DNA of 64,000 nt from Frigoribacterium sp. PhB116 (GTDB lineage: Bacteria > Actinomycetota > Actinomycetes > Actinomycetales > Microbacteriaceae). The position numbers and the translations under genes were made by a program. Below are positions 1-64,000 of the stretch, in pieces. The stretch lies in assembly GCF_004364285.1 (NCBI RefSeq), contig NZ_SOBE01000001.1, forward strand, positions 558,001 to 622,000. The letters run 5' to 3'. A model generated the notes under the pieces. It ran no database searches. It had not been told where the DNA came from and worked only from the letters and a program-made list of their open reading frames with translations. Numbering within the stretch: the first letter of the stretch is position 1; each line of letters starts with the position of its first letter.

Positions 1-1648
1 GCGAGTAGTCGTCGACGACGGCCACGGTCAGCGGGAACCGCACCGGGGCGTCGCCGAACAGCATCCGGCCCGCGGCCGCAGCCGCCTCGACGACGAGGAC
101 CGCGACCTCGTCGGCCGTGTCCGCCGGCGCGTGCACGACGACCTCGTCGTGCAGGAAGAACGTGAGGTGCGGGGCGTCGTCGCCGCGTTCGCCGAAGCGG
201 TCGTGCAGCGCCTGGCGGAACGCCCCCAGCCAGCACAGCGCCCACTCGGCCGCCGTGCCCTGTACGACGAAGTTGCGGGTGAAGCGCCCCCACGACCGGG
301 CGTCGCGCCCGACCTCGGCACGGGGCATCTCGGGCGGCAGCTCGTCGGCGGCGGTGTCGGCCGGCGACGGCGAGGTCCGCCCGAGGAGGGTGCGGACCAC
401 TCCCCCCTGCTCGCCGGTCCGGGCGGCGGTCTCGACGAGGGCCATCGCCTGCGGGAACCGGCGTGCCAGCCGCGGTACGAGACGCCCGCTCTCACCCTGG
501 GTCGCGCCGTACATCGCCCCGAGCATCGCGACCTTGGCCTCGGCCCTGCTCGCCACCGCGCCGCTCGCCACGATGCCCTCGTAGAGGTCGCCCTGGCCCG
601 CCGCCGCCATCGCGCGGTCGCCCGAGAGGCCGGTCAGTATGCGCGGCTCGAGCTGCGAGGCGTCGGCGACGACGAGCTTCCAGCCCGGGTCGGCCACGAC
701 GGCAGCCCGGACGGCCCTCGGCAGCTGCAGGGCGCCTCCCCCGCTCGTCGCCCAGCGACCGGTGACGCTGCCGGCCGGCACGTAGTCGGGCCGGAATCGC
801 CCGTCACGCACCCAGGCGTCGAGCCAGGCCCAGCCGTTGGCGACGAGCAGCCGCTGTCGCTTCTTGTACCGCAGCAGGGGCTCGACGGCGGGGTGGTCGT
901 GACGCTCGAGCTCCCACTTGGTCGTCGAGGCGACGTGGACGCCGGCCGAGTTGAGCGCGCGCACCAGCTCGGCGGGCGAGTCGGGGTTGAGGTCGGGGGC
1001 GTCGAGCCGGCTCCGCACCTCGTCGAGGTCGGTGCGCATCAGCGCCGGTCGTTCCCCCGCGGCCGGCCGTGGCCCGAGAGCCTCGCTGAGGACGCGGTCG
1101 TGTACGCGGGCCGACCACGGCACGCCGTGGTGCCGCATCTCGACGGCGATCAGCGCGCCCGTCGACTCGGCGGTCGTCAGCAGCTCGAGTCGTGCCCGCT
1201 CGGGGCTCGTCTCGATCGCCGCCCGCTGACGGAGGAACTCCCCTGCCGGATCGGGCAGCGACTCGGGCAGCACGTCGAAGAGCCCGTCGCGGGGACCGTC
1301 CACGCCCTGCGGGACGTCCCACGGGCCGCGGGGCGCCCCGTGCAGCTCCGACCCGGCCGTCGCGACGGCCGACCGCAGCAGCGCGTGGCAGAGCCGCAGG
1401 TCGACGCAGCGCGCCACGCGGACGCCCGCCTCGAGGAGGCGCGGGTACCACCGGGGGGTGTCGTCCCAGACCCAGCGGGGCCCTGCCGTGCCCTCGGGGC
1501 GCGACTCGCGCCTCCGGACGGCCTCGGCCAGGTCGGCGTCGCCGACGACCTCGACGTCGGCCGGGGCCAGTACCTGGTCGGGGGCGGGACGCCGCCACGT
1601 CGTCAGCTCGACGTCGCCGTCGGCGAGGCGACGGGCGAGCACGAACAT
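1..1648 (-). CDS. Bifunctional 3'-5' exonuclease/DNA polymerase (family A), 3' end cut by window edge
   Basis: This is a family A polymerase-like protein of the short actinobacterial type (about 560 residues), separate from full-length PolA. Translation from ATG 1648 begins MFVLARRLADGDVEL and gives 549 residues before the window edge, so only a few C-terminal residues are missing. Polymerase motif A reads DASQLEPR near residue 329, where PolA has DYSQIELR. Motif B is KVAMLGAMYG near residue 376, and motif C contains HDEV near residue 500. The N-terminal third would correspond to a 3'-5' exonuclease domain, but I could not confirm all its acidic residues. The gene runs leftward with no partner on its 5' side. 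Its cellular role is probably repair or gap-filling synthesis, inferred from the family. Confidence 0.85.
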   Translation of the reverse strand, partial: MFVLARRLADGDVELTTWRRPAPDQVLAPADVEVVGDADLAEAVRRRESRPEGTAGPRWVWDDTPRWYPRLLEAGVRVARCVDLRLCHALLRSAVATAGSELHGAPRGPWDVPQGVDGPRDGLFDVLPESLPDPAGEFLRQRAAIETSPERARLELLTTAESTGALIAVEMRHHGVPWSARVHDRVLSEALGPRPAAGERPALMRTDLDEVRSRLDAPDLNPDSPAELVRALNSAGVHVASTTKWELERHDHPAVEPLLRYKKRQRLLVANGWAWLDAWVRDGRFRPDYVPAGSVTGRWATSGGGALQLPRAVRAAVVADPGWKLVVADASQLEPRILTGLSGDRAMAAAGQGDLYEGIVASGAVASRAEAKVAMLGAMYGATQGESGRLVPRLARRFPQAMALVETAARTGEQGGVVRTLLGRTSPSPADTAADELPPEMPRAEVGRDARSWGRFTRNFVVQGTAAEWALCWLGAFRQALHDRFGERGDDAPHLTFFLHDEVVVHAPADTADEVAVLVVEAAAAAGRMLFGDAPVRFPLTVAVVDDYS

Positions 1649-1733
1649 CCGTCGATCATCCCACCCCCGGGCGACAGGACGCGCCCACGGCCCCGGAGCC
1701 TCGCCGCTCGCTCCGTCGGGACCGGCCACGCCG

Positions 1734-2564
1734 TCAGTGCAGCAGGGCGCCGTCGCGGTCGAGCACGTTCTTCTCGCCGGCCTCGATCGGCACTGTCAGT
1801 CGGTTCTGCGGGGGCGGGATCGGGCAGTTGAAGGCGTACGAGAACGCGCAGGGCGGCAGAACTGCCTGGTTGAAGTCGAGCACGATCGTACCGTCGTCGC
1901 CGGGGGTCGGGAAGAGGAAGCGGCCGACCGAGTAGGTGCTCTCGCCGTTCGTCGCGTCGCCGAAGACGAGCTGGAGGCGTTCGCCGGAGCCGCTCGGGAA
2001 CGCGGCCAGCTCGTGGTCGACGCCGCCGAGCGAGAACCGGATGAGCCCGGGCAGGGGCTTCGGGCGGCTCAGGTCGAGGTCCGCCTGGTGCCGGATGTCC
2101 ACCTCCGTGCCTGCCTCGGTCGGCACGAAGTCGGCCGTCACCACCCAGGCAGGCTCGTGCTCGAACGAGTCGATCGACCCGAACCGACGGATGCCCTCGG
2201 AGTCCGCGTCCCAGACGCGCAGCCCCCAGCTCGTGCTCTCGTCGTTCGCGATGACGGTCCCGGAGAGGGTGTCGGAGAACCTCACGGCGCTCGGCGTCAC
2301 CGCGTCGTCGCCCACGACGAGCACGGTGCCGTCCACGACCTCGCCGTCCACCTGGACGCCGTCGGCGGCCGTCGCGGTGACGAGGAGCCCCGCGAGGCCG
2401 TCGGGCGCCGGGGCCCAGGTGCCCGCGACGCCCCAGACGGGCTGGGCGGAGTCGACCCACTGCGTGTTGACGAGCGCCAGGGGGCCGCGCGGGCTCACGG
2501 CGCGGGCGCGCCTGGCCTCGTGGAACCGGGCGAGCTCGTCGGCGGGGCTGCGGGTGTCGGTCAT
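1734..2564 (-). CDS. DUF1684 domain-containing protein
   Basis: This 276-residue protein has no signal peptide or membrane segment. The C-terminal third carries the hallmarks of DUF1684: ATNGESTYSVGRFL, then LDFNQAVLPPCAFS and NCPIPPPQNRL. The biochemical function of this family is unknown. The ATG start at 2564 is preceded by a strong GAGGAGG ribosome binding site about six bases upstream. The gene stands alone, 85 bases downstream of the polymerase start on the same strand, with about 115 bases to the flavin reductase gene. The domain assignment is confident; no function is claimed. Confidence 0.85.
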   Translation of the reverse strand: MTDTRSPADELARFHEARRARAVSPRGPLALVNTQWVDSAQPVWGVAGTWAPAPDGLAGLLVTATAADGVQVDGEVVDGTVLVVGDDAVTPSAVRFSDTLSGTVIANDESTSWGLRVWDADSEGIRRFGSIDSFEHEPAWVVTADFVPTEAGTEVDIRHQADLDLSRPKPLPGLIRFSLGGVDHELAAFPSGSGERLQLVFGDATNGESTYSVGRFLFPTPGDDGTIVLDFNQAVLPPCAFSYAFNCPIPPPQNRLTVPIEAGEKNVLDRDGALLH

Positions 2565-2681
2565 GCGTCCTCCTCGGGGTGCGCGCGGGTCGCCGCGTCG
2601 GGCGTGACCATCATCGACCCGTCCGGGGCCGCGCGCCCTGCGGCACGGCGAGGTCCGGGGCTGATCGGCCCGGTGGGCGGG

Positions 2682-3314
2682 TCAGACGTCGTCCGGGACG
2701 CCCAGGCGGCCCAGCTGCTCCTCGAACGAGACCACGTCGACGAACGGGTCGCGACGCTCGGTGTGCCGCAGGGAGACCAGCGCGGCGAACTCGTCCGCCG
2801 CGCGCGTCACGCGCTCGGGCAGGCCCGTGGTCGTCGAGTCGCCGGCGCCCCAGTCCTCCGCCGCGGCGAAGACGCCGGTGGGCACGACGACGGCACGCAG
2901 GTAGGAGAAGAGCGGGCGCAGCTCGTGGTCGAGGACGAGCGAGTGCCGCGCCGTGCCCGCCGTCGCGCCGATCAGCACGGGCGTGCCGGTCAGGGCCGTG
3001 TTGTCGAGCACGTCGAAGAACGACTTGAAGAGGCCGCTGTAGGAGCCCGTGAAGACCGGCGTGACGGCGACGACCCCGTCCGCGGCGCCGACGGCCGCCA
3101 GCACGTCCGCCAGCGCCTCGGACGGGAACCCCGTCAGCATCGCGTCGGTGACGTCGTGGGCGTGGTCACGGAGTTCGACGACCCGGAACTCGGCGGGCGA
3201 ACCCTGGTCGAGCAGGGCCCGGGCGCTCGCCTCGGCGAGACGGTCGGCGAGGAGCCGGGTGGAGGAGGGCTGGCCGAGCCCTGCCGAGAGGACGATGATC
3301 TTCCTGGTGCTCAC
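2682..3314 (-). CDS. NADPH-dependent FMN reductase, CE1759 type
   Basis: This is a 210-residue flavodoxin-fold NAD(P)H:FMN reductase. The N terminus (VSTRKIIVLSAGLGQPSST) gives the first beta strand and phosphate-binding loop, and GATAGTARHSLVLDHELRP lies in the middle. I chose GTG 3314 because a GGAGG lies seven bases upstream; the frame stays open further 5' but that part overlaps the neighbouring gene. The preceding gene is a luciferase-like monooxygenase ending 10 bases upstream. The pair matches the CE1758/CE1759 two-component arrangement, in which the reductase supplies reduced FMN to the monooxygenase. The substrate is unknown. Confidence 0.87.
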   Translation of the reverse strand: MSTRKIIVLSAGLGQPSSTRLLADRLAEASARALLDQGSPAEFRVVELRDHAHDVTDAMLTGFPSEALADVLAAVGAADGVVAVTPVFTGSYSGLFKSFFDVLDNTALTGTPVLIGATAGTARHSLVLDHELRPLFSYLRAVVVPTGVFAAAEDWGAGDSTTTGLPERVTRAADEFAALVSLRHTERRDPFVDVVSFEEQLGRLGVPDDV

Positions 3315-3324
3315 GGGGCGCCTC

Positions 3325-4464
3325 CTACAGGCTCGGGACGGACGCGGCGTCGGCCGTGACCGAGGACGTGACGGACGAGGTCGCGGCGGAGGCGGCGGCC
3401 GCGGCCACGAGGGAGGCGTGCGTCGGCGCGTCGGGGACGCCCGCAGCACGACGGGACGCGAACTCGCGGCGGAGCACGGGCACGACCTCCTCGCCGAGGA
3501 TGTCGAGCTGCTCGAGGACGGTCTGCAGGGGCAGGCCCGCGTGGTCGATGAGGAACAGCTGACGCTGGTAGTCGCCGACGTACTCGCGGAAGCCGAGCGT
3601 GCGGTCGATGACCTCCTGCGGGCTGCCGACGGTGAGCGGCGTCTGGCTCGTGAAGTCCTCCATGCTCGGACCGCGGCCGTAGACGGGGGCCTCGTCGAAG
3701 TACGGGCGGAAGGCGCGCTTCGCGTCCTGCGAGTTCTTGGCCATGAAGACCTGCCCGCCGAGCCCGACGATCGCCTGGTCGGCGCGGCCGTGGCCGTGGT
3801 GCTCGAAGCGGCTGCGGTAGAGGTCGACCATCTGCTTCGTGTGCGAGGCAGGCCAGAAGATGTGGTTGGCGAAGAACCCGTCGCCGTAGTACGCGGCCTG
3901 CTCGGCGATCTCCGGGCTGCGGATCGAGCCGTGCCAGACGAACGGGGCGACGCCGTCGAGCGGGCGGGGCGTCGCGGTGAAGCCCTGCAGCGGCGTGCGG
4001 AAGTGGCCCTTCCAGTCGACGACGTCCTCGGTCCAGAGGCGGCGCAGCAGAGCGTAGTTCTCGATGGCCAGGTTGATCCCCTGGCGGATGTCCTTGCCGA
4101 ACCAGGGGTAGACCGGGCCCGTGTTGCCGCGGCCGAGGGTCAGGTCGACCCGGCCGTCGGCGAGGTGCTGCAGCATCGCGAAGTCCTCGGCGATCTTCAC
4201 CGGGTCGTTCGTCGTGATGAGCGTCGTCGCCGTGCTCAGCTGGATGCGCTCGGTCGTCGCCGCGATCGTGGCGAGCAGCGTCGTCGGGCTCGAGTTCACG
4301 AAGGGCGGGTTGTGGTGCTCGCCGGCCGCGAAGACGTCGAGGCCCACCTCCTCGACCTTCTGGGCGATGGTCACCATCGCCTTGATGCGCTCGTGCTCGG
4401 TCGGCACCCGGCCGGTGGTCGGGTCGGCCGTGATGTCGCCGACGGAGAAGACTCCGAACTGCAT
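3325..4464 (-). CDS. LLM-class flavin-dependent oxidoreductase, CE1758 type
   Basis: This 379-residue bacterial luciferase-like monooxygenase has a TIM barrel, starts MQFGVFSVGDIT and contains GEHHNPPFVNSSP near residue 52 and LGRGNTGPVYPWFG near residue 133. It should use reduced FMN and O2, fed by the reductase gene 10 bases downstream. ATG 4464 has GAGGTGAG at good spacing. The final 40 residues are an Ala/Ser/Thr/Val-rich tail (AAAAASAATSSVTSSVT) after the catalytic domain, which looks unstructured. An inverted repeat lies 22 bases upstream of the start. The pair probably forms a two-gene operon; the substrate cannot be deduced. Confidence 0.88.
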   Translation of the reverse strand: MQFGVFSVGDITADPTTGRVPTEHERIKAMVTIAQKVEEVGLDVFAAGEHHNPPFVNSSPTTLLATIAATTERIQLSTATTLITTNDPVKIAEDFAMLQHLADGRVDLTLGRGNTGPVYPWFGKDIRQGINLAIENYALLRRLWTEDVVDWKGHFRTPLQGFTATPRPLDGVAPFVWHGSIRSPEIAEQAAYYGDGFFANHIFWPASHTKQMVDLYRSRFEHHGHGRADQAIVGLGGQVFMAKNSQDAKRAFRPYFDEAPVYGRGPSMEDFTSQTPLTVGSPQEVIDRTLGFREYVGDYQRQLFLIDHAGLPLQTVLEQLDILGEEVVPVLRREFASRRAAGVPDAPTHASLVAAAAASAATSSVTSSVTADAASVPSL

Positions 4465-4485
4465 GGTCTCACCTCAGATCTAGTT

Positions 4486-4499
4486 CATGCGTCTGCATG
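4486..4499. promoter_or_regulatory. Inverted repeat CATGC-N4-GCATG upstream of the monooxygenase gene
   Basis: Perfect five-base arms flank GTCT, 22 bases upstream of the ATG at 4464, in the only non-coding stretch before the two-gene flavin operon. Such a position fits a repressor operator, but no regulator gene is adjacent. The short arms make chance occurrence possible. Confidence 0.3.
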
Positions 4500-4543
4500 T
4501 AGATGGGTGAACGACCTGTCGGGCGGGACTATTCCCGGCCGTG

Positions 4544-4873
4544 TCAGCGAGGTGCGATCGGCGGCGCGAGGCGGAGGAACCGCTCGGCGACCTGGGCGCT
4601 CTGCACCGGGCCGTCACCGTCACGGTCGAGCTGCGGCGAGTCGAACTCGACCCACCACGTCCGGGCCGAGCCGCCGATCGCGGACACGCCCTGCCACGCT
4701 GAGCCACCTGCGCGCATGACGACGCCCGTGGGGCCGAAGGGCCACGGCGACGTCGGATCCTCGTCGGAGTCGAGCACGTACACCTGCGCCCCGACGCCCA
4801 TCCGCGGCTCGGCGCCGACGGACGCGAGGGAGTCGTCCCCCTGGTCGGGGCCTGCGCTCTTGCTGAAGAACAT
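4544..4873 (-). CDS. Small hypothetical protein (109 aa)
   Basis: I do not recognise this family. The protein starts MFFSKSAGPDQGDD and contains GAQVYVLDSDEDP, then PTGVVMRAGG and TWWVEFDSPQLDRDGDGP. This resembles a small beta-rich fold with an acidic loop. The DSDEDP and DRDGDGP stretches are metal-binding-like, but no known motif is complete. There is no signal peptide or membrane helix. It lies between the flavin operon and a tRNA gene, on the same strand as both, with codon use like its neighbours. An overlapping longer minus-strand frame exists but has the skewed composition of a shadow. Confidence 0.6.
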   Translation of the reverse strand: MFFSKSAGPDQGDDSLASVGAEPRMGVGAQVYVLDSDEDPTSPWPFGPTGVVMRAGGSAWQGVSAIGGSARTWWVEFDSPQLDRDGDGPVQSAQVAERFLRLAPPIAPR

Positions 4874-4939
4874 CCCGCCATGGTGCCAGACGGACGAGCG
4901 GGAGGGCTGGGAGGCGCGGCTCCGGCGCCGGCGCGGGAG

Positions 4940-5013
4940 TAGGGCGGACGGGACTTGAACCCGTGACCGATCGATTATGAGTCGACTGCTCTAACCGGCT
5001 GAGCTACCGCCCC
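4940..5013 (-). tRNA. tRNA with CAT anticodon, probably tRNA-Ile2 (lysidine-type)
   Basis: The reverse complement folds into a full cloverleaf: acceptor GGGGCGG, D arm with GCTC/GAGC, anticodon loop CTCATAA and T loop TTCAAGT; CCA is not encoded. The CAT anticodon fits elongator Met, initiator Met or Ile2. The anticodon arm (GTCGA-CTCATAA-TCGAT) resembles E. coli Ile2 (GGCGA...TCGCT) more than elongator Met, and the three G:C pairs of an initiator anticodon stem are absent. I therefore favour Ile2. Base pair 1-72 is G-U rather than G-C. Confidence 0.9.
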
Positions 5014-5047
5014 GTGTCGCCGGCCCGACCGGCACCCGCGGGTGTGG

Positions 5048-6289
5048 TCAGGACGAGACGACGTCGGTGGTGGGAGCCACCGGCTGCCCACGATACAGGC
5101 CCTCGAAGACGTTGAGCGTGCGCTCGATGTCGTGCCCCTCGATCATCCGGAGGCTGGCTCGCCGCATCGTGAGGTACTCGTCGTCGGGGGACGTGAGCAC
5201 CCGCGTCAGCTTGTCGGCCAGGTCGGCGCTGTCGCCGGGGCGGAACAACCAGCCGTTGCCGCCGTCGTCGACCAGGTGCGGCAGGGCCATCGCGTCCGCG
5301 ACCACGATCGGCAGACCTGACGCCATCGCCTCGAGGCTCGCGATGCTCTGCAGCTCGGCGATCGACGGCATCGCGAACACGGTGGCGTCGGTGAGGGTGC
5401 GGCGCAGCTCGGCGTCGGAGAGGTAGCCGGCGAACGTGACGCGCCCGGCGAGGCCCAGGTCGACGCTGAGCTGCTGCAGGTGACGCATGAGGTCGCCGCC
5501 GCCGACGATCGTGAGCGTGCTCTCGAGCGTCGGGTCGATCAGCGTCATGGCGCGCAGCAGCACGTCGATCTGCTTCTCGGCGGTGACGCGTCCGACGAAG
5601 ACGATGCGGTTGCCCTCGGGCCGGTCGTCGCGGGCCGTGTAGTTCGACGCCTCGATGCCGCACGAGACCGCGAGCACGCCCTCGACGTCGATCGCCTTCT
5701 CGAGGAACCGGGCCGCCTTGTCGGTCGGCGTCGTCATCGACTCGACGCGGTGGTAGGTGCGGCTCGCGTCGGCCCAGGCCATCTTCACCGCCGTGGCCCG
5801 CAGCGCGTGCGGCAGCCCCGTGTGCTCGAGCAGGTTCTCGGGCATGAAGTGGTTGGTCGCCACGGCCCGGATGCCGAGGCGGTTCGCGACCCGGACCACC
5901 GCGCGGCCGATCACGATGTGCGACTGGATGTGGACGACGTCGGGCTGGATCTGGCGGATGACGCGCTCGGCGTTGGCCTCGGCGCGCCACGGCGTCGCGA
6001 ACCGCAGCCAGTCGTGCAGGGGCCACCGGGTCGAGTAGAGCCGGTGGACCGTCAGGGTCACGCCCGCGTGCTGCTCCAGGAACGTGCCGTGCTTGCGGCT
6101 GGCGGCGGGGGCGAGGACGTGCACGTCGTGGCCCCGGGCCGCCATGCCGACGGCGAGCCGCTCGGCGAAGTTCGCGGCGCCGTTGACGTCGGGCGGGAAC
6201 GTGTCGGCGGCGATCAGCACGGTCAACCTCGGCGCGTCGGCCCAGGCTGCGGTGTCGCTCGGATCGGTCGGTCCGTGGGCGTCGGTCAC
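5048..6289 (-). CDS. GT4-family glycosyltransferase (group 1)
   Basis: This 413-residue retaining GT-B glycosyltransferase has an N-terminal acceptor domain with DTFPPDVNGAANFAERLAVG, as in PimB/PimC-like and sulfolipid/mannosyltransferases. The C-terminal nucleotide-sugar domain contains FVGRVTAEKQIDVLLRA, IVGGGDLMRHL and an E-x7-E motif (AELQSIASLEAMASG). No signal peptide is present, so it should act at the cytoplasmic face of the membrane, probably in glycolipid or cell-envelope synthesis. I placed the start at GTG 6289, where AAGGA lies upstream; the frame stays open for 33 more codons of low-complexity Arg/Pro. It follows the transporter gene with about 100 bases between. Donor and acceptor are not predictable. 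Confidence 0.85.
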   Translation of the reverse strand: MTDAHGPTDPSDTAAWADAPRLTVLIAADTFPPDVNGAANFAERLAVGMAARGHDVHVLAPAASRKHGTFLEQHAGVTLTVHRLYSTRWPLHDWLRFATPWRAEANAERVIRQIQPDVVHIQSHIVIGRAVVRVANRLGIRAVATNHFMPENLLEHTGLPHALRATAVKMAWADASRTYHRVESMTTPTDKAARFLEKAIDVEGVLAVSCGIEASNYTARDDRPEGNRIVFVGRVTAEKQIDVLLRAMTLIDPTLESTLTIVGGGDLMRHLQQLSVDLGLAGRVTFAGYLSDAELRRTLTDATVFAMPSIAELQSIASLEAMASGLPIVVADAMALPHLVDDGGNGWLFRPGDSADLADKLTRVLTSPDDEYLTMRRASLRMIEGHDIERTLNVFEGLYRGQPVAPTTDVVSS

Positions 6290-6394
6290 GTGGTCAGTCC
6301 TTGTCGTGAGGGATGGTCGGGCCCGGGTGCAGGAGGAGGCGGGACGGCGGGCCGGAGAACCGGACGCCCGGCGACCCGCGTCGACCACGGTAGC

Positions 6395-7315
6395 TCAGCT
6401 GACCCTCTTCTTCTGCGGCTGGTGCTTGGCGAGCTGGAAGACGCCGGCGACGGCGACGGCCCCCGCCACCAGGAAGAGCACGGCGGCGATCGGCGGCGCC
6501 GTGGCCGCCTCGCCGAGCACGACGATCCCGATGGTGACCGCGATGATCGGGTCGACGACGGTCAGGCCCGCGATGACGAGGTCGGGCGACCCCGACGAGT
6601 ACGCGTTCTGGACGAAGTAGCCGCCGAGCACCGCGGCCGCGACGAGCATGACGATGCAGACGACCTCGAGCCAGTCGAACGTGCCCGACGTGATCCTGTT
6701 GAGCACGACCTTGGCGAGGGTCGCGACGAACCCGTACAGGACCCCGGCGCCGATCACGTAGAACAAGACGTTGCGGCGGTGCCGCAGCACGACGAAGGCG
6801 GCAGCCAGCACAGCCCCCACGACCAGCAGCAGGACGAGCACCGTGACCAGCTGTCGGGTGGTGATCGGCGACTCGGTCGCGGCGAACGCGGCGACGGTCG
6901 CGAAGAGCCCGATGCCGCCCACGCAGAGCGCGATGGACCGCTTCACCTTCGCGCTCAGCCGCTGCTTGGTCACGCGGGCGTTGACGACGGCGGTGACCAC
7001 GAGGGCCACGGCGCCGAGCGGCTGGACGACGAGCAGAGGTGCGATGTTCAGGCTGGTCAGCTGGAAGACCACGGCCAGGCCCAGGAGGAGCGTGCCGGCC
7101 ACCCAGGACGGCCTGCCGACCAGCGCGACCACCTGGCGCACGCTCATGCCGCTCTGCGCCGCCCCGAGGCGCCGCTCGACCTTCTCGACACCGCGGCTCT
7201 GCAGCTGCGCGCCGATCGAGAGGAAGACCGCGCCGACGAGGGCGATGGGGATGCCCAGCGCCTGGTACGGGGTCAACGACACCTGGGCGGTCAGGTCCCC
7301 GAGGTCAGCGCTCAC
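6395..7315 (-). CDS. DMT-superfamily (EamA/NIPA-like) membrane protein
   Basis: This 306-residue integral membrane protein has about nine or ten hydrophobic segments, for example GIPIALVGAVFLSIGAQLQS at the N terminus and VIAGLTVVDPIIAVTIGIVV near residue 255. Two halves of similar layout and the PLLVVQPLGAVALVVTAVVN segment match DMT permeases of the NIPA/EamA type. The C terminus ends in a basic QPQKKRVS tail, predicted cytoplasmic. GTG 7315 was chosen because upstream codons overlap the divergent def promoter. The two genes diverge from a 40-base gap. The substrate is unknown; Mg2+ transport is known only for some eukaryotic NIPA relatives. Confidence 0.78.
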   Translation of the reverse strand: MSADLGDLTAQVSLTPYQALGIPIALVGAVFLSIGAQLQSRGVEKVERRLGAAQSGMSVRQVVALVGRPSWVAGTLLLGLAVVFQLTSLNIAPLLVVQPLGAVALVVTAVVNARVTKQRLSAKVKRSIALCVGGIGLFATVAAFAATESPITTRQLVTVLVLLLVVGAVLAAAFVVLRHRRNVLFYVIGAGVLYGFVATLAKVVLNRITSGTFDWLEVVCIVMLVAAAVLGGYFVQNAYSSGSPDLVIAGLTVVDPIIAVTIGIVVLGEAATAPPIAAVLFLVAGAVAVAGVFQLAKHQPQKKRVS

Positions 7316-7343
7316 GGTGACACGGTAGCGGCAGCGCGCTGGA

Positions 7344-7349
7344 TAGTCT
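7344..7349 (+). promoter_or_regulatory. Leaderless -10 box (TAGTCT) of def
   Basis: TAGTCT ends exactly six bases before the ATG at 7356 (spacer GGGCGA), and no ribosome binding site lies between. In Actinobacteria a TANNNT box at this distance places the transcription start on the A of ATG, giving a leaderless mRNA. Confidence 0.6.
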
Positions 7350-7355
7350 GGGCGA

Positions 7356-7922
7356 ATGGCCGTACGACCCATCACCATCACGGGAGAACCCGTCCTCCAC
7401 GCCCGAGCCGCCGAGGTGGAGGTCGTCGACGACGACCTGCGCACGCTCGTCGCCGACATGTTCGAGACGATGGACGCCGCACCCGGAGTGGGCCTCGCGG
7501 GCCCGCAGGTCGGGGTCGGACTCCGTCTCTTCGTGTACTCGTGGGTGGACGACGACGGCGAGCCCTGGCGCGGCGTCGCGATCAACCCGACGCTCTGGCA
7601 GAGCCCGCTCGGCATCGAGCCCCTCGACGACGACGACGAGTCGGAGGGGTGCCTCTCGATCCCGGGCGAGCGGTTCCCGCTGCGCCGGGCAGAGAGCGTG
7701 CTGCTCCGCGCGACGGACCTCGACGGCGACGAGTACGAGATCGAGGCGCACGGCTGGCTCGCCCGCATCTTCCAGCACGAGTACGACCACCTCGACGGCG
7801 TCCTCTACGCCGACCGCCTGGAGCACCCCCTGCACAAGGCCGCGGCCAAGAGCGTCAAGAAGGCGGGCTGGGGCGTGCCGGGCCAGACCTGGCTGCCGGG
7901 CGTCGACCACCTCGACGACTGA
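7356..7922 (+). CDS. def: Peptide deformylase
   Basis: This 188-residue metalloenzyme removes the formyl group from the N-terminal Met of nascent proteins. All three family motifs are present: GLAGPQVG (residues 46-53, with Gly where many enzymes have Ala), EGCLS (97-101, Cys metal ligand) and HEYDH (141-145, two His ligands and the catalytic Glu). It is one of the few plus-strand genes here. The start has a TANNNT box six bases upstream and no ribosome binding site, so it is probably leaderless. The acidic DDDDE stretch at residues 91-95 is an insertion in a surface loop. The stop codon lies in the first unit of a 17-bp tandem repeat. Confidence 0.95.
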   Translation: MAVRPITITGEPVLHARAAEVEVVDDDLRTLVADMFETMDAAPGVGLAGPQVGVGLRLFVYSWVDDDGEPWRGVAINPTLWQSPLGIEPLDDDDESEGCLSIPGERFPLRRAESVLLRATDLDGDEYEIEAHGWLARIFQHEYDHLDGVLYADRLEHPLHKAAAKSVKKAGWGVPGQTWLPGVDHLDD

Positions 7923-7985
7923 CCGAGCACTGACACTGACCGAGCACCCGCCCTCACCGAACACCCACACTGACCGAGCACCCAC
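7918..7985. repeat. Tandem repeat, 4 x 17 bp, starting at the def stop codon
   Basis: Four contiguous 17-bp units begin at 7918, 7935, 7952 and 7969; the consensus is ACTGACCGAGCACYSAC. Units 1, 2 and 4 share 13 identical leading bases, and unit 3 matches 10 of these 13. The def TGA stop is inside unit 1. The array ends nine bases before the terminator hairpin of the converging tRNA gene. Confidence 0.85.
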
Positions 7986-7994
7986 GAAAGAGAA

Positions 7995-8024
7995 AAGGCC
8001 CAGCGGGTGGAGCCGCTGGGCCTT
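7995..8024 (-). terminator. Intrinsic terminator of tRNA-Asn, probably bidirectional
   Basis: A perfect 12-bp stem (AAGGCCCAGCGG and its complement) with a six-base loop starts two bases after the tRNA 3' end and is followed on the minus strand by TTTTCTCTTTC. It also sits 72 bases past the def stop on the other strand, so it may insulate both transcripts. Confidence 0.85.
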
Positions 8025-8026
8025 CG

Positions 8027-8099
8027 CTCCCCGAGTTGGACTCGAACCAACAACCTGCCGGTTAACAGCCGGCTGCTCTGCCAATTGAGCTATCGAGGA
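8027..8099 (-). tRNA. tRNA-Asn (GTT)
   Basis: The reverse complement starts TCCTCGATAGCTCAATTGGC, has anticodon loop CTGTTAA (GTT, Asn) and T loop TTCGAGT, and ends TCGGGGA with discriminator G; CCA is not encoded. The acceptor stem contains one T-G pair (position 4-69). A strong hairpin terminator follows immediately. Confidence 0.95.
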
Positions 8100-8243
8100 A
8101 TGGCAGCTGACCTGGACCGGAGTCCCTGACAGCGGACACAACACTAGCGCATGTCGCGGCGGTCTCTGAACACGAGGTGACCGCCGGGCGCGTCGCGCGC
8201 CTCCTCGACGGTCGGGCCCGAGCGGCTCGACCGACCCGCCGGC

Positions 8244-9248
8244 TCAGTAGCCGACGACAGGGTCGACGACGCCGACGAAGTGCCCCTCGCCCGCCAGGGC
8301 CCTGACGTTGTGGCGGATGCGACCGGCGAGCAGCGGCGCGGTCATCTCCGGGGTGTCCGCCTGGTGCGGCGTGACGACGACCCGAGGGTCGCGCCAGAGC
8401 GGGTGGCCGTCCGGCAGCGGCTCCGGGTCGGTGACGTCCAGGCCGACGCCCCAGAGCCGGTCGGCGCGGACGGCGGCGACGAGGGCGTCGGTGTCGACGA
8501 GGCTCCCCCGGGCGACGTTGACGAACACGGCACGGGACGGGAGGAGGGCCAGCCGGCGAGCGTCGAAGAGCCGGGCCGTGCCCGGGGTCGCGGCTGCCGC
8601 CACCACGACGACGTCGGCGGTGGGCAGCACCTCGTCGAGCAGGTCGACCCCCACGGTCCGCGCGACGCCCTCGACCGGGTCCGCCGTGCGGCGCACGATC
8701 GTCACCCGCACCTCGAAGGGCGCCAGCAGGCGCACCAGCTCGCGCGCGATGCCCCCGGCACCGACGATCACGACGTGCCGGCCGTAGAGCGAGATGCCCC
8801 GCTGCTCGGTCTGCCACGTCGACGCCAGCACCCGCGAGGGCACGACGCGCAACAGCGACAGGAGCAGCACGAGCGCGTGCTCGGCGACCGGCTCGGCGTA
8901 GGCGCCCTTCGCGCTCGTCCAGAGCGGCAGCGCCCGGTCGCGATGTGCCTCGAGCACCCCGGAGAACGCGTCCACCCCGGCCCAGGGCAGCTGCACCCAC
9001 TCGATGCCCGGGTGCTCCGCGAGGGCAGCCTCGAGGCCGGCGACGTCGCGGTACGAGAGCCAGATGAGGCCACGGGTGTCCGGGCCGAGCGGGACGAGCT
9101 CACCGCCCGCCTCGTGCACGGCGTCCTCGAAGACCGCCGAGCCGCGCGGGCCGACGCTCACGGCGCCGGGACGAGGGCGGCGCTCCGGTGGCAGGTCGAC
9201 GGCCGCGGTGGCCGCTGCTCGGTGGCCGCGCGCGCCTCCCGCGGTCAC
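8244..9248 (-). CDS. D-isomer-specific 2-hydroxyacid dehydrogenase
   Basis: This 334-residue NAD(P)-dependent dehydrogenase reduces 2-keto acids or the reverse. The Rossmann glycine motif is VGAGGIARELV, slightly degenerate from GxGxxG. The catalytic set is visible: Arg in NVARGSLVD, Glu in DVTDPEPLPDGHPLW and His in VTPHQADT. GTG 9248 overlaps the upstream ATPase stop as GTGA, so translation is coupled to the transporter operon, of which this is the last gene. The first 30 residues are low-complexity; a later GTG (VSVGPRG) is an alternative start. Coupling to a peptide-type ABC importer suggests it acts on a product of the imported compound, but that is inference. Confidence 0.85.
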   Translation of the reverse strand: MTAGGARGHRAAATAAVDLPPERRPRPGAVSVGPRGSAVFEDAVHEAGGELVPLGPDTRGLIWLSYRDVAGLEAALAEHPGIEWVQLPWAGVDAFSGVLEAHRDRALPLWTSAKGAYAEPVAEHALVLLLSLLRVVPSRVLASTWQTEQRGISLYGRHVVIVGAGGIARELVRLLAPFEVRVTIVRRTADPVEGVARTVGVDLLDEVLPTADVVVVAAAATPGTARLFDARRLALLPSRAVFVNVARGSLVDTDALVAAVRADRLWGVGLDVTDPEPLPDGHPLWRDPRVVVTPHQADTPEMTAPLLAGRIRHNVRALAGEGHFVGVVDPVVGY

Positions 9249-10132
9249 GGTCGTCGCTCGTCGCGCCGTCGGTCGCCGCGCTCGCGTTCCTCGGGGCTGA
9301 TGACGTCGATCGGCGTCGTGGTCGACAGCACCTTGACGTAGGGGTCGACCCCGTCGCGGAGGACCGTGTCGATCTGACCGAGGCCGACGAGGCGGCCGCC
9401 GCGCATGACGGCGACGCGGTCGGTGATCGCCCGCGCCTCGGACACGCTCGACGTGACGACCATCGCCGAGAACTGGCGGTCGGCGTGCAGGTTCTTGATG
9501 ACGTCGAGCACGGCCTGCCGCACGAGCACGTCGACGCCCCGCGCTGGCTCGTCGGCCACGAGGAGGCGCGGCTCGAGCACCAGGGACCGCGCCAGGGCCA
9601 CGCGCTGCCGCTGACCCGAGCTGAGCTCCCAGGTCTGCTTGAGCATCGTCCCGAGCGGGAGGTGCACCGCGTCGACCAGCGCCGTCACGAGACGCCCCGC
9701 CTCGCGGCGGTCGAAGTGCCGGTCACGCAGGTAGATCGGCTCGGCGATGGCCTCGCCGACAGTCAGGTCGGGGCTGAGGGCCTCGCCGTCGTCCTGCGCG
9801 AGGTAGCCGACGACCGACGACAGCCGGCCGCGACGTCGAGCGCTCGCCCGGGTCAGCTCGAGGCCGAAGACGCTCGCCGCTCCCCCGCTGATCTGCGGAC
9901 GGCCCTCCGGCGGGCGGCCTTTGCCGACGAGGCCTGCGACGGCCAGCGCCAGGGTCGACTTGCCGGAGCCGCTCTCCCCCAGCACGGCGATGATCTCGCC
10001 GACCCGGATGTCGAGGGTGACCCCGTCGACCGCCCGCAGCGCTGGGTGGCCCGCACGCGCCGGGTAGGTCAGCGAGAGATCGTCCGTCGTGACGGGGCGG
10101 TCCAGGTCGAGTTCGGGGCTCACCCGCGTCAC
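9245..10132 (-). CDS. ABC transporter ATPase with degenerate catalytic motifs
   Basis: This 295-residue single nucleotide-binding domain resembles OppF/DppF. Walker A is intact (GESGSGKST, residues 52-60), as are the Q-loop (LAQDD) and the Walker B end (LLVADE, 190-195). Three other elements deviate. The signature is LSSGQ rather than LSGGQ, the D-loop is ARGVD rather than TSALD, and the H-loop histidine is replaced by Ser (VVTSSV, residue 228). GTG 10132 overlaps the stop of the two-domain ATPase as GTGA; GTG 10123 is an alternative start. The operon already encodes two complete ATPase domains, so this third one may be regulatory or form an asymmetric dimer. Confidence 0.85.
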   Translation of the reverse strand: MTRVSPELDLDRPVTTDDLSLTYPARAGHPALRAVDGVTLDIRVGEIIAVLGESGSGKSTLALAVAGLVGKGRPPEGRPQISGGAASVFGLELTRASARRRGRLSSVVGYLAQDDGEALSPDLTVGEAIAEPIYLRDRHFDRREAGRLVTALVDAVHLPLGTMLKQTWELSSGQRQRVALARSLVLEPRLLVADEPARGVDVLVRQAVLDVIKNLHADRQFSAMVVTSSVSEARAITDRVAVMRGGRLVGLGQIDTVLRDGVDPYVKVLSTTTPIDVISPEERERGDRRRDERRP

Positions 10133-11877
10133 GCTACCTCGCCCGACGCCGCGCGCGCGTCGAGCTCGGCGAGACGGCGACGACGCGCCGCCTGCTCGGC
10201 CGGGTCGGGCACCGGCAGGGAGGCGAGCAGCCGCTGGGTGTACGGGTGCTCCGGGGCGCCGAGCACCTGGTCGTTCGGCCCGCTCTCGACGAGGTCGCCG
10301 TGGTACAGGACGCCGATGCGGTCGGCGAGCATGTTCACGACCGCGAGGTCGTGGCTGATGAAGAGCGCCGCGAAGCCGAGGTCGGCCTGCAGCTCGCGGA
10401 AGAGCTCGAGCACGCGTGCCTGCACCGACACGTCGAGGGCGCTCGTGGGTTCGTCGGCGATGAGGAGGCTCGGCTCCAGGGCCAGCGACCGGGCGAGGCT
10501 GGCGCGCTGCCGCTGGCCGCCGCTGAGCTCGTGCGGGTAGCGGTCCCCGAACGCCTTGGGCAGCTGCACCGCCTCCATCAGCTCGTCGACGCGTGGGCGC
10601 GCGGCGCGCGCGTCGCCGGCGCGGCCGTGCACGATGAGGGGCTCGGCCACGCACTCGGCGATGGTCAGCAGCGGGTTGAAGCTCGACGCCGGGTCCTGGA
10701 AGACGAACCCGATGTCGGCCCGCAGCGGCTTGAAGTCGCGCTCGTGCACGCCGTTCATCTCGACGCCGAGCACCTCGAGGGAGCCGCCGGTCACCTTGGT
10801 CAGGCCGGCGATGGCACGGCCGATGGTGGTCTTGCCCGAGCCGCTCTCGCCGACGAGGCCGAGCACCTCGCCCTTCGCGATCGAGAAGTCGACGCCCTTG
10901 ACGGCCCGGAACCCGCCGCGGCCGAGGCGGCCCGGGTACTCGATCTCGAGGCCCGTGGCGCGCACGACGACGTCGCGGTCGGCCTCGCCGGCCTGCACCT
11001 GCGCGCCGCGCGGCTCGAGCACGGGGACGCTGCCGAGGAGGCGCTTCGTGTAGTCGTCCTGCGGCGACGCGAACAGCGCCTCCGAGGTCGCCTGCTCGAC
11101 GACCTCGCCCTGGTACATCACGGCCACCCGGTCGGCCAGGTCGGCCACCACGCCCATGTTGTGGGTGATCAGCACGATGGCGGTGCCGAACTCGTCGCGA
11201 CAGCGGCGCAGCAGGTCGAGGATCTCGGCCTGCACCGTCACGTCGAGCGCCGTGGTCGGCTCGTCGGCGACGATGACCGACGGGTTCAGCACGAGGGCCA
11301 TGGCGATGACCACGCGTTGCTTCTGGCCGCCCGAGAACTGGTGCGGGTAGTAGTCGACGCGGGTCTCGGGGTCGGGGATGCCCACCTTCCGCAGGATGTC
11401 GACGGCCCTCGCCCGCGCCTCCTTCCGGCCGACCTTGCCGTGGGCACGGATGCCCTCGGCGATCTGCCAGCCCACCGTGTAGACGGGGTTGAGGGCGGTC
11501 GACGGCTCCTGGAAGACCATCGCGACCTCGGTGCCGCGCATCTCGCGCACGGCGCCGCGGCCGATCTCGAGCACGTTCTTCCCCGAGAGCACGACGGCAC
11601 CGGACGCGACCGCCGTCTCGGGCAGGAGCCGCAGGATCGTCTTGGCCGTCACGGACTTGCCGCTGCCGGACTCGCCGACGATGGCGAGCACCTCGCCCGC
11701 GCGCACGTCGAGGGTGACGCCGCGGACCGCCGCGACGTCGCCGCCGTCGGTCGCGAACGTCACACGGAGGTCGGTGATGCCGACGGCCACGTCGCGCTCG
11801 TCGCGGGCGACGTCGTGGGCGGCGTAGCGGACGGGCTGGGCGGCCTGTGCGCCCTGGTCGAGCGGTCCGGTGGTCAT
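10129..11877 (-). CDS. Fused two-domain ABC ATPase of a dipeptide/oligopeptide transporter
   Basis: This 582-residue protein fuses DppD-like and DppF-like ATPases. Domain 1 has Walker A GESGSGKS (68-75), signature FSGGQKQR (181-188), Walker B VIVADEP and LITHN. Domain 2 has Walker A GESGSGKTT (343-351), signature LSGGQRQR and FISHD. Both domains are catalytically complete and carry the C-terminal HPYTQRLL / DDYTKRLL segments typical of the oligopeptide transporter ATPases. ATG 11877 overlaps the stop of the upstream permease as ATGA. It powers import through the two permeases encoded just upstream. Confidence 0.93.
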   Translation of the reverse strand: MTTGPLDQGAQAAQPVRYAAHDVARDERDVAVGITDLRVTFATDGGDVAAVRGVTLDVRAGEVLAIVGESGSGKSVTAKTILRLLPETAVASGAVVLSGKNVLEIGRGAVREMRGTEVAMVFQEPSTALNPVYTVGWQIAEGIRAHGKVGRKEARARAVDILRKVGIPDPETRVDYYPHQFSGGQKQRVVIAMALVLNPSVIVADEPTTALDVTVQAEILDLLRRCRDEFGTAIVLITHNMGVVADLADRVAVMYQGEVVEQATSEALFASPQDDYTKRLLGSVPVLEPRGAQVQAGEADRDVVVRATGLEIEYPGRLGRGGFRAVKGVDFSIAKGEVLGLVGESGSGKTTIGRAIAGLTKVTGGSLEVLGVEMNGVHERDFKPLRADIGFVFQDPASSFNPLLTIAECVAEPLIVHGRAGDARAARPRVDELMEAVQLPKAFGDRYPHELSGGQRQRASLARSLALEPSLLIADEPTSALDVSVQARVLELFRELQADLGFAALFISHDLAVVNMLADRIGVLYHGDLVESGPNDQVLGAPEHPYTQRLLASLPVPDPAEQAARRRRLAELDARAASGEVA

Positions 11878-12914
11878 GCTGTCGCCTCCTGCGGCTCGAC
11901 CGGCGCTGCGGCCGTCGTGGTCGTGGTGCTGCCGGCGCCGCTGCGCCCTGCCTTCTTGCCGCGACCGGCCCGACGACGCGTCCGGAGGCGCGGGTCGGCC
12001 AGGTCGTTCAGGCTCTCGCCCACGAGGGTGATGCCGAGCACCATCAGGACGATGGCCGCGCCGGGGAACACGCCCGTCCACCAGATGCCGCTCGCCGTGT
12101 CGCTGAGCGCGCGGTTCAGGTCGTAGCCCCACTCGGCGGCCGACGTCGGGCCGATGCCGAAGCCCAGGAAGCCGAGCGCGGCCAGGGTGAGGATCGCCTC
12201 CGACGCGTTCAGCGTGAGGATGAGCGGCAGGCTGCGGGTCGCGTTGCGGAGCACGTGCTTGAACATGATGCGCGGCGTGCTGCTGCCGACGACCTTGGCG
12301 GACTCGACGAAGGCCTCGGACTTGAGCCGGACGGCCTCGGCGCGGACGACGCGGAAGTACTGGGGCACGAACACGACGGTGATCGAGATGCCCGCCGAGA
12401 GGATGCCGCCCCAGAGGCTCGACTGGCCGCCGCTGATGACGATCGAGACGACGATCGCGAGCAGCAGCGACGGGAACGCGTAGACGGCGTCGGCCACGAC
12501 GACGAGGACGCGGTCGACCCAGCCGCCGAGGTAGCCGGAAACGAGGCCGAGGACGACGCCGAGGACGATCGAGAGCACGACCGCGACGACGACGACGGAG
12601 ATCGCGGTCCGGGTGCCCCAGACCACGCGGCTGAAGACGTCGTACCCGCCGACCGTGGTGCCCCAGAGATGCTGGGCCGAGGGCGCGGCCTGACGGGCGA
12701 ACGTGCCCGCGTCGTCGCTGAGCTGGCCGTAGCCGTAGGGCGCGATGAGCGGGGCGAAGACGGCGAGCACGATGAACGCGACGCAGATGACGATCCCGGC
12801 GACGAGCATGCCGCGCTGCAGGCCGACCGAGCGGCGCACGTGGGCGACGATCGGGAGGCGCTTCCAGAGGGGCTCGTGCCGGTCGGACAGGACGCCGGAG
12901 GTGGTGGACGACAC
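11874..12914 (-). CDS. ABC transporter permease, DppC type
   Basis: This 346-residue inner-membrane permease has a first helix at about residues 37-58 (GMLVAGIVICVAFIVLAVFA) and a periplasmic loop. Five further helices carry the BPD_transp_1 domain, including the EAA-type loop ESAKVVGSSTPRIMFKHVLRN that contacts the ATPase. The last 40 residues are Arg/Thr/Ala-rich. GTG 12914 follows the stop of the DppB-like gene by two bases, and its own stop overlaps the ATPase start. It forms a heterodimeric channel with the neighbouring permease. Confidence 0.92.
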   Translation of the reverse strand: MSSTTSGVLSDRHEPLWKRLPIVAHVRRSVGLQRGMLVAGIVICVAFIVLAVFAPLIAPYGYGQLSDDAGTFARQAAPSAQHLWGTTVGGYDVFSRVVWGTRTAISVVVVAVVLSIVLGVVLGLVSGYLGGWVDRVLVVVADAVYAFPSLLLAIVVSIVISGGQSSLWGGILSAGISITVVFVPQYFRVVRAEAVRLKSEAFVESAKVVGSSTPRIMFKHVLRNATRSLPLILTLNASEAILTLAALGFLGFGIGPTSAAEWGYDLNRALSDTASGIWWTGVFPGAAIVLMVLGITLVGESLNDLADPRLRTRRRAGRGKKAGRSGAGSTTTTTAAAPVEPQEATA

Positions 12915-12916
12915 GG

Positions 12917-14020
12917 TCAGTACCTCACTCTCGGGTCGATGAGGGCCGCGATGACGTCGACCAGGAAGTTCGTGACGGCGACGATGACGGCGAGCACGGC
13001 GACGATGCCCTGCACGGCGACGAAGTCTCGCGCCGAGAGGTACTGCTGCAGCTGGAAGCCGAGGCCGCGCCAGCCGAAGGTCGTCTCGGTGAGCACCGAG
13101 CCGCCGAGCAGCATCGCGATCTGCAGGCCCATCACCGTGATGATGGGGATGAGCGCCGGCTTGAGCGCGTGCTTCCGCACGAGACGCAGCTCGGAGACGC
13201 CACGCGAGCGCGCGGCGTCCACGTACTCGGAGCCGAGCGTGCCGATGACGTTCGTCCGCACCAGGCGGAGGAAGATGCCCGCCGTGAGCAGGCCCAGCGT
13301 GAGGGCGGGCAGCACCGCGTGGCTGAGGACGTTCAGCGTGATGGTCGAGTTGCCGAGCCGCAGCGCGTCGAGGATGTAGATGCCGGTCGGGTTCTCGATC
13401 CGACCGAGCGCGATCGCGATCCGGGTGTCGGCGCGCCCGCTCAGCGGGAGCCAGCCGAGCCAGACCGAGAAGGTGAGCTTGAGCAGCAGGCCCGCGAAGA
13501 AGACGGGCGTGGCGTAGGCGAAGATCGCGAGGATGCGCAGCACGGCGTCGGGCCAGCGGTCGCGGAGGTAGGCCGCGAGCATGCCGAGCGGGATGCCGAT
13601 CACGAGCGCGACGATGAGCGCGTAGATCACGAGCTCGAGGGTCGCGGCGCCGTACGTGACGATGATGTCGCTGATCTGGCGGTTGTCCGTGGCGGTCGTG
13701 CCGAAGTCGAGGCGCACGATCTGGCCGAGGTACTCGACGTACTGGACGATGATCGGCCGGTCGTAGCCGGCCGCGGCGAGCCGCTCGGCGAGCTGCGCCT
13801 CCGTCAAGCGGTCGCCTACCGAGGCGGTGATCGGGTTGCCGACCACGCGCATCAGGAAGAACACCAGCGTGACGAGGATGAAGACGGTGGGGATGATCAG
13901 GACGGCCCTGACCACCAGGTAGCGTCCGAGACCACCGCCTCCGCCGCCTGCACGGCGTCGTCGGGGGGCCGCGGGGGCGGGCCGCTCGGGGGCGATCTGG
14001 TCGCCGGTGAGCACTGTCAC
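12917..14020 (-). CDS. ABC transporter permease, DppB type
   Basis: This 367-residue permease has an unusual N terminus: about 33 residues of Pro/Arg/Gly (PRRRRAGGGGGGLGR) before the first helix VLIIPTVFILVTLVFFLMRV. The DppB signature GNPITASVGDRL follows, and the EAA loop DAARSRGVSELRLVRKHALK is near residue 275. I chose GTG 14020 because AGAGAGG lies nine bases upstream. The gene follows the binding-protein gene after a gap that holds a strong hairpin, consistent with a higher level of binding protein than of permease. Confidence 0.9.
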   Translation of the reverse strand: MTVLTGDQIAPERPAPAAPRRRRAGGGGGGLGRYLVVRAVLIIPTVFILVTLVFFLMRVVGNPITASVGDRLTEAQLAERLAAAGYDRPIIVQYVEYLGQIVRLDFGTTATDNRQISDIIVTYGAATLELVIYALIVALVIGIPLGMLAAYLRDRWPDAVLRILAIFAYATPVFFAGLLLKLTFSVWLGWLPLSGRADTRIAIALGRIENPTGIYILDALRLGNSTITLNVLSHAVLPALTLGLLTAGIFLRLVRTNVIGTLGSEYVDAARSRGVSELRLVRKHALKPALIPIITVMGLQIAMLLGGSVLTETTFGWRGLGFQLQQYLSARDFVAVQGIVAVLAVIVAVTNFLVDVIAALIDPRVRY

Positions 14021-14057
14021 GTCGATGTGCCTCTCTGGGTGGAACGGGGGCGGACGC

Positions 14058-14091
14058 GAGGGGTGCCCCGCCCGTGGGCGGAGCACCCCTC
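14058..14091 (-). terminator. Strong hairpin between binding-protein and permease genes
   Basis: A 15-bp stem (GAGGGGTGCYCCGCC type, with one G-U pair) and a four-base loop lie between the stop of the substrate-binding gene and the permease start. There is no T-tract. In ABC operons such intercistronic stems usually attenuate transcription or protect the 5' mRNA, raising binding-protein output. Confidence 0.75.
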
Positions 14092-14123
14092 GTCGTCGTG
14101 CCGTGTGGCGGTCGTCCTGCCGA

Positions 14124-15749
14124 CTAGCGGCTGAGCGCTCCGTAGCGGAACTTGAACGACGGGTCGAGCGTGTCGTCGACGCCCTGGACGTCGCTGGCCG
14201 AGACGACGACCTGCGTGCCCTGGAGGAGCGGCAGCGTCGGCAGGTCGGCCGCGACGGCGTCCTGGATGTCCCCGATGAGCGCGGTGCGGGCCGTCTCGTC
14301 CTCCTCGGCGATCTCCTGCGACAGGAGGGCCTGGACGGCCGCCGAGTCGTAGTGGTTGCCGACGAAGTTGTCCTTCACGAAGAACGGCGACAGGTAGTTG
14401 TCGGCGTCCGAGAAGTCGGGGAACCAGCCGAGCTGGTAGACGGGGTAGGCGTCCTGGCGGCGCTCGGTGGAGTAGGTGTCCCACAGTGTCGACTGCAGGT
14501 TCACCGTGAACAGGCCGGACGCCTCGAGCTGCGTCTTGATGAGGGCGTACTCCTCGTCGCTCGACGCGCCGTAGTGGTCGGGGCTGTACTGCAGGTCGAG
14601 CTGGACGGGCACGTCCACGCCGGCCGCCGACAGCGCCGCGGTCGCGGCGTCGGCGTCCGGGCCGCCCTGGCCGTCGCCGTAGAGCGACTCCAGCGGCTTG
14701 GTGGCGCCGGTCAGGCCGTCGGGCACGACCGAGTAGAGCGGCGTGTACGTGTCGTTGTAGACCTCCTTGGCGAGGGCCTCGCGGTCGACGACGCTCGCGA
14801 CGGCCTGACGCACGGCCAGGGACTTCGCCGCGTCGGCGTCGGGCTGGGTCGCGCCGTAGGGCATCGTGTCGAAGTTGAAGACCATGTAGCGGATCTCGCC
14901 GCCGGGGCCGTTGTGCACGGTCAGCGAGTCGTCCTTGGCCAGGTCGGCGAGGTCGGTCGGGCTCAGGCTGCGGTTCGCGACGTCGACGTCGCCCTCCTGC
15001 ACGGCGAGCTTGAGGTCGGTCTCCTCCGTGTAGTACGTGGCCGTGATCGAGTCCGTCTTCGCCGCGCCGAGCACGCCGTCGTAGGACTCGTTGGCCGCGT
15101 ACTGGATCGACTCGTTCTCGGAGTAGTCCGTGATCGTGTACTGGCCGGAGAAGGCGTTGCCCGAGACGATGTCGTCCGGCGTGGTCAGGCTGGTCGCCGA
15201 GAAGACGTCCTCGTCGACGACGGGCCCGGCGGGGCTCGAGAGGATCTGGGGCCAGGTCTGGTCGGCGCCCTTGAGCGTGAAGACCACGGTCTTGTCGTCG
15301 GGGGCCTCGGTGCTGGCGAGGTTGCCGAGCAGCGACGAAGGGCCGTTGTCGTCCGCGATGGCCAGCTGGCGGTCGAAGGTGAACTTCACGTCGCTCGAGG
15401 TCAGCGCGTTGCCGTTGGCGAACGTCAGGCCGTCCTTGAGGGTGACCGTGTAGGTGGTCGGGTCGGTGAACTCGGCCGACTCGGCGAGGTCGGGCTCGAC
15501 GTCCGGGCTGCCGTAGGGCGAGTTCATGAGGAACCCGAAGACCTGGTTCTGCACCGCGAACGAGCCGTTGTCGTACGACCCGGCCGGGTCGAGGGAGGTG
15601 ATGACGTCGGTGGTGCCGACGCTGATGCCGTTGAGCGCGTCGTCGGCCGCGTCGCCGCCGGACGCGCAGCCGGCCAGGACGAGAGCCGTGGCGGCTGCTC
15701 CTCCCATGACGGCGAGGACGCGGCGGTTGAGCCTGGAGTCGGATGTCAT
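14124..15749 (-). CDS. ABC transporter substrate-binding lipoprotein (SBP family 5)
   Basis: This 541-residue extracellular solute-binding protein is of the DppA/OppA type. The signal peptide has a basic N terminus (SRLNRR), a hydrophobic core and lipobox LAGC with Cys28 as the lipidated residue. The mature protein contains TYTVTLKDGLTFANGNALTSS, typical of family 5 (YTFKLRDGVKFHDGTPLTA in others). It captures the substrate, probably a peptide, and delivers it to the downstream permeases. ATG 15749 has an AGAGG ribosome binding site and a plausible promoter about 75 bases upstream. It is the first gene of the six-gene operon that ends at 8244. Confidence 0.93.
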   Translation of the reverse strand: MTSDSRLNRRVLAVMGGAAATALVLAGCASGGDAADDALNGISVGTTDVITSLDPAGSYDNGSFAVQNQVFGFLMNSPYGSPDVEPDLAESAEFTDPTTYTVTLKDGLTFANGNALTSSDVKFTFDRQLAIADDNGPSSLLGNLASTEAPDDKTVVFTLKGADQTWPQILSSPAGPVVDEDVFSATSLTTPDDIVSGNAFSGQYTITDYSENESIQYAANESYDGVLGAAKTDSITATYYTEETDLKLAVQEGDVDVANRSLSPTDLADLAKDDSLTVHNGPGGEIRYMVFNFDTMPYGATQPDADAAKSLAVRQAVASVVDREALAKEVYNDTYTPLYSVVPDGLTGATKPLESLYGDGQGGPDADAATAALSAAGVDVPVQLDLQYSPDHYGASSDEEYALIKTQLEASGLFTVNLQSTLWDTYSTERRQDAYPVYQLGWFPDFSDADNYLSPFFVKDNFVGNHYDSAAVQALLSQEIAEEDETARTALIGDIQDAVAADLPTLPLLQGTQVVVSASDVQGVDDTLDPSFKFRYGALSR

Positions 15750-15824
15750 TCCGGTTGCCTCTTTCTCTGTGTGCAGGGACCCCGAGGCCGCAGCTGTGGG
15801 TGCGACAGTGCACGGGGGGTAGCT

Positions 15825-15856
15825 ATTGGTAACACACAGTCAGCTCTCGGCTGCAA
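15825..15856 (-). promoter_or_regulatory. Candidate promoter of the peptide ABC operon
   Basis: On the minus strand TTGCAG (15856-15851) is followed after 18 bases by TTACCAAT (15832-15825), a reasonable -35/-10 pair for the housekeeping sigma factor. It lies about 75 bases before the ATG of the binding protein. This AT-richer patch stands out in the surrounding GC. Confidence 0.45.
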
Positions 15857-15874
15857 CCGGTAGGCGATCGTTTA

Positions 15875-15894
15875 CAAACTCGCAACGAAGTTTG
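15875..15894. promoter_or_regulatory. Inverted repeat CAAACT-N8-AGTTTG upstream of the ABC operon promoter
   Basis: Perfect six-base AT-rich arms lie 19 bases upstream of the candidate -35, between the operon start and the dnaG stop. It could be a regulator site or a weak dnaG 3' hairpin; it has no T-tract. Confidence 0.35.
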
Positions 15895-15912
15895 CCACGT
15901 GGTCCGGTCGCC

Positions 15913-17823
15913 TCACTGCTCGGCGGTGAGCGCTCTCCGCTCGACCTCGAGGGCGGCGAGCTGCACCTGGATCTCGCGCCACTTGTCGGGGTCGGTCTTG
16001 ACGTCCGTGCGGAACGACCGGCCCATCAGCTCCGACTTCTCCCTGATCAGGTCGCGTTCGACGATCGAGACGACGATGCCGCGGCAGTAGGTCGTGATCT
16101 CCCTGTCCTGGCGCTCCGGGATCGGCGCGACCGCCAGCTCCTTCGCCAGGGCGTCGAACGGCGCGGGCGTCTGGTCGAGCACGACGTCGAGCCAGGAGGC
16201 GTCGCCGAACTTGTCGAGGCTCGCGCCGATGGCGTCGCGCACGACCGCCAGGGAGGTGGTCTCGAGTCGCGCCTGGACCGCTCGCCTCATCAGCTCGAAG
16301 CCCACGGCGTCGGGGTGCTGCAGCATGGCCATGACCGCGTCGCGCTCGGTGCGGGTCGTCAGGTCGCCGGGCAGCGTCATGAGGCTGGGGCCTGCGGGCT
16401 CCTCGGGCAGGGGCGGCAGGCTCGTGATGGACTGACGCCCCTCGGAGGCGTTGGCCGGCAGCGCACGGGGTGCCGCCGCGACGGCCTGCGCCTGGCGCAT
16501 CACGGACGTCACGACCTCGACGACGCTCTCCGTGTCCTCTCCGACCGCCTTCGCGAGGAACCGCGCGTAGCCGAGGCGGATCGAGTTGTCGCGGATGGAC
16601 GCGACGGCCGGGGCAGCTGCTCGCACCGCGCTGGCACGGCCCTCGACCGTCTCGAGGTCGAACCCCACGACGCTGCGCTGGATCATGAACTCGAACATCG
16701 GTCGACGGGTGTCGATCATGCGCCGGACGGCGTCGTCGCCCCTCGCGAGCCGCAGGTCGCAGGGGTCCAGGCCCTCGGGCGGGAGGGCCACGAACGTCTG
16801 CGTCTGGAACCGCTGCTCCTCGGCGAAGGCCCGGGACGCGGCCTTCTGGCCGGCCTCGTCGGGGTCGAAGGTGAAGACGACCTGGCCGAGCGCCGAGAGG
16901 TCGTGTCCAGCGCTCTCGCCCAGCATCGGCCGCAGCAGCTTGATGTGGTCCACGCCGAAGGAGGTGCCGCAGGTCGCGACGGCGGTCGTCACGCCTGCGA
17001 GGTGGCACGCCATGACGTCGGTGTAGCCCTCGACGATGACGACCTGCTTGCCCTTCGCGATGTCGCGGCGGGCGAGGTCGAGCCCGTAGAGCACCTGCGA
17101 CTTGTGGTAGATCGGCGTCTCGGGAGTGTTCAGGTACTTCGGGCCCTTGTCGTCGTCGAGGAGGCGCCTGGCCCCGAAGCCGATGGTCGACCCGGTGACG
17201 TCGCGGATCGGCCACACGAGACGGCCCCGGAACCGGTCGTAGGGGCTGCGGTCGCCCTGGCTCAGCAGCCCGGCCGTGACGAGCTCCTCGTCGGCGAAGC
17301 CCGCGCCCTTGAGGTGCGAGCGGAGGGCGTCGAACGACTTGGGCGCGAACCCCACGCCGAAGCGCTCGGCCGCCGCAGGGTCGAAACCGCGCTCGCCGAG
17401 GAACCGACGGGCCGGGTCCGCGTCCGCGGCGGTGAGGTGCTGGGCGAAGAACTCCCGCGCGGCCTCGTTCGCGGCGATGAGACGCGCCCGGCCGCCGTGG
17501 TCGCTCGCCTTGCCGCCGTCCTCGTAGCGCAGGGTGAAGCCGATCCGGCTCGCCAGCCGCTCGACCGCCTCCTGGAACGTCGTGTGGTCGGTCTTCATGA
17601 CGAAGCTGTAGACGTCGCCGTCCTCACCGCAGCCGAAGCAGTGGTACCGGCCGACCTGGGGGCGGACGTGGAAGCTCGGGCTGCGCTCGTCGTGGAACGG
17701 GCAGAGGCCCTTCAGCGAGCCGACGCCGGCGCCCTTGAGCGTGACGTGGTCGCCGACGACGTCGGCGATGTTCGTGCGGGAGCGCACCTCGTCGATGTCG
17801 TCGCGCTTGATCAGGCCGGGCAC
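15913..17823 (-). CDS. dnaG: DNA primase
   Basis: This 636-residue primase makes RNA primers for lagging-strand replication. The N-terminal zinc domain has Cys41, His44, Cys62 and Cys65 (CPFH...YHCFGC). The TOPRIM core includes VVIVEGYTDVMACHLAG and TFDPDEAGQKAA. The C-terminal part (about 450-636) would bind the DnaB helicase. Length is normal for Actinobacteria. dgt lies upstream on the same strand with a 55-base gap, the usual order. The 3' gap of about 160 bases holds the promoter of the ABC operon. Confidence 0.95.
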   Translation of the reverse strand: MPGLIKRDDIDEVRSRTNIADVVGDHVTLKGAGVGSLKGLCPFHDERSPSFHVRPQVGRYHCFGCGEDGDVYSFVMKTDHTTFQEAVERLASRIGFTLRYEDGGKASDHGGRARLIAANEAAREFFAQHLTAADADPARRFLGERGFDPAAAERFGVGFAPKSFDALRSHLKGAGFADEELVTAGLLSQGDRSPYDRFRGRLVWPIRDVTGSTIGFGARRLLDDDKGPKYLNTPETPIYHKSQVLYGLDLARRDIAKGKQVVIVEGYTDVMACHLAGVTTAVATCGTSFGVDHIKLLRPMLGESAGHDLSALGQVVFTFDPDEAGQKAASRAFAEEQRFQTQTFVALPPEGLDPCDLRLARGDDAVRRMIDTRRPMFEFMIQRSVVGFDLETVEGRASAVRAAAPAVASIRDNSIRLGYARFLAKAVGEDTESVVEVVTSVMRQAQAVAAAPRALPANASEGRQSITSLPPLPEEPAGPSLMTLPGDLTTRTERDAVMAMLQHPDAVGFELMRRAVQARLETTSLAVVRDAIGASLDKFGDASWLDVVLDQTPAPFDALAKELAVAPIPERQDREITTYCRGIVVSIVERDLIREKSELMGRSFRTDVKTDPDKWREIQVQLAALEVERRALTAEQ

Positions 17824-17878
17824 GGGACGGTCCCTCCTGGGTGCTCGGGCCGGGTGGCGACGGAGGTCACGGGGCCGC

Positions 17879-19150
17879 TCATCGCGCCCCGACGAGGCGG
17901 TCGTGCCAACTGACGGCGCTCTGGTCGGTCAGGGAGGCGACCTGGTCGACGACCACGCGCCTCCTGCCGGCATCGTCGTCGGCGACGGCCCAGTCGGCAC
18001 GGAAGCCGGGGTCGAGCTCGGAGTCGCCCGTCGCCCAGAGGGCGTCGGACAGGGTCGTGAGCACCTCGCGCTGACGCTCGTAGATCGGCTGGCGGTGGCC
18101 CTGCGTCATCACGAAGGCCGCCGTGATGCCCTTGAGCACGGCGATCTCGCCGATCACGTCGGGAGAGATGACCATGCTCGCGCTGAACCGGATGAGGGAC
18201 TGCTCGGCGTACGACTCTCGCGTGGACTGCGTGGCCGAGCCGGCGAAGCGGCCGATCAACTGGCTGGTCAGGTTCTTCAGTCGGGCCTGGTCGAGACGGC
18301 CGCCGTCGTAGGAACGGAGCCAGAAGGGCTGGCGGCGGAGGCGGTCGAAGGCCTCCTCGAGCTCGTCGCGGCTGAGCTCGCCGCCGACCCACGCGTGCAT
18401 GGCCGTGACCAGGGCCTCGTGGCCGTCGGGCGAGCCCAGGCTCGACACGTCGACGTAGCCGTTCACGACGGCGTCCTCGAAATCGTGCACCGAGTAGGCG
18501 ATGTCGTCGGAGAGGTCCATCACCTGGGCCTCGATGCAGCGGCGACGCCTCGGCGCACCGGCCCGCAGCCAGTCGAAGGCGGCCGTGTCGTCGTCGTAGA
18601 AGCCGAACTTCATGCGTCCGCCCGGGTCGGGGACGCCCTGCGCTGCCGGCCACGGGTACTTGCAGCTCGCGTCGAGGCTGGCGCGGGTGAGGTTGAGGCC
18701 GAAGCTGCGGCCCGTCGCGTCGATGACCTTCGGCTCGATGCGGGTGAGCAGACGGAGGGTCTGCGCGTTGCCCTCGAAGCCGCCGATGCCCGAGGACCAC
18801 TCGTTCAGCGCTCGCTCGCCGTTGTGCCCGAAGGGCGGGTGGCCCAGGTCGTGGGCCAGGCACGCGGTGTCCACGACGTCGGGGTCGAGGCCCAGGCTCG
18901 TCGCGAGCTCGCGGCCCACCTGCGCCACCTCGAGCGAGTGCGTCAGGCGGTTGCGGGCGAAGTCGAGCCCGGTAGTCGGGCTCAGCACCTGCGTCTTGGC
19001 AGCGAGGCGCCTGAGCGCGCTCGAGTGCAGCAGGCGTGCTCGGTCGCGGGCGAAGTCGCTCCGGCGGTTCGAGTGCTGCTCGGGCAGCCAGCGCTCGGAG
19101 TCGGCGGGGGCGTAGTCGACGCCGACGCCGTGCAGGGAGGCAGTGGTCAC
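17879..19150 (-). CDS. dgt: Deoxyguanosinetriphosphate triphosphohydrolase family protein
   Basis: This 423-residue HD-domain dNTPase cleaves dNTP to nucleoside and triphosphate. The metal site is visible: His71 in NRLTHSLEVAQV, His100-Asp101 in AHDLGHPPFGHNGE, and Asp in MDLSDDIAYSVHD. GTG 19150 has GAGAGG upstream and gives the usual N terminus, with the RSDFARDRARLLHSSALRRL motif at residues 31-49. It is placed between dusB and dnaG, as in related genomes. A hexanucleotide repeat of three GGGTGC units lies just 5' of the ribosome binding site. Confidence 0.93.
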   Translation of the reverse strand: MTTASLHGVGVDYAPADSERWLPEQHSNRRSDFARDRARLLHSSALRRLAAKTQVLSPTTGLDFARNRLTHSLEVAQVGRELATSLGLDPDVVDTACLAHDLGHPPFGHNGERALNEWSSGIGGFEGNAQTLRLLTRIEPKVIDATGRSFGLNLTRASLDASCKYPWPAAQGVPDPGGRMKFGFYDDDTAAFDWLRAGAPRRRRCIEAQVMDLSDDIAYSVHDFEDAVVNGYVDVSSLGSPDGHEALVTAMHAWVGGELSRDELEEAFDRLRRQPFWLRSYDGGRLDQARLKNLTSQLIGRFAGSATQSTRESYAEQSLIRFSASMVISPDVIGEIAVLKGITAAFVMTQGHRQPIYERQREVLTTLSDALWATGDSELDPGFRADWAVADDDAGRRRVVVDQVASLTDQSAVSWHDRLVGAR

Positions 19151-19254
19151 CGGGGGCCTCTCAGGCTGACGGGTGCGGGTGCGGGTGCGGCCGCCGTGGC
19201 GGGTGCGGTCGCGATCGAGGGGGTGGGGCGGACGGACGTCGAGGAGGGCACGCC

Positions 19255-20412
19255 TCAGCCCCCGCTGTGGTGCAGCTCGGCCGCGACGAGCTCGCCGCGG
19301 AACGCCTCGTCGAGCTCTCGGCTCTCGAGCCAGCGGTCGGGCAGCGACGGCCGCTTCGGGCTGCCGGCGCGACCTCGCGGCCCCTCGGCCGCGTCGCCGG
19401 GATACGGCTGAGCGGCGTCGAGGGTCGCCAGCAGGTCGTCCATCTGCTGCAGCGACTCGACGGCCGCCAGGGCGGCTCGCGTGTCGCCGCCCACGGGGTA
19501 GCCCTTGAAGTACCAGGCGACGTGCTTGCGGATGTCGCGGCAGGCGTGCGGCTCGTCGCCGTCGTAGAACTCGACCAGGAGCTCGGCGTGCCGTCGGAAC
19601 GCCGCGGCCACCTCGCCGAGGGCCGGCTCGGCCTTCTGCTCCTCGCCGCGGAACGCGGCCGCGAGATCTCCGAACAGCCACGGGCGCCCGAGGCAGCCCC
19701 GGCCGACGACGACACCGTCGCAGCCCGTCTCGTCGACCATGCGGAGAGCGTCGGCCGCGGACCAGATGTCGCCGTTGCCGAGCACGGGCACGCTCGTGAC
19801 CGTCTGCTTCAGCTTCGCGATCGCCGACCAGTCGGCCTGGCCCGAGTAGTACTCGGAGGCCGTGCGGGCGTGCAGAGCGACGCTCGCGACCCCCGCGCCC
19901 TCGGCCGCCCGGCCCGCCTCGAGGTACGTCAGGTGCTCGTCGTCGATGCCCTTGCGCATCTTCACGGTCAGGGGGACGTCGCCGGCGGCCTTCACTGCTC
20001 GCTCGACGATCTCGCGGAAGAGCCCGATCTTCCAGGGGAGGGCCGCTCCCCCGCCGCGCCGCGTCACCTTCGCCACGGGGCAGCCGAAGTTGAGGTCGAT
20101 GTGGTCCGCGCGGTCCTCAGCGACCAGCATGGTGACCGCCTCGGCGACGGTGTTCGGCTCGACGCCGTAGAGCTGGATGCTGCGGGGCGTCTCGCTCTCG
20201 TGGTGCGTGATCAGCCGCATCGACTCGGGGGTGCGCTCGACGAGGGCGCGGCTCGTGATCATCTCACTGACGTACAGGCCGGCGCCGTGCTCGCGGCACA
20301 GGCGACGGTAAGCCGTGTTGGTGATCCCGGCCATCGGCGCGAGCACGACGGGCGAGGCCACGTCGATCGGTCCGATCGAGAGGCCGGGGGAAGGCAGGGT
20401 GGTGGTGGTCAT
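19255..20412 (-). CDS. dusB: tRNA-dihydrouridine synthase
   Basis: This 385-residue flavoenzyme reduces uridines in the tRNA D-loop. The FMN barrel starts APMAGITNTAYRRLCREHGAG; the catalytic Cys is in DLNFGCPVAKVTRRGGG, and VLGNGDIW and GVVVGRGCLGRPWLFGDL bind FMN. ATG 20412 has GGGAG upstream at somewhat long spacing. The start lies 15 bases from the divergent ybaK start, so the two promoters must overlap. The C-terminal 40 residues (PRGRAGSPKRP...) form the usual small actinobacterial extension. Confidence 0.93.
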   Translation of the reverse strand: MTTTTLPSPGLSIGPIDVASPVVLAPMAGITNTAYRRLCREHGAGLYVSEMITSRALVERTPESMRLITHHESETPRSIQLYGVEPNTVAEAVTMLVAEDRADHIDLNFGCPVAKVTRRGGGAALPWKIGLFREIVERAVKAAGDVPLTVKMRKGIDDEHLTYLEAGRAAEGAGVASVALHARTASEYYSGQADWSAIAKLKQTVTSVPVLGNGDIWSAADALRMVDETGCDGVVVGRGCLGRPWLFGDLAAAFRGEEQKAEPALGEVAAAFRRHAELLVEFYDGDEPHACRDIRKHVAWYFKGYPVGGDTRAALAAVESLQQMDDLLATLDAAQPYPGDAAEGPRGRAGSPKRPSLPDRWLESRELDEAFRGELVAAELHHSGG

Positions 20413-20415
20413 CGG

Positions 20416-20421
20416 TACGAT
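20416..20421 (+). promoter_or_regulatory. Leaderless -10 box (TACGAT) of the YbaK-family gene
   Basis: TACGAT ends six bases before ATG 20428 (spacer TCTCCC), and there is no plus-strand ribosome binding site. The box lies between the divergent dusB and ybaK starts. Confidence 0.6.
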
Positions 20422-20427
20422 TCTCCC

Positions 20428-20961
20428 ATGAGCGATCCTGCCCCGACAGCCTCCGAGGGTTCGCCTGTGGAGCAAGTCACAGGGCCGAGCGACGTGCAGG
20501 GGCGAGGCACGCAGCGGCTCCTCGCTGACGCGGCGGAACGCGGCCTCGCCGTCGAGATCGTCGCGCGCCCGGCGGCGGACAGCCTCGAGGCGGCGGCGGC
20601 CCTGCTGGGGGTCGACCCGTCCTCGGTCGTGAAGAGCCTCGTGGTGAAGCGGCACGACGGGACGTTCCTCTTCGCACTCGTCCCCGGCGACCGACAGATC
20701 TCGTGGCGCAAGCTGCGGACCGTCGTCGGGGTGAACAAGCTCTCGATGCCTGCCGCCGAGGTCGCCCTCGACGCGACGGGCTTCGAGCGCGGCACCATCA
20801 CTCCCGTCGGCAGCTCGACCGCATGGCCCGTCGTGGCCGACGAGCGGATCGTCGGGCGTCGAGTGGCCATGGGCGCCGGCGGGCACGGCCTGAGCGCGTT
20901 CGTCGAGGCCGACGAGCTCATCGAGGCATACTCCGCGACCGTGGCGGACATCAGCGACTGA
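20428..20961 (+). CDS. YbaK/EbsC-family aminoacyl-tRNA deacylase
   Basis: This 177-residue editing-domain protein hydrolyses mischarged aminoacyl-tRNA (Cys-tRNA-Pro in the E. coli prototype). Family features include SSVVKSLVVKRHDGTFLFALVPGDRQ with the conserved Lys, and NKLSMPAAEVALDATGFERGTITPVG. The N-terminal 25 residues are extra and polar. It probably is a free-standing trans-editing factor. The start is leaderless in appearance. The 3' end overlaps the end of the converging 55-codon ORF by 11 bases. Exact specificity (YbaK or ProX-like) is not resolved. Confidence 0.85.
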   Translation: MSDPAPTASEGSPVEQVTGPSDVQGRGTQRLLADAAERGLAVEIVARPAADSLEAAAALLGVDPSSVVKSLVVKRHDGTFLFALVPGDRQISWRKLRTVVGVNKLSMPAAEVALDATGFERGTITPVGSSTAWPVVADERIVGRRVAMGAGGHGLSAFVEADELIEAYSATVADISD

Positions 20962-21118
20962 CCGCCGCCTCCGGGGCCGGGTCCGCCTCGGTCCGGACGT
21001 CGGCCGGTGACGCGCACGGGGTCAGGGCACCGACGGGGGCGACAGCGGCCGGCAGCAGGCACGAGTCGCCCTCACAGGCGAGGGCGTCCGCGTCGCCGAG
21101 CATGGCGAACGGGCTCAT
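20951..21118 (-). CDS. Tiny Cys-containing protein (55 aa) coupled to the DsbA-like gene
   Basis: This is a short ORF starting MSPFAMLGDADALACEGDSC, with cysteines at 15, 20 and 35. Its ATG (21118) overlaps the stop of the oxidoreductase as ATGA, the same coupling used by genuine genes here. There is no signal peptide or known domain. A C-x4-C pair directly after a thiol oxidoreductase gene hints at a redox partner or metal-binding peptide, but this is inference. I judge it real because of the coupling and Cys content; proof would need conservation. Confidence 0.5.
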   Translation of the reverse strand: MSPFAMLGDADALACEGDSCLLPAAVAPVGALTPCASPADVRTEADPAPEAAVSR

Positions 21119-21852
21119 CGGACGGCGTCCGTCCCGGTCGCGGCCGTGCCCGGCGCGGACGCGGCGCCGCTCGCCGTGGCCAGCTCGGACTGCACCTGCT
21201 GCAGGGCGCCGAGGAACCCCTCGGGCGCCTGGGCACCCGATATCCCGTACTTGCCCTCGAGCACGAAGAAGGGCACGCCCGTGATGCCGAACGCCTGCGC
21301 CTGCTGCTGGTCGTCGCGCACGTCGGCGAGGTGCTGGTCGGACTCGAGGGCCGCGACGACCTCGTCCCGGTCGAGGCCTACCTCGGCGGCCAGGTCGCCG
21401 AGGTCCGCGACGCGGCCCACGTGACGGCCCTCGACGAAGTAGGCGGCCAGCAGCCGCTCGGTCATCTCGAGCTGCAGGCCGCGCGCCTTCGCGAAGTGCT
21501 GGAGCTGGTGCGCCTTCACCGTGTTCGTGTGGTGCAGCGACCCGAAGTCGTAGGCGAGCCCGACCTCGGCGGCGATGCCGGTGACCTGGTCGAGCATGCC
21601 GCGCACCTGGTCGGCCGGCATGCCCTTGTGCTCCACGAGGAAGTCGACCTCGTCGCCCTCGAAGTCGACCGGGGTGTCGGGCGACAGCTCGAACGAGTGG
21701 TACTCGACCTCGACCTCGCCGTCGAAGCGCGCCGCCGCGTCCTCGAACTTCCGCTTGCCGATGTAGCACCACGGGCAGGCGATGTCGCTCCAGACGTCGA
21801 CCTTGATCGGGGAACTGGCGAGGGGCGAGGAGGCGGTGGTCGTGTCGGTCAC
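21115..21852 (-). CDS. DsbA-family oxidoreductase (FrnE-like)
   Basis: This 245-residue thioredoxin-fold protein has active site CPWC at residues 26-29 (DVWSDIACPWCYIGKRKFE) followed by the DsbA helical insertion; GITGVPFFVLEGKYGISGAQ carries the cis-Pro. Without a signal peptide it should be cytoplasmic, as FrnE-type proteins are. GTG 21852 overlaps the stop of the DUF559-like gene as GTGA, and its own stop overlaps the next small ORF. The C-terminal 25 residues are Ala/Thr/Gly-rich. It may act on polyketide-like or redox substrates; the true substrate is unknown. Confidence 0.9.
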   Translation of the reverse strand: MTDTTTASSPLASSPIKVDVWSDIACPWCYIGKRKFEDAAARFDGEVEVEYHSFELSPDTPVDFEGDEVDFLVEHKGMPADQVRGMLDQVTGIAAEVGLAYDFGSLHHTNTVKAHQLQHFAKARGLQLEMTERLLAAYFVEGRHVGRVADLGDLAAEVGLDRDEVVAALESDQHLADVRDDQQQAQAFGITGVPFFVLEGKYGISGAQAPEGFLGALQQVQSELATASGAASAPGTAATGTDAVR

Positions 21853-22814
21853 GACAGGGCAAAGTCGGTGCGGGTCCGAGGCATTCCCGGGTCACGCCCC
21901 AGCCTCCAGCGGCGCCGGCCCCTCGCGCGCAGCACGCGGGGCAGCCGCGCCTCGGGGCGCGCGGAGGGCGGCGGGCCGCCGGCGAGCCCCACGAGCCTGT
22001 CCACCGCCTCCTGCACCGCCGCCCACTCCTCGCGGACCTGCCGGTAGCTGACCCTGCACGGCACGAATCCGGCCGCGATCGTCAGGAGGTCCTTTCGGCG
22101 ATCGCGCTCGAAGTGGTCGGCGTGGTGCTCGCGACCGTCCGTCTCGAGCGACGCCGTCCCGTCGACGACGTGGTCCACCGCCTCGCCTCGCGGCCCCACG
22201 ACGACCTGCCGCTCGACGACGCGGCCCGCCAGGCGGAGGCGAGTGCCCGCCGCGCTCTCGAGGATGCTCTGTGCACCCTCGTCGCTCCAGTCGGCCAGCC
22301 CCGACGCGTCCGGTCGATGCCGCCCGAGGACAGCCCGGTCGTCCGCCTCGGTGATCAGCTCGACGGACCGGGCCCAGTCGGCGAGGACGACCGCGTCCTC
22401 GAAGGTGGGCGTCTCGACCACGGCGCGGGCCAGGGCGTCGCGGGCGTCCACGGTCGCGGTGCCGCCCCGATCGACCACGTCTGCTCCGTCCCACACGACG
22501 CGCACGCCGTGGCGGCGCCTCAGGCGCGAGGCGGTGCGGGACACGGAGACGACGACGTCGGGGGGACGGCGATCCCACGCCCACGCGCCCAGGAGGGCGA
22601 GCGCGGCTGCCCCGGTCAGCCTCCCCCCGACCGCGACGGCGACGAACCTCGGGTCGGTGGGCGGCCAGGTCGAGTACCACCCGCGCCTCGGACGCCGGAC
22701 GTCGCGAGCCCGGACCGCCGCCGTGAGGTGCCTGTCGGTGGCGCCGTATCCGACGAGGTCGCGCTTGTGCAGCAGCCCGCCGGCCGCAGCCACCAGTTCT
22801 CCGATCGTCGTCAT
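21849..22814 (-). CDS. AbiEi-like N-terminal plus DUF559 (PD-(D/E)XK-like) domain protein
   Basis: This protein of about 321 residues belongs to a large actinobacterial group of uncertain role. The N terminus (GGLLHKRDLVGYGATDRHL ... RRPRRGWYS) matches the winged-helix start of AbiEi-type antitoxins. The C terminus contains ETDGREHHADHFERDRRKD, followed by CRVSYRQV; this matches the DUF559/Vsr-like nuclease fold, although the first acidic residue of a classical motif is unclear. I chose ATG 22814, with GGGAG directly before it; ATG 22835 is an alternative. No toxin gene is adjacent; the next gene is the coupled DsbA-like oxidoreductase. The upstream gap of over 600 bases is rich in repeats. 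Confidence 0.65.
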   Translation of the reverse strand: MTTIGELVAAAGGLLHKRDLVGYGATDRHLTAAVRARDVRRPRRGWYSTWPPTDPRFVAVAVGGRLTGAAALALLGAWAWDRRPPDVVVSVSRTASRLRRRHGVRVVWDGADVVDRGGTATVDARDALARAVVETPTFEDAVVLADWARSVELITEADDRAVLGRHRPDASGLADWSDEGAQSILESAAGTRLRLAGRVVERQVVVGPRGEAVDHVVDGTASLETDGREHHADHFERDRRKDLLTIAAGFVPCRVSYRQVREEWAAVQEAVDRLVGLAGGPPPSARPEARLPRVLRARGRRRWRLGRDPGMPRTRTDFALS

Positions 22815-22895
22815 CTCCCGAGGATCTACGCCCATGTGCTCGTAGCGGTGGGCTCGAGGGCCAGCGTGTGGACGAGACGACCACCGCTCGACGGC

Positions 22896-22945
22896 GGGGA
22901 GGACGCACCTCCACCGCCACGGGGAGGACGCGCCTCCACCGCCGC
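22896..22945. repeat. Tandem repeat, 2 x 25 bp, each unit a small hairpin
   Basis: Units 22896-22920 and 22921-22945 differ at two bases. Each contains GGAGG-N5-CCTCC, so each can form a hairpin. The array lies about 60-110 bases upstream of the DUF559-like start. Confidence 0.8.
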
Positions 22946-22980
22946 GTGCAGGCGCCCGGTGCCAGGGCCGCCCTGTGCAC

Positions 22981-23066
22981 GTCGGCAACTCCTGAAGAAC
23001 GCGACGCACGGTGCACCGATCTGCGCATCGCAGCCCGTCGGGCGTCCCCGATCAGGAGTTGCCGAC
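22981..23066. repeat. Inverted-repeat element 1 (86 bp)
   Basis: Left arm GTCGGCAACTCCTGA (22981-22995) and right arm TCAGGAGTTGCCGAC (23052-23066) are perfect complements over 15 bp, enclosing 56 bp. The element belongs to a family of four in this window. No flanking target duplication is visible. Confidence 0.9.
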
Positions 23067-23219
23067 CGCGGGCGGCGCATCCGGCAGCCCGGGCCCGGGC
23101 CGGCGAACAGCGGTCGTGCCGGCCCCGGGCCGTACAGGCCCCGGGTCGTGCGAGCCGCGGGACGTGCAGGTCGCGAGCAGGCCGCGAGTACGAGTCGAGG
23201 GCGACGCGGAGCAGCCGGC

Positions 23220-23306
23220 GTCGGCAACTCCTGCGACGAGTGCAGGCAGTCGCACGCGACCCCGCTGCGTGCAACTGCGACGGGGCACCGTGCAGGAGTT
23301 GCCGAC
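23220..23306. repeat. Inverted-repeat element 2 (87 bp)
   Basis: Left arm GTCGGCAACTCCTGC (23220-23234) and right arm GCAGGAGTTGCCGAC (23292-23306) are perfect 15-bp complements around 57 bp. The base inside the core (C/G) differs from element 1 (A/T) but is compensated on both arms. Confidence 0.9.
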
Positions 23307-23428
23307 CGGCGACCCGACCCGGCCCGGCCCCCGAGAGTCGCCCGCGGCCGGTGGCCCGGACAGGCGCGGCGGGCACCGCAGGCGCGGAGGGCCGGCGGCC
23401 CGGCGGCGCCCGGCAGGCCCGCGGGGCG

Positions 23429-24814
23429 CTAGGCGCCGAGCAGCTGCTCCGCGAGGTACCCGCGCAGCGCCGACAGGGGCATGCGCTGCTGCTCCATCGT
23501 GTCGCGCTCGCGGACCGTCACCGCGTCGTCCTCGAGCGAGTCGAAGTCGACCGTGACGCAGAAGGGCGTGCCGATCTCGTCCTGGCGACGGTAGCGACGG
23601 CCGATCGCCCCGGCGTCGTCGAAGTCGATGTTCCAGTACTTGCGGAGGTCCGCGGCGAGGCCGCGCGCCATCGGCGAGAGCTGCTCGTTGCGGCTCAGCG
23701 GCAGGACGGCGACCTTGATCGGCGCCAGGCGGCGGTCGAGCTTCAGCACGGTGCGCTTGTCGACGCCGCCCTTCGCGTTGGGCGCCTCGTCCTCGGTGTA
23801 CGCGTCGACGAGGAACGCCATGAGCGACCGGGTGAGGCCGGCGGCGGGCTCGATGACGTACGGCGTCCAGCGCTCGTTCTTGGCCTGATCGAAGTACGAC
23901 AGGTCCTTGCCGGAGGCGGCGGCGTGCGTCTTGAGGTCGTAGTCGGTGCGGTTCGCGACGCCCTCGAGCTCGCCGAACTCGCCGCCGGCGAACCGGAAAC
24001 GGTACTCGATGTCGACGGTGCGCTTCGAGTAGTGCGAGAGCTTCTCGGGAGCGTGCTCGTACAGGCGGAGGTTCTCGGGGTCGATGCCGAGGTCGACGTA
24101 CCACTGGAAGCGGGCGTCGATCCAGTACTGGTGCCACTCTTCGTCGCTGCCGGGCTCCACGAAGAACTCCATCTCCATCTGCTCGAACTCGCGCGTGCGG
24201 AAGATGAAGTTGCCGGGGGTGATCTCGTTGCGGAAGCTCTTGCCGATCTGGCCGATCCCGAAGGGCGGCTTGATGCGAGAAGACTGCAGGATGTTGTCGA
24301 AGTTGGTGAAGATGCCCTGGGCCGTCTCGGGCCGGAGGTACGCCATGCCCTGCTCGTTGTCGACCGGCCCGAGGAACGTCTTGAGGAGGCCGGAGAAGTT
24401 CTGCGGCTCGGTCCACGATCCGGGCTGCCCGGTCTCGGGGTCGCGCACGTCGGCGAGGCCGTTCTCGGGCGGGTGACCGTGCTTGGCCTCGTACGCCTCG
24501 AGGAGGTGGTCGGCCCGGTAGCGCTTGTGGGTGTGCAGCGACTCGACCAGGGGGTCGCTGAACACCTCGACGTGCCCCGAGGCCTCCCACACCTGGCGCG
24601 GCAGGATGACGGCCGAGTCGAGCCCGACGACGTCGTCGCGGCCCTGCACCATGGTCTGCCACCACTGGCGCTTGATGTTCTCCTTGAGCGCGACGCCGAG
24701 GGGCCCGTAGTCCCAGGCCGACCGGGACCCGCCGTAGATCTCGCCCGACTGGAAGACGAACCCGCGGCGCTTGGCCAGGGCGATGACGGAATCGAGACGG
24801 TTGGGTGCTGCCAC
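23429..24814 (-). CDS. glyS: Glycyl-tRNA synthetase (class II, single-chain)
   Basis: This 461-residue alpha2-type glycine-tRNA ligase shows class II motifs: motif 2 region [24 protein letters not shown] is visible around residues 193-216, and motif 3 is [18 protein letters not shown]. The N terminus [21 protein letters not shown] is typical of the bacterial/eukaryotic-like GlyRS of Actinobacteria. GTG 24814 has GGAG eight bases upstream. No T-box leader was seen. The stop is followed by the repeat-rich gap rather than a simple terminator. Confidence 0.96.
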
Positions 24815-24970
24815 GGGGTGTGCTCCAGAGGATCGGTCCGGGCTCGGGGCCCGGCGGTCGAGGTACCCGGCAACTCTAGCCGCGCGGGCGGCTCGGCCCG
24901 CCCCGGCCCGGCGTCCGGACGAGCCCCGACGCCTCGACGCCCCGACGCCCCGACGCCTCGACCATCCGGG

Positions 24971-26035
24971 TCAGCGTCCCAGGGAGGCGACGACCGCCTC
25001 CACGTCCTCGGCCGTGTTCCAGAGGTGGAAGGCGACCCGCACGCGACCGGCCCGGGCGGAGACGGTGAGGCCCGCCTCCCCCATCGCGGTGGCGGCCCGG
25101 CCGTCGACGTCGGCCCACGTGACGATCGCCTGGTGCTGCTCGGGCAGGTCGAGGCGTCGGCAGAGCTCGTCGCCGAGCCCGCTGGCGTGTGCCCAGGTCT
25201 CGGCAGGGTCGAGGCGGGCGAACGTGGCGAGGGCCGCCGCGGCGCCCGGCCAGGCCGGCCAGGCCGGCGAGACGTCGAAGGCGCGGGCGTCGTGGGCGAG
25301 CTGCATCGCGGGCCCGTAGCAGGACGACCAGACCGAGTCGCCCGCGTACCAGCCGGCCTGCACGGGCCGCAGCTCCGCCAGGGCACGCTCGGACAGCGTC
25401 ATGAAGGCCGCGCCCCGGGGGCAGCAGAGCCACTTGTAGGCGTGTCCGACCGAGACGTCCCACGCGGAGGCGTCGACCGGCAGGACACCCGCCGCCTGCG
25501 TCACGTCGCAGACGGTGAGGGCGCCGTGGACCGCGGCCGCGGCGCGGATCCTCGCGTCGTCGGCCACGACGCCGGTGGCCGACTGGACGGCCGACCACGC
25601 CACGCACCACGTCGAGGGCCCGACCGCCTCCGCCAGCTCGTCGACCGGGACGCTGCGCACCGTCACGCCCCGGTGCGCCTGCTGCAGGAACGGGTAGACG
25701 ACCGAGCTGAAGTCGCCGTCGACGCAGACGACCTCGGCGCCGTCGGGCGCGGCCGCGGCGACCACGGAGACCATGGCCGAGGTCTGCGAGCCGACGGCGA
25801 CGCTCGTGACGGGCACGCCCACCAGCCGCGCGTACGAGGCCCTGGCCTGCTCGACGACGTCCCCGTAGCCGACGGGCGAGCGCGACCCGGTGGCCCAGCG
25901 GGCGAGGTCGTCTCGCTGGGCCGCGAGCGTCTCGGCCAGGGGCAGCCCCATGGTGCAGGCGGCGAGGTACCCGGTGCCGCTCGCGAAGCGCGAGGCCGCC
26001 TCCGGGACGGTGAGGATGCTGGTCGTGTCGGGCAT
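24971..26035 (-). CDS. Class V aminotransferase (PLP-dependent)
   Basis: This 354-residue protein has the fold of cysteine desulfurase/isopenicillin N epimerase-like aminotransferases. The PLP Lys is Lys201 in VSVGHAYKWLCCPRG, and Asp177 with Gln180 in VCDVTQAAG contact the cofactor. It diverges from a LysR-type regulator gene, with a 17-bp palindrome in the 81-base gap, which strongly suggests it is the regulator's target. The substrate is unknown; the C-terminal domain (FHLWNTAEDVEAVVASLGR) is standard. The ATG at 26035 fits the family N terminus. Confidence 0.87.
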   Translation of the reverse strand: MPDTTSILTVPEAASRFASGTGYLAACTMGLPLAETLAAQRDDLARWATGSRSPVGYGDVVEQARASYARLVGVPVTSVAVGSQTSAMVSVVAAAAPDGAEVVCVDGDFSSVVYPFLQQAHRGVTVRSVPVDELAEAVGPSTWCVAWSAVQSATGVVADDARIRAAAAVHGALTVCDVTQAAGVLPVDASAWDVSVGHAYKWLCCPRGAAFMTLSERALAELRPVQAGWYAGDSVWSSCYGPAMQLAHDARAFDVSPAWPAWPGAAAALATFARLDPAETWAHASGLGDELCRRLDLPEQHQAIVTWADVDGRAATAMGEAGLTVSARAGRVRVAFHLWNTAEDVEAVVASLGR

Positions 26036-26091
26036 CGCCCCAGACTGGGCCGTGCGCCGCAGGACGACAAGACCAGGATGACGACACCACA

Positions 26092-26108
26092 CATAACGTC
26101 GCGTTATG
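26092..26108. promoter_or_regulatory. LysR-type operator palindrome CATAACG-TCG-CGTTATG
   Basis: A perfect inverted repeat with seven-base arms and a three-base spacer contains the T-N11-A signature of LysR regulators. It lies between the divergent aminotransferase and lysR genes and overlaps the predicted -10 box of the regulator gene, fitting autoregulation and control of the aminotransferase. Confidence 0.8.
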
Positions 26109-26110
26109 GT
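26105..26110 (+). promoter_or_regulatory. Leaderless -10 box (TATGGT) of the LysR gene
   Basis: TATGGT ends six bases before ATG 26117 (spacer TCGAGC); no ribosome binding site is present. It overlaps the right arm of the palindromic operator, so regulator binding should block it. Confidence 0.55.
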
Positions 26111-26116
26111 TCGAGC

Positions 26117-27079
26117 ATGACCGACGACCTCGATCTGTTGACCCTCCGCATCGTGCGCGCCGTCGCCGACACAGGCACGGTGACCGCGGCCGCCGCCCAG
26201 CTGGGCTACAGCCAGCCGGCGCTCAGCCAGCACCTACGGCGGGCCGAGGCCCGGGTGGGCCACCCGCTGCTGCTGCGGGCGGGCCGCGGGGTCGAGCTCA
26301 CCGAGGCCGGGCGGCGCCTGGCCGAGCACGCCGTCCACGTGCAGGCCGCCCTCGACGCCGCTCGCCAGGAGCTCGACCACCTCGGCGGCGCGACCTCGGG
26401 ACGGGTGCGGCTCGCGGGCTTCCCCAGCGCCTCCTCGACACTCGTGCCCGACGTGCTGTCGCGGCTGCGCACCAGCCACCCCGGACTGCAGGTCGACTAC
26501 GTCGAGGCGGAGCCCCCCGAGGCGCTGACGCTGCTGCGCGACGGAGCCGTCGACGCCGCGGTGGTGTTCCGCCATGCGGGCCGGGCCGCCACCGATCGCG
26601 AGAGCGTGCCCGAGTCGCTCCGCGAGACCGCGCTGTTCGCCGACCGGACCGTGCTCGTGCTGCCCCGCCCCCACCCGTTCGTCGAGGGCGACGACTTCGG
26701 CACGCTGCACGCCGAGCGCTGGATCGGGGGCTGCCCGCGCTGCCGCGGCCACCTCCTCACCACCTGCGCGGCCGCGGACTTCGCGCCCGAGATCGTCCTC
26801 GAGACCGACAACGCGCTCGCCGTGCTCGGCCTCGTCGCGGCGGGCCTCGGGATCGCGCTGCTGCCGGGCCTGTCGCTGCAGTCGGCGGCGCTCCCCGAGG
26901 AGGTGCGGGTCGTCACCCTGCCCCCGTCCGTCTCGCGGGTGATCGCGGTCGCGCACCGCCGCGGGGCCCGGCGGGTTCCCAGCATCCGCGTCCTCACGGA
27001 GGCGGTGGCCGCGGTGCTGCCGGACCGGCACGGCCTCGAGGCGGTCGGGCCGCAGGGCGCTGTCACAGGCCCGAGCTAG
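26117..27079 (+). CDS. LysR-family transcriptional regulator
   Basis: This 320-residue regulator has an N-terminal winged HTH (residues 1-60, AAAAQLGYSQPALSQHLRRAE) and a C-terminal substrate-binding effector domain. The effector domain contains GGCPRCRGHLLTTC, a cluster of three Cys near residue 205, which could bind metal or sense thiol state. It is transcribed away from the class V aminotransferase with a shared operator. The C-terminal tail after residue 300 is not conserved in the family. The leaderless start is supported by a TATGGT box. Confidence 0.92.
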   Translation: MTDDLDLLTLRIVRAVADTGTVTAAAAQLGYSQPALSQHLRRAEARVGHPLLLRAGRGVELTEAGRRLAEHAVHVQAALDAARQELDHLGGATSGRVRLAGFPSASSTLVPDVLSRLRTSHPGLQVDYVEAEPPEALTLLRDGAVDAAVVFRHAGRAATDRESVPESLRETALFADRTVLVLPRPHPFVEGDDFGTLHAERWIGGCPRCRGHLLTTCAAADFAPEIVLETDNALAVLGLVAAGLGIALLPGLSLQSAALPEEVRVVTLPPSVSRVIAVAHRRGARRVPSIRVLTEAVAAVLPDRHGLEAVGPQGAVTGPS

Positions 27080-27111
27080 GCTGACCGGACGAGACGAAGG
27101 GTGCCCGCTCC

Positions 27112-27789
27112 GTGAAGAGACGACTGACCGCCGTCGGCCTCGCCGCCGTCCTGCTGGTGGGCCTCACCGCCTGCTTCCCCGACCTCACGACCCTCCAGCC
27201 GGTCGGCCAGGCCGGCGTCGACGGCGGCTCGGGCCTGGGCGGCACGGCCACCCAGGCGCCCCAGCCCCAGGTCACGGGTGCGCCGGGCACCGGCGGAGGG
27301 ACGGGCGGCGCCTCGCCCGACGAGCTGGCACCGGGCGGCACGCTCCTCAACCAGGTCAACTACAAGGACCTCACGATCTACGTCTACAGCGTCGGCACGC
27401 TGACGACCACGGCGCCCTCCATCTACGCGCGGCCCGACGGCAGCGACCCCTACCCCGCCGGCACCACCGTCGAGGCCACCGCCTACGTGCTGGCGAACAA
27501 CTCGCAACGTCGGCTCGACCTCACCGACCTCAGCGCCGACTACTCCGCCTACGGCAACGACCTCGCCCAGCAGGACGTGTTCGCCGGCCAGGACCTGCTG
27601 ACGGACGCCGGCTACTCGGCGTCGCTCGAGTCGGCCTTCCCGGCGGACGCGGCGACCTGGTACCTGCTGCCGGGCGAGTCGGCCGTGTTCGCCAACGCCT
27701 GGTTCCACCGGCCCGCCGACGGGCCCCTCACCCTGCAGTTCCTCTGGCCCGCCGAGAGGATCTTCCTCGGCGCGAACATCCAGTTCTAG
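27112..27789 (+). CDS. Putative lipoprotein of unknown function
   Basis: This 225-residue protein starts at GTG ([15 protein letters not shown]). A lipobox LTAC at 18-21 makes Cys21 the lipid anchor. A Gly/Thr/Pro-rich linker follows ([16 protein letters not shown], about residues 45-70). The globular part (about residues 75-225) has many beta-type segments, for example [13 protein letters not shown] and [20 protein letters not shown], and looks like a DUF4352-type or immunoglobulin-like surface domain. It converges with uppS, overlapping its stop region by four bases. I do not recognise a specific family. Confidence 0.75.
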
Positions 27790-28625
27790 GCGCTGCCGGT
27801 CGTGTCGGCGCCGGTGCTGGTGCCGCTGGCCGCCGTCGTCGGCGCGTCGACAGCCCCGCCGAAGCGGCGAGAGCGCCTGGCGTACGTGACCACCGCCTCC
27901 CAGAGGTCGGTCCTCGAGAAGTCCGGCCAGAGCCGGTCGAGGAACACCATCTCGGCGTAGGCCGACTGCCACAACAGGAAGTTGCTCGTCCGCTGCTCGC
28001 CCGAGCTGCGGACGAAGAGGTCGACGTCGGGCAGCTCGGGCGCGTACAGGTGGCGCTGGATGAGCTTCTCGGTGACCCCCGACGGCTTGACGCGGCCCGC
28101 CGCCACGTCCTCGGCGATGGCACGCACGGCGTCGGCGATCTCGGTGCGGCCGCCGTAGTTGACGCACATCGTGAGGGTCAGCACGTCGTTGCCCCGGGTG
28201 AGCTCCTCGGCGTACTGCAGCTCCTTGATGACGGAGCCCCAGAGCCGCGGCTTGCGGCCCGCCCACCGGACGCGCACGCCCCACGCGTTCAGCTGGTCGC
28301 GCCTCCGGTGCAGGACGTCGCGGTTGAAGCCCATCAGGAACTTCACCTCGTCGGGCGAGCGCTTCCAGTTCTCGGTCGAGAAGGCGTAGACGCTCAGGTG
28401 CTTCACGCCGAGCTGGATGGCGCCCGCGACGACGTCGAGCAGCGAGGCCTCGCCCTGCTTGTGGCCCTCGACACGGGACAGGCCCCGCGCGTTCGCCCAT
28501 CGCCCGTTGCCGTCCATGACGATGGCGACGTGCTCGGGGACGGCGCCCCGGGGCAGCTCGGGCGGGTACAGGCCCGTCCAGTCGACGGGGCGCCAGTCGA
28601 CGGAGTCGCGGTGGGTCTTCTTCAC
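27786..28625 (-). CDS. uppS: Isoprenyl transferase (cis-prenyltransferase)
   Basis: This 279-residue cis-prenyltransferase extends allylic diphosphates with IPP to make the polyprenyl carrier for cell-wall synthesis. The catalytic Asp38 is in [22 protein letters not shown] and [20 protein letters not shown] are family motifs. Product chain length (short Z-FPP or long C50/C55) cannot be read reliably from sequence. GTG 28625 overlaps the recO stop as GTGA, the usual recO-uppS order. The C-terminal 30 residues are an unstructured Thr/Ser/Ala/Gly tail. Confidence 0.93.
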
Positions 28626-29389
28626 GGGGTGCCTTCCCTCGCGGCGGCGGGCAGTGCCCGGCCGGGCTCTCGGTCGATGTGCTGGAGCGAGCGGAGGCCG
28701 CGCTCGAGGTGCCACTGGGTGTAGGCGGCGACGACGCCGCTCGCCTGGTTGCGGGTCGCGTCCGGGGTCGCGTCGGCCGCCTCCCAGTCGCCGGTCAACA
28801 GCGCCGAGAGCAGCTCGAGCGCAGGAGGCGCGAGTCGCGGAGCCCCCGGAGGCGCGTGCTCGTCGGCCACCACTCCCCCGAGCTGCACCACGAACGCCGA
28901 GTGCGGCCCCGGGGCGCCCGACACGGCGCAGTCGCCGAAGCTCGGCGACCAGCCGGCGATGCTGAGCGCGCGGAGCAGGTAGGAGTCGAGGGTGAGCTGG
29001 GGGGCGTGCTCCCGCCGACTCAGCGACCGCAGGGCGCCGACGAGGAGGAGGTACTGCTGCAGGCCGGCCTCGGCGTCGGTCAGCTTGTCGGCCGTCTCGA
29101 CCATGACGCTCCCGGCCGTGTAGCTCGCGTAGTCGGCGGCGATCAGGGCACCGTAGGAGCCCAGCGACTCGGCCTGGGTCACCACGTCGAGCGACCGGCC
29201 CTCGTAGAGCTGCACGTCCGCCACCATCATCGGCTCGAGACGCGAGCCGAACTTCGACCCGGTGCGCCGGACCCCCTTGGCCACGGCCCGGATCTTGCCG
29301 TGCTGGCGGCTGAGCATGGTGAGGATGCGGTCCGCCTCACCCAGCTTGTGGGTGCGCAGCACGACGCATTCATCTCGGTACACGGGCAC
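28622..29389 (-). CDS. recO: DNA repair protein RecO
   Basis: This 255-residue RecO has an N-terminal OB fold starting [21 protein letters not shown], which loads RecA with RecR. GTG 29389 gives the classical N terminus. In the zinc region only the first Cys remains: the stretch reads [27 protein letters not shown], whereas canonical RecO has CxxC pairs at both ends, so zinc binding is probably lost. The gene is coupled to uppS and diverges from the TRIC-type gene across 34 bases, with GATCAT six bases before the start. Confidence 0.92.
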
Positions 29390-29423
29390 TCGGCCATGAT
29401 CCCACGCGTGGTACAAGTGCAGG

Positions 29424-30086
29424 ATGCACGCCACGGCCTTCGCCATCCCCCTGTGGGCCGACCTCCTCGCCGTCGGGGTCGGCAGCCTGCAGGGCGCCAT
29501 GTTCGCCTCCGAGTTCAAGGACAGACGCCTCGACCTGCTCGGGGTCGCGATCATCGGCATCGCCACCGGGCTCGGCGGCGGCATCCTGCGCGACGTGCTG
29601 CTCGGGCAGGTGCCCCGTGCCATGTCGAGCAACTGGTACCTGCTCGTGGCCGTGGCCGCCGCCCTCGTCGGGATGGCGCTGCAGCGCCTGTTCCACCGGC
29701 TCGCGGGGCTGATCACCGCCCTGGACGCCCTCACCATCGGCCTGTTCGGCGCGATCGGCTCGACGAAGGCGCTGGCGCTCGGGCTGCCCGAGATCCCCGC
29801 CGTGTTCGTGGGGGTGATCTCCGCTGTCGGGGGCTCGGTGCTGCGAGACCTGTTGATGAACCTGACCATCGCGATGATGCACGTCGGGTCGCTCTACGCC
29901 GTGGCCGCCGCCGCCGGTACCGTCGTGCTCGTCGTGCTCGTCTCGGTCGGGGCACCGGTGGCGCTCTCCGCGATCATCGGCACGTCGGTCACCCTGGTGA
30001 TCCGGCTGCTGGCCGTGCGCTTCGGCTGGACCCTGCCCGAGCAGCGTGCTCTGAGCCGGCTGCCGCGCTGGCGTCGACCGCGCTGA
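29424..30086 (+). CDS. Trimeric intracellular cation (TRIC/UPF0126) channel family protein
   Basis: This 220-residue membrane protein has seven hydrophobic segments in two homologous triplets. Each triplet has a Gly-rich kinked helix: [13 protein letters not shown] (about residues 49-61) and [14 protein letters not shown] (about 133-146). This is the hallmark of TRIC-type K+/cation channels. The C terminus is basic and cytoplasmic ([10 protein letters not shown]). It diverges from recO. A TACAAG box six bases before ATG suggests a leaderless or nearly leaderless mRNA. It is followed by a tandem repeat and inverted-repeat element 3. Confidence 0.92.
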
Positions 30087-30117
30087 CGTCGCCCGGCATG
30101 CGCTGCGGCGCCGGCGC

Positions 30118-30183
30118 CGGCGCCGACCGCCGCACCGGCGCGCTCGGTGTCGGCGCCGGCCGTCGCACCGGCGCGCTCCGTGT
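30118..30183. repeat. Tandem repeat, 2 x 33 bp, downstream of the TRIC-type gene
   Basis: Units 30118-30150 and 30151-30183 differ at three bases. They start 32 bases after the stop at 30086, and the second unit runs into the left arm of inverted-repeat element 3; both share the junction GTGTCGGC. Confidence 0.8.
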
Positions 30184-30270
30184 CGGCAACTCCTGACCGG
30201 TGCGTCGGCGCTGCCGCGCGCCAGCGCCGCCCGCACGCGTGACCGGGCACGCGTCAGGAGTTGCCGACAC
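30180..30270. repeat. Inverted-repeat element 3 (91 bp)
   Basis: This element has the longest arms of the family: GTGTCGGCAACTCCTGAC (30180-30197) and its perfect 18-bp complement (30253-30270), enclosing 55 bp. It lies in the convergent gap between the TRIC-type gene and leuA, 80 bases past the leuA stop. Confidence 0.92.
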
Positions 30271-30349
30271 GATCGACGGCCTGCCGACGGAGCAAGCGGC
30301 CAGCTGCAGCCGGGCCGAGCGGCGGCCCGTGCCCGCGGCCGCGGAGCGG

Positions 30350-32113
<1,764 letters not shown>

Positions 32114-32126
32114 TCAGGTCTTCTCT

Positions 32127-32142
32127 GCCCCGACGACGGGGC
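32127..32142 (-). terminator. Second hairpin of the leuA leader (candidate terminator/anti-SD stem)
   Basis: Perfect GCCCCG-ACGA-CGGGGC stem (6 bp) 17 bases before the leuA ATG. It lacks a T-tract, so it may act as a terminator of the weak actinobacterial type or affect translation initiation. Confidence 0.45.
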
Positions 32143-32177
32143 CTCAGCGCGTGGATGGTGTCGGCCGACGACGAACT

Positions 32178-32214
32178 CCGCGACGAGGGGGGCCTGGGTC
32201 AGGACTCGTCGCGG
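32178..32214 (-). promoter_or_regulatory. Attenuator stem overlapping the leucine leader peptide
   Basis: A perfect 10-bp inverted repeat (CCGCGACGAG and CTCGTCGCGG) encloses 17 bases. Its 5' arm (32214-32205 on the minus strand) is the end of the leader ORF, three codons after the Leu run; a ribosome stalled on Leu codons would cover it and free the 3' arm. This is the geometry of ribosome-mediated attenuation. Confidence 0.65.
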
Positions 32215-32243
32215 CAGCTAAGGAGGAGCAGACCGAACAGCAC
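32199..32243 (-). CDS. leuL: leuA leader peptide (14 aa, leucine-rich)
   Basis: The ORF starts at GTG 32243 and reads VLFGLLLLSCRDES. Five of fourteen residues are Leu, four of them consecutive (codons CTG CTC CTC CTT). It ends 88 bases before leuA. A TAGATT box lies six bases before the GTG, so transcription should start at the GTG and the leader be leaderless. Leu-tRNA shortage would stall the ribosome in the Leu run and alter folding of the following stem. The evidence is composition, position and overlapping stem; leader peptides of this kind are known upstream of leuA in other Actinobacteria. Confidence 0.75.
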   Translation of the reverse strand: MLFGLLLLSCRDES

Positions 32244-32249
32244 GAGGCG

Positions 32250-32255
32250 AATCTA
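32250..32255 (-). promoter_or_regulatory. -10 box (TAGATT) of the leuL-leuA transcript
   Basis: TAGATT on the minus strand ends six bases before the GTG of the leader ORF. A convincing -35 was not found, as is common in Actinobacteria. Confidence 0.6.
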
Positions 32256-32299
32256 GCACCCGAGCCCGGTCCGTGACGGACGAGCCGCGTCCGCTGCCG

Positions 32300-32971
32300 C
32301 TACTCGGTGATCCCGTGCTCGTACGCGTACACGACGAGCTGGACGCGGTCGCGCAGCGACAGCTTCGACAGCACCCGGCTGATGTGCGTCTTGACCGTGG
32401 CCTCGCTGAGGAACTCGCGCCCGGCGATCTCCGAGTTGCTGAGCCCTCGGGCCGCGAGGTCGAAGATGTCCCGCTCGCGACTGGTCAGGGTGCCGAAGGC
32501 GGCAGGGATCGACGCCGCCCGGGAGGAGCGGCCGTCGAAGTGCTCGAAGAGCTCCCGTGTGGCCGACGCCGCGATCACGGCGGTGCCCGCGTGGACGGTG
32601 CGGATCGCGGCGAGCAGGAACTCGGGGTCCGCGTCCTTGAGGACGAAGCCGCTGGCGCCGCCCCGGATCGCCCGGGTCGCCGCCTCGTCCAGGTCGAAGG
32701 TCGTGAGCACGATGATGCGGGGCGGGCGTCGAGCGGCCGCCTCGGCCTGGGCCAGGACGGCGCTCGTCGCGGCGATCCCGTCCATCACGGGCATCCGGAT
32801 GTCCATGAGGACGACGTCCGGACGTGCCTCGGCGACCATCGCCACCCCCTCCGTGCCGTCGCTGGCCTCGCCGACGAACTCGAGGTCGGGCTGGGAGCCG
32901 ACGAGCATCTTGATGCCGGCCCGGAAGAGCGCCTGGTCGTCGACCAGGGCGACGCGGATCGTGGTGGTCAT
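32300..32971 (-). CDS. NarL/LuxR-family response regulator
   Basis: This 223-residue regulator has an N-terminal receiver domain with acidic pocket DD (11-12), phospho-acceptor Asp57 (VVLMDIRMPVMDG) and Lys in FVLKDADPE. A C-terminal LuxR HTH spans about residues 155-215 (LTSRERDIFDLAARGLSNSEIA). ATG 32971 overlaps the histidine-kinase stop as ATGA, so the pair is co-translated. Its targets are unknown; the kinase gene directly upstream is its partner. The next gene downstream is the leuA leader, on the same strand. Confidence 0.93.
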   Translation of the reverse strand: MTTTIRVALVDDQALFRAGIKMLVGSQPDLEFVGEASDGTEGVAMVAEARPDVVLMDIRMPVMDGIAATSAVLAQAEAAARRPPRIIVLTTFDLDEAATRAIRGGASGFVLKDADPEFLLAAIRTVHAGTAVIAASATRELFEHFDGRSSRAASIPAAFGTLTSRERDIFDLAARGLSNSEIAGREFLSEATVKTHISRVLSKLSLRDRVQLVVYAYEHGITE

Positions 32972-34239
32972 CGGATCATCCCTACTTCTTGGGTAAGCGC
33001 CAGCGTCGGTACGATGGCGTGGACGACGAACCGGCCGTCGGCGTCCTGGGTCGTGAGCGACCCGCCGGCCAGCGTGGCGCGCTCGCGCATGCCGTCGAGA
33101 CCGTGGCCGCCGCGGCGCACCTCGCCCGTCGCCCGCGTGTCGACGGGCTCGGTGACCGGCCGCACGACGTTGGACACCACCAGGTGGAGGGCGTCGTAGC
33201 GCCAGTCGAACAGCAGCTCGACCGGAGCGTCCCGCGCCCCGTGCCGGAGCGCGTTGGTCAGCGACTCCTGGGCGATGCGGAACACGGCGAGCTGTCGGTT
33301 GGTGCCGAGCTGCTGGGGCTCGCCGTGCACGCGGTGGTCGATCTGCAGACCAGAGCCTCGCATCTGGTCGAGGAGGCGGTCGAGGTCGCCCAGCGCGGGC
33401 TGCGGTGCCTCGCCCTGGCTGTGCCGCAGCTGCCCCAGCAGCACACGGACGTCCCCGAGAGCCTCGCGGGCAGTCCCCGCGATGGTCTGGAGCGCCTCGT
33501 CGACGCTCGTGGGATCGACCCTCGCGGCGTAGCGGGCGCCGTCGGCCTGGGCGATCACGACGGCGAGCGAGTGGGCGACGACGTCGTGCATGTCCCGGGC
33601 GATCCGGTTGCGCTCCTGCTCGACGGCGATGTCGCGCTCGGCCCGCGCCGCCTCGCGCTCGGCCCGGGCGGCGTCGCCCTCGGCCCGTGCCGTCTCGCGC
33701 TCGGCCGTGAGCTGCGCCTCGCGGCTCACCCGCGCGGTCGACCTCGCCCGGGTCAGCAGACCCGCTGCCCACGGCAGCCCGAGGAGACCGAGGAAGCCGA
33801 GGAACGTGATGCCGAGCTGCAGGAAGATGCGGACCACGTCGGTGACGCCGTAGACGTTGTAGTCGATGCCGAACAGCGACGTCTGCACGAACGAGACGTA
33901 GAAGGTGCCCGAGATCGCGCCGAGGGCCACCGACCCGAGACCAGCCCACTTGGCTCGTTCGCTGCCGTAGGCGGCGACCGAGTACAGCACGGCGCAGATG
34001 GCGAGGTTGCTGACGCCCGGCGTCGACAGCGAGACCATCTCGCCGAGGGCGACGGCCCAGGCGATCGTCAACGCCAGCGACGGGGACAGGCGCCGGATCG
34101 CCGCGGCGACGACCATTCCGAGCACGACCAGGCCGCCCGCGAGGTCGCCCTCGAGGAACAGCAGCGAGACGAACCCGAGCAGGAGGGCCGCCGAGACGTC
34201 GACGACGACCTGGTAGGGCGCGAGGCGGCGGAAGCTCAT
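32968..34239 (-). CDS. Sensor histidine kinase (HisKA_3 type)
   Basis: This 423-residue membrane kinase has four to six predicted helices in the first 165 residues. They lead into an Ala/Glu/Arg coiled coil (about residues 170-210, heptad-like REAARAERD) and the dimerisation/phosphoacceptor domain with His218 in RIARDMHDVVAHSLAV. The ATPase domain includes ESLTNALRHG (N box) and GGHGLDGMRERATLAGG (G box). No extracellular sensor domain is present, so it may sense membrane state. It works with the coupled response regulator. ATG 34239 is chosen because upstream codons are low-complexity. Confidence 0.92.
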   Translation of the reverse strand: MSFRRLAPYQVVVDVSAALLLGFVSLLFLEGDLAGGLVVLGMVVAAAIRRLSPSLALTIAWAVALGEMVSLSTPGVSNLAICAVLYSVAAYGSERAKWAGLGSVALGAISGTFYVSFVQTSLFGIDYNVYGVTDVVRIFLQLGITFLGFLGLLGLPWAAGLLTRARSTARVSREAQLTAERETARAEGDAARAEREAARAERDIAVEQERNRIARDMHDVVAHSLAVVIAQADGARYAARVDPTSVDEALQTIAGTAREALGDVRVLLGQLRHSQGEAPQPALGDLDRLLDQMRGSGLQIDHRVHGEPQQLGTNRQLAVFRIAQESLTNALRHGARDAPVELLFDWRYDALHLVVSNVVRPVTEPVDTRATGEVRRGGHGLDGMRERATLAGGSLTTQDADGRFVVHAIVPTLALTQEVGMIR

Positions 34240-34345
34240 CCGACGAGCGTAGGGCGCGAAGGGGCCCTGCGGGTCAGCCGCGGACGTCCCGACGACCACC
34301 GGCCGACCCGGATCATCCTGTGGAGGGACAGACGCGCCCCTGGGG

Positions 34346-35284
34346 TCAGAAGCCCAGGCGGCCGAGCAGCTTCGGGTCGCGCTGCCAGTCCTTCGCGACC
34401 TTGACCCGGATCGACAGGAACACCTGATGGCCGACGAGCGGCTCGATCTGCGCCCGTGCGCGCGCACCGACCTCGCGCAGCCTCGCGCCGCCCTTGCCGA
34501 TGACGATGGCCTTCTGGCTGTCGCGCTCGACGAAGAGGTTCGCGTAGATCTCGAGGATGTCCTTGTCGTCGCGCTGGACCATGTCGTCGATGGTGACCGC
34601 GAGGGAGTGCGGGAGTTCGTCCTGCACGCCCTCGAGAGCCGCCTCCCGGATGTACTCGGAGACCCTGTCCTCGAGGACCTCCTCGGTCACGGCGTCCGCC
34701 GGGTAGAGCGCGGGCGAGAGCGGCATGAGCTTGATGAGCTCGTCGGCGAGCACGTCGAGCTGCACGTCGCCGAGGGCGGAGAGCGGGATGATCGCCTCCC
34801 AGTCGCGGAGCCGGCTCACCGCGAGCAGCTGTTCCGCCACGGCCGGCCGCGAGGTCGTGTCCGTCTTCGTGACGATCGCGACCTTCTTGGCCCGTGGGAA
34901 CGCGTCGAGCTGTTCGTTGATGAACTTGTCGCCCGGCCCGATCTTCTCGTCGGCCGGGATGCAGAGCCCGATCACGTCGACGTCGCCCAGGGTCGTCTGC
35001 ACCACGTCGTTGAGGCGCTCGCCGAGCAGGGTGCGGGGCCGGTGCATGCCCGGGGTGTCCACGAGCACGAGCTGGCCCGCGGGGTGGTGCACGATCCCGC
35101 GGATGGCCCGCCGGGTCGTCTGGGGCTTCGAGGAGGTGATGGCCACCTTCTCGCCGACGAGCGCGTTGGTCAGGGTCGACTTGCCGACGTTCGGCCGCCC
35201 CACGAACGAGACGAAGCCCGCACGGTGGTCGGGGCCGGCGGTCGGCATGGGAGGCAGGACGGAGTCGTCGCCGGTGGTCGTCAT
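34346..35284 (-). CDS. era: GTPase Era
   Basis: This 312-residue GTPase is required for 16S rRNA maturation and 30S assembly. G1 is GRPNVGKST (29-37), G3 DTPGM, and G4 is TKTD instead of NKxD, a variant common in this phylum. The C-terminal KH domain carries VIGKGGARLREVG. The 20-residue N-terminal extension is disordered. ATG 35284 overlaps the stop of the CBS-domain gene as ATGA. It belongs to the phoH-ybeY-CBS-era cluster; the next gene encodes a histidine kinase. Confidence 0.95.
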   Translation of the reverse strand: MTTTGDDSVLPPMPTAGPDHRAGFVSFVGRPNVGKSTLTNALVGEKVAITSSKPQTTRRAIRGIVHHPAGQLVLVDTPGMHRPRTLLGERLNDVVQTTLGDVDVIGLCIPADEKIGPGDKFINEQLDAFPRAKKVAIVTKTDTTSRPAVAEQLLAVSRLRDWEAIIPLSALGDVQLDVLADELIKLMPLSPALYPADAVTEEVLEDRVSEYIREAALEGVQDELPHSLAVTIDDMVQRDDKDILEIYANLFVERDSQKAIVIGKGGARLREVGARARAQIEPLVGHQVFLSIRVKVAKDWQRDPKLLGRLGF

Positions 35285-36600
35285 GGTGCTTCTCTCGGGG
35301 AGGGGACGGGATCGGGGTCGGTGAAGGCCGCCTGGGCGGAGACCAGGGCTGGGTCGCGCTCGACGAGGACCGTCTGCAGGTCGCGACGTCGCCCCTCTGT
35401 GCGGTCGGCCGTGAGCACGAGACCGGAGACGGTGACGGTCGAGCCCTTCTCGGGCAGGCGCCCGAGCTGCTTCGTGAGGAGGCCGCCGACGGAGTCGACG
35501 TCGTCGTCGTCGAGCTCGATGCCGAAGAGGTCGCCGAGCTCGTCGACGGCCAGCCGTGCGCTGACGCGGTAGACCCCCGGAGAGATCTCGCGGTGCTCGG
35601 CGACGGTGCGGTCGTACTCGTCGCTGATGTCGCCGACCAGCTCTTCGATGAGGTCCTCGAGGGTGACGAGGCCGGCGATGCCGCCGTACTCGTCGACGAC
35701 CATCGCGAGGTGGTTCTTGTCGAGCTGCATCTGCCGGAGCGCGTCGTCGGCCTTCTTCGACTCGGGCACGAAGACCGCGGGGCGTGCGAGGTCGGCCACC
35801 GCGGCGTCGTCGGCGCCGGCGTGCTCGTGCAGGCGCCGGGCGAGGTCGCGGAGGTAGACGACGCCGACCACGTCGTCGCTGTCGCGGCCGACCACCGGCA
35901 CCCTCGAGACACCGCGCCCCAGGAAGAGGCTCATCGCCGAGCGGACGGAGGCCGTCGACTCGATGGTGACCATGTCGGTGCGGGGCACCATGACCTCGCG
36001 GACCACCGTGTCGCTGAACTCGAAGATCGAGTGGATCAGCTCACGGTCGTCTTCCTCGAGGACGTCGAGCTCGGTGGCCTCGTCGACCATGCTGAGGAGC
36101 TGCTCCTCGGACGAGAACGACGCACTGCGGGGCCGGCCCGGCGTGACCCTGTTGCCGATGGCGACGAGGGCGTCGGCGAGCGGTCCGAGCACGACACGGA
36201 GTCCCCGGACGAGGCCCGCGGTCGCGACGACGAGGCCTCGGGCGTGCGCCCGGCCCACGCTGCGCGGGCTGGAGCCGACGAGCACGAACGACACGAGGGT
36301 CATGATCAGCGCCGACAACAGGAGGGCGAGCCACCAGTGCTCGACCGTGAACGCGAACGACAGCGAGACCAGGACCGCAGCGGACGTCTCGGCGACCACC
36401 CGCGTGAAGTTGACCGCGTTGACGTGGGCTCCGACGTCGGCGGCGACCGCGGACAACGAGGCGCTGCTGCGGGGCGAGGACTCGGCTTCCTCGAGCAGGT
36501 CGCCCCGACTCAGCACCCCCAGCGCGGCGTCGACGGCCGCGAGCAGCCCCCCGAGGACGACGAGCACGACGGCCACGATGACGAACACGGTGACCATCAC
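35281..36600 (-). CDS. Hemolysin-family CNNM/CBS-domain membrane protein
   Basis: This 439-residue protein has an N-terminal DUF21/CNNM domain with three to four helices (VFVIVAVVLVVLGGLLAAVD, then VSLSFAFTVEHWWLALLLSALIM). A CBS pair follows, including VPRTDMVTIESTASVRSAMSLFLGRG and VFVPESKKADDALRQMQ, then a CorC_HlyC transporter-associated domain. Family members are linked to Mg2+/Co2+ efflux. It overlaps era (ATGA) and follows ybeY by four bases. Start codons GTG 36600 and ATG 36597 are both possible. Confidence 0.9.
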   Translation of the reverse strand: MMVTVFVIVAVVLVVLGGLLAAVDAALGVLSRGDLLEEAESSPRSSASLSAVAADVGAHVNAVNFTRVVAETSAAVLVSLSFAFTVEHWWLALLLSALIMTLVSFVLVGSSPRSVGRAHARGLVVATAGLVRGLRVVLGPLADALVAIGNRVTPGRPRSASFSSEEQLLSMVDEATELDVLEEDDRELIHSIFEFSDTVVREVMVPRTDMVTIESTASVRSAMSLFLGRGVSRVPVVGRDSDDVVGVVYLRDLARRLHEHAGADDAAVADLARPAVFVPESKKADDALRQMQLDKNHLAMVVDEYGGIAGLVTLEDLIEELVGDISDEYDRTVAEHREISPGVYRVSARLAVDELGDLFGIELDDDDVDSVGGLLTKQLGRLPEKGSTVTVSGLVLTADRTEGRRRDLQTVLVERDPALVSAQAAFTDPDPVPSPREAP

Positions 36601-36604
36601 GGCG

Positions 36605-37066
36605 TCACCGTCTCTCGTCTGCGCCGGCGAACGCGGCGAGGATCTCGCGCTGGAGACCGAACATCTCGCGTTCGTCGTCGGGCTCGGCGTGGTCGAAGCC
36701 GAGGAGGTGCAGCACGCCGTGGCAGGTCAGCAGCAACATCTCGTCGAGGGGGCTGTGGCCCGCCGTGACCGCCTGGGCGACCGCGACCTGGGGGCAGACC
36801 ACGATGTCGCCGAGCAGGCCGGCCGGCGTGGGCTCGTCCTCGGTGCCGGGACGGAGCTCGTCCATCGGGAAGCTGAGCACGTCGGTGGGACCCGGCTCGT
36901 CCATCCACTGGACGTGCAGCTGCTCCATCGCCGCCTCGTCCACGAAGACGATCGCGAGCTCGGCCTCGGGGTGCACGTGCATCTGGTCGAGCGCGAAGGT
37001 CGCCAGGCGCTGGATCGCCGCTTCGTCGACCTCGAGGCCGGACTCGTTGTTGACCTCGATGCTCAT
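36605..37066 (-). CDS. ybeY: Endoribonuclease YbeY (rRNA maturation factor)
   Basis: This 153-residue metal-dependent RNase takes part in 16S rRNA 3' end processing and ribosome quality control. The zinc motif is [11 protein letters not shown] with His116, His120 and His126. [10 protein letters not shown] and [11 protein letters not shown] are conserved. ATG 37066 overlaps the phoH stop as ATGA. It is co-translated with PhoH, as in many Actinobacteria. The length is normal. Confidence 0.95.
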
Positions 37067-38193
37067 CGGGTGCCTCTCTTCGGGAGCCGGTCGCGGCTGG
37101 CGGACGACCGGCGCTCGGCCCGGTTCGCGCCGTCGCCGGAGACACCCGCCGAGGCGGCCGAGTCGGCCGCCTCCTGCCGCTCGGCCCGCTGGGCCTGCCG
37201 CTCGGCGTCGTAGGTCGTGTAGGCGTCGACGATCCGCCCGACGAGGGTGTGGCGGACCACGTCGTCGCTGGTCAGCCGGGCGAAGTGGATGTCGTCGATG
37301 TCGTCGAGGACACGGGTGACGAGCTGGAGGCCGCTGGCCCCGGTGGGCAGGTCGACCTGCGTGACGTCGCCGGTGACGACCATCCGCGAGCCGAACCCGA
37401 GGCGCGTGAGGAACATCTTCATCTGCTCGGGCGTCGTGTTCTGCGCCTCGTCGAGCACCACGAACGCGTCGTTCAGCGTCCGGCCGCGCATGTACGCCAG
37501 GGGCGCCACCTCGACGGTGCCGGCCGCCAGGAGCTTCGGCACGATCTCCGGGTCCATCATCTCGTTCAGGGCGTCGTAGAGCGGGCGCAGGTACGGGTCG
37601 ATCTTGTCGGTCAGCGTGCCGGGCAGGAAGCCGAGCCGCTCCCCCGCCTCGACCGCGGGGCGCGTGAGGATGATGCGCTGCACCTCGCGGCGCTGCAGGG
37701 CCTGGACGGCCTTCGCCATCGCCAGGTAGGTCTTGCCCGTGCCTGCGGGGCCGATGCCGAACGTGATGGTGTGCTGGTCGATGGCGTCGACGTACTGCTT
37801 CTGCCCGAGCGTCTTCGCGCGCACGGCCTTGCCGCGGCTCGAGACGATGGGCTGGCCGAACACGTCGGACGGGGCCGCCGCGCCCGAGTCGAGCAGCTTC
37901 GCGGACGTCTCGACCTCGGCCGGCGCGAGGTCGTGGCCCCCGCGGACGAGCCCGACGAGCTCGTCGACGAGCACCCGGGCCCGGCTCACGGACGCGGTCG
38001 GCCCCTCGAGGGCGACCTCGTTGCCCCGGACGAGCACGCGCACGTCGGGGTACTGCTTCTCGACGGTGCGCAGCAGGCGGTCCTGGGGACCGAGCAGCTG
38101 GACCATGGCGACGCCGTCGACGGTGAGGTCGACACGCGTGGTGCCCTCGCCTGCGGGCTGAGGGTCGGTGGAGCGGGTCTCGCTAGTGGGCAA
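37063..38193 (-). CDS. PhoH-family ATPase
   Basis: This protein of about 376 residues has a P-loop ATPase domain with Walker A GPAGTGKT (148-155), [17 protein letters not shown] and Walker [13 protein letters not shown], plus an N-terminal KH-like part. I chose TTG 38193 because GGAAGG lies seven bases upstream; it overlaps the HIT gene's stop by 11 bases. Its position next to ybeY is conserved and suggests RNA metabolism. The C-terminal 60 residues are charged and repetitive ([15 protein letters not shown]). GTG codons further downstream are alternatives. Confidence 0.9.
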
Positions 38194-38587
38194 GGGAGCC
38201 TTCCTCGAGGGGGCCTGCGAGCACATGGGCGTGCACGTGGAACACGGTCTGGCCGGCGGAGGCGCCGGTGTTGAAGATCAGTCGGAACTCGCCCGTGCCG
38301 CCCGAGGCAGCCACGACCTCGTCGCCGAGGAGGGCCGGGTCGGAGGCGAGCGCCGAGGCCGTCGCCACGATCTGGGCGAGCAGCGACGGGTCGGCGGCCG
38401 CGAGCTCGACGACGTCGCGGTGACGCGCGGTCTTGGGCACGACGAGCACGTGGAACGGCGCCTGGGGCGCGATGTCGCGGAAGGCGATCACCGAGTCGTC
38501 CTCGAAGACCACGTCGGCGGGGATCTCGCGCGAGATGATGCGGCTGAAGACCGACGCCTCGGTCGGTGCTGGCTCTGGCTCGGACAT
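38183..38587 (-). CDS. HIT-domain (histidine triad) nucleotide-binding protein
   Basis: This 134-residue HINT-type protein has the triad HVHAH at 117-121, and the N terminus SVFSRIISREIPADVVFEDD matches the family. It probably hydrolyses nucleoside phosphoramidates or adenylates. The start is ATG 38587; ATG 38596, nine bases upstream, is an alternative. It lies between rsmE and phoH in the conserved order. The stop codon is inside the start region of phoH. No metal site is seen. Confidence 0.92.
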   Translation of the reverse strand: MSEPEPAPTEASVFSRIISREIPADVVFEDDSVIAFRDIAPQAPFHVLVVPKTARHRDVVELAAADPSLLAQIVATASALASDPALLGDEVVAASGGTGEFRLIFNTGASAGQTVFHVHAHVLAGPLEEGSLAH

Positions 38588-38611
38588 GCGTCCCATGGTA
38601 GTCGCGGCCGC

Positions 38612-38665
38612 CGACACGGCCCCCACCAGCGGCACGGCCCTCACCGCCGGCACGACCCCACGGCC
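38612..38665. repeat. Imperfect tandem repeat, 3 x 18 bp, 3' of rsmE
   Basis: Units start at 38612, 38630 and 38648 with the common core CGGCACGGCCC. The array lies 20 bases past the rsmE stop. Unit 3 is the most divergent. Confidence 0.55.
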
Positions 38666-38684
38666 GCCACCGACGGCCCGGCGC

Positions 38685-39434
38685 CTACCAGCGCCCGAGC
38701 CGCACGCTCAGGACCGCGAGGGCGGCGGGCCCCGCCGTCGACGTGCGCAGCACGGCGTCGCCGAGCCGCACCGGTACCGCCCCCGCGCTCGCGAGCAGCT
38801 CGAGCTCCGAGGGCGAGATGCCGCCCTCGGGGCCGACAACCACCAGGACCGACGACGGCGCGCCTCCCCCGCCCTCGACGACGATGTCGGAGAGTGCCCG
38901 CTCGGCGCTCGGCTCGAGCACGAGAACGAGCGTCGTGGCGTCCGCGGCGCGCACCGCGACCTGCTTCGTCGACGACAGCTCGGAGACCACGGGAGCCCAG
39001 GGCCGGATCGCCTGCTTCGTCGCCTCCCGCGTGATGGAGCGCCACCGAGCGGTGCCCTTGGCCACCTTGGCGCCCTCCCAGCGCGAGACGCTGCGGGCGG
39101 CGGACCACGGCACGACCTCGTCGACGCCCAGCTCGGTCGCGGCCTGGACGGCGAGCTCGTCGCGGTCGCCCTTGGCCAGCGCCTGGACGAGCACGAGCCG
39201 GGTCCCCGGTCGCTCGACCCGCGTCACCTCGGCGGCGACCACCGTCAGCCGCGAATCCGTCGCCTCGACGACCTCGCCGCGCACCGACGTGCCCCGCCCG
39301 TCGCCGAGCGCGAGCGACTCGCCGACACGGACCCGGCTGACCGTGACCGCGTGCCGCGCCTCCTGCCCCTCGACCACGACGGTGCTCCCGACGGACGCGT
39401 TCGTCAGGTCGTCGACCAGGTAGAAGTGGGCCAC
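38685..39434 (-). CDS. rsmE: 16S rRNA (uracil1498-N3)-methyltransferase
   Basis: This 249-residue SPOUT methyltransferase has the knotted SAM-binding region VVVGPEGGISPSELELL near residue 205, then VRLGDAVLRTSTAGPAALAVL. The N-terminal PUA-like domain begins VAHFYLVDDLTNA. GTG 39434 starts two bases after the dnaJ stop. It methylates U1498 of 16S rRNA, consistent with the ribosome/stress cluster. The length is normal. Confidence 0.94.
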   Translation of the reverse strand: MAHFYLVDDLTNASVGSTVVVEGQEARHAVTVSRVRVGESLALGDGRGTSVRGEVVEATDSRLTVVAAEVTRVERPGTRLVLVQALAKGDRDELAVQAATELGVDEVVPWSAARSVSRWEGAKVAKGTARWRSITREATKQAIRPWAPVVSELSSTKQVAVRAADATTLVLVLEPSAERALSDIVVEGGGGAPSSVLVVVGPEGGISPSELELLASAGAVPVRLGDAVLRTSTAGPAALAVLSVRLGRW

Positions 39435-39436
39435 GA

Positions 39437-40552
39437 TCAGAAGTGCAGGAACCGGTCGCGGAGCTTGCCGAACAGGCCCTGCTGGAACTGCGAGAGCTCG
39501 GGCGCCGCCGAGCGGCGTCCGGCCGCGAACTTCTCGATGAGCTCCCGCTCCTTGTGGCTGAGCTTGGTGGGCGTCACCACCTGTACGCCGATCTTGAGGT
39601 CGCCTCGACCTGTGCCGCGGAGCTTCGTGATGCCCCGGTCGCGGATCGTGATGACGTCGGCGCTCTGGGTGCCGGCCTTCAGCTCGATCTCGACCTCTCC
39701 GTCGAGCGCGTGCAGGGTCGTCTCGGTGCCCAGGATGGCGTCGGCCATCTGCACCTCGAGGGTCGCGAGCAGGTCGTCGCCGTCGCGGCTGTAGATGTCG
39801 TGGTGGCGCACCTTGACCTCGAGGTAGAGGTCTCCGTTCGGGCCGCCGGCCTGGCCGACCTCGCCCTGGCTCGGCAGCTGCAGCCGGATGCCCGTGTCGA
39901 CGCCCGCGGGGATGTCGATCGGGATCGTGCGGCGTGCGCGCACCCGGCCCTGGCCCTGGCAGGTGGGGCACGGGTTCGGGATGACGGTGCCGTAGCCGCG
40001 GCAGGTGCCGCAGGGGCTCGACGTCATGACGTTGCCGAGCAGCGACCGGACGGTCCTCTGGATCTGGCCGGAGCCGTGGCAGATGTCGCAGGTCTGGGGC
40101 GAGGTGCCGGGCGCGCAGCACGACCCGTTGCAGGTCTCGCAGAGCACGGCCGTGTCGACCTCGATGTCGCGGGTCGTGCCGAAGACGATCTCCTCGAGGT
40201 CGACCTCGAGGCGCAGCAGGGCGTCCTGGCCGCGCTCGCGACGCGATCGCGGGCCCTGTCGCTGGCCCCCGCCTCCTCCGCCTCCGAAGAACGCGTCGAA
40301 GATGTCGCCGAAGCCGGCCGCGCCCCCGCCTCCGCCGCCGAACCCGGCCTGCGGGCCGAGGTCGTAGCGCTCGCGCTGCTGCGGGTCGCTCAGCACGTCG
40401 TAGGCGTGCGTGACGTCCTTGAAGCGCTCGGACGCCTCGGGGCTCGGGTTGACGTCGGGGTGCAGCTCGCGCGCGAGCCTGCGGTACGCCTTCTTGATCT
40501 CGTCCGGCGTCGCCGACCGGTCGACTCCGAGCACGTCGTAATGATCTGCCAC
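39437..40552 (-). CDS. dnaJ: Chaperone protein DnaJ
   Basis: This 371-residue type I J-protein has a J domain at residues 1-70 with HPD at 31-33 and a Gly-rich region with a run of glycines (GGGGGGG). The zinc region has four Cys repeats; the first is CETCNGSCC, where the usual final Gly is Cys. The C-terminal client domain ends FGKLRDRFLHF. It stimulates DnaK and prevents aggregation. This is the hrcA-linked paralogue; dnaK is not in the window. It follows hrcA by about 94 bases, so it is probably in the HrcA-controlled operon. Confidence 0.95.
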   Translation of the reverse strand: MADHYDVLGVDRSATPDEIKKAYRRLARELHPDVNPSPEASERFKDVTHAYDVLSDPQQRERYDLGPQAGFGGGGGGAAGFGDIFDAFFGGGGGGGQRQGPRSRRERGQDALLRLEVDLEEIVFGTTRDIEVDTAVLCETCNGSCCAPGTSPQTCDICHGSGQIQRTVRSLLGNVMTSSPCGTCRGYGTVIPNPCPTCQGQGRVRARRTIPIDIPAGVDTGIRLQLPSQGEVGQAGGPNGDLYLEVKVRHHDIYSRDGDDLLATLEVQMADAILGTETTLHALDGEVEIELKAGTQSADVITIRDRGITKLRGTGRGDLKIGVQVVTPTKLSHKERELIEKFAAGRRSAAPELSQFQQGLFGKLRDRFLHF

Positions 40553-40646
40553 TTGTTCTCGTCTGCCTCTGGTGTCTGGGGGTGGTCTCGTGGGGGCTGG
40601 TCAGGGGGCGCGGCGCGGTCGCGCAGGGCCGGGGAGGTGCGGCTCG

Positions 40647-41669
40647 TCAGCGCTCGGAGAGCAGCGACGACAGGTAGCGGGCCACCGCACGCACGGCGGC
40701 CATGTTGGTCGAGTAGTCCATGCGCATCGGGCCGAGCACGCCGAGGCGCGCGACCTCGCTGCCCGTCGAGGTGTACCCGCTCGCGAGCACGGACGCCTGG
40801 GAGAGGCCGAAGGAGGCGTTCTCCCGCCCGATGCTCGCGGCGACGTCGACCGCGTCGAGCTGCATCTCGCCGAAGAGGCGCAGCAGGGCCACCTGCTGCT
40901 CGATCGCCTCGAGGACGGGGTAGAGGTCGCCGCTGAAGTCGTCGCCCGTGCGCACGAGGTTGGCCGCGCCGGCCATCACGAGGCGTTCCTGACGCCCGGC
41001 GGCGAGCTGCTCGACCAGGCTGGCGACGACGACGCCGACCACGACGGCCTGCTCAGGGCGGAAGCGGTCGTGCAGGTCGCCGAGCAGCGCGGCGGCCGCG
41101 CTCAGCTCGGTGCCGCCCACCGCCGCGTTGAGCGCCCCGCGGAGCTCAGCGAGGAACTCGTCGTCGACGACGACGGGCAGCTCGACGAGCCGCTGCTCGA
41201 CCTGCCCCGTGTCGGTGATGAGCACGGTCATGACGCGCCGCTCGGCCAGGCTGACCAGCTCGACGTGCCGCACGCGCGCCCGCGAGAACGAGGGGTACTG
41301 CACCAGCGCGACCTGGTTCGTCAGCTGGGACAGGAGGCGGACCGTGCGGCCGAGGACCTCGTCGAGGTCGGCAGAGTCGCCGAGGAACGTCTCGATCGCC
41401 TGCCGCTGCGCGCTGCTCAGCGGACGCAGGTCGGCGAGGTGGTTGACGAAGAGACGGTAGCCCTTGTCGGTCGGCACCCGACCCGACGAGGTGTGCGGCG
41501 CCGCGATCAGCTCTTCTTCTTCGAGGAGCGCCATGTCGTTGCGGATCGTGGCGGCCGAGACGCCGAAGTGGTGACGCTCGACGATCGACTTCGAGCCCAC
41601 GGGCTCGCGGGAGGCGACGTAGTCGTGCACGATGACGCGCAGCACCTCGAGACCACGTTCCGAGACCAC
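40647..41669 (-). CDS. hrcA: Heat-inducible transcription repressor HrcA
   Basis: This 340-residue repressor has an N-terminal winged HTH (GSKSIVERHHFGVSAATIRNDMALLEEEELI), followed by a GAF-like domain. It binds CIRCE elements and is released under heat stress, with GroE acting as thermosensor. GTG 41669 has GGGAGG upstream at seven bases. A CIRCE element 60 bases upstream shows autoregulation. It heads the hrcA-dnaJ-rsmE-HIT-phoH-ybeY-CBS-era series, so that whole run may respond to heat. Confidence 0.96.
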   Translation of the reverse strand: MVSERGLEVLRVIVHDYVASREPVGSKSIVERHHFGVSAATIRNDMALLEEEELIAAPHTSSGRVPTDKGYRLFVNHLADLRPLSSAQRQAIETFLGDSADLDEVLGRTVRLLSQLTNQVALVQYPSFSRARVRHVELVSLAERRVMTVLITDTGQVEQRLVELPVVVDDEFLAELRGALNAAVGGTELSAAAALLGDLHDRFRPEQAVVVGVVVASLVEQLAAGRQERLVMAGAANLVRTGDDFSGDLYPVLEAIEQQVALLRLFGEMQLDAVDVAASIGRENASFGLSQASVLASGYTSTGSEVARLGVLGPMRMDYSTNMAAVRAVARYLSSLLSER

Positions 41670-41729
41670 GACGCACCTCCCTCTCGCACGGCCGGCGGCG
41701 GGGCACGTCACGACGACGACCCGAGCTCG

Positions 41730-41756
41730 CTGGCACTCGTCCTGCCAGACTGCCAA
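41730..41756. promoter_or_regulatory. CIRCE element (HrcA operator)
   Basis: On the plus strand CTGGCACTC, nine bases, then GACTGCCAA: exact 9-9-9 spacing. Arms match the CIRCE consensus at 7 of 9 (TTAGCACTC...GAGTGCTAA) and the actinobacterial CTGGCACTC variant perfectly on one side. It lies 60 bases before the hrcA GTG, and a TAGGAT -10 box abuts it on the minus strand (41762-41757), so binding would block transcription start. Confidence 0.85.
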
Positions 41757-41924
41757 TCCTACGTCACGCGGCCCGCGAGGCCTACTCGACCCGCACCTCC
41801 TGCCCTATGCTCGCCGTGACGCCCGGCGGACGACCTCGTCCGGCCGGGCGGCCAGCACCGACCACCCGCGATGCGCCCGTTCGCCTCGACCCGGTCGGGC
41901 CCACGACGACGAACAGGTGAGCAG

Positions 41925-42434
41925 ATGACCGACACCCCTCCCTCCCAGCCGCACGACCCGCAGGGCTCCGGCTGGGGCCAGCAGCCCGGCCAGGGCCAGC
42001 CGGGTCAGGGCCAGCCCGGCTACGGGCAGCAGCCGGGTCAGCCCGGCCCGCAGCAGCCCGGCTACGGCCAGCAGCCCGGCTACGGCGCCCCGCAGCCGCC
42101 GCAGCCCCTGCGCCCCGAGGACGAGAAGCTCTGGGCCACGCTGATCCACGTGGGCGGCATCCTGCTCAGCTTCGTCGCGCCCCTGGTCGGCTACCTCGTG
42201 CTCAAGGACCGCGGCCCGTTCGTCCGCGAGCACAGCCGCGTCGCACTGAACTTCCAGATCACGATGGTCATCGCGTACGTCATCGGAGGCGCCACGTCGT
42301 TCCTCGGCATCGGCGTGCTGATCACGCTCGCCGCGGCGATCGTCGTGATCGTCTTCGGGATCATCGCGGCCCTCGCCGCCAACCGCGGCGAGTACTACAA
42401 GTACCCGCTGAGCATCGAGTTCATCAAGGCGTAG
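41925..42434 (+). CDS. DUF4870 domain-containing membrane protein
   Basis: This 169-residue protein has a low-complexity N-terminal half of Gly/Gln/Pro repeats (residues 15-60, GQQPGYGQ-type units). It is followed by EDEKLWATLIHVGGILLSFVAPLVGYLVLKDR, the DUF4870 (Tic20-like) signature, and two further helices (ITMVIAYVIGGATSFLGIG; ITLAAAIVVIVFGIIAALAAN). Function is unknown. It diverges from hrcA, with 255 bases between, and a TATGCT box lies at 41806-41811. The repeat codons are nearly identical, so the number of units may vary between strains. Confidence 0.87.
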   Translation: MTDTPPSQPHDPQGSGWGQQPGQGQPGQGQPGYGQQPGQPGPQQPGYGQQPGYGAPQPPQPLRPEDEKLWATLIHVGGILLSFVAPLVGYLVLKDRGPFVREHSRVALNFQITMVIAYVIGGATSFLGIGVLITLAAAIVVIVFGIIAALAANRGEYYKYPLSIEFIKA

Positions 42435-42453
42435 CCCGCCGGCACGCTCGTCG

Positions 42454-42485
42454 AGGCGCGTCTCCCGCTCGGGAGGCGCGCCTCG
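42454..42485. terminator. Bidirectional hairpin between the DUF4870 gene and hemW
   Basis: A 14-bp stem (GAGGCGCGYCTCCC type, with one G-U pair) and a GCTC loop lie 20 bases after the DUF4870 stop and 46 bases past the hemW stop on the other strand. There is no T-tract. Confidence 0.7.
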
Positions 42486-42530
42486 CGTCGTCCCGGCCGC
42501 GTCCAGCGTCGACTCGGGTCGAGTCGGCCC

Positions 42531-43757
42531 TCAGACCGGGAGCAGCCGGCGGACCACGGCGTCGGCCATGAGCCGCCCCGTGCGCGTGAGCACGACCCGA
42601 CCGCCCAGCGCCTCGCGCCCCTCGACCCAGCCGTCCGCGATCAACCCCGCCACGGCCGCGCGGCCCTCGGGATCGAGGTCGGAGGTGGGCAGGCCCTCGC
42701 GCATCCGGACGGCGAGCAGCACCCGCTCGACCCGGCGCGTCTCGGCGTCGAGGGTCTCGCGGCCGGCGCCGGGCGACTCCCCCGCGGCCATGCGCTGGCC
42801 GTAGGCAGCCGGGTGCTTCACGTTCCACCAGCGGACCCCGCCGACGTGGCTGTGGGCGCCCGGGCCGACGCCCCACCAGTCGTGGCCTTGCCAGTACGAC
42901 AGGTTGTGGCGCGAGCGGTGCTGCTCGTCGCGCGCCCAGTTGCTCACCTCGTACCAGCCGTAGCCCGCGGCGGCGAGCCGGTCGTCGGCGAGCTCGTACA
43001 TGTCGGCCGCGGTGTCGTCGTCGGGCTGGGCCACCTCGCCACGGCGGATCTGCCGGGCGAGCTTCGTGCCGTCCTCGACGATGAGCGAGTACGCGGACAG
43101 GTGGTCGGGCTCCTGCTCGAGGGCGACGTCGAGCGACCGGGACCAGTCGTCGAGCGTCTCGCCGGGCGTGCCGTAGATGAGGTCGAGGCTGACGTCGAGC
43201 CCGGCGTCGCGCGCCCAGCGCACGACGAGGGGCACGCGCTCGGGGTCGTGCGTCCGCTCGAGGGTCGCGAGCACGCTCGGCACCGCGGACTGCATGCCGA
43301 AGCTGACGCGCGTGAAGCCGGCGGCCGCCAGCGCCTCGAGGTACGCGGCGTCGACCGAGTCCGGGTTCGCCTCCGTCGTCACCTCGGCGCCGTCGACCAG
43401 GCCCCAGGTATCGACGACCGACGAGAGCATCGCGGCGAGGTCGGAGTGCGGCAGCATCGTGGGCGTGCCGCCGCCGAAGAAGACGGTCGAGACCGGACGA
43501 GGAGGCAGCCCGGCACCCTCGAGGACGCGACCGGCGAGGCGCACCTCGTCCACCGCCTCCTGCGCGTAGTCGTCACGCCGGGCCCCGCGCAGCTCGTCGC
43601 CCGTGTAGGTGTTGAAGTCGCAGTAGCCACAGCGCACCCGGCAGAAGGGCACGTGCAGGTACACGCCGAAGTTGCGGTCGGCGACGCCCTCGACCACCGA
43701 GGCCGGCAGTGAGCCGTCGACGGGGGCAGGGTCGCCGAGGGGAAGGGCTCCGGGCAC
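42531..43757 (-). CDS. hemW: Radical SAM heme chaperone HemW (coproporphyrinogen oxidase-like)
   Basis: This 408-residue radical SAM protein has the [4Fe-4S] motif CRVRCGYC (Cys39, Cys43, Cys46). GTPTMLPHSDLAAML follows as a SAM-binding part, and the C-terminal HemN domain includes DEQHRSRHNLSYWQG. HemW-type proteins deliver heme rather than oxidise coproporphyrinogen; the Cx3CxxC without the extra Cys of HemN supports HemW. GTG 43757 lies two bases after the DUF1990 stop. The 25 residues before the first strand are a flexible tail. Confidence 0.93.
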   Translation of the reverse strand: MPGALPLGDPAPVDGSLPASVVEGVADRNFGVYLHVPFCRVRCGYCDFNTYTGDELRGARRDDYAQEAVDEVRLAGRVLEGAGLPPRPVSTVFFGGGTPTMLPHSDLAAMLSSVVDTWGLVDGAEVTTEANPDSVDAAYLEALAAAGFTRVSFGMQSAVPSVLATLERTHDPERVPLVVRWARDAGLDVSLDLIYGTPGETLDDWSRSLDVALEQEPDHLSAYSLIVEDGTKLARQIRRGEVAQPDDDTAADMYELADDRLAAAGYGWYEVSNWARDEQHRSRHNLSYWQGHDWWGVGPGAHSHVGGVRWWNVKHPAAYGQRMAAGESPGAGRETLDAETRRVERVLLAVRMREGLPTSDLDPEGRAAVAGLIADGWVEGREALGGRVVLTRTGRLMADAVVRRLLPV

Positions 43758-43759
43758 CG

Positions 43760-44512
43760 TCAGTCGCCCGACCGGCGCGAGCCGGGCTCGCGGATCTCGT
43801 CGTCGTGAGCGGCCTCGGCGGCGGCCTCGAGGTCGACGTCGGCCTCGGCCGGGACGTCGGGCTCGCTCAGGCTGAGGGCGCGCAGGTAGCGACGCGTGTA
43901 CATCGCCTGCTGGCGGCGCATGAAGGGCTCGACGAGCTTCCAGCGCCAGGTGCTCGGGCGGGAGAACGAACGGATCGACAGCCAGACGGAGGCGTCGTCG
44001 GTCTGGTCGACGACCCAGCTCTCCTCGCCGCTCTCCGGGTGGCCGTCGAGCGTGCCGTAGGCGAAGCCCTTGCGCCGCGGCTCGTCGACGACGTAGACGA
44101 CCCGGACGGGCGCCTGCACGCTGCGGCCGTAGGCCGAGATCGACAGGGTCGCCGTCGTGCCCGCGGTGAGGAACGGCGTGCCGTCCGGCGCGAAGCGGGA
44201 CTCGTCGCGGCCCTGCTCCCAGTGCGCCGGGTCGACGGGGACGCCGTCGTCGTCGAAGGTGACGGGGTGGTAGCCGCCCTCCTCGACGGGCGGCACCGAG
44301 TCGACGTGGACCTCGATGCCGCTGCGCTCCTGGATCTTCCAGGTCATCGTGGCGATCCACGCCGCCTCGAAGCGAGCGTCGCCGTGGCCGACCCTGGTGC
44401 GGTACTCGGCGGGGCGGAAGCCCTTCGGCGGGTACTGCATCAGGTCGGGCGCCTGCGTCGCCCCGACCTCACCGTAGGTCGTGTGGGTCTCGGCGTGGGT
44501 CGAGCGGCGCAT
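43760..44512 (-). CDS. DUF1990 family protein
   Basis: This 250-residue protein matches DUF1990 by VGHGDARFEAAWIATMTWKIQ at residues 41-61 and RKGFAYGTLDGHPESGEESWVV near residue 150, followed by FSRPSTWRWKLVEPFMRRQQ. The family is of unknown function with a lipocalin-like or START-like character. It is placed between lepA (three bases upstream) and hemW (two bases downstream), so it is translated in the same operon. The acidic C terminus (PEADVDLEAAAEAAHDDE) is low-complexity. Confidence 0.85.
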   Translation of the reverse strand: MRRSTHAETHTTYGEVGATQAPDLMQYPPKGFRPAEYRTRVGHGDARFEAAWIATMTWKIQERSGIEVHVDSVPPVEEGGYHPVTFDDDGVPVDPAHWEQGRDESRFAPDGTPFLTAGTTATLSISAYGRSVQAPVRVVYVVDEPRRKGFAYGTLDGHPESGEESWVVDQTDDASVWLSIRSFSRPSTWRWKLVEPFMRRQQAMYTRRYLRALSLSEPDVPAEADVDLEAAAEAAHDDEIREPGSRRSGD

Positions 44513-44515
44513 CGG

Positions 44516-46369
44516 CTACTTCTTCTCTTTCTTCGCCTCGGTGTCGCCGCTCAGAGCGGCGATGAACGCCTCCTGGGGCACTTCGACGCGACCGATGGTC
44601 TTCATGCGCTTCTTGCCCTCCTTCTGCTTCTCGAGCAGCTTGCGCTTGCGGCTGATGTCGCCGCCGTAGCACTTCGCGAGGACGTCCTTGCGCATGGCGC
44701 GGATGCTCTCGCGCGCGATGATGCGGGCGCCGATCGCGGCCTGGATGGGGACCTCGAACTGCTGTCGAGGGATGAGCTCGCGGAGGCGACCGGTCATGAG
44801 GACCCCGTACGCGTACGCCTTGTCGCGGTGGACGATCGCGCTGAACGCGTCGACCTGCTCGCCCTGGAGAAGGATGTCGACCTTGACCAGGTCGGCCTCC
44901 TGGTCGCCGGTGGGCTCGTAGTCGAGGCTCGCGTAGCCGGCCGTCTTCGACTTGAGGCTGTCGAAGAAGTCGAAGACGATCTCGCCGAGGGGCATCGCGT
45001 AGCGGATCTCGACCCGGTCCTCTCCGAGGTACTCCATGCCGAGCAGGGCGCCGCGGCGCTGCTGGCAGAGCTCCATGATGACGCCGACGTAGTCCTTCGG
45101 GGCGAGGATCGCCGCCTTGACCATCGGCTCGCTCACGCTGGCGATCTTGCCGCCGGGGAACTCGCTCGGGTTGGTGACGGTCACCGTCTGCTTGTCGTCG
45201 GTGGTGACCTCGTAGACGACGCTCGGCGCCGTGGTGATGAGGTCGAGGCCGAACTCGCGCTCGAGGCGCTCGGTGATGATCTCGAGGTGCAGCAGCCCGA
45301 GGAACCCGCAGCGGAACCCGAAGCCGAGCGCGACGCTGGTCTCGGGCTCGTAGACGAGGGCGGCGTCGGACAGCTTGAGCTTGTCGAGGGCCTCGCGCAG
45401 GTCGGGGTAGTCGCTGCCGTCGATCGGGTACAGGCCCGAGTAGACCATCGGGAGGGGCTCGACGTAGCCGGCCAGCGCCTCCGTCGCGGGCTTGGCCGAG
45501 GTCGTGACGGTGTCGCCGACCTTCGAGAGCCGCACGTCTTTCACACCGGTGATCAGGTAGCCGACCTCGCCGACCGAGAGGCCCTGGCTCGGCGTCGGCT
45601 CGGGGGACGAGACGCCGATCTCGAGGATCTCGTGCGTCGACTTCGTCGACATCATCTGCACCTTCTCGCGCGGGTGCAGGGTGCCGTCGATCATGCGGAT
45701 GTAGGTGACGACGCCGCGGTAGCTGTCGTAGACGGAGTCGAAGATCATCGCGCGCGGCGAGGCGTCGAAGTCGCCTGTGGGCGACGGGATGCGGTCGACG
45801 ACGCGGTCGAGCAGCTCAGTGACGCCGATGCCCGTCTTGCCGCTGACGCGCAGGACGTCGGCGGGGTCGCCCCCGATCAGGCTCGCGAGCTCGGCCGCGT
45901 ACTTCTCCGGGTCGGCCGCCGGCAGGTCGATCTTGTTGAGGACCGGGATGATCTCGAGGTCGTTCTCGAGCGCCAGGTAGAGGTTCGCCAGCGTCTGGGC
46001 CTCGATGCCCTGCGCTGCATCGACGAGGAGGATCGCGCCCTCGCACGCCGCGAGCGACCGGCTGACCTCGTAGCTGAAGTCGACGTGGCCGGGCGTGTCG
46101 ATCATGTTGAGGGCGAAGGTCTGGCCGTCGCGCTCCCAGGGCATGCGCACGGCCTGGCTCTTGATCGTGATGCCGCGCTCGCGCTCGATGTCCATGCGGT
46201 CGAGGTACTGGGCGCGCATCGCCCGGTCTTCGACGACGCCGGTGATGCCCAGCATGCGATCGGCGAGCGTCGACTTGCCGTGGTCGATGTGCGCGATGAT
46301 GCAGAAGTTGCGGATGTGCTCGGGCGCGGTCTTCGCCGGCTCGAGTGCACGGGTTGCTAGGGGGCTCAC
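44516..46369 (-). CDS. lepA: Elongation factor 4
   Basis: This 617-residue translational GTPase back-translocates the ribosome under stress. G1 is AHIDHGKS (26-33), switch motif RGITIKS, then DTPGHVDF and NKIDLP. The LepA-specific C-terminal domain ends KMRKDVLAK-type residues ([21 protein letters not shown]) and KKEKK. GTG 46369 gives the standard N terminus; GAGG lies upstream. It is the first gene of the lepA-DUF1990-hemW operon. Inverted-repeat element 4 lies 62 bases upstream. Confidence 0.96.
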
Positions 46370-46431
46370 ACGGTCCTCAGGGGGTGGCGGGCGGTTGTCG
46401 CCTCGATTCTCCCACGTCGCGCTCGGGAACC

Positions 46432-46520
46432 GTGTCGACAACTCCTGCGGTGTGCACTGCACCATCGCCGTGACTGCGCTGCCGGGGGCTCCCGGCACAC
46501 CCGTCAGGAGTTGCCGACAC
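46432..46520. repeat. Inverted-repeat element 4 (89 bp)
   Basis: Left arm GTGTCGACAACTCCTG (46432-46447) and right arm GTCAGGAGTTGCCGACAC (46503-46520) pair over 16 positions with one mismatch. The right arm is identical to that of element 3. It lies 80 bases past the stop of the DUF4190-like gene and 62 bases before lepA. Confidence 0.88.
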
Positions 46521-46551
46521 GAGGCGCGGCCCCACCGAGCGGGCGGCAGCG

Positions 46552-46605
46552 GACGGGCAGGCGTCAACCGACGGGCAGGCGTCAGCTGACGAGCAGGCGT
46601 CAGCC
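46552..46605. repeat. Tandem repeat, 3 x 18 bp, spanning the stop codon of the DUF4190-like gene
   Basis: Units 46552-46569, 46570-46587 and 46588-46605 follow GACGGGCAGGCGTCARCY with one to three differences. The stop codon (46600-46602) lies inside the last unit. Only 31 bases separate the array from inverted-repeat element 4. Confidence 0.85.
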
Positions 46606-46944
46606 GAAGTACTGGAACAGGCCGAGCAGGCCGATCGGGACCGCGGCCAGGAGCCCGACGACGAGGAGGACGACGCTGCCGAGCAGCATCACCCCCGACG
46701 AGATGATGCCGATCAGCGCCATCGTGCGGCCCGCGGGCTCGCGTCGGCGACCCAGGACGCCGAGGACGACGCCGACGATCGGCACGACGAAGGTGAAGCT
46801 CAGCGCCACCGACGCGATCCCGAGCACGAGGCTCGTGAGGCTCAGCGGCGAGTGCAGTCCGCCGGCCGCCGCGGGGGCGGCAGGAGCGGCAGGGGCCGCG
46901 GTGTGCGCGGCGACGGGCGGGGTGGTCGGTGCGGTGTTCGTCAT
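46600..46944 (-). CDS. Small DUF4190-like membrane protein
   Basis: This 114-residue protein has a Pro/Ala/Thr-rich N terminus (residues 1-28) and two hydrophobic segments, [20 protein letters not shown] and [20 protein letters not shown]. Between them lies [21 protein letters not shown], the signature of DUF4190 proteins. It has no known function. The end of the coding region is inside an 18-bp tandem repeat. It is separated from the aminotransferase stop by 73 bases; the next minus-strand gene is lepA. Confidence 0.82.
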
Positions 46945-47017
46945 GTCTCGAGCCTACGAAGGAGACGCAGCCCGCCTGAAGGGGGCAGACCCCCGGATCG
47001 AGGCGGGGGCGTCCCCG

Positions 47018-48163
47018 TCAGGCGCCGGGTGCGGGGAGGGCCCGGAGCCCGCGCTCGATCACTTCGGGAGCCGCGGCCAGGCAGATGCGGATCCAGCCCT
47101 CGCCGGACCGGCCGAAGGCGCTGCCCGGCGCGACGGCGACCCGCCGCTCGAGCAGGAAGCGCTCGGCCCAGCCGGCGACGTCGCCCTGCGACGCGTGGCT
47201 CACGTCGATCCAGAGGTAGAAGGCGCCCTGCGGGTCGAGGTGGGCGATGCCGCGCTCCGCGAGCAGCGCCGTGGCGAGCTCGAGGTTCTGGCGATAGTGC
47301 TCCCGGGCCTCGGACACCGGCCCGTGGTCGCCGGTGACGGCGGCGAGGGCGGCGTGCTGGTCGGGCTCGGCGACGCAGCTGATCATCGCCTCCTGGACCG
47401 TCCGCATCGTCGGGGCGAGGCCACGCGGCGTCACCAGGTAGCCGACGCGCACGCCGGTCATGGCGTAGGTCTTGCTCAGCGAGAACGCGCTGAAGACGCG
47501 GTCGTCGGCGTCGAGGGAGGCGATGCTCACGTGCGGCGTCCCGTAGGTGAAGTACTCGTAGACCTCGTCGCTGATCACCCAGAGGTCGTGTCGGGCGGCC
47601 AGGTCGAGCAGCCCCTGCAGCACCTCCCGCGGCCAGACCACCCCGAGGGGGTTGGACGGCGAGTTGACGACGACGGCTCGCGTGCGGTCCGTGACGGCCG
47701 CCTCCAGCTGGTCGAGGTCGGGCAGGAAGCCGTGGCCGGGCGAGAGCGCGTACGGCACGGGGACGGCGTCGAGCATGTGCGCGTTCATCGAGAACGTCGT
47801 GTAGCCGGGGTCGGGCACGAGCACCTCGTCGCCCGACGAGAGGACGAGCCCCATGGCCTGGTGGAGCGCCTGGGTGGCCCCGACCGTGACCCAGACCTGC
47901 TCCACGTCGACGTGCAGGTCGTTCTCGCGCGCCAGCTTCGCCACGAGGGCCTCGCGGAGGGGCGCGATGCCGCCGTTCGGCGTGTAGCCGGTGCGGTCCT
48001 CCGACCAGGCACGGCGGGCCGCGTCGCCGACGTGGTGGGGAACGGGCACGTCGGGCTCGCCGATGACCAGCATCGCGACGTCGTCCAGGCCGGCGGCGAG
48101 CTCGAAGACCCTGCGGATCCCGGAGGCGGGGACGGATGCGATGTGCGGGGCGAGCGACGGCAT
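47018..48163 (-). CDS. PLP-dependent aminotransferase (class I/II)
   Basis: This 381-residue fold-type I aminotransferase has the PLP Lys in FSAFSLSKTYAMTGVRVGY near residue 230. VISDEVYEYFTYG holds the Asp that contacts the pyridine nitrogen, and SPSNPLG is typical. It transfers amino groups between an amino acid and a keto acid; the substrate is not identifiable from sequence. A TACGGT box ends six bases before the ATG at 48163, so its transcript is probably leaderless. It diverges from the rpsT transcript. Confidence 0.9.
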   Translation of the reverse strand: MPSLAPHIASVPASGIRRVFELAAGLDDVAMLVIGEPDVPVPHHVGDAARRAWSEDRTGYTPNGGIAPLREALVAKLARENDLHVDVEQVWVTVGATQALHQAMGLVLSSGDEVLVPDPGYTTFSMNAHMLDAVPVPYALSPGHGFLPDLDQLEAAVTDRTRAVVVNSPSNPLGVVWPREVLQGLLDLAARHDLWVISDEVYEYFTYGTPHVSIASLDADDRVFSAFSLSKTYAMTGVRVGYLVTPRGLAPTMRTVQEAMISCVAEPDQHAALAAVTGDHGPVSEAREHYRQNLELATALLAERGIAHLDPQGAFYLWIDVSHASQGDVAGWAERFLLERRVAVAPGSAFGRSGEGWIRICLAAAPEVIERGLRALPAPGA

Positions 48164-48472
48164 GACGGCACCGTACTACGGGCGACACGCCCTCCCGCTG
48201 GGTCACCACCGCCCCTCGGGGACGCCCTATCATTGAGAGTCGGGCGACGTGCTGGTAACGTTGCCTGTTGGCTTGCGCGGAACGTCTGACGTGACGGATC
48301 GCGAACGCAGCCGAGAGCCGCTCCGGTGGCACCACCGGCGGCAGTCCGGGGAGAGCGCGTCTCCTCCCGGTCGGCTCGCAGCACCACCTCACAGAACCGT
48401 CCCCCGGGCACGGCGCCGCATCCTGGTGCCGACAGCCCAGTCATACGACACACGAAACAGGAAGTAGCGAAC
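48164..48472. other. 309-base gap between the aminotransferase and rpsT
   Basis: It holds the aminotransferase promoter (48170-48175) and the rpsT promoter and leader. TATCAT (48229-48234) and TAACGT are possible plus-strand -10 boxes. The last 150 bases appear to be a long untranslated leader with short stems (CCGGTGGCACCACCGG near 48323), which might allow autoregulation by S20; no known motif was recognised. Confidence 0.5.
48170..48175 (-). promoter_or_regulatory. Leaderless -10 box (TACGGT) of the aminotransferase gene
   Basis: TACGGT on the minus strand ends six bases before the ATG at 48163 (spacer GCCGTC), with no ribosome binding site. Confidence 0.6.
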
Positions 48473-48733
48473 GTGGCGAACATCAAGTCGCAGATCAAGC
48501 GCATCGGCACCAACAAGAAGGCCCAGGACCGCAACAAGGCCGTCAAGAGCGAGCTGAAGACCGCTGTCCGCGCCGCGCGCGAGGCCATCGTCGCCGGCGA
48601 CAAGGACAAGGCGACCGCGTCGCTGGCCCTCGCCTCGAAGAAGCTCGACAAGGCCGCCAGCAAGGGCGTCATCCACAAGAACCAGGCCGCGAACCGCAAG
48701 TCGTCGATCGCGAAGCAGGTCGGCGCTCTCTGA
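48473..48733 (+). CDS. rpsT: 30S ribosomal protein S20
   Basis: This 86-residue, very basic protein begins [18 protein letters not shown] and folds as a three-helix bundle bound to the 16S 5' domain. GTG 48473 has AGGAAG eight bases upstream. It stands alone on the plus strand between divergent aminotransferase and convergent holA genes. A long leader of about 200 bases precedes it and a perfect 17-bp terminator follows. Confidence 0.97.
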
Positions 48734-48763
48734 GCCTGACCCCCTGAGCGCATCGCGCTCGCT

Positions 48764-48801
48764 GCGAAGGGCCCCGTCTCGACCGAGACGGGGCCCTTCG
48801 C
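48764..48801. terminator. Intrinsic terminator after rpsT (bidirectional)
   Basis: A perfect 17-bp stem (GCGAAGGGCCCCGTCTC and its complement) with a GACC loop starts 31 bases after the rpsT stop and 48 bases past the holA stop on the other strand. T-tract is weak. Confidence 0.9.
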
Positions 48802-48848
48802 GTTCCACGAGGACGTCAGGATGACAGACCCGCGAGCCGGGCAGTCGG

Positions 48849-49883
48849 TCAGCGCCCGACGGCACCCCGCGTCGCCACGGTCGTGACCATCCGCTCGAGC
48901 GCGTAGATCGCGTCGCGCTGCGCGCCCTTGACCGCGGCGTCCGTCTCGGCGAGCAGCTCGATGCACCGGCCCAGGCCGTCCTCGCTCCAGCCACGCACGT
49001 CGCGCTGGGCCCGCTCGACCTGCCACGGCGCCATGCCGAGGCGAGACGCGAGCTGGCCGGACGGGCCGTAGACGCCCTGCACCTTCGCCATGGTGCGGAT
49101 CTTCATCGCGAAGGCCGCCACGACGGGGACCGGGTCGGCACCCGACGAGAGGGCGTGCCGCAGGAGCACGAGCGCCTCGCCCTGGCGCCCCGCGATGGCC
49201 GCGTCCGCGACCTTGAAGGCGTTCGTCTCGACCCTGCCGGCGTAGTACTTCTCGACCGTCGCCTCCGTGATCTCGTCCGCCGCGTCGGAGATCAGCTGCT
49301 GGCAGGCGCTGGCGAGCTCGGCGAGGTCGTCGGAGAACGCCGTCACGAGCGCGCGGAGTGCGCCGCTCGACACACGTCGACGTGCCGACCGGAACTCGCC
49401 CGCGGCGAAGTCGTGCTTCTCCGTGTCCTTCTTGAGCTCGGCACAGACGACCTCGACGCCGCCGCCCACGCCCGCACGGATCGTGTCGAGCAGCTTCTTG
49501 CCGCGCACTCCCCCGCCGTGCCGCAGCACGAGGTAGGTGTCGTCGGCCGGCGACTCGAGGTACCGGAGCGTCTCGGTGAGGAACGCGTCGGTGCACTTCT
49601 CGACCGACACCACGCGCAGGAGGCGCGGCTCGGCGAACAGGGACGGGCTCGCGAGCGTGATGAGCTCGCCGGGCTGGTAGTGGTCGGCCTCGAGGTCGTG
49701 GACCTCGAGGCTCGGGTCCTCGGCGACGAGCTGGTCGCGGAGCTGCCGCACGGCACGCTCGGCGAGGAACTGCTCGGGCCCGCTGACGAGGACGACCGGC
49801 GCGGGGCGGATCGCGTGCCAGGGGACCTGGTCGACGGCGACGCTCGCCTTCTTCGTCGTCTTGCCGGTGGTTCTCGCGGCCAC
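48849..49883 (-). CDS. holA: DNA polymerase III subunit delta
   Basis: This 344-residue clamp-loader subunit starts VAARTTGKTTKKASVAVDQVP; VLVSGPEQFLAERAVRQLRDQL is the N-terminal ATPase-like domain, and KVADAAIAGRQGEALVLLRHAL is in domain III. It loads the beta clamp. GTG 49883 is directly preceded by GAGGAGGACC, a strong though closely spaced ribosome binding site. The frame stays open upstream into comEC without a stop, which is unusual. The extended rRNA/ribosome neighbours are coincidental. Confidence 0.93.
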   Translation of the reverse strand: MAARTTGKTTKKASVAVDQVPWHAIRPAPVVLVSGPEQFLAERAVRQLRDQLVAEDPSLEVHDLEADHYQPGELITLASPSLFAEPRLLRVVSVEKCTDAFLTETLRYLESPADDTYLVLRHGGGVRGKKLLDTIRAGVGGGVEVVCAELKKDTEKHDFAAGEFRSARRRVSSGALRALVTAFSDDLAELASACQQLISDAADEITEATVEKYYAGRVETNAFKVADAAIAGRQGEALVLLRHALSSGADPVPVVAAFAMKIRTMAKVQGVYGPSGQLASRLGMAPWQVERAQRDVRGWSEDGLGRCIELLAETDAAVKGAQRDAIYALERMVTTVATRGAVGR

Positions 49884-52415
49884 GGTCCTCCTCGGTCGAG
49901 GACGCCTCGGGCGCCCGGCTCCCAGCGTAACGGCCTCCCCCGACGCCGCCGGCGCCCAGGACCCCGCGGCCCCCGCGGCCGACGGGTCGGCGGACGGCGC
50001 GTGGCCCGCGACGGCGTGTCGGCGCCAGAGCCGCACGCCGCCCGAGTCGTCGACGACGACCGCGGCGTCGCCGTCGAGATCGGTCCTCGTGACCTCGGCG
50101 CCCGCCTCCTCGACCATGTCGAGAGCCTCTCGTCGCGGGTGCCCGTAGCTGTTGTCGGCACCGACCCCGACGAGCCCGACCGAGGCCCGGGCGGCCGCGT
50201 AGAGACCCGCGTGCTGGTCGGCGGATCCGTGGTGGGACACCTTCACGACGTCGACGCCCGAGAGGGTCCCGCCCGACGACGAGAGGAGGCGACGCTGCGG
50301 CGCCTCGGCGAGGTCGCCGAGGTCGAGGAGCGACAGGCAGCCCGTCCGACAGCCGGGCAGCGGCCGCCACAGGGTGACGACGCTCGCGTCGTTGCCCGCC
50401 GCGTCCGCCCGGACCGGCCAGAGCACGGACCAGCCGAGCTCGCCGAGGACTCCCCCCACGCCGACCGCGACCTCGACGACCTCCGCACCGCCGCCGGCCA
50501 GGTCGTCGACGACACGCTCGTCGTCGGGGCTCGCGGTCGGCCCGACCAGGGCACGGCCGACTCGTCCCGTGACCACGTCGACGGCTCCGACGTGGTCCGC
50601 GTCGAAGTGCGTGAGCACGAGGAGGTCGATCCGGTCGACCCCGAACCGGCGGAGGCAGCCGCCGAGCGCGGCCTCGTCGTCGCCGACGTCGACGAGGGCC
50701 ACCTGGCCCTCGCTCCGGACGAGGACAGCATCGCCCTGCCCGACGTCGCACTGGGCGATCGTCCAGTCGGCAGGGACGGCGCTGCGCTCCCCCGTGCGGA
50801 CGCCCACGACCGCACCGGCGCCCACCACGAGCGCGCCCGTGAGCAGGACGACGACGACCCGCCGCAGCCGCCCGCCCGGCCGGGCGAGCACCGCCCCGGC
50901 GACGAGGACGGTCAGAGCAGCCAGGAGCACGACTCCCGTCGGCCCGCCGGGCCAGTCCACCCGGGCGAGCGGCCAGGACGCCACGGAGCGGGCGACCGCG
51001 CCGATCCACGTGGCCGGCACCCACGCGGCCCGTGCGACGAGCTCGGCCGGGCCCGGAGCCCAAGAGGCGGTGGCGCACACGACGAGGCCGCCCACGGTCG
51101 CCAGGGGCGCCGCGGGCTCGGCCAGCACGTTCGCGACGACGCCGTGCACGGCCACCCGGGGGTCGAGGAGCAGCAGCACCGGCTGGCACGCGAGCTGCGC
51201 GGCGACGGGCACGGCCAGCACGGCCGCCACCGGGCGCGGCAGGAACCAGGCGAACGCGTCGGCGAGGGGCGCCGCGAGCACCACGAGACCCGCCGTGGCG
51301 AGCACCGACAGGGCGAAGCCGAGGTCGCGGGCCAGCCAGGGGTCGACGAGGAGCAGGCCCGAGACCGCCAACGAGACGACGGGCAGTCCCGACACGGGCC
51401 GACCCGCCGCGAGGTGGACGAGCACGACCAGGGCCATGACCGAGGCGCGGACGATGCTGGGCTCGGGGGTGACGAGCACGAGGAACGCGAGGAGCAGGAC
51501 CGCCGCGAGGAGGAGGCGCGCCAGCCGCGGTACTCCCAGGGCCCCGCCCACGAGCATGACGAGGGCCACGAGGACGGCGCAGTTCGACCCGGACACGGCG
51601 GTCAGGTGCGACAGCGAGGACGCCTTCATGGCCTCGTCGAGCTCGTCGTCGACGGCGGACGTCGCGCCGACGGCGAGCCCGGGCAGGAGGCTGCCGCCGT
51701 CGCCCGGCAGCTCCGCGGTCACGCCGCGGAAGTCGGAGCGCACCGAGTCGGCGAGGCCCGCCGCCCCGGACGGCGGCGCCCCGGGGACGACCTGGCCTCG
51801 CACGGCCGCGACGAAGGCGACGTCGTCGCCCGGCTCGACCGGGAGGACCGAGACGCGGGCGGACACCTCCTGCCCCACCTCGACGGCCACCCCCTCCGCG
51901 ACCCTCGGCCCGAGGAGGAGGAACGACGCCCGCCCGCGCCACACGACCTCGTCGGCCACGACGACCTCGCGCACCGTCACCTGCACGGCTCGTGTGCCCG
52001 CCGCCACACGGCCCGTCGCCGTGCCGTGCAGCTCGGCGGAGTGGCCCGACAGGGCGACGAGCTCCTCCGGGTAGCGCACGTGCTGCCGTGCGGCCGCACC
52101 CGCCAGCACGAGCCCCGCGACGAGCGCCACGAGCGCGACCAACGCCGCGGCGGGGACGACGCGAGACCCCGGCGACCCCGAGGCGCGCTGCCGACCTGAA
52201 GCCGACGGCGACGGCGACGCAGACGCCGAGAACCACTCTCGTCGAGCCCGTCGTCCGGCCCCGACGGCGACGAGCAGGGCCGCGGCCCCGACGAGGAGGA
52301 GCAGGACGCTCACCGTGACGTGCAGGTCGGGCCTCGGCAGGACCGCGACGAGCACGGCCCACGACGAGCCCGCCGGCGCGGCCCAGCGGACGTCGACCTG
52401 AGTCGGCGCCCTCAC
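48849..52415 (-). CDS. comEC: ComEC/Rec2-family DNA uptake protein; open frame continues through HolA
   Basis: The ComEC part is about 844 residues (52415 to about 49884). It has a competence membrane domain with roughly ten helices (for example LTVSVLLLLVGAAALLVAVG-type segments and AVLLLAFLVLVTPEPSIVRASVM), then a beta-lactamase-like domain with HFDADH, VKVSHHGSADQ and YGHPRREALDMV. It transports single-stranded DNA across the membrane. GTG 52415 overlaps the comEA stop as GTGA. No stop codon occurs before the holA start at 49883: the frame runs to 48849, 1188 residues in all. Whether a fusion protein is made is unknown. Confidence 0.87.
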   Translation of the reverse strand: MRAPTQVDVRWAAPAGSSWAVLVAVLPRPDLHVTVSVLLLLVGAAALLVAVGAGRRARREWFSASASPSPSASGRQRASGSPGSRVVPAAALVALVALVAGLVLAGAAARQHVRYPEELVALSGHSAELHGTATGRVAAGTRAVQVTVREVVVADEVVWRGRASFLLLGPRVAEGVAVEVGQEVSARVSVLPVEPGDDVAFVAAVRGQVVPGAPPSGAAGLADSVRSDFRGVTAELPGDGGSLLPGLAVGATSAVDDELDEAMKASSLSHLTAVSGSNCAVLVALVMLVGGALGVPRLARLLLAAVLLLAFLVLVTPEPSIVRASVMALVVLVHLAAGRPVSGLPVVSLAVSGLLLVDPWLARDLGFALSVLATAGLVVLAAPLADAFAWFLPRPVAAVLAVPVAAQLACQPVLLLLDPRVAVHGVVANVLAEPAAPLATVGGLVVCATASWAPGPAELVARAAWVPATWIGAVARSVASWPLARVDWPGGPTGVVLLAALTVLVAGAVLARPGGRLRRVVVVLLTGALVVGAGAVVGVRTGERSAVPADWTIAQCDVGQGDAVLVRSEGQVALVDVGDDEAALGGCLRRFGVDRIDLLVLTHFDADHVGAVDVVTGRVGRALVGPTASPDDERVVDDLAGGGAEVVEVAVGVGGVLGELGWSVLWPVRADAAGNDASVVTLWRPLPGCRTGCLSLLDLGDLAEAPQRRLLSSSGGTLSGVDVVKVSHHGSADQHAGLYAAARASVGLVGVGADNSYGHPRREALDMVEEAGAEVTRTDLDGDAAVVVDDSGGVRLWRRHAVAGHAPSADPSAAGAAGSWAPAASGEAVTLGAGRPRRPRPRRTVAARTTGKTTKKASVAVDQVPWHAIRPAPVVLVSGPEQFLAERAVRQLRDQLVAEDPSLEVHDLEADHYQPGELITLASPSLFAEPRLLRVVSVEKCTDAFLTETLRYLESPADDTYLVLRHGGGVRGKKLLDTIRAGVGGGVEVVCAELKKDTEKHDFAAGEFRSARRRVSSGALRALVTAFSDDLAELASACQQLISDAADEITEATVEKYYAGRVETNAFKVADAAIAGRQGEALVLLRHALSSGADPVPVVAAFAMKIRTMAKVQGVYGPSGQLASRLGMAPWQVERAQRDVRGWSEDGLGRCIELLAETDAAVKGAQRDAIYALERMVTTVATRGAVGR

Positions 52416-53125
52416 ACGGTGACCAGGGGGCTGAGCTTGGCGAGGGTCTTCTCCCCGATGCCGCTGACCCCCAGCAAGTCGTCCACCGACCGGAACGCGC
52501 CGTTCTGCCTCCGCCACTCGAGGATCGCCGCCGACGTCGCGGGCCCTATCCCGGGGAGCGTCTCGAGCGCGGCGGCGTCGGCCGAGTTGAGGTCGACGAG
52601 AGCTGCCCCCGGCCCGGACGCGCCGCCGTCCAGCGCGGAGCCGGCACCCGCCCCCGACCCCGCCCCCGCGCCGGCCCCGCCGCCGGGCCCTGCCGCGGCC
52701 GCCTCCCCCATCGCCGGCACGTACAGCTGCTCGCCGTCGACGAGGGGCCGGGCCAGGTTGACCGCGCCCTGCTCGGCATCGTCGGCGAAGCCCCCCGCGG
52801 CCGCGACGACGTCGACGACGCGTGCCCCCGACGCGAGCTCGTAGAGACCCGGCAGCGCGACCCTGCCGTGCACGTGCACGAAGACGGGCGAGCCGGCTGC
52901 CCCGGGTGCCCCCGACGAGTCGGCAGCCCCGGGCGACCCGTCGGCGGGCGTCGGCCGTGACGTGATCGCGGTCTCGCCCGCGCCTCCTCGGGTCGCCGCC
53001 GCCGAGATCGCGACGGTGACCGCGAGCACCGCCAGCACGAGCACGACCACGGCCCCGACGCCGAGGCGCCAGCGCGGCCCGCGGGGGGCCGCCGGATCGG
53101 GCGCGGAGCGGAAGTCGACGACCAT
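52412..53125 (-). CDS. comEA: ComEA-family helix-hairpin-helix DNA-binding protein
   Basis: This 237-residue protein has one N-terminal membrane helix (LGVGAVVVLVLAVLAVTVAIS), an extracellular SLBB domain (VFVHVHGRVALPGLYELASG at about residues 82-101), a Gly/Ala/Pro linker and a C-terminal HhH pair (LPGIGPATSAAILEWRR and GVSGIGEKTLAKL). It binds incoming double-stranded DNA in front of ComEC. A TACGGT box ends six bases before the ATG at 53125. Coupled to comEC by a GTGA overlap. The linker is unusually glycine-rich (GAGAGAGSGAGAGS). Confidence 0.92.
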   Translation of the reverse strand: MVVDFRSAPDPAAPRGPRWRLGVGAVVVLVLAVLAVTVAISAAATRGGAGETAITSRPTPADGSPGAADSSGAPGAAGSPVFVHVHGRVALPGLYELASGARVVDVVAAAGGFADDAEQGAVNLARPLVDGEQLYVPAMGEAAAAGPGGGAGAGAGSGAGAGSALDGGASGPGAALVDLNSADAAALETLPGIGPATSAAILEWRRQNGAFRSVDDLLGVSGIGEKTLAKLSPLVTV

Positions 53126-53131
53126 CCCCCG

Positions 53132-53137
53132 ACCGTA
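53132..53137 (-). promoter_or_regulatory. Leaderless -10 box (TACGGT) of comEA
   Basis: TACGGT ends six bases before the ATG at 53125 (spacer CGGGGG). The spacer is G-rich and could be read as a poor ribosome binding site, but it abuts the ATG directly. Confidence 0.5.
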
Positions 53138-53169
53138 GGAGGAGCGGCGGGGCACCCGCAGACGACGAC

Positions 53170-53195
53170 GGCCGCCCTGGGGAACCAGGACGGCC
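53170..53195 (-). terminator. Terminator hairpin after leuS
   Basis: An 11-bp stem (GGCCGCCCTGG type, with one mismatch) and GGAA loop lie 28 bases past the leuS stop. It separates leuS from the comEA promoter. Confidence 0.65.
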
Positions 53196-53222
53196 GGTCG
53201 GCGGCGGGGAGGAGCGAGTGGG

Positions 53223-55853
<2,631 letters not shown>

Positions 55854-55956
55854 GGGACTCTCAATCGCTGCGGTGGGGAGGCGGACGGCCCGGGGGCGCC
55901 CCGAGGGCACACGCGCGGGGCGGTCCGTCGTCCAGGGTAGCGGGCCGACCGTCTCG

Positions 55957-57381
55957 TCAGGGCACGGGCGGCGCCGGCACGGCGGGAGCCGAGGAGGCGC
56001 CCTCCGCGACCGCGTCGAGGGCGCGCAGCAGGGCGGCAGACTTCAGCCGCACCTCCTCGAGCTCGACGGACGGCACCGACGACGCAGTGACGCCTCCCCC
56101 GGCGCCGACGCTCGCGCGGCCGGGCCGTCGCGACGTCGCCCGCTCGACGACGATCGACCGGATGGCCATGGCGAGCGAGGCGGAGCCGTCCAGGCCGAGG
56201 TGCCCCACGACGCCCGAGTAGACGCCGCGCGGCCGCCCCTCCCAGGCAGCGAGCAGCTGCACGGCCCGGCGCTTCGGCGCGCCGGTCATCGAGCCGGCGG
56301 GGAATGCCGTCTCCACGACGTCGAGGGCGGTGCGTCCCGGGGCCAGGACGGCCGTCACCGTGCTCACGAGCTGGTGCACGTGGCGGTAGGACCGCACGGC
56401 GAACAGCTCGGCCACCGCGACGGTGCCGGGCGCCGCGACGCGGGTGAGGTCGTTGCGCACGAGGTCGACGATCATCAGGTTCTCGGCGAGCTCCTTCTCG
56501 TCGGCGCCGAGCTCGGCGGCGGCGCGGGCGTCGAGCACCGCGTCCGCCGACCGCGGCCGGGTCCCCTTGATCGGGGACGACGAGACCACGCCTGCCGCGT
56601 CGACCCGGAGGAACGACTCGGGCGACGCCCCGAGCACCGACGTCGGGCCGATCCGCACGAAGGAGGCGTGCGGGGCCGGAGAGGACCGGCGCAGCCTCCG
56701 GTACACGGCCAGGTCGTCCACGTCGCCCCCGACCGTGGTCGTCGTCGTGAGGCAGAGCACGTAGGCGTCTCCCGCCGTGATGGCCTGCTGGCAGCGCTCG
56801 ACGAGCGCGAGGTAGGCGTCGTCGTCGTGCTGACGCACGGCGGGGCGCGACGGTGCCGTCGCCTCGGCCGGGTGCCCGGGGTCGCCCTCGGGAACGTCGC
56901 ACCAGGCCGCTGCGACGGCCGACAGCCAGCGGTCGTCGCCCAGGACCGCCGCCTCCACCGTCCTGTCGCCGTGGTCGAAGACCAGCGCGCGGTCGGTCAG
57001 CAGCAGCGCGAGGTCGGCGGGGGCGTCGGGGTCGAGCGGGAGCCCGGCCGTGACCGAGGGAGGCGCGCCCCGGCCCACGCCGACGGTCGCGTCCCGGTCG
57101 AGGAGCCAGGTCCCGACGCCGTAGCCGAGCCAGCCGGCGGGTCCGAGCGGATCGGCGTCGCCTCGGGGATCGGCGAGGACGGCCCGGAGCTCGGTCCACG
57201 CGACGGCCAGGTCGTCGGGGCCCGTCGCCGTCAGCGCCGGGCCCCAGGCGACGACCGAGCGCCCTGACGAGGCGCCGGGACCCGCGTCGGTCCACACGAC
57301 GTCCCCGCTGCGGGCGAGGGCGAGCACGACGGCCTCCGGGTCGCGCCACGAGAGCGGACGACGGTGGACCGGGAGGCGCAT
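55957..57381 (-). CDS. pabB: Chorismate-binding protein, aminodeoxychorismate synthase component I
   Basis: This 474-residue enzyme of folate synthesis converts chorismate and ammonia to 4-amino-4-deoxychorismate. The Lys-containing motif PIKGT is at 270-274, which marks PabB rather than Trp[14 protein letters not shown] and [16 protein letters not shown] are the chorismate-binding motifs. The last glycine motif reads [10 protein letters not shown]. An adjacent glutamine amidotransferase was not found in the window. It diverges from pabC with only 11 bases between starts, and a TACACT box ends six bases before the ATG. Confidence 0.9.
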
Positions 57382-57386
57382 ACCCT
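57381..57386 (+). promoter_or_regulatory. Leaderless -10 box (TACCCT) of pabC, overlapping the pabB start
   Basis: TACCCT (57381-57386) ends six bases before ATG 57393. Its first base is the first base of the pabB start codon on the other strand. Confidence 0.6.
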
Positions 57387-57387
57387 G

Positions 57388-57393
57388 AGTGTA
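57388..57393 (-). promoter_or_regulatory. Leaderless -10 box (TACACT) of pabB, overlapping the pabC start
   Basis: TACACT on the minus strand (57393-57388) ends six bases before the pabB ATG at 57381. The spacer is CAGGGT. Together with the pabC box it forms two interlocked divergent promoters in 15 bp. Confidence 0.6.
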
Positions 57394-58244
57394 TGAGCCC
57401 CGGCGAGACCCTCCTGTGGCGCGGGGGCGAGCTCGCGTCGTCGCCCGCGGAGTCGACGGGACCGTCAGCCTCGACGGCGTCGAAGGCGTCGACGGCTGAG
57501 CAGCCCACGGCGTCGACCCCCGACGTGCTCGTCGCCGACTCGTGGCTCGTGCTCGACGGCGCCGTCCGCGCCCTCGACGTGCACCGGGACCGTTTCACGT
57601 CGTCCGTGACGGCCACGGGCCTGGTCGCCGACGACGACGTCGAGGCCTTCTGGGGCGCGGTGGTCGACCGCCTGCCGCGGGACGGCGCCTGGTTCCCCCG
57701 CGTCGAGCTGGTCCGCGCCGCCGCCGGGGCACCCGAACTGCGGGCTCGACTGCGGACCGCTCCCGACCGCACGAGATCGGTCCGGGTGGCGACCGCGGCC
57801 CGCGACCCCCGCACGTCACCCCTCGTCAAGGGCCCCGATCTCGCCGCTCTCGGGGACGTCCGGGCGGAGGCCGCTTCTCGCGGAGCGGAGGAGGCGGTGA
57901 TCCTCTCCCCCGAGGGCCACGTGGTCGAGGGCGCGTGGAGCTCGCTCGTCTGGTGGCGCGGCGACTCCCTCTGCACGCCGGCCGACGATCTGCCCCGCCT
58001 GCCCGGGGTGACCTCGCGCACCGTGCTCACCCTCGCGGCCGTGCTCGGCGTCGACGTGCTGCACGACCGGACGACGCCGGCGGAGCTCGACGGCGCCGAG
58101 ATCTGGTCGCTCAGCGCGCTGCACGGCGTCCGCATCGTCTCCGGGTGGGTCGACGGCCCCTCCCCGGCGGAGCAGCCTGGGAGGCTCGCCACGTGGCAGG
58201 CCCGCCTCGACGCCCTGCGTCGCCCGCTCCCGGCGAGGTCCTGA
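57393..58244 (+). CDS. pabC: Class IV aminotransferase, probable aminodeoxychorismate lyase
   Basis: This 283-residue fold-type IV PLP enzyme probably releases 4-aminobenzoate from aminodeoxychorismate, as the divergent neighbour is pabB. PLP Lys146 is in SPLVKGPDL, and EAVILSPEGHVVEGAWSSLVWW matches the fold. The N-terminal region contains an extra 30-residue Ser/Thr/Ala insert (STGPSASTASKASTAEQPTAS, residues 21-41) that looks disordered. It starts leaderless. A branched-chain or D-amino-acid transaminase remains possible. The stop is followed at four bases by a 24-bp tandem repeat. Confidence 0.82.
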   Translation: MSPGETLLWRGGELASSPAESTGPSASTASKASTAEQPTASTPDVLVADSWLVLDGAVRALDVHRDRFTSSVTATGLVADDDVEAFWGAVVDRLPRDGAWFPRVELVRAAAGAPELRARLRTAPDRTRSVRVATAARDPRTSPLVKGPDLAALGDVRAEAASRGAEEAVILSPEGHVVEGAWSSLVWWRGDSLCTPADDLPRLPGVTSRTVLTLAAVLGVDVLHDRTTPAELDGAEIWSLSALHGVRIVSGWVDGPSPAEQPGRLATWQARLDALRRPLPARS

Positions 58245-58248
58245 CCGG

Positions 58249-58296
58249 CCTGCGAGACCAGGGGGCTCACGACCTGCGGGACCAGGGGGCTCCCGA
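58249..58296. repeat. Tandem repeat, 2 x 24 bp, just after pabC
   Basis: Units 58249-58272 and 58273-58296 differ at two bases and share GACCAGGGGGCTC. They fill the gap between the pabC stop and the DedA promoter box at 58308. Confidence 0.8.
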
Positions 58297-58307
58297 CCGG
58301 CGGTGCA

Positions 58308-58313
58308 TAGGAT
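58308..58313 (+). promoter_or_regulatory. -10 box (TAGGAT) of the DedA-family gene
   Basis: TAGGAT ends seven bases before GTG 58321. An in-frame upstream GTG at 58303 overlaps the box, so it would not be on the transcript. Confidence 0.5.
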
Positions 58314-58320
58314 CGGCCGG

Positions 58321-58977
58321 GTGGACGACGTGCTGACAGGACTCCTCGACCTCGTGCAGTCGGTCGACCCGCTCCTCCGGACCCTGCTCGCCGGGCTCGC
58401 GATGATCCTGGAGACGAGCGTGCTGCTCGGGCTGCTCGTGCCCGGGGACACCGTGGCCGTGGTCTCCGCGACCGCGGTGGTCGGCCCGGTCGAGTTCGCC
58501 TCGCTCGTCGTCGCCCTCGTGCTCGGCGCCCTCACCGGCGAGAGCATCGGCTTCGCGCTCGGGCGGCACTTCGGCCCGGCGATCCGGCGCAGCCGTCTCG
58601 GCCGGCGCCTCGGCGAGCACAACTGGGCCAGGGCCGAGAACTACCTCGCCCGGCGCGGCGGCATCGCCGTCTTCGTGTCGCGTTTCCTGCCCGTGCTGCA
58701 CTCGCTCATCCCGCTGACCGTGGGCACCAGCCCGATGCGCTACCGGACGTTCCTCGCCTGGACGACGCCGGCCTGCCTCCTCTGGGCGACGGCGTACGTG
58801 TCGGTGGGCGCGGCCGCCGCCGGCAGCTACCGGGAGCTCGCCGACCGGCTGCACGGCGCCGGCTACGTCTTCGTCGGCATCGTGGTCGCGTTCGCCGTGG
58901 TCGTGCTGCTCGTCAAGCGGCTCGTGCACCGGCGCGAGGAGAAGCACATGACCCATCCGGACGACGACGCCGTCTGA
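58321..58977 (+). CDS. DedA-family membrane protein
   Basis: This 218-residue SNARE-associated (VTT) protein has the family core LVPGDTVAVVSATAVVG at the N terminus, GESIGFALGRHFGPAIR and SRFLPVLHSLIPLTVG. Members act as lipid scramblases or undecaprenyl phosphate flippases. The C-terminal helix (VFVGIVVAFAVVVLLVKRLV) is followed by a basic then acidic tail. I chose GTG 58321 because TAGGAT lies seven bases upstream. It is monocistronic, ending in a strong terminator shared with the converging ABC operon. Confidence 0.88.
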   Translation: MDDVLTGLLDLVQSVDPLLRTLLAGLAMILETSVLLGLLVPGDTVAVVSATAVVGPVEFASLVVALVLGALTGESIGFALGRHFGPAIRRSRLGRRLGEHNWARAENYLARRGGIAVFVSRFLPVLHSLIPLTVGTSPMRYRTFLAWTTPACLLWATAYVSVGAAAAGSYRELADRLHGAGYVFVGIVVAFAVVVLLVKRLVHRREEKHMTHPDDDAV

Positions 58978-58981
58978 CGAC

Positions 58982-59013
58982 GGAGGGGCCGGCACGTGCG
59001 TGCCGGCCCCTCC
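58982..59013. terminator. Bidirectional terminator between DedA and the osmoprotectant operon
   Basis: A perfect 14-bp stem (GGAGGGGCCGGCAC and complement) with GTGC loop lies four bases after the DedA stop and 15 bases past the stop of the converging binding-protein gene. Confidence 0.9.
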
Positions 59014-59028
59014 TCTGCTCGCCGCTGG

Positions 59029-59961
59029 TCAGCCGACGAGCCCCTTGCTCTCGAGGAAGTCCTTGGCGATGGTGCCCTCGGACTCCTTGTCGGTCTGGCT
59101 CTTCGAGTTCATCTCCTGCAGGTCGGCCGAGGTCAGCGCCGCGTCCACCGCGTCGATGATGTCCTGGGCGCCCTGGTCGACCTTGTCCGAGACGATCGGC
59201 ACCACGTTCTGCGGCAGGATCATGTTCTCGGGGTCGTCGAGGGTGACGAAGTCGTTCTCGACGATCAGCGGGCTGGCCGAGTAGAGGTCGGCGATCTGGA
59301 CGCTGCCGTCCGACAGCGCCTTGGCCGTCAGCGGGCCGCCTCCGTCGTCGATCGGGGTCGAGGTGACGTCGACGCCGTAGATGCTCTTCAGGCCGGGAGG
59401 GCCGTAGGGACGGTCGACGTTCTCGGGCGGGGCGCCGAGGGCGATCGAGCCGGAGTAGTCCTTGAGGTCGGCCAGGCTCGTGATGCCGTTCTCCTCGGAG
59501 AACTCCTTCGTCACGTTGTAGCTGTCCTGGTCCGTCGCCTCGGCGGCGGTGAGGCTGGTGAGGCCGTCGGGCAGCGCGTCGGCGAGGGCGGACTCCACCT
59601 CCTCGGGCGTCTTGGCCGTCGTCTCGGCGTCGTAGAACTGGAGCAGGTTGCCGGAGTACTCGGGGAACACGTCGATGCTGCCGCCCTCGAGCTCGGGCAG
59701 GTACACCTCGCGCTGGCCGATGTCGTACTGACGGTCGACCGTGTAGCCGCCGTCCTCGAGCGCCTGGGCGTAGAGCTCGGCGACGATCTTGTTCGAGTAG
59801 TACTGCTGCGAACCGATCACGAGGGCGTCGGAGGACGACGCCGTGTCGTCGGAGCCGCTGCTGAGAGGGTCGCTCGACGAGCACCCTGCCAGGGCCACCA
59901 CGGCCCCGATCGCGACTGCGCCGAGAAGGGTGAGCCGGCCTTTCTTCGCTGTGTTGTTCAC
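59029..59961 (-). CDS. Osmoprotectant-type ABC substrate-binding lipoprotein (OpuC/ProX family)
   Basis: This 310-residue lipoprotein has lipobox LAGC with Cys27. The mature part starts VIGSQQYYSNKIVAELYAQAL and continues VYLPELEGGSIDVFPEYSGNL, typical of the glycine-betaine/choline-binding OpuCC/OsmF type. Aromatic residues (Tyr-rich N-terminal part, QYDIGQREVY) would cage the quaternary amine. GTG 59961 overlaps the permease stop as GTGA and has AGGAAGGA upstream. It is the last gene of the four-gene operon, an order found in several Actinobacteria. Confidence 0.9.
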   Translation of the reverse strand: MNNTAKKGRLTLLGAVAIGAVVALAGCSSSDPLSSGSDDTASSSDALVIGSQQYYSNKIVAELYAQALEDGGYTVDRQYDIGQREVYLPELEGGSIDVFPEYSGNLLQFYDAETTAKTPEEVESALADALPDGLTSLTAAEATDQDSYNVTKEFSEENGITSLADLKDYSGSIALGAPPENVDRPYGPPGLKSIYGVDVTSTPIDDGGGPLTAKALSDGSVQIADLYSASPLIVENDFVTLDDPENMILPQNVVPIVSDKVDQGAQDIIDAVDAALTSADLQEMNSKSQTDKESEGTIAKDFLESKGLVG

Positions 59962-60698
59962 TGTGTTCCTTCCTGGAGGGGTGTTGCGGTGCCCGGGGCG
60001 CGTCGGGCGACGCGCGCGCGGGAGTCGGTGGGGCGCCCGGCGGTGACGCCGGCCGGGACGACGAGTCGCTGCACGACGGAGAAGACGACCTCGAGGGCCA
60101 CGGCGAGGGCGATCACGAGGATCGAGCCGGCCAGCATCGTGCCGTAGTCGTTGGCGCGCAGACCGGTGATGATGTAGCTGCCGAGGCCGCCGGAGCCGAC
60201 GATGGTCGCGAGCGTCGCGGTCGCGACGACCTGGAGCACGGCCGAGCGGATCCCGCCGATCAGCAGGGGCAGCCCGAGGGGAACCTCGACGCGCGTGACG
60301 ATCTGCCACTCGGTCATGCCGACGGCACGGGCGGCGTCGACGGTGGAGCGGTCGACGGCCTCGAACCCCGCGTAGGCACCGGCGAGCACCGACGGGATCG
60401 CGAGGATGACGAACGAGATCATCGGGGCCGTGAGGCCGATGCCGACCCAGCCGGCGATGAGCGTGATGACGCCGAAGGTGGGCAGCGCCCGGGCTCCCCC
60501 CGACACGGCGACGGCGATCGCACGCCCCCGACCGGTGTGGCCGATGGCGAAGCCGACGGGGATCGCGACGATCGACGCCAGGGCGACCGCCACGACCGAG
60601 TACCAGAGGTGCTCGCCGAGGCGGGTGGGGATGCCGTTCGGGCCGCCCCAGCTGCTGCCGTCGCCGATGAACGCGAAGGCCTCTGCGAAGAAGTTCAC
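59958..60698 (-). CDS. ABC permease of the osmoprotectant system (OpuCD-like)
   Basis: This 246-residue inner-membrane permease has the BPD_transp_1 domain: EHLWYSVVAVALASIVAIPVG, a Gly-rich loop and AARAVGMTEWQIVTRVEVPLG as the ATPase-contacting EAA loop. The last 30 residues are a basic tail. GTG 60698 overlaps the stop of the upstream permease as GTGA. It pairs with that permease as a channel for glycine betaine or a similar solute. The N-terminal 30 residues include a short periplasmic part. Confidence 0.9.
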   Translation of the reverse strand: MNFFAEAFAFIGDGSSWGGPNGIPTRLGEHLWYSVVAVALASIVAIPVGFAIGHTGRGRAIAVAVSGGARALPTFGVITLIAGWVGIGLTAPMISFVILAIPSVLAGAYAGFEAVDRSTVDAARAVGMTEWQIVTRVEVPLGLPLLIGGIRSAVLQVVATATLATIVGSGGLGSYIITGLRANDYGTMLAGSILVIALAVALEVVFSVVQRLVVPAGVTAGRPTDSRARVARRAPGTATPLQEGTQ

Positions 60699-61423
60699 GA
60701 GCGCACCGCCTCTCGGCGAGACGACTGGGGCGAGGAGGCGCCGGTCTCGGACGAGCGGGCGGACGAGCGCCTCGAGGAGGCGCGGCGCGGCGTGCCGGGA
60801 CGGCTCCACGGCATCAGCGCGCGGCCGAGGAGGACGAGCATCCCGTCGAGCACGAGCGCCATGACGATGGTGATCACGATGCCCGCGAGGATCTCCTCGG
60901 GGATGTCCCGCTGGAAGCCGTCGATGAAGAGCAGCCCGAGGCCGTTCACGCCCAGCACGCCGCCCACGGTGGCGAGGCTGACCGTGCTGACGACCACGAC
61001 CCGGAGGCCGGCGAGCATGACGGGGCCGGCGAGGGGGAACTCGACGCGCCAGAAGCGCTGCCAGCTCGAGTAGCCCACGGCCGTCGCCGACTGGCGCACG
61101 TCGACCTCGACGGCGCCCAGGGCGTCGGCGACCGAGCGGACCATCAGCGCGACCCCGTAGAGCGTCAGCCCGATCACGATGTTGACGGGGCTGCGGAGCG
61201 ACGTGCCGACGAGGGCGGGCAGGGCGACGAAGAGGGGCAGCGACGGGATCGCGTAGAACAGGCCGGCGACCGTGAGGATGCCGCGGGACACGCGGTAGCG
61301 GTTCGCCAGCCAGCCGATCGGCAGCGAGATGACGAAGGCGAGGACGACCGGAGGCACGCTGAGGGCGAGGTGCACCAGCGTCTTGTCCCAGATGTAGTCG
61401 GCGTTCGACCAGATCCAGTTCAC
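60695..61423 (-). CDS. ABC permease of the osmoprotectant system (OpuCB-like)
   Basis: This 242-residue permease starts VNWIWSNADYIWDKTLVHLALSVPP. Conserved parts include ALPIGW-like (ISLPIGWLANRYR) and the EAA loop QSATAVGYSSWQRFWRVEFPL. GTG 61423 overlaps the ATPase stop as GTGA. The C-terminal 40 residues are Ser/Arg-rich. It forms the channel with the second permease. Confidence 0.9.
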   Translation of the reverse strand: MNWIWSNADYIWDKTLVHLALSVPPVVLAFVISLPIGWLANRYRVSRGILTVAGLFYAIPSLPLFVALPALVGTSLRSPVNIVIGLTLYGVALMVRSVADALGAVEVDVRQSATAVGYSSWQRFWRVEFPLAGPVMLAGLRVVVVSTVSLATVGGVLGVNGLGLLFIDGFQRDIPEEILAGIVITIVMALVLDGMLVLLGRALMPWSRPGTPRRASSRRSSARSSETGASSPQSSRREAVRS

Positions 61424-62325
61424 GACGCGTGCCCACCCTGCGCCGGGGCACCCGGCGCCGAGACGGCACCGGCCTCGCTCGGGCTGGCCGGTCTCGCGCG
61501 CGGCACGGTGCCGGGTGCGGTCAGCACGCCGGTCGTGCGGCCCTCGTCGTCGACGACGACCTGGCCGGTGGCGGTCTGCTCGATGTGCAGGGCCCGCTTG
61601 CCCCGGTTCGAGCCGACGAAGTCGGCCACGAAGTCGCTGGACGGGTCGGAGAGGATCTCGGCGGGCGAGCCCTTCTGGGCGATCTTGCCGCCCTTCTCGA
61701 GGATGACGACCTGGTCGCCCAGCAGGAAGGCCTCGTCGATGTCGTGCGTGACGAACACGACCGTCTTGTCGAGGTCGCGCTGCAGCCGGACGAGCTCACG
61801 CTGCAGGTCGGCCCGGACGAGCGGATCGACGGCGCCGAAGGGCTCGTCCATCAGGAGGATGTTCGGGTCGACCGCGAGGCCGCGGGCGACGCCGACACGC
61901 TGCTGCTGGCCTCCGCTGAGCTGGCTCGGCCAGCGGTCAGCGAGCGAGCGGTCGAGGCCGACCGTGTCCATCAGGTCCAGGGCCCGGCTCCGCGCCTCCT
62001 TCTTGGAGACGCCCTTGAGCACCGGGACGGTCGCGATGTTGTCGACGACCCGGCGGTGCGGCAGCAGCCCCGAGTTCTGCATCACGTAGCCGATGCTGCG
62101 GCGGAGGCCCACGGGCTCGAGGCCGCCGATCTCGTCTCCGTCGATCTCGATCGACCCGCTGGTCGGGTCGACCATCCGGTTGATCATCCTGAGGATGGTG
62201 GTCTTGCCGCAGCCGCTCGACCCGACGAAGACCGTCGTCTGACGGGACGGGATGACGAGGCTGAAGTCGTCGACGGCCAGGGTGCCGTCGGGATACTGCT
62301 TGGTCACCGAGGTGAACTCGATCAT
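61420..62325 (-). CDS. ABC ATPase of the osmoprotectant system (OpuCA/ProV-like)
   Basis: This 301-residue ATPase has Walker A GSSGCGKTT (35-43), signature LSGGQQQR, Walker B ILLMDEPFGAVD and THD (FVTHDIDEA). At 301 residues it is shorter than CBS-pair OpuCA proteins, and the C-terminal part (KRALHIEQTATGQVVVDDEGRT) is only a remnant of a first CBS motif, so direct CBS osmosensing is unlikely. It is the first gene of the operon; ATG 62325 has AGGA upstream. A TetR-type regulator gene lies upstream on the same strand after 132 bases. Confidence 0.92.
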   Translation of the reverse strand: MIEFTSVTKQYPDGTLAVDDFSLVIPSRQTTVFVGSSGCGKTTILRMINRMVDPTSGSIEIDGDEIGGLEPVGLRRSIGYVMQNSGLLPHRRVVDNIATVPVLKGVSKKEARSRALDLMDTVGLDRSLADRWPSQLSGGQQQRVGVARGLAVDPNILLMDEPFGAVDPLVRADLQRELVRLQRDLDKTVVFVTHDIDEAFLLGDQVVILEKGGKIAQKGSPAEILSDPSSDFVADFVGSNRGKRALHIEQTATGQVVVDDEGRTTGVLTAPGTVPRARPASPSEAGAVSAPGAPAQGGHAS

Positions 62326-62457
62326 GGGTGGCTCATTCCTCGTGGGCAGCACGAATCGACACTTGCCAGTCCCGACACTGAACCACACGACGACGGATGA
62401 GGGCCGTCCCCGCCTCGTCCTCTTCGCAGAACGGACCGTCCGGGGCCCGCCGACGCG

Positions 62458-63105
62458 TCAGGCGAGGGTGAGGTGCGCCTCGAGGTAGGACTTCGACACA
62501 CGACGGCACTCGTCCACGAAGCGCGCGTCGCCGTCGCCGCCGGCGAGGAACGCCCGCGCGAGGAGCGAGACGCCGATCTCGACCACGACCTGCACGGCGA
62601 GCTCGGAGTCGGCGTCGCGGACGACGCCGAAGCGCTGCTCGAACATCCCGAGCACGGCCTCGGCGAAAGGGCTGAGCGAGGAGGTGGCCTGCGGCGAGCC
62701 CGCGTCGGGAGCGTCGCTGAAGCGGATGGCCCGGAAGCCGGGCTCGTTCCGGTAGAGCTCGACCTTGGAGTCGATCACGATGTCGACGGCGCCGCGCCAG
62801 TCGGCAGCGCCGTCTGCGTCGAGGGTGTCGGCCACCCGGTTCGTCAAGCGCTGCACGCAGCGCAGCGCGAGGGCGTCGACGACCGCGATGCGGTCGGGGA
62901 AGTACCGGTAGACCGTGCCGATGGAGGCGCCGGCCCGCTCGGCGACCATCGCCGTCGTCAGGCGCTCATAGCCGATCTCGTCGATGATCGCGGCGGCGGC
63001 GTCGAGGAGGCCGGTGAGCCGTGCGGAGCTGCGAGCCTGCACGGGCTCGTTCCTGAGCAGCGACGAACCCCCGGGCAGTGCGTCGTGGACGTCGGTGACG
63101 AGCAA
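62458..63105 (-). CDS. TetR/AcrR-family regulator
   Basis: This 215-residue repressor has an N-terminal HTH at about residues 35-75 (MVAERAGASIGTVYRYFPDR) and a C-terminal ligand domain with RNEPGFRAIRF. TTG 63105 is chosen because AAGGAG lies eight bases upstream. It lies upstream of the osmoprotectant ABC operon with the same direction; whether it controls that operon is unknown and no clear palindrome was found in the 132-base gap. Neighbour on the other side is the divergent SRAP gene. Confidence 0.9.
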   Translation of the reverse strand: MLVTDVHDALPGGSSLLRNEPVQARSSARLTGLLDAAAAIIDEIGYERLTTAMVAERAGASIGTVYRYFPDRIAVVDALALRCVQRLTNRVADTLDADGAADWRGAVDIVIDSKVELYRNEPGFRAIRFSDAPDAGSPQATSSLSPFAEAVLGMFEQRFGVVRDADSELAVQVVVEIGVSLLARAFLAGGDGDARFVDECRRVSKSYLEAHLTLA

Positions 63106-63242
63106 GGGGTTCTCCTTCGTGCGGCGTCGCCGGAGCGACGTGGTGCGTGCGGTGCGGTCCGTGACCGGCGGGTCAGGGTCCTGAGGGGGCGTCAGGGCGA
63201 CCTCGTCGACCGATGTCGGTCGCAGCCGGGAGAATGGTGCGC

Positions 63243-63965
63243 ATGTGCGGACGATTCGTGATGGCGCGTGCCTCGAGCGACCTGGTGCCCTTGTTCGACG
63301 TCGACGTCTCGGGCGACAGTCTCCCAGACCCTTCCTGGAACATCGCTCCGACCCGCCCGGTGACGGTGCTGATCGACGCTGCGCCCCGCGGGGACGACGC
63401 GGGCGGGCCTCCCGTGCGCCGCCTCGCCGCCGCTCGGTGGGGCCTCGTCCCGGCCGGCTCCGACGGTCCGGTCGGCCCCCCGGTGTTCAACGCACGGTCC
63501 GAGACGGCCGCCGAGAAGCCGATGTTCCGCGGGGCCCTGGCCTCACGGCGGGCCCTCGTGCCGGCGACGGGCTGGTACGAGTGGCAGGCGCTGCCCGACG
63601 GGGGCAAGCGTCCCGTCGCGGTGCGGCTCCCCGACGACGAGGTCGTCCTGTTCGCGGCGCTCTACGAGTGGTGGCGCGACCCGGGCGCGGAGGTGGGGTC
63701 GCCGTCCCGGTGGCTGCTGTCCACGACCGTGCTGACCCGCGCCTCCTCGGGTCCGCTCGCGGCCGTCCACGACCGGATGCCCGTGCTCGTCGGCGCCGAC
63801 GTCATGGACGACTGGCTCGACCCGGAGGCCGAGGGCGACGACGACCTGCTGCAGGGCGTCGCGGGGCTGTCCGACGAGATCGCCGCTCGGCTCGTGGTGC
63901 ACGAGGTCTCCCCCGACGTCGGCTCGGTCGCGAACGACTCCCCCTCCTTGCTGCTGCCCGTGTGA
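63243..63965 (+). CDS. SRAP-domain protein (SOS response-associated peptidase, HMCES/YedK-like)
   Basis: This 240-residue protein starts MCGRFVMARA: Cys2 becomes the N-terminal nucleophile after Met removal and forms a thiazolidine crosslink with abasic sites in single-stranded DNA. Other catalytic residues are visible: Asn83 (FNARSET), Glu113 (GWYEW) and His175 (VHDRMPV). It protects abasic sites during replication. ATG 63243 was selected because Cys2 must be second. It diverges from the TetR-type gene with a 137-base gap. No recognisable SOS box was found. Confidence 0.94.
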   Translation: MCGRFVMARASSDLVPLFDVDVSGDSLPDPSWNIAPTRPVTVLIDAAPRGDDAGGPPVRRLAAARWGLVPAGSDGPVGPPVFNARSETAAEKPMFRGALASRRALVPATGWYEWQALPDGGKRPVAVRLPDDEVVLFAALYEWWRDPGAEVGSPSRWLLSTTVLTRASSGPLAAVHDRMPVLVGADVMDDWLDPEAEGDDDLLQGVAGLSDEIAARLVVHEVSPDVGSVANDSPSLLLPV

Positions 63966-63976
63966 GGCCGTGAGGG

Positions 63977-63998
63977 CGCACGGTCGGTCGACCGTGCG
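63977..63998 (+). terminator. Terminator hairpin after the SRAP gene
   Basis: A 9-bp perfect stem (CGCACGGTC and complement) with a GGTC loop starts 11 bases after the stop. The window ends two bases later. Confidence 0.55.
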
Positions 63999-64000
63999 AG

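Follow-up and report, generated by a model that had tools for sequence, protein, structure and literature searches.

Four short elements in the genome of Frigoribacterium sp. PhB116 are probably (at roughly 0.6) the paired half-sites of a nuclease encoded beside them, which would bind, cut and mobilise them. They lie in a stretch of 64,000 nucleotides (the window), each consisting of two copies of a 14-mer arm core, GTCGGCAACTCCTG, facing each other. Such pairs take lengths that differ in steps of about one helix turn, accompany a gene whose product keeps a set of catalytic-type residues, change their letters with the group to which that gene belongs and have multiplied locally.

Facing arm pairs in the window and the genus

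The features of the window are as follows.

Pair 1, 22981..23066, no strand: 86 bp, upstream of the nuclease gene and about 165 bp from it.
Pair 2, 23220..23306, no strand: 87 bp, with the nuclease gene on one side and glyS on the other.
Pair 3, 30182..30268, no strand: 87 bp, between the leuA 3' end and a convergent Gly_transporter-domain gene.
Pair 4, 46434..46518, no strand: 85 bp, between a DUF4190-domain gene and lepA, with one mismatch in the left arm.
Empty place, 4516..4539, no strand: arm pairs stand here in G015, G002, G010, G001, G009 and G004.
Partner gene, 21849..22814, minus strand: 321 amino acids, with a predicted AbiEi-like winged helix and Vsr/EDxHD-like (DUF559/MTES_1575) nuclease domain.

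An earlier note on this DNA had described a family of four elements with inverted ends, and the family is real and larger than the window shows. With up to two mismatches, the 14-mer matches the window nine times, whereas 100 shuffles gave 0.91 matches on average and never more than 4, the ninth match (33257) being an isolated arm with two mismatches. Seven of the eight paired arms are exact and the exception, at 46434, is off by one base, in keeping with the three perfect pairs and the single mismatch reported before. Pairs 1 and 2 have the positions given in that note, and pairs 3 and 4 those listed above; the spacers, previously put at 55-57 bp, measure 58, 59, 59 and 57 bp (pairs 1-4) between 14-bp arms, the former figure reflecting slightly longer arms. 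The distances of 80-450 bases downstream of a minus-strand gene also held, the near edges lying 81-362 bp beyond the 3' ends of glyS, leuA and the DUF4190-domain gene, with pairs 1 and 2 in addition upstream of the minus-strand gene that starts at 22814. The outcome named there as refuting, only four copies and no conservation in relatives, was found for the genome and not for the relatives. At up to one mismatch the 3.37-Mb genome (8 contigs) holds just the eight paired arms and one stray, all four pairs being confined to 24 kb, whereas the pattern GGCAACTCCTG-N45-75-CAGGAGTTGCC is present in 16/16 Frigoribacterium genomes.

A collection search with this pattern returned 28 matching stretches, every one from Frigoribacterium (family Microbacteriaceae), and among 299 Microbacteriaceae genomes (85 genera) there were seven matches, all in Frigoribacterium, and none in the 292 others. 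The exact arm therefore looks genus-specific. Pairs are mostly intergenic (133 of 154, against 2586 of 10400 random intervals, by simple in-house gene calls); eight of the other 21 overlap predicted genes partially and 13 lie inside them, six of these being 3'-end pairs of the partner gene. The number of pairs varies at orthologous gaps, with none at window 4516-4539 and pairs in the six relatives listed. The lepA gap carries both arms in 8/16 genomes (including G012, G015, G002, G009, G004, G005 and G006), one arm in G008 and none in 7/16. Pair 1 has a counterpart in G012 (L088_14011) with a spacer identity of 80%, and pair 3 has homologous pairs in G012 and G015; the leuA array of G005 includes a run of N.

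Searching the window with Rfam, two tRNAs alone reached gathering scores. ARAGORN called a tRNA-Tyr at 26155-26242, overlapping the 5' end of a cysteine-desulfurase-like ORF and without an Rfam report. No dif-like motif was found in the window by one consensus scan, and pairs 1 and 2 had no DNA match among phage records.

The partner gene and its cognate arms

The statement that no transposase gene lies nearby overlooked the gene for a predicted AbiEi-wHTH/Vsr-like nuclease next to pair 1. Relatives at least 60% identical number 29 copies over the 16 genus genomes. Sixteen, one per genome, sit in the order glyS-gene-dsbA, and the other 13 occupy two further places (9 and 4 copies, grouped by flank similarity). 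A facing pair lies within 700 bp upstream of all 29 copies, and a full second pair overlaps the 3' end of the gene in 18, with a single arm there in two more. The 3'-end arms typically encode VGNS and QELP. At three loci of other genera (L176, L178 and L186) the 3' pair is likewise embedded in the coding end, with peptides such as VGNSG, and arm letters therefore double as protein sequence. No introns or inteins were seen around the partner gene. At one locus of G010 (L085:16336-18024, the same gene in L044), the partner frame runs without a stop into a dsbA-like gene, giving 563 amino acids and a possible natural fusion.

Two further paralog groups (L094-L109 and L110-L126) were detected at E 1e-5, B in 16/16 genomes and C in 10/16. 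At the 27 paralog loci (16 B and 11 C) no facing pair scored as the A arm type and three lone arms were found. In readings made without a shuffle control, several B and C paralogs have their own upstream variant pairs, without a clear 3' pair, the arms being GTCGGCRACTCAGG at some B loci and CGTGGCAAGTGA at some C loci, and the B arm of L104/L105, GTCGGCAACTCCGG, lies one base from the A core. A shuffled test requiring four arms gave one weak match in the 27.

Six residues of the partner protein (E186, Q203, D214, E224, H231 and D238) are at least 98% conserved in 82 homologs and do not vary at all in 21 diverse ones; the acidic/His spacing is that of the EDxHD motif. The structure model has a pLDDT of 61, falling below 50 in the middle, with fairly confident parts in an N-terminal winged-helix-like region and an alpha/beta domain at 184-277. 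Foldseek related the nuclease domain to NGO0050 (3hrl) and the catalytic domain of I-Bth0305I (3r3p) at probability 0.93 with E above 0.1; by E-value two mitoribosomal proteins rank higher, with rmsd over 20, and AbiEi (6y8q) was matched at a probability of only about 0.1. Pfam cut-offs were passed by relatives for AbiEi_4 (L110) and DUF559 (L194, L198 and L200), AbiEi_4 being below the cut-off in L200, L194 and L236. The window protein itself has a Pfam match below cut-off and a PADLOC match to AbiEi at E 0.0019; a sequence search of solved structures returned two matches, neither meaningful. The catalytic-type constellation and the modelled fold appear Vsr/EDxHD-like, the fold by Foldseek probability with E above 0.1, and nuclease activity is predicted.

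Homologs at E 1e-20 or better occur in 27/110 Microbacteriaceae genomes. Outside the genus, upstream and 3' pairs with the same arm were found at 19/26 loci compared with 10/520 shuffled trials, the remaining seven failing the four-arm test, and the arms differ by genus (GTCGGAAACTC, AAATGCAGGAA, CATATGCAGGA, GTTCATAAAAC and CCGTTTTCAGG). A phylum-wide profile search placed homologs at the E 1e-20 level in 21/396 genomes. After two of 30 loci with ambiguous gene orientation had been dropped, 15/28 passed the four-arm test against 8/560 shuffled and 13/28 failed, two of the 28 being the window genome's own, neither of which passed; the passes include loci of other families in the order and class. 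Counted over whole genomes, GGAAAYTCAGGA has 7-54 matches in 11 of the 12 that carry the gene (0-1 for the reversed control), and in six genomes without an E 1e-20 homolog it has none in five and three in one.

The glyS-gene-dsbA place is shared by 13/26 non-genus loci (12 with both neighbours in the locus and G098 with glyS in a longer stretch), and for this reason the gene looks mainly vertically inherited. A plasmid- or phage-borne gene was considered and rejected, there being no match among plasmid and phage records.

Crowding, copying and dispersal of the pairs

Of 152 arms in the sequence retrieved around the gene from five other genera, 141 form facing pairs of 79-81, 90-92, 102 or 112 bp, reaching up to 60 kb from the gene in crowds of up to 23 pairs. 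Over the whole genome of G051, 15/45 arms are over 60 kb away from the gene, and in G006 21/22 arms are within 80 kb of a gene copy. Element clusters also occur at extra gene copies, as in G006 at 3.20 Mb. In 133 between-genome comparisons with similar flanks, arms were 94% identical (82-100), spacers 79% (58-100) and flanks 77%; arms are kept and spacers drift alongside flanks, a contrast partly built in because elements are recognised by their arms. Captured or hypervariable (CRISPR-like) spacers, suggested by the lepA site, were rejected in that spacers and flanks diverge alike.

Spacer identity is 85% or more in 27 pairs of elements from the same genome, all less than 450 bp apart and in the same orientation; local duplication would also produce such copies. 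Flank identity of these close copies (41/54 flanks, the 13 omitted being still similar as parts of larger tandem units) is about 0.6 over the first four bases and falls to background (0.3) by about 9-12 bp, and the close copies inspected by eye had no visible target duplication. Among distant elements of G051, the central 40 bp is related in 28/84 comparisons where 0.8 would be expected; related elements stand in either orientation at distances of up to 56 kb, their flanks nearly at background, and whole elements have therefore dispersed, clearly in this one genus only. For distant spacers in G044, G062 and G098, similarity hardly exceeds chance or does not exceed it. When occupied and empty sites were compared, as proposed in the earlier note, the lepA gap gave no readable clean insertion, and gene insertion site 3 revealed a stand-alone gene with low-complexity borders whose ends are not exactly at the arms.

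Close copies that are all local and of single orientation, and an upstream pair at each of the 29 genus copies, would also be expected if the pairs were operators only. In this rather unlikely account, an AbiEi-like protein bound to the arm pairs represses its own gene, with a loop joining the 5' pair to the 3' one, and the remaining pairs are titration sites or a small regulon, with no mobility and with copies made by ordinary tandem duplication. AbiEi proteins are autoregulatory: upstream of the protein's own gene, AbiEi monomers bind 23-bp inverted repeats that stand 3 bp apart, and the gap between the Rv2827c repeats is 13 bp (PMC7319586). Operators alone would, however, leave unexplained the conserved nuclease residues, the gene-centred crowds, the arm-bounded copies with unrelated flanks and the related distant spacers of G051.

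It is improbable that the pairs are chromosome-organising sites of the terminus region, matS-like in purpose, clustering near the point opposite dnaA. In six single-contig genomes of five genera (G006, G015, G036, G062, G094 and G098, the G094 figure coming from a rounded length), the distance between the glyS-linked gene and the dnaA antipode is indeed about 51-263 kb (1.5-7%). In a seventh single-contig genome, G101, however, the best homolog (51%, with no glyS in the locus) has about 246 kb between it and dnaA itself, and additional copies of the gene at other places have clusters around them as well; the antipode position is taken as incidental on these two grounds, and the locus may simply be glyS-linked.

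That the elements are an ordinary MITE or REPIN, mobilised by a known transposase encoded at another place in the genome, is very improbable. Size, layout and extragenic placement would suit it, whereas the arms flank a different protein family in all 29 genus copies and change along with the protein across genera. The earlier comparison with REPINs, MITEs or stem-loops survives as an analogy with REPINs, namely extragenic inverted doublets that multiply and have one partner gene. MITEs, classical REPINs and RNA stem-loops do not fit, because the arm is non-palindromic, its variants are mostly unmatched, there are four pairs and the protein is unlike HUH/Y1 or any known transposase; unlike a MITE, the close copies have no visible target duplication and the partner is not DDE-looking.

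Geometry, proposed mechanism and related systems

The arm profile was built from 260 non-identical arms (80 genus stretches fetched, 40 of them used with the window), and reads GTCGGCAACTCCTG followed by five bases and a TG(C) box about 17 bp in. With 12-bp arms, the outer lengths of facing pairs fall at 71-72 (15), 80-84 (87) and 92-96 bp (20), with the gaps between groups empty, one outlying pair at 54 and a scatter of lengths of 117 or more; divergent neighbouring arms peak at 32 (5) and 42 (7). In 154 Frigoribacterium pairs with 14-bp arms, within a search limited to about 71-116 bp, lengths were 75-76 (15), 84-88 (109) and 96-98 bp (30) and nothing else, with a best period of 11.2 bp. Frigoribacterium lengths near 75, 86 and 97 bp, and 80, 91 and 102 bp in other genera, thus rise in steps of about one helix turn, which suggests that proteins sit on a single face of the double helix.

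RNA stem-loops, serving as 3' mRNA stabilisers or terminators, are barely credible and were rejected: since the arms are inverted each of the four elements can fold as a hairpin, the elements lie downstream of genes and the inner 14 bp has a slight excess of partner-arm matches over permuted partners (z 1.92, reached by 57/2000 permutations), but 209/222 core variant positions in Frigoribacterium are changed in one arm only, the core z is 0.52, five other genera permuted within genomes give 1.61 for the core and -0.08 for the inner part, a terminator-like T run is absent from 22700-23500 (the sole stretch scanned) and the arm letters are tied to the protein family. An apparent covariation in the five genera when pooled (z 3-6) vanished upon within-genome permutation. 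Paired arms without covariation favour duplex protein sites over RNA hairpins.

For the paired half-sites preferred here, each arm would be bound by one monomer through an AbiEi-like winged helix. With two monomers on the same face of the DNA, the Vsr/EDxHD-like nuclease domains would meet over the spacer, making a natural paired-half-site nuclease, and nicking or cutting there would drive copying of the unit into nearby DNA. The gene at glyS-dsbA would be the autonomous partner and the pairs non-autonomous, a logic that would be that of a REPtron (a domesticated nuclease with its own repeats) assembled from unrelated parts. Persistence at one locus suggests a host benefit or stable selfishness. 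Chances are about even that there is an Actinobacteria-wide class of mainly vertical selfish or domesticated nucleases, with an AbiEi-type reader and a Vsr-like cutter, each maintaining, multiplying and co-evolving with private facing half-site pairs around its gene in an independent REPIN/RAYT-style reinvention.

As described in PMC3116915, SBW25 REPINs are extragenic inverted doublets with 71 bp between GI-doublet 16-mer starts and a less conserved spacer, and in PMC8266576 REPIN repeats are said to have co-evolved with their protein. The pairs here resemble the REPIN/RAYT system in being extragenic inverted doublets with conserved ends and a variable spacer. Unlike it, their partner is an AbiEi/DUF559-like wHTH with a PD-(D/E)XK-type domain rather than HUH/Y1, and their lengths are helix-turn-quantised. 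Each REP has its own (imperfect) palindrome whereas GTCGGCAACTCCTG is not self-complementary, the REPIN doublet is kept as a paired-end hairpin whereas significant core covariation is absent here, and REPIN copy number is high whereas G000 has four pairs crowded around the gene. The system is REPtron-like in working and outside REPIN membership, because its cognate gene is not of the HUH type, its arm is not a palindromic REP and its paired ends lack the covariation of a hairpin.

The predicted N-terminal winged helix would be shared with AbiEi antitoxins (AbiEi and Rv2827c), whose repeat geometry resembles the arm pairs on a smaller scale (PMC7319586). Unlike these antitoxins, the partner has a predicted C-terminal nuclease domain in place of the antitoxin domain, with dispersed and 3' sites, and no toxin partner was seen beside the gene, its neighbours being glyS and a DSBA-domain gene with no AbiEii/DUF1814. 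The EDxHD/Vsr-like homing endonuclease I-Bth0305I appears similar in the modelled nuclease-domain fold and acidic/His residue spacing; unlike it, the gene is without a visible intron or intein, chromosomal and mainly vertical, and has its own flanking pairs of paired facing half-sites. DUF559/REase_MTES_1575 proteins are linked by Pfam matches among relatives, MTES_1575 being named a Vsr-family REase in PMC3710099. No literature pairing DUF559 with repeats was found, and dispersed cognate pairs of DUF559/MTES_1575-type nucleases were not found in the open full-text literature, most subscription papers lying outside that scope. Promoter repeats of AbiEi antitoxins are already known (PMC7319586).

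What makes bacteria retain RAYTs, transposase relatives inherited vertically as single copies along with repeats of their own, is an unsettled matter. Another system of the same logic, whose protein chemistry is unrelated and whose sites are helically phased on duplex DNA, would allow one to ask which features are general. It also gives a functional lead for AbiEi_4 and DUF559/MTES_1575 fusion proteins, whose site letters can be read from each genome, and dozens of protein-arm pairs would let a recognition code be worked out.

A minor observation concerns the arm layout itself. At 6197-6276 of locus L058 in G009, three arms with the second box follow one another in the same direction, spaced 34 bp apart, as though half-elements could multiply as well.
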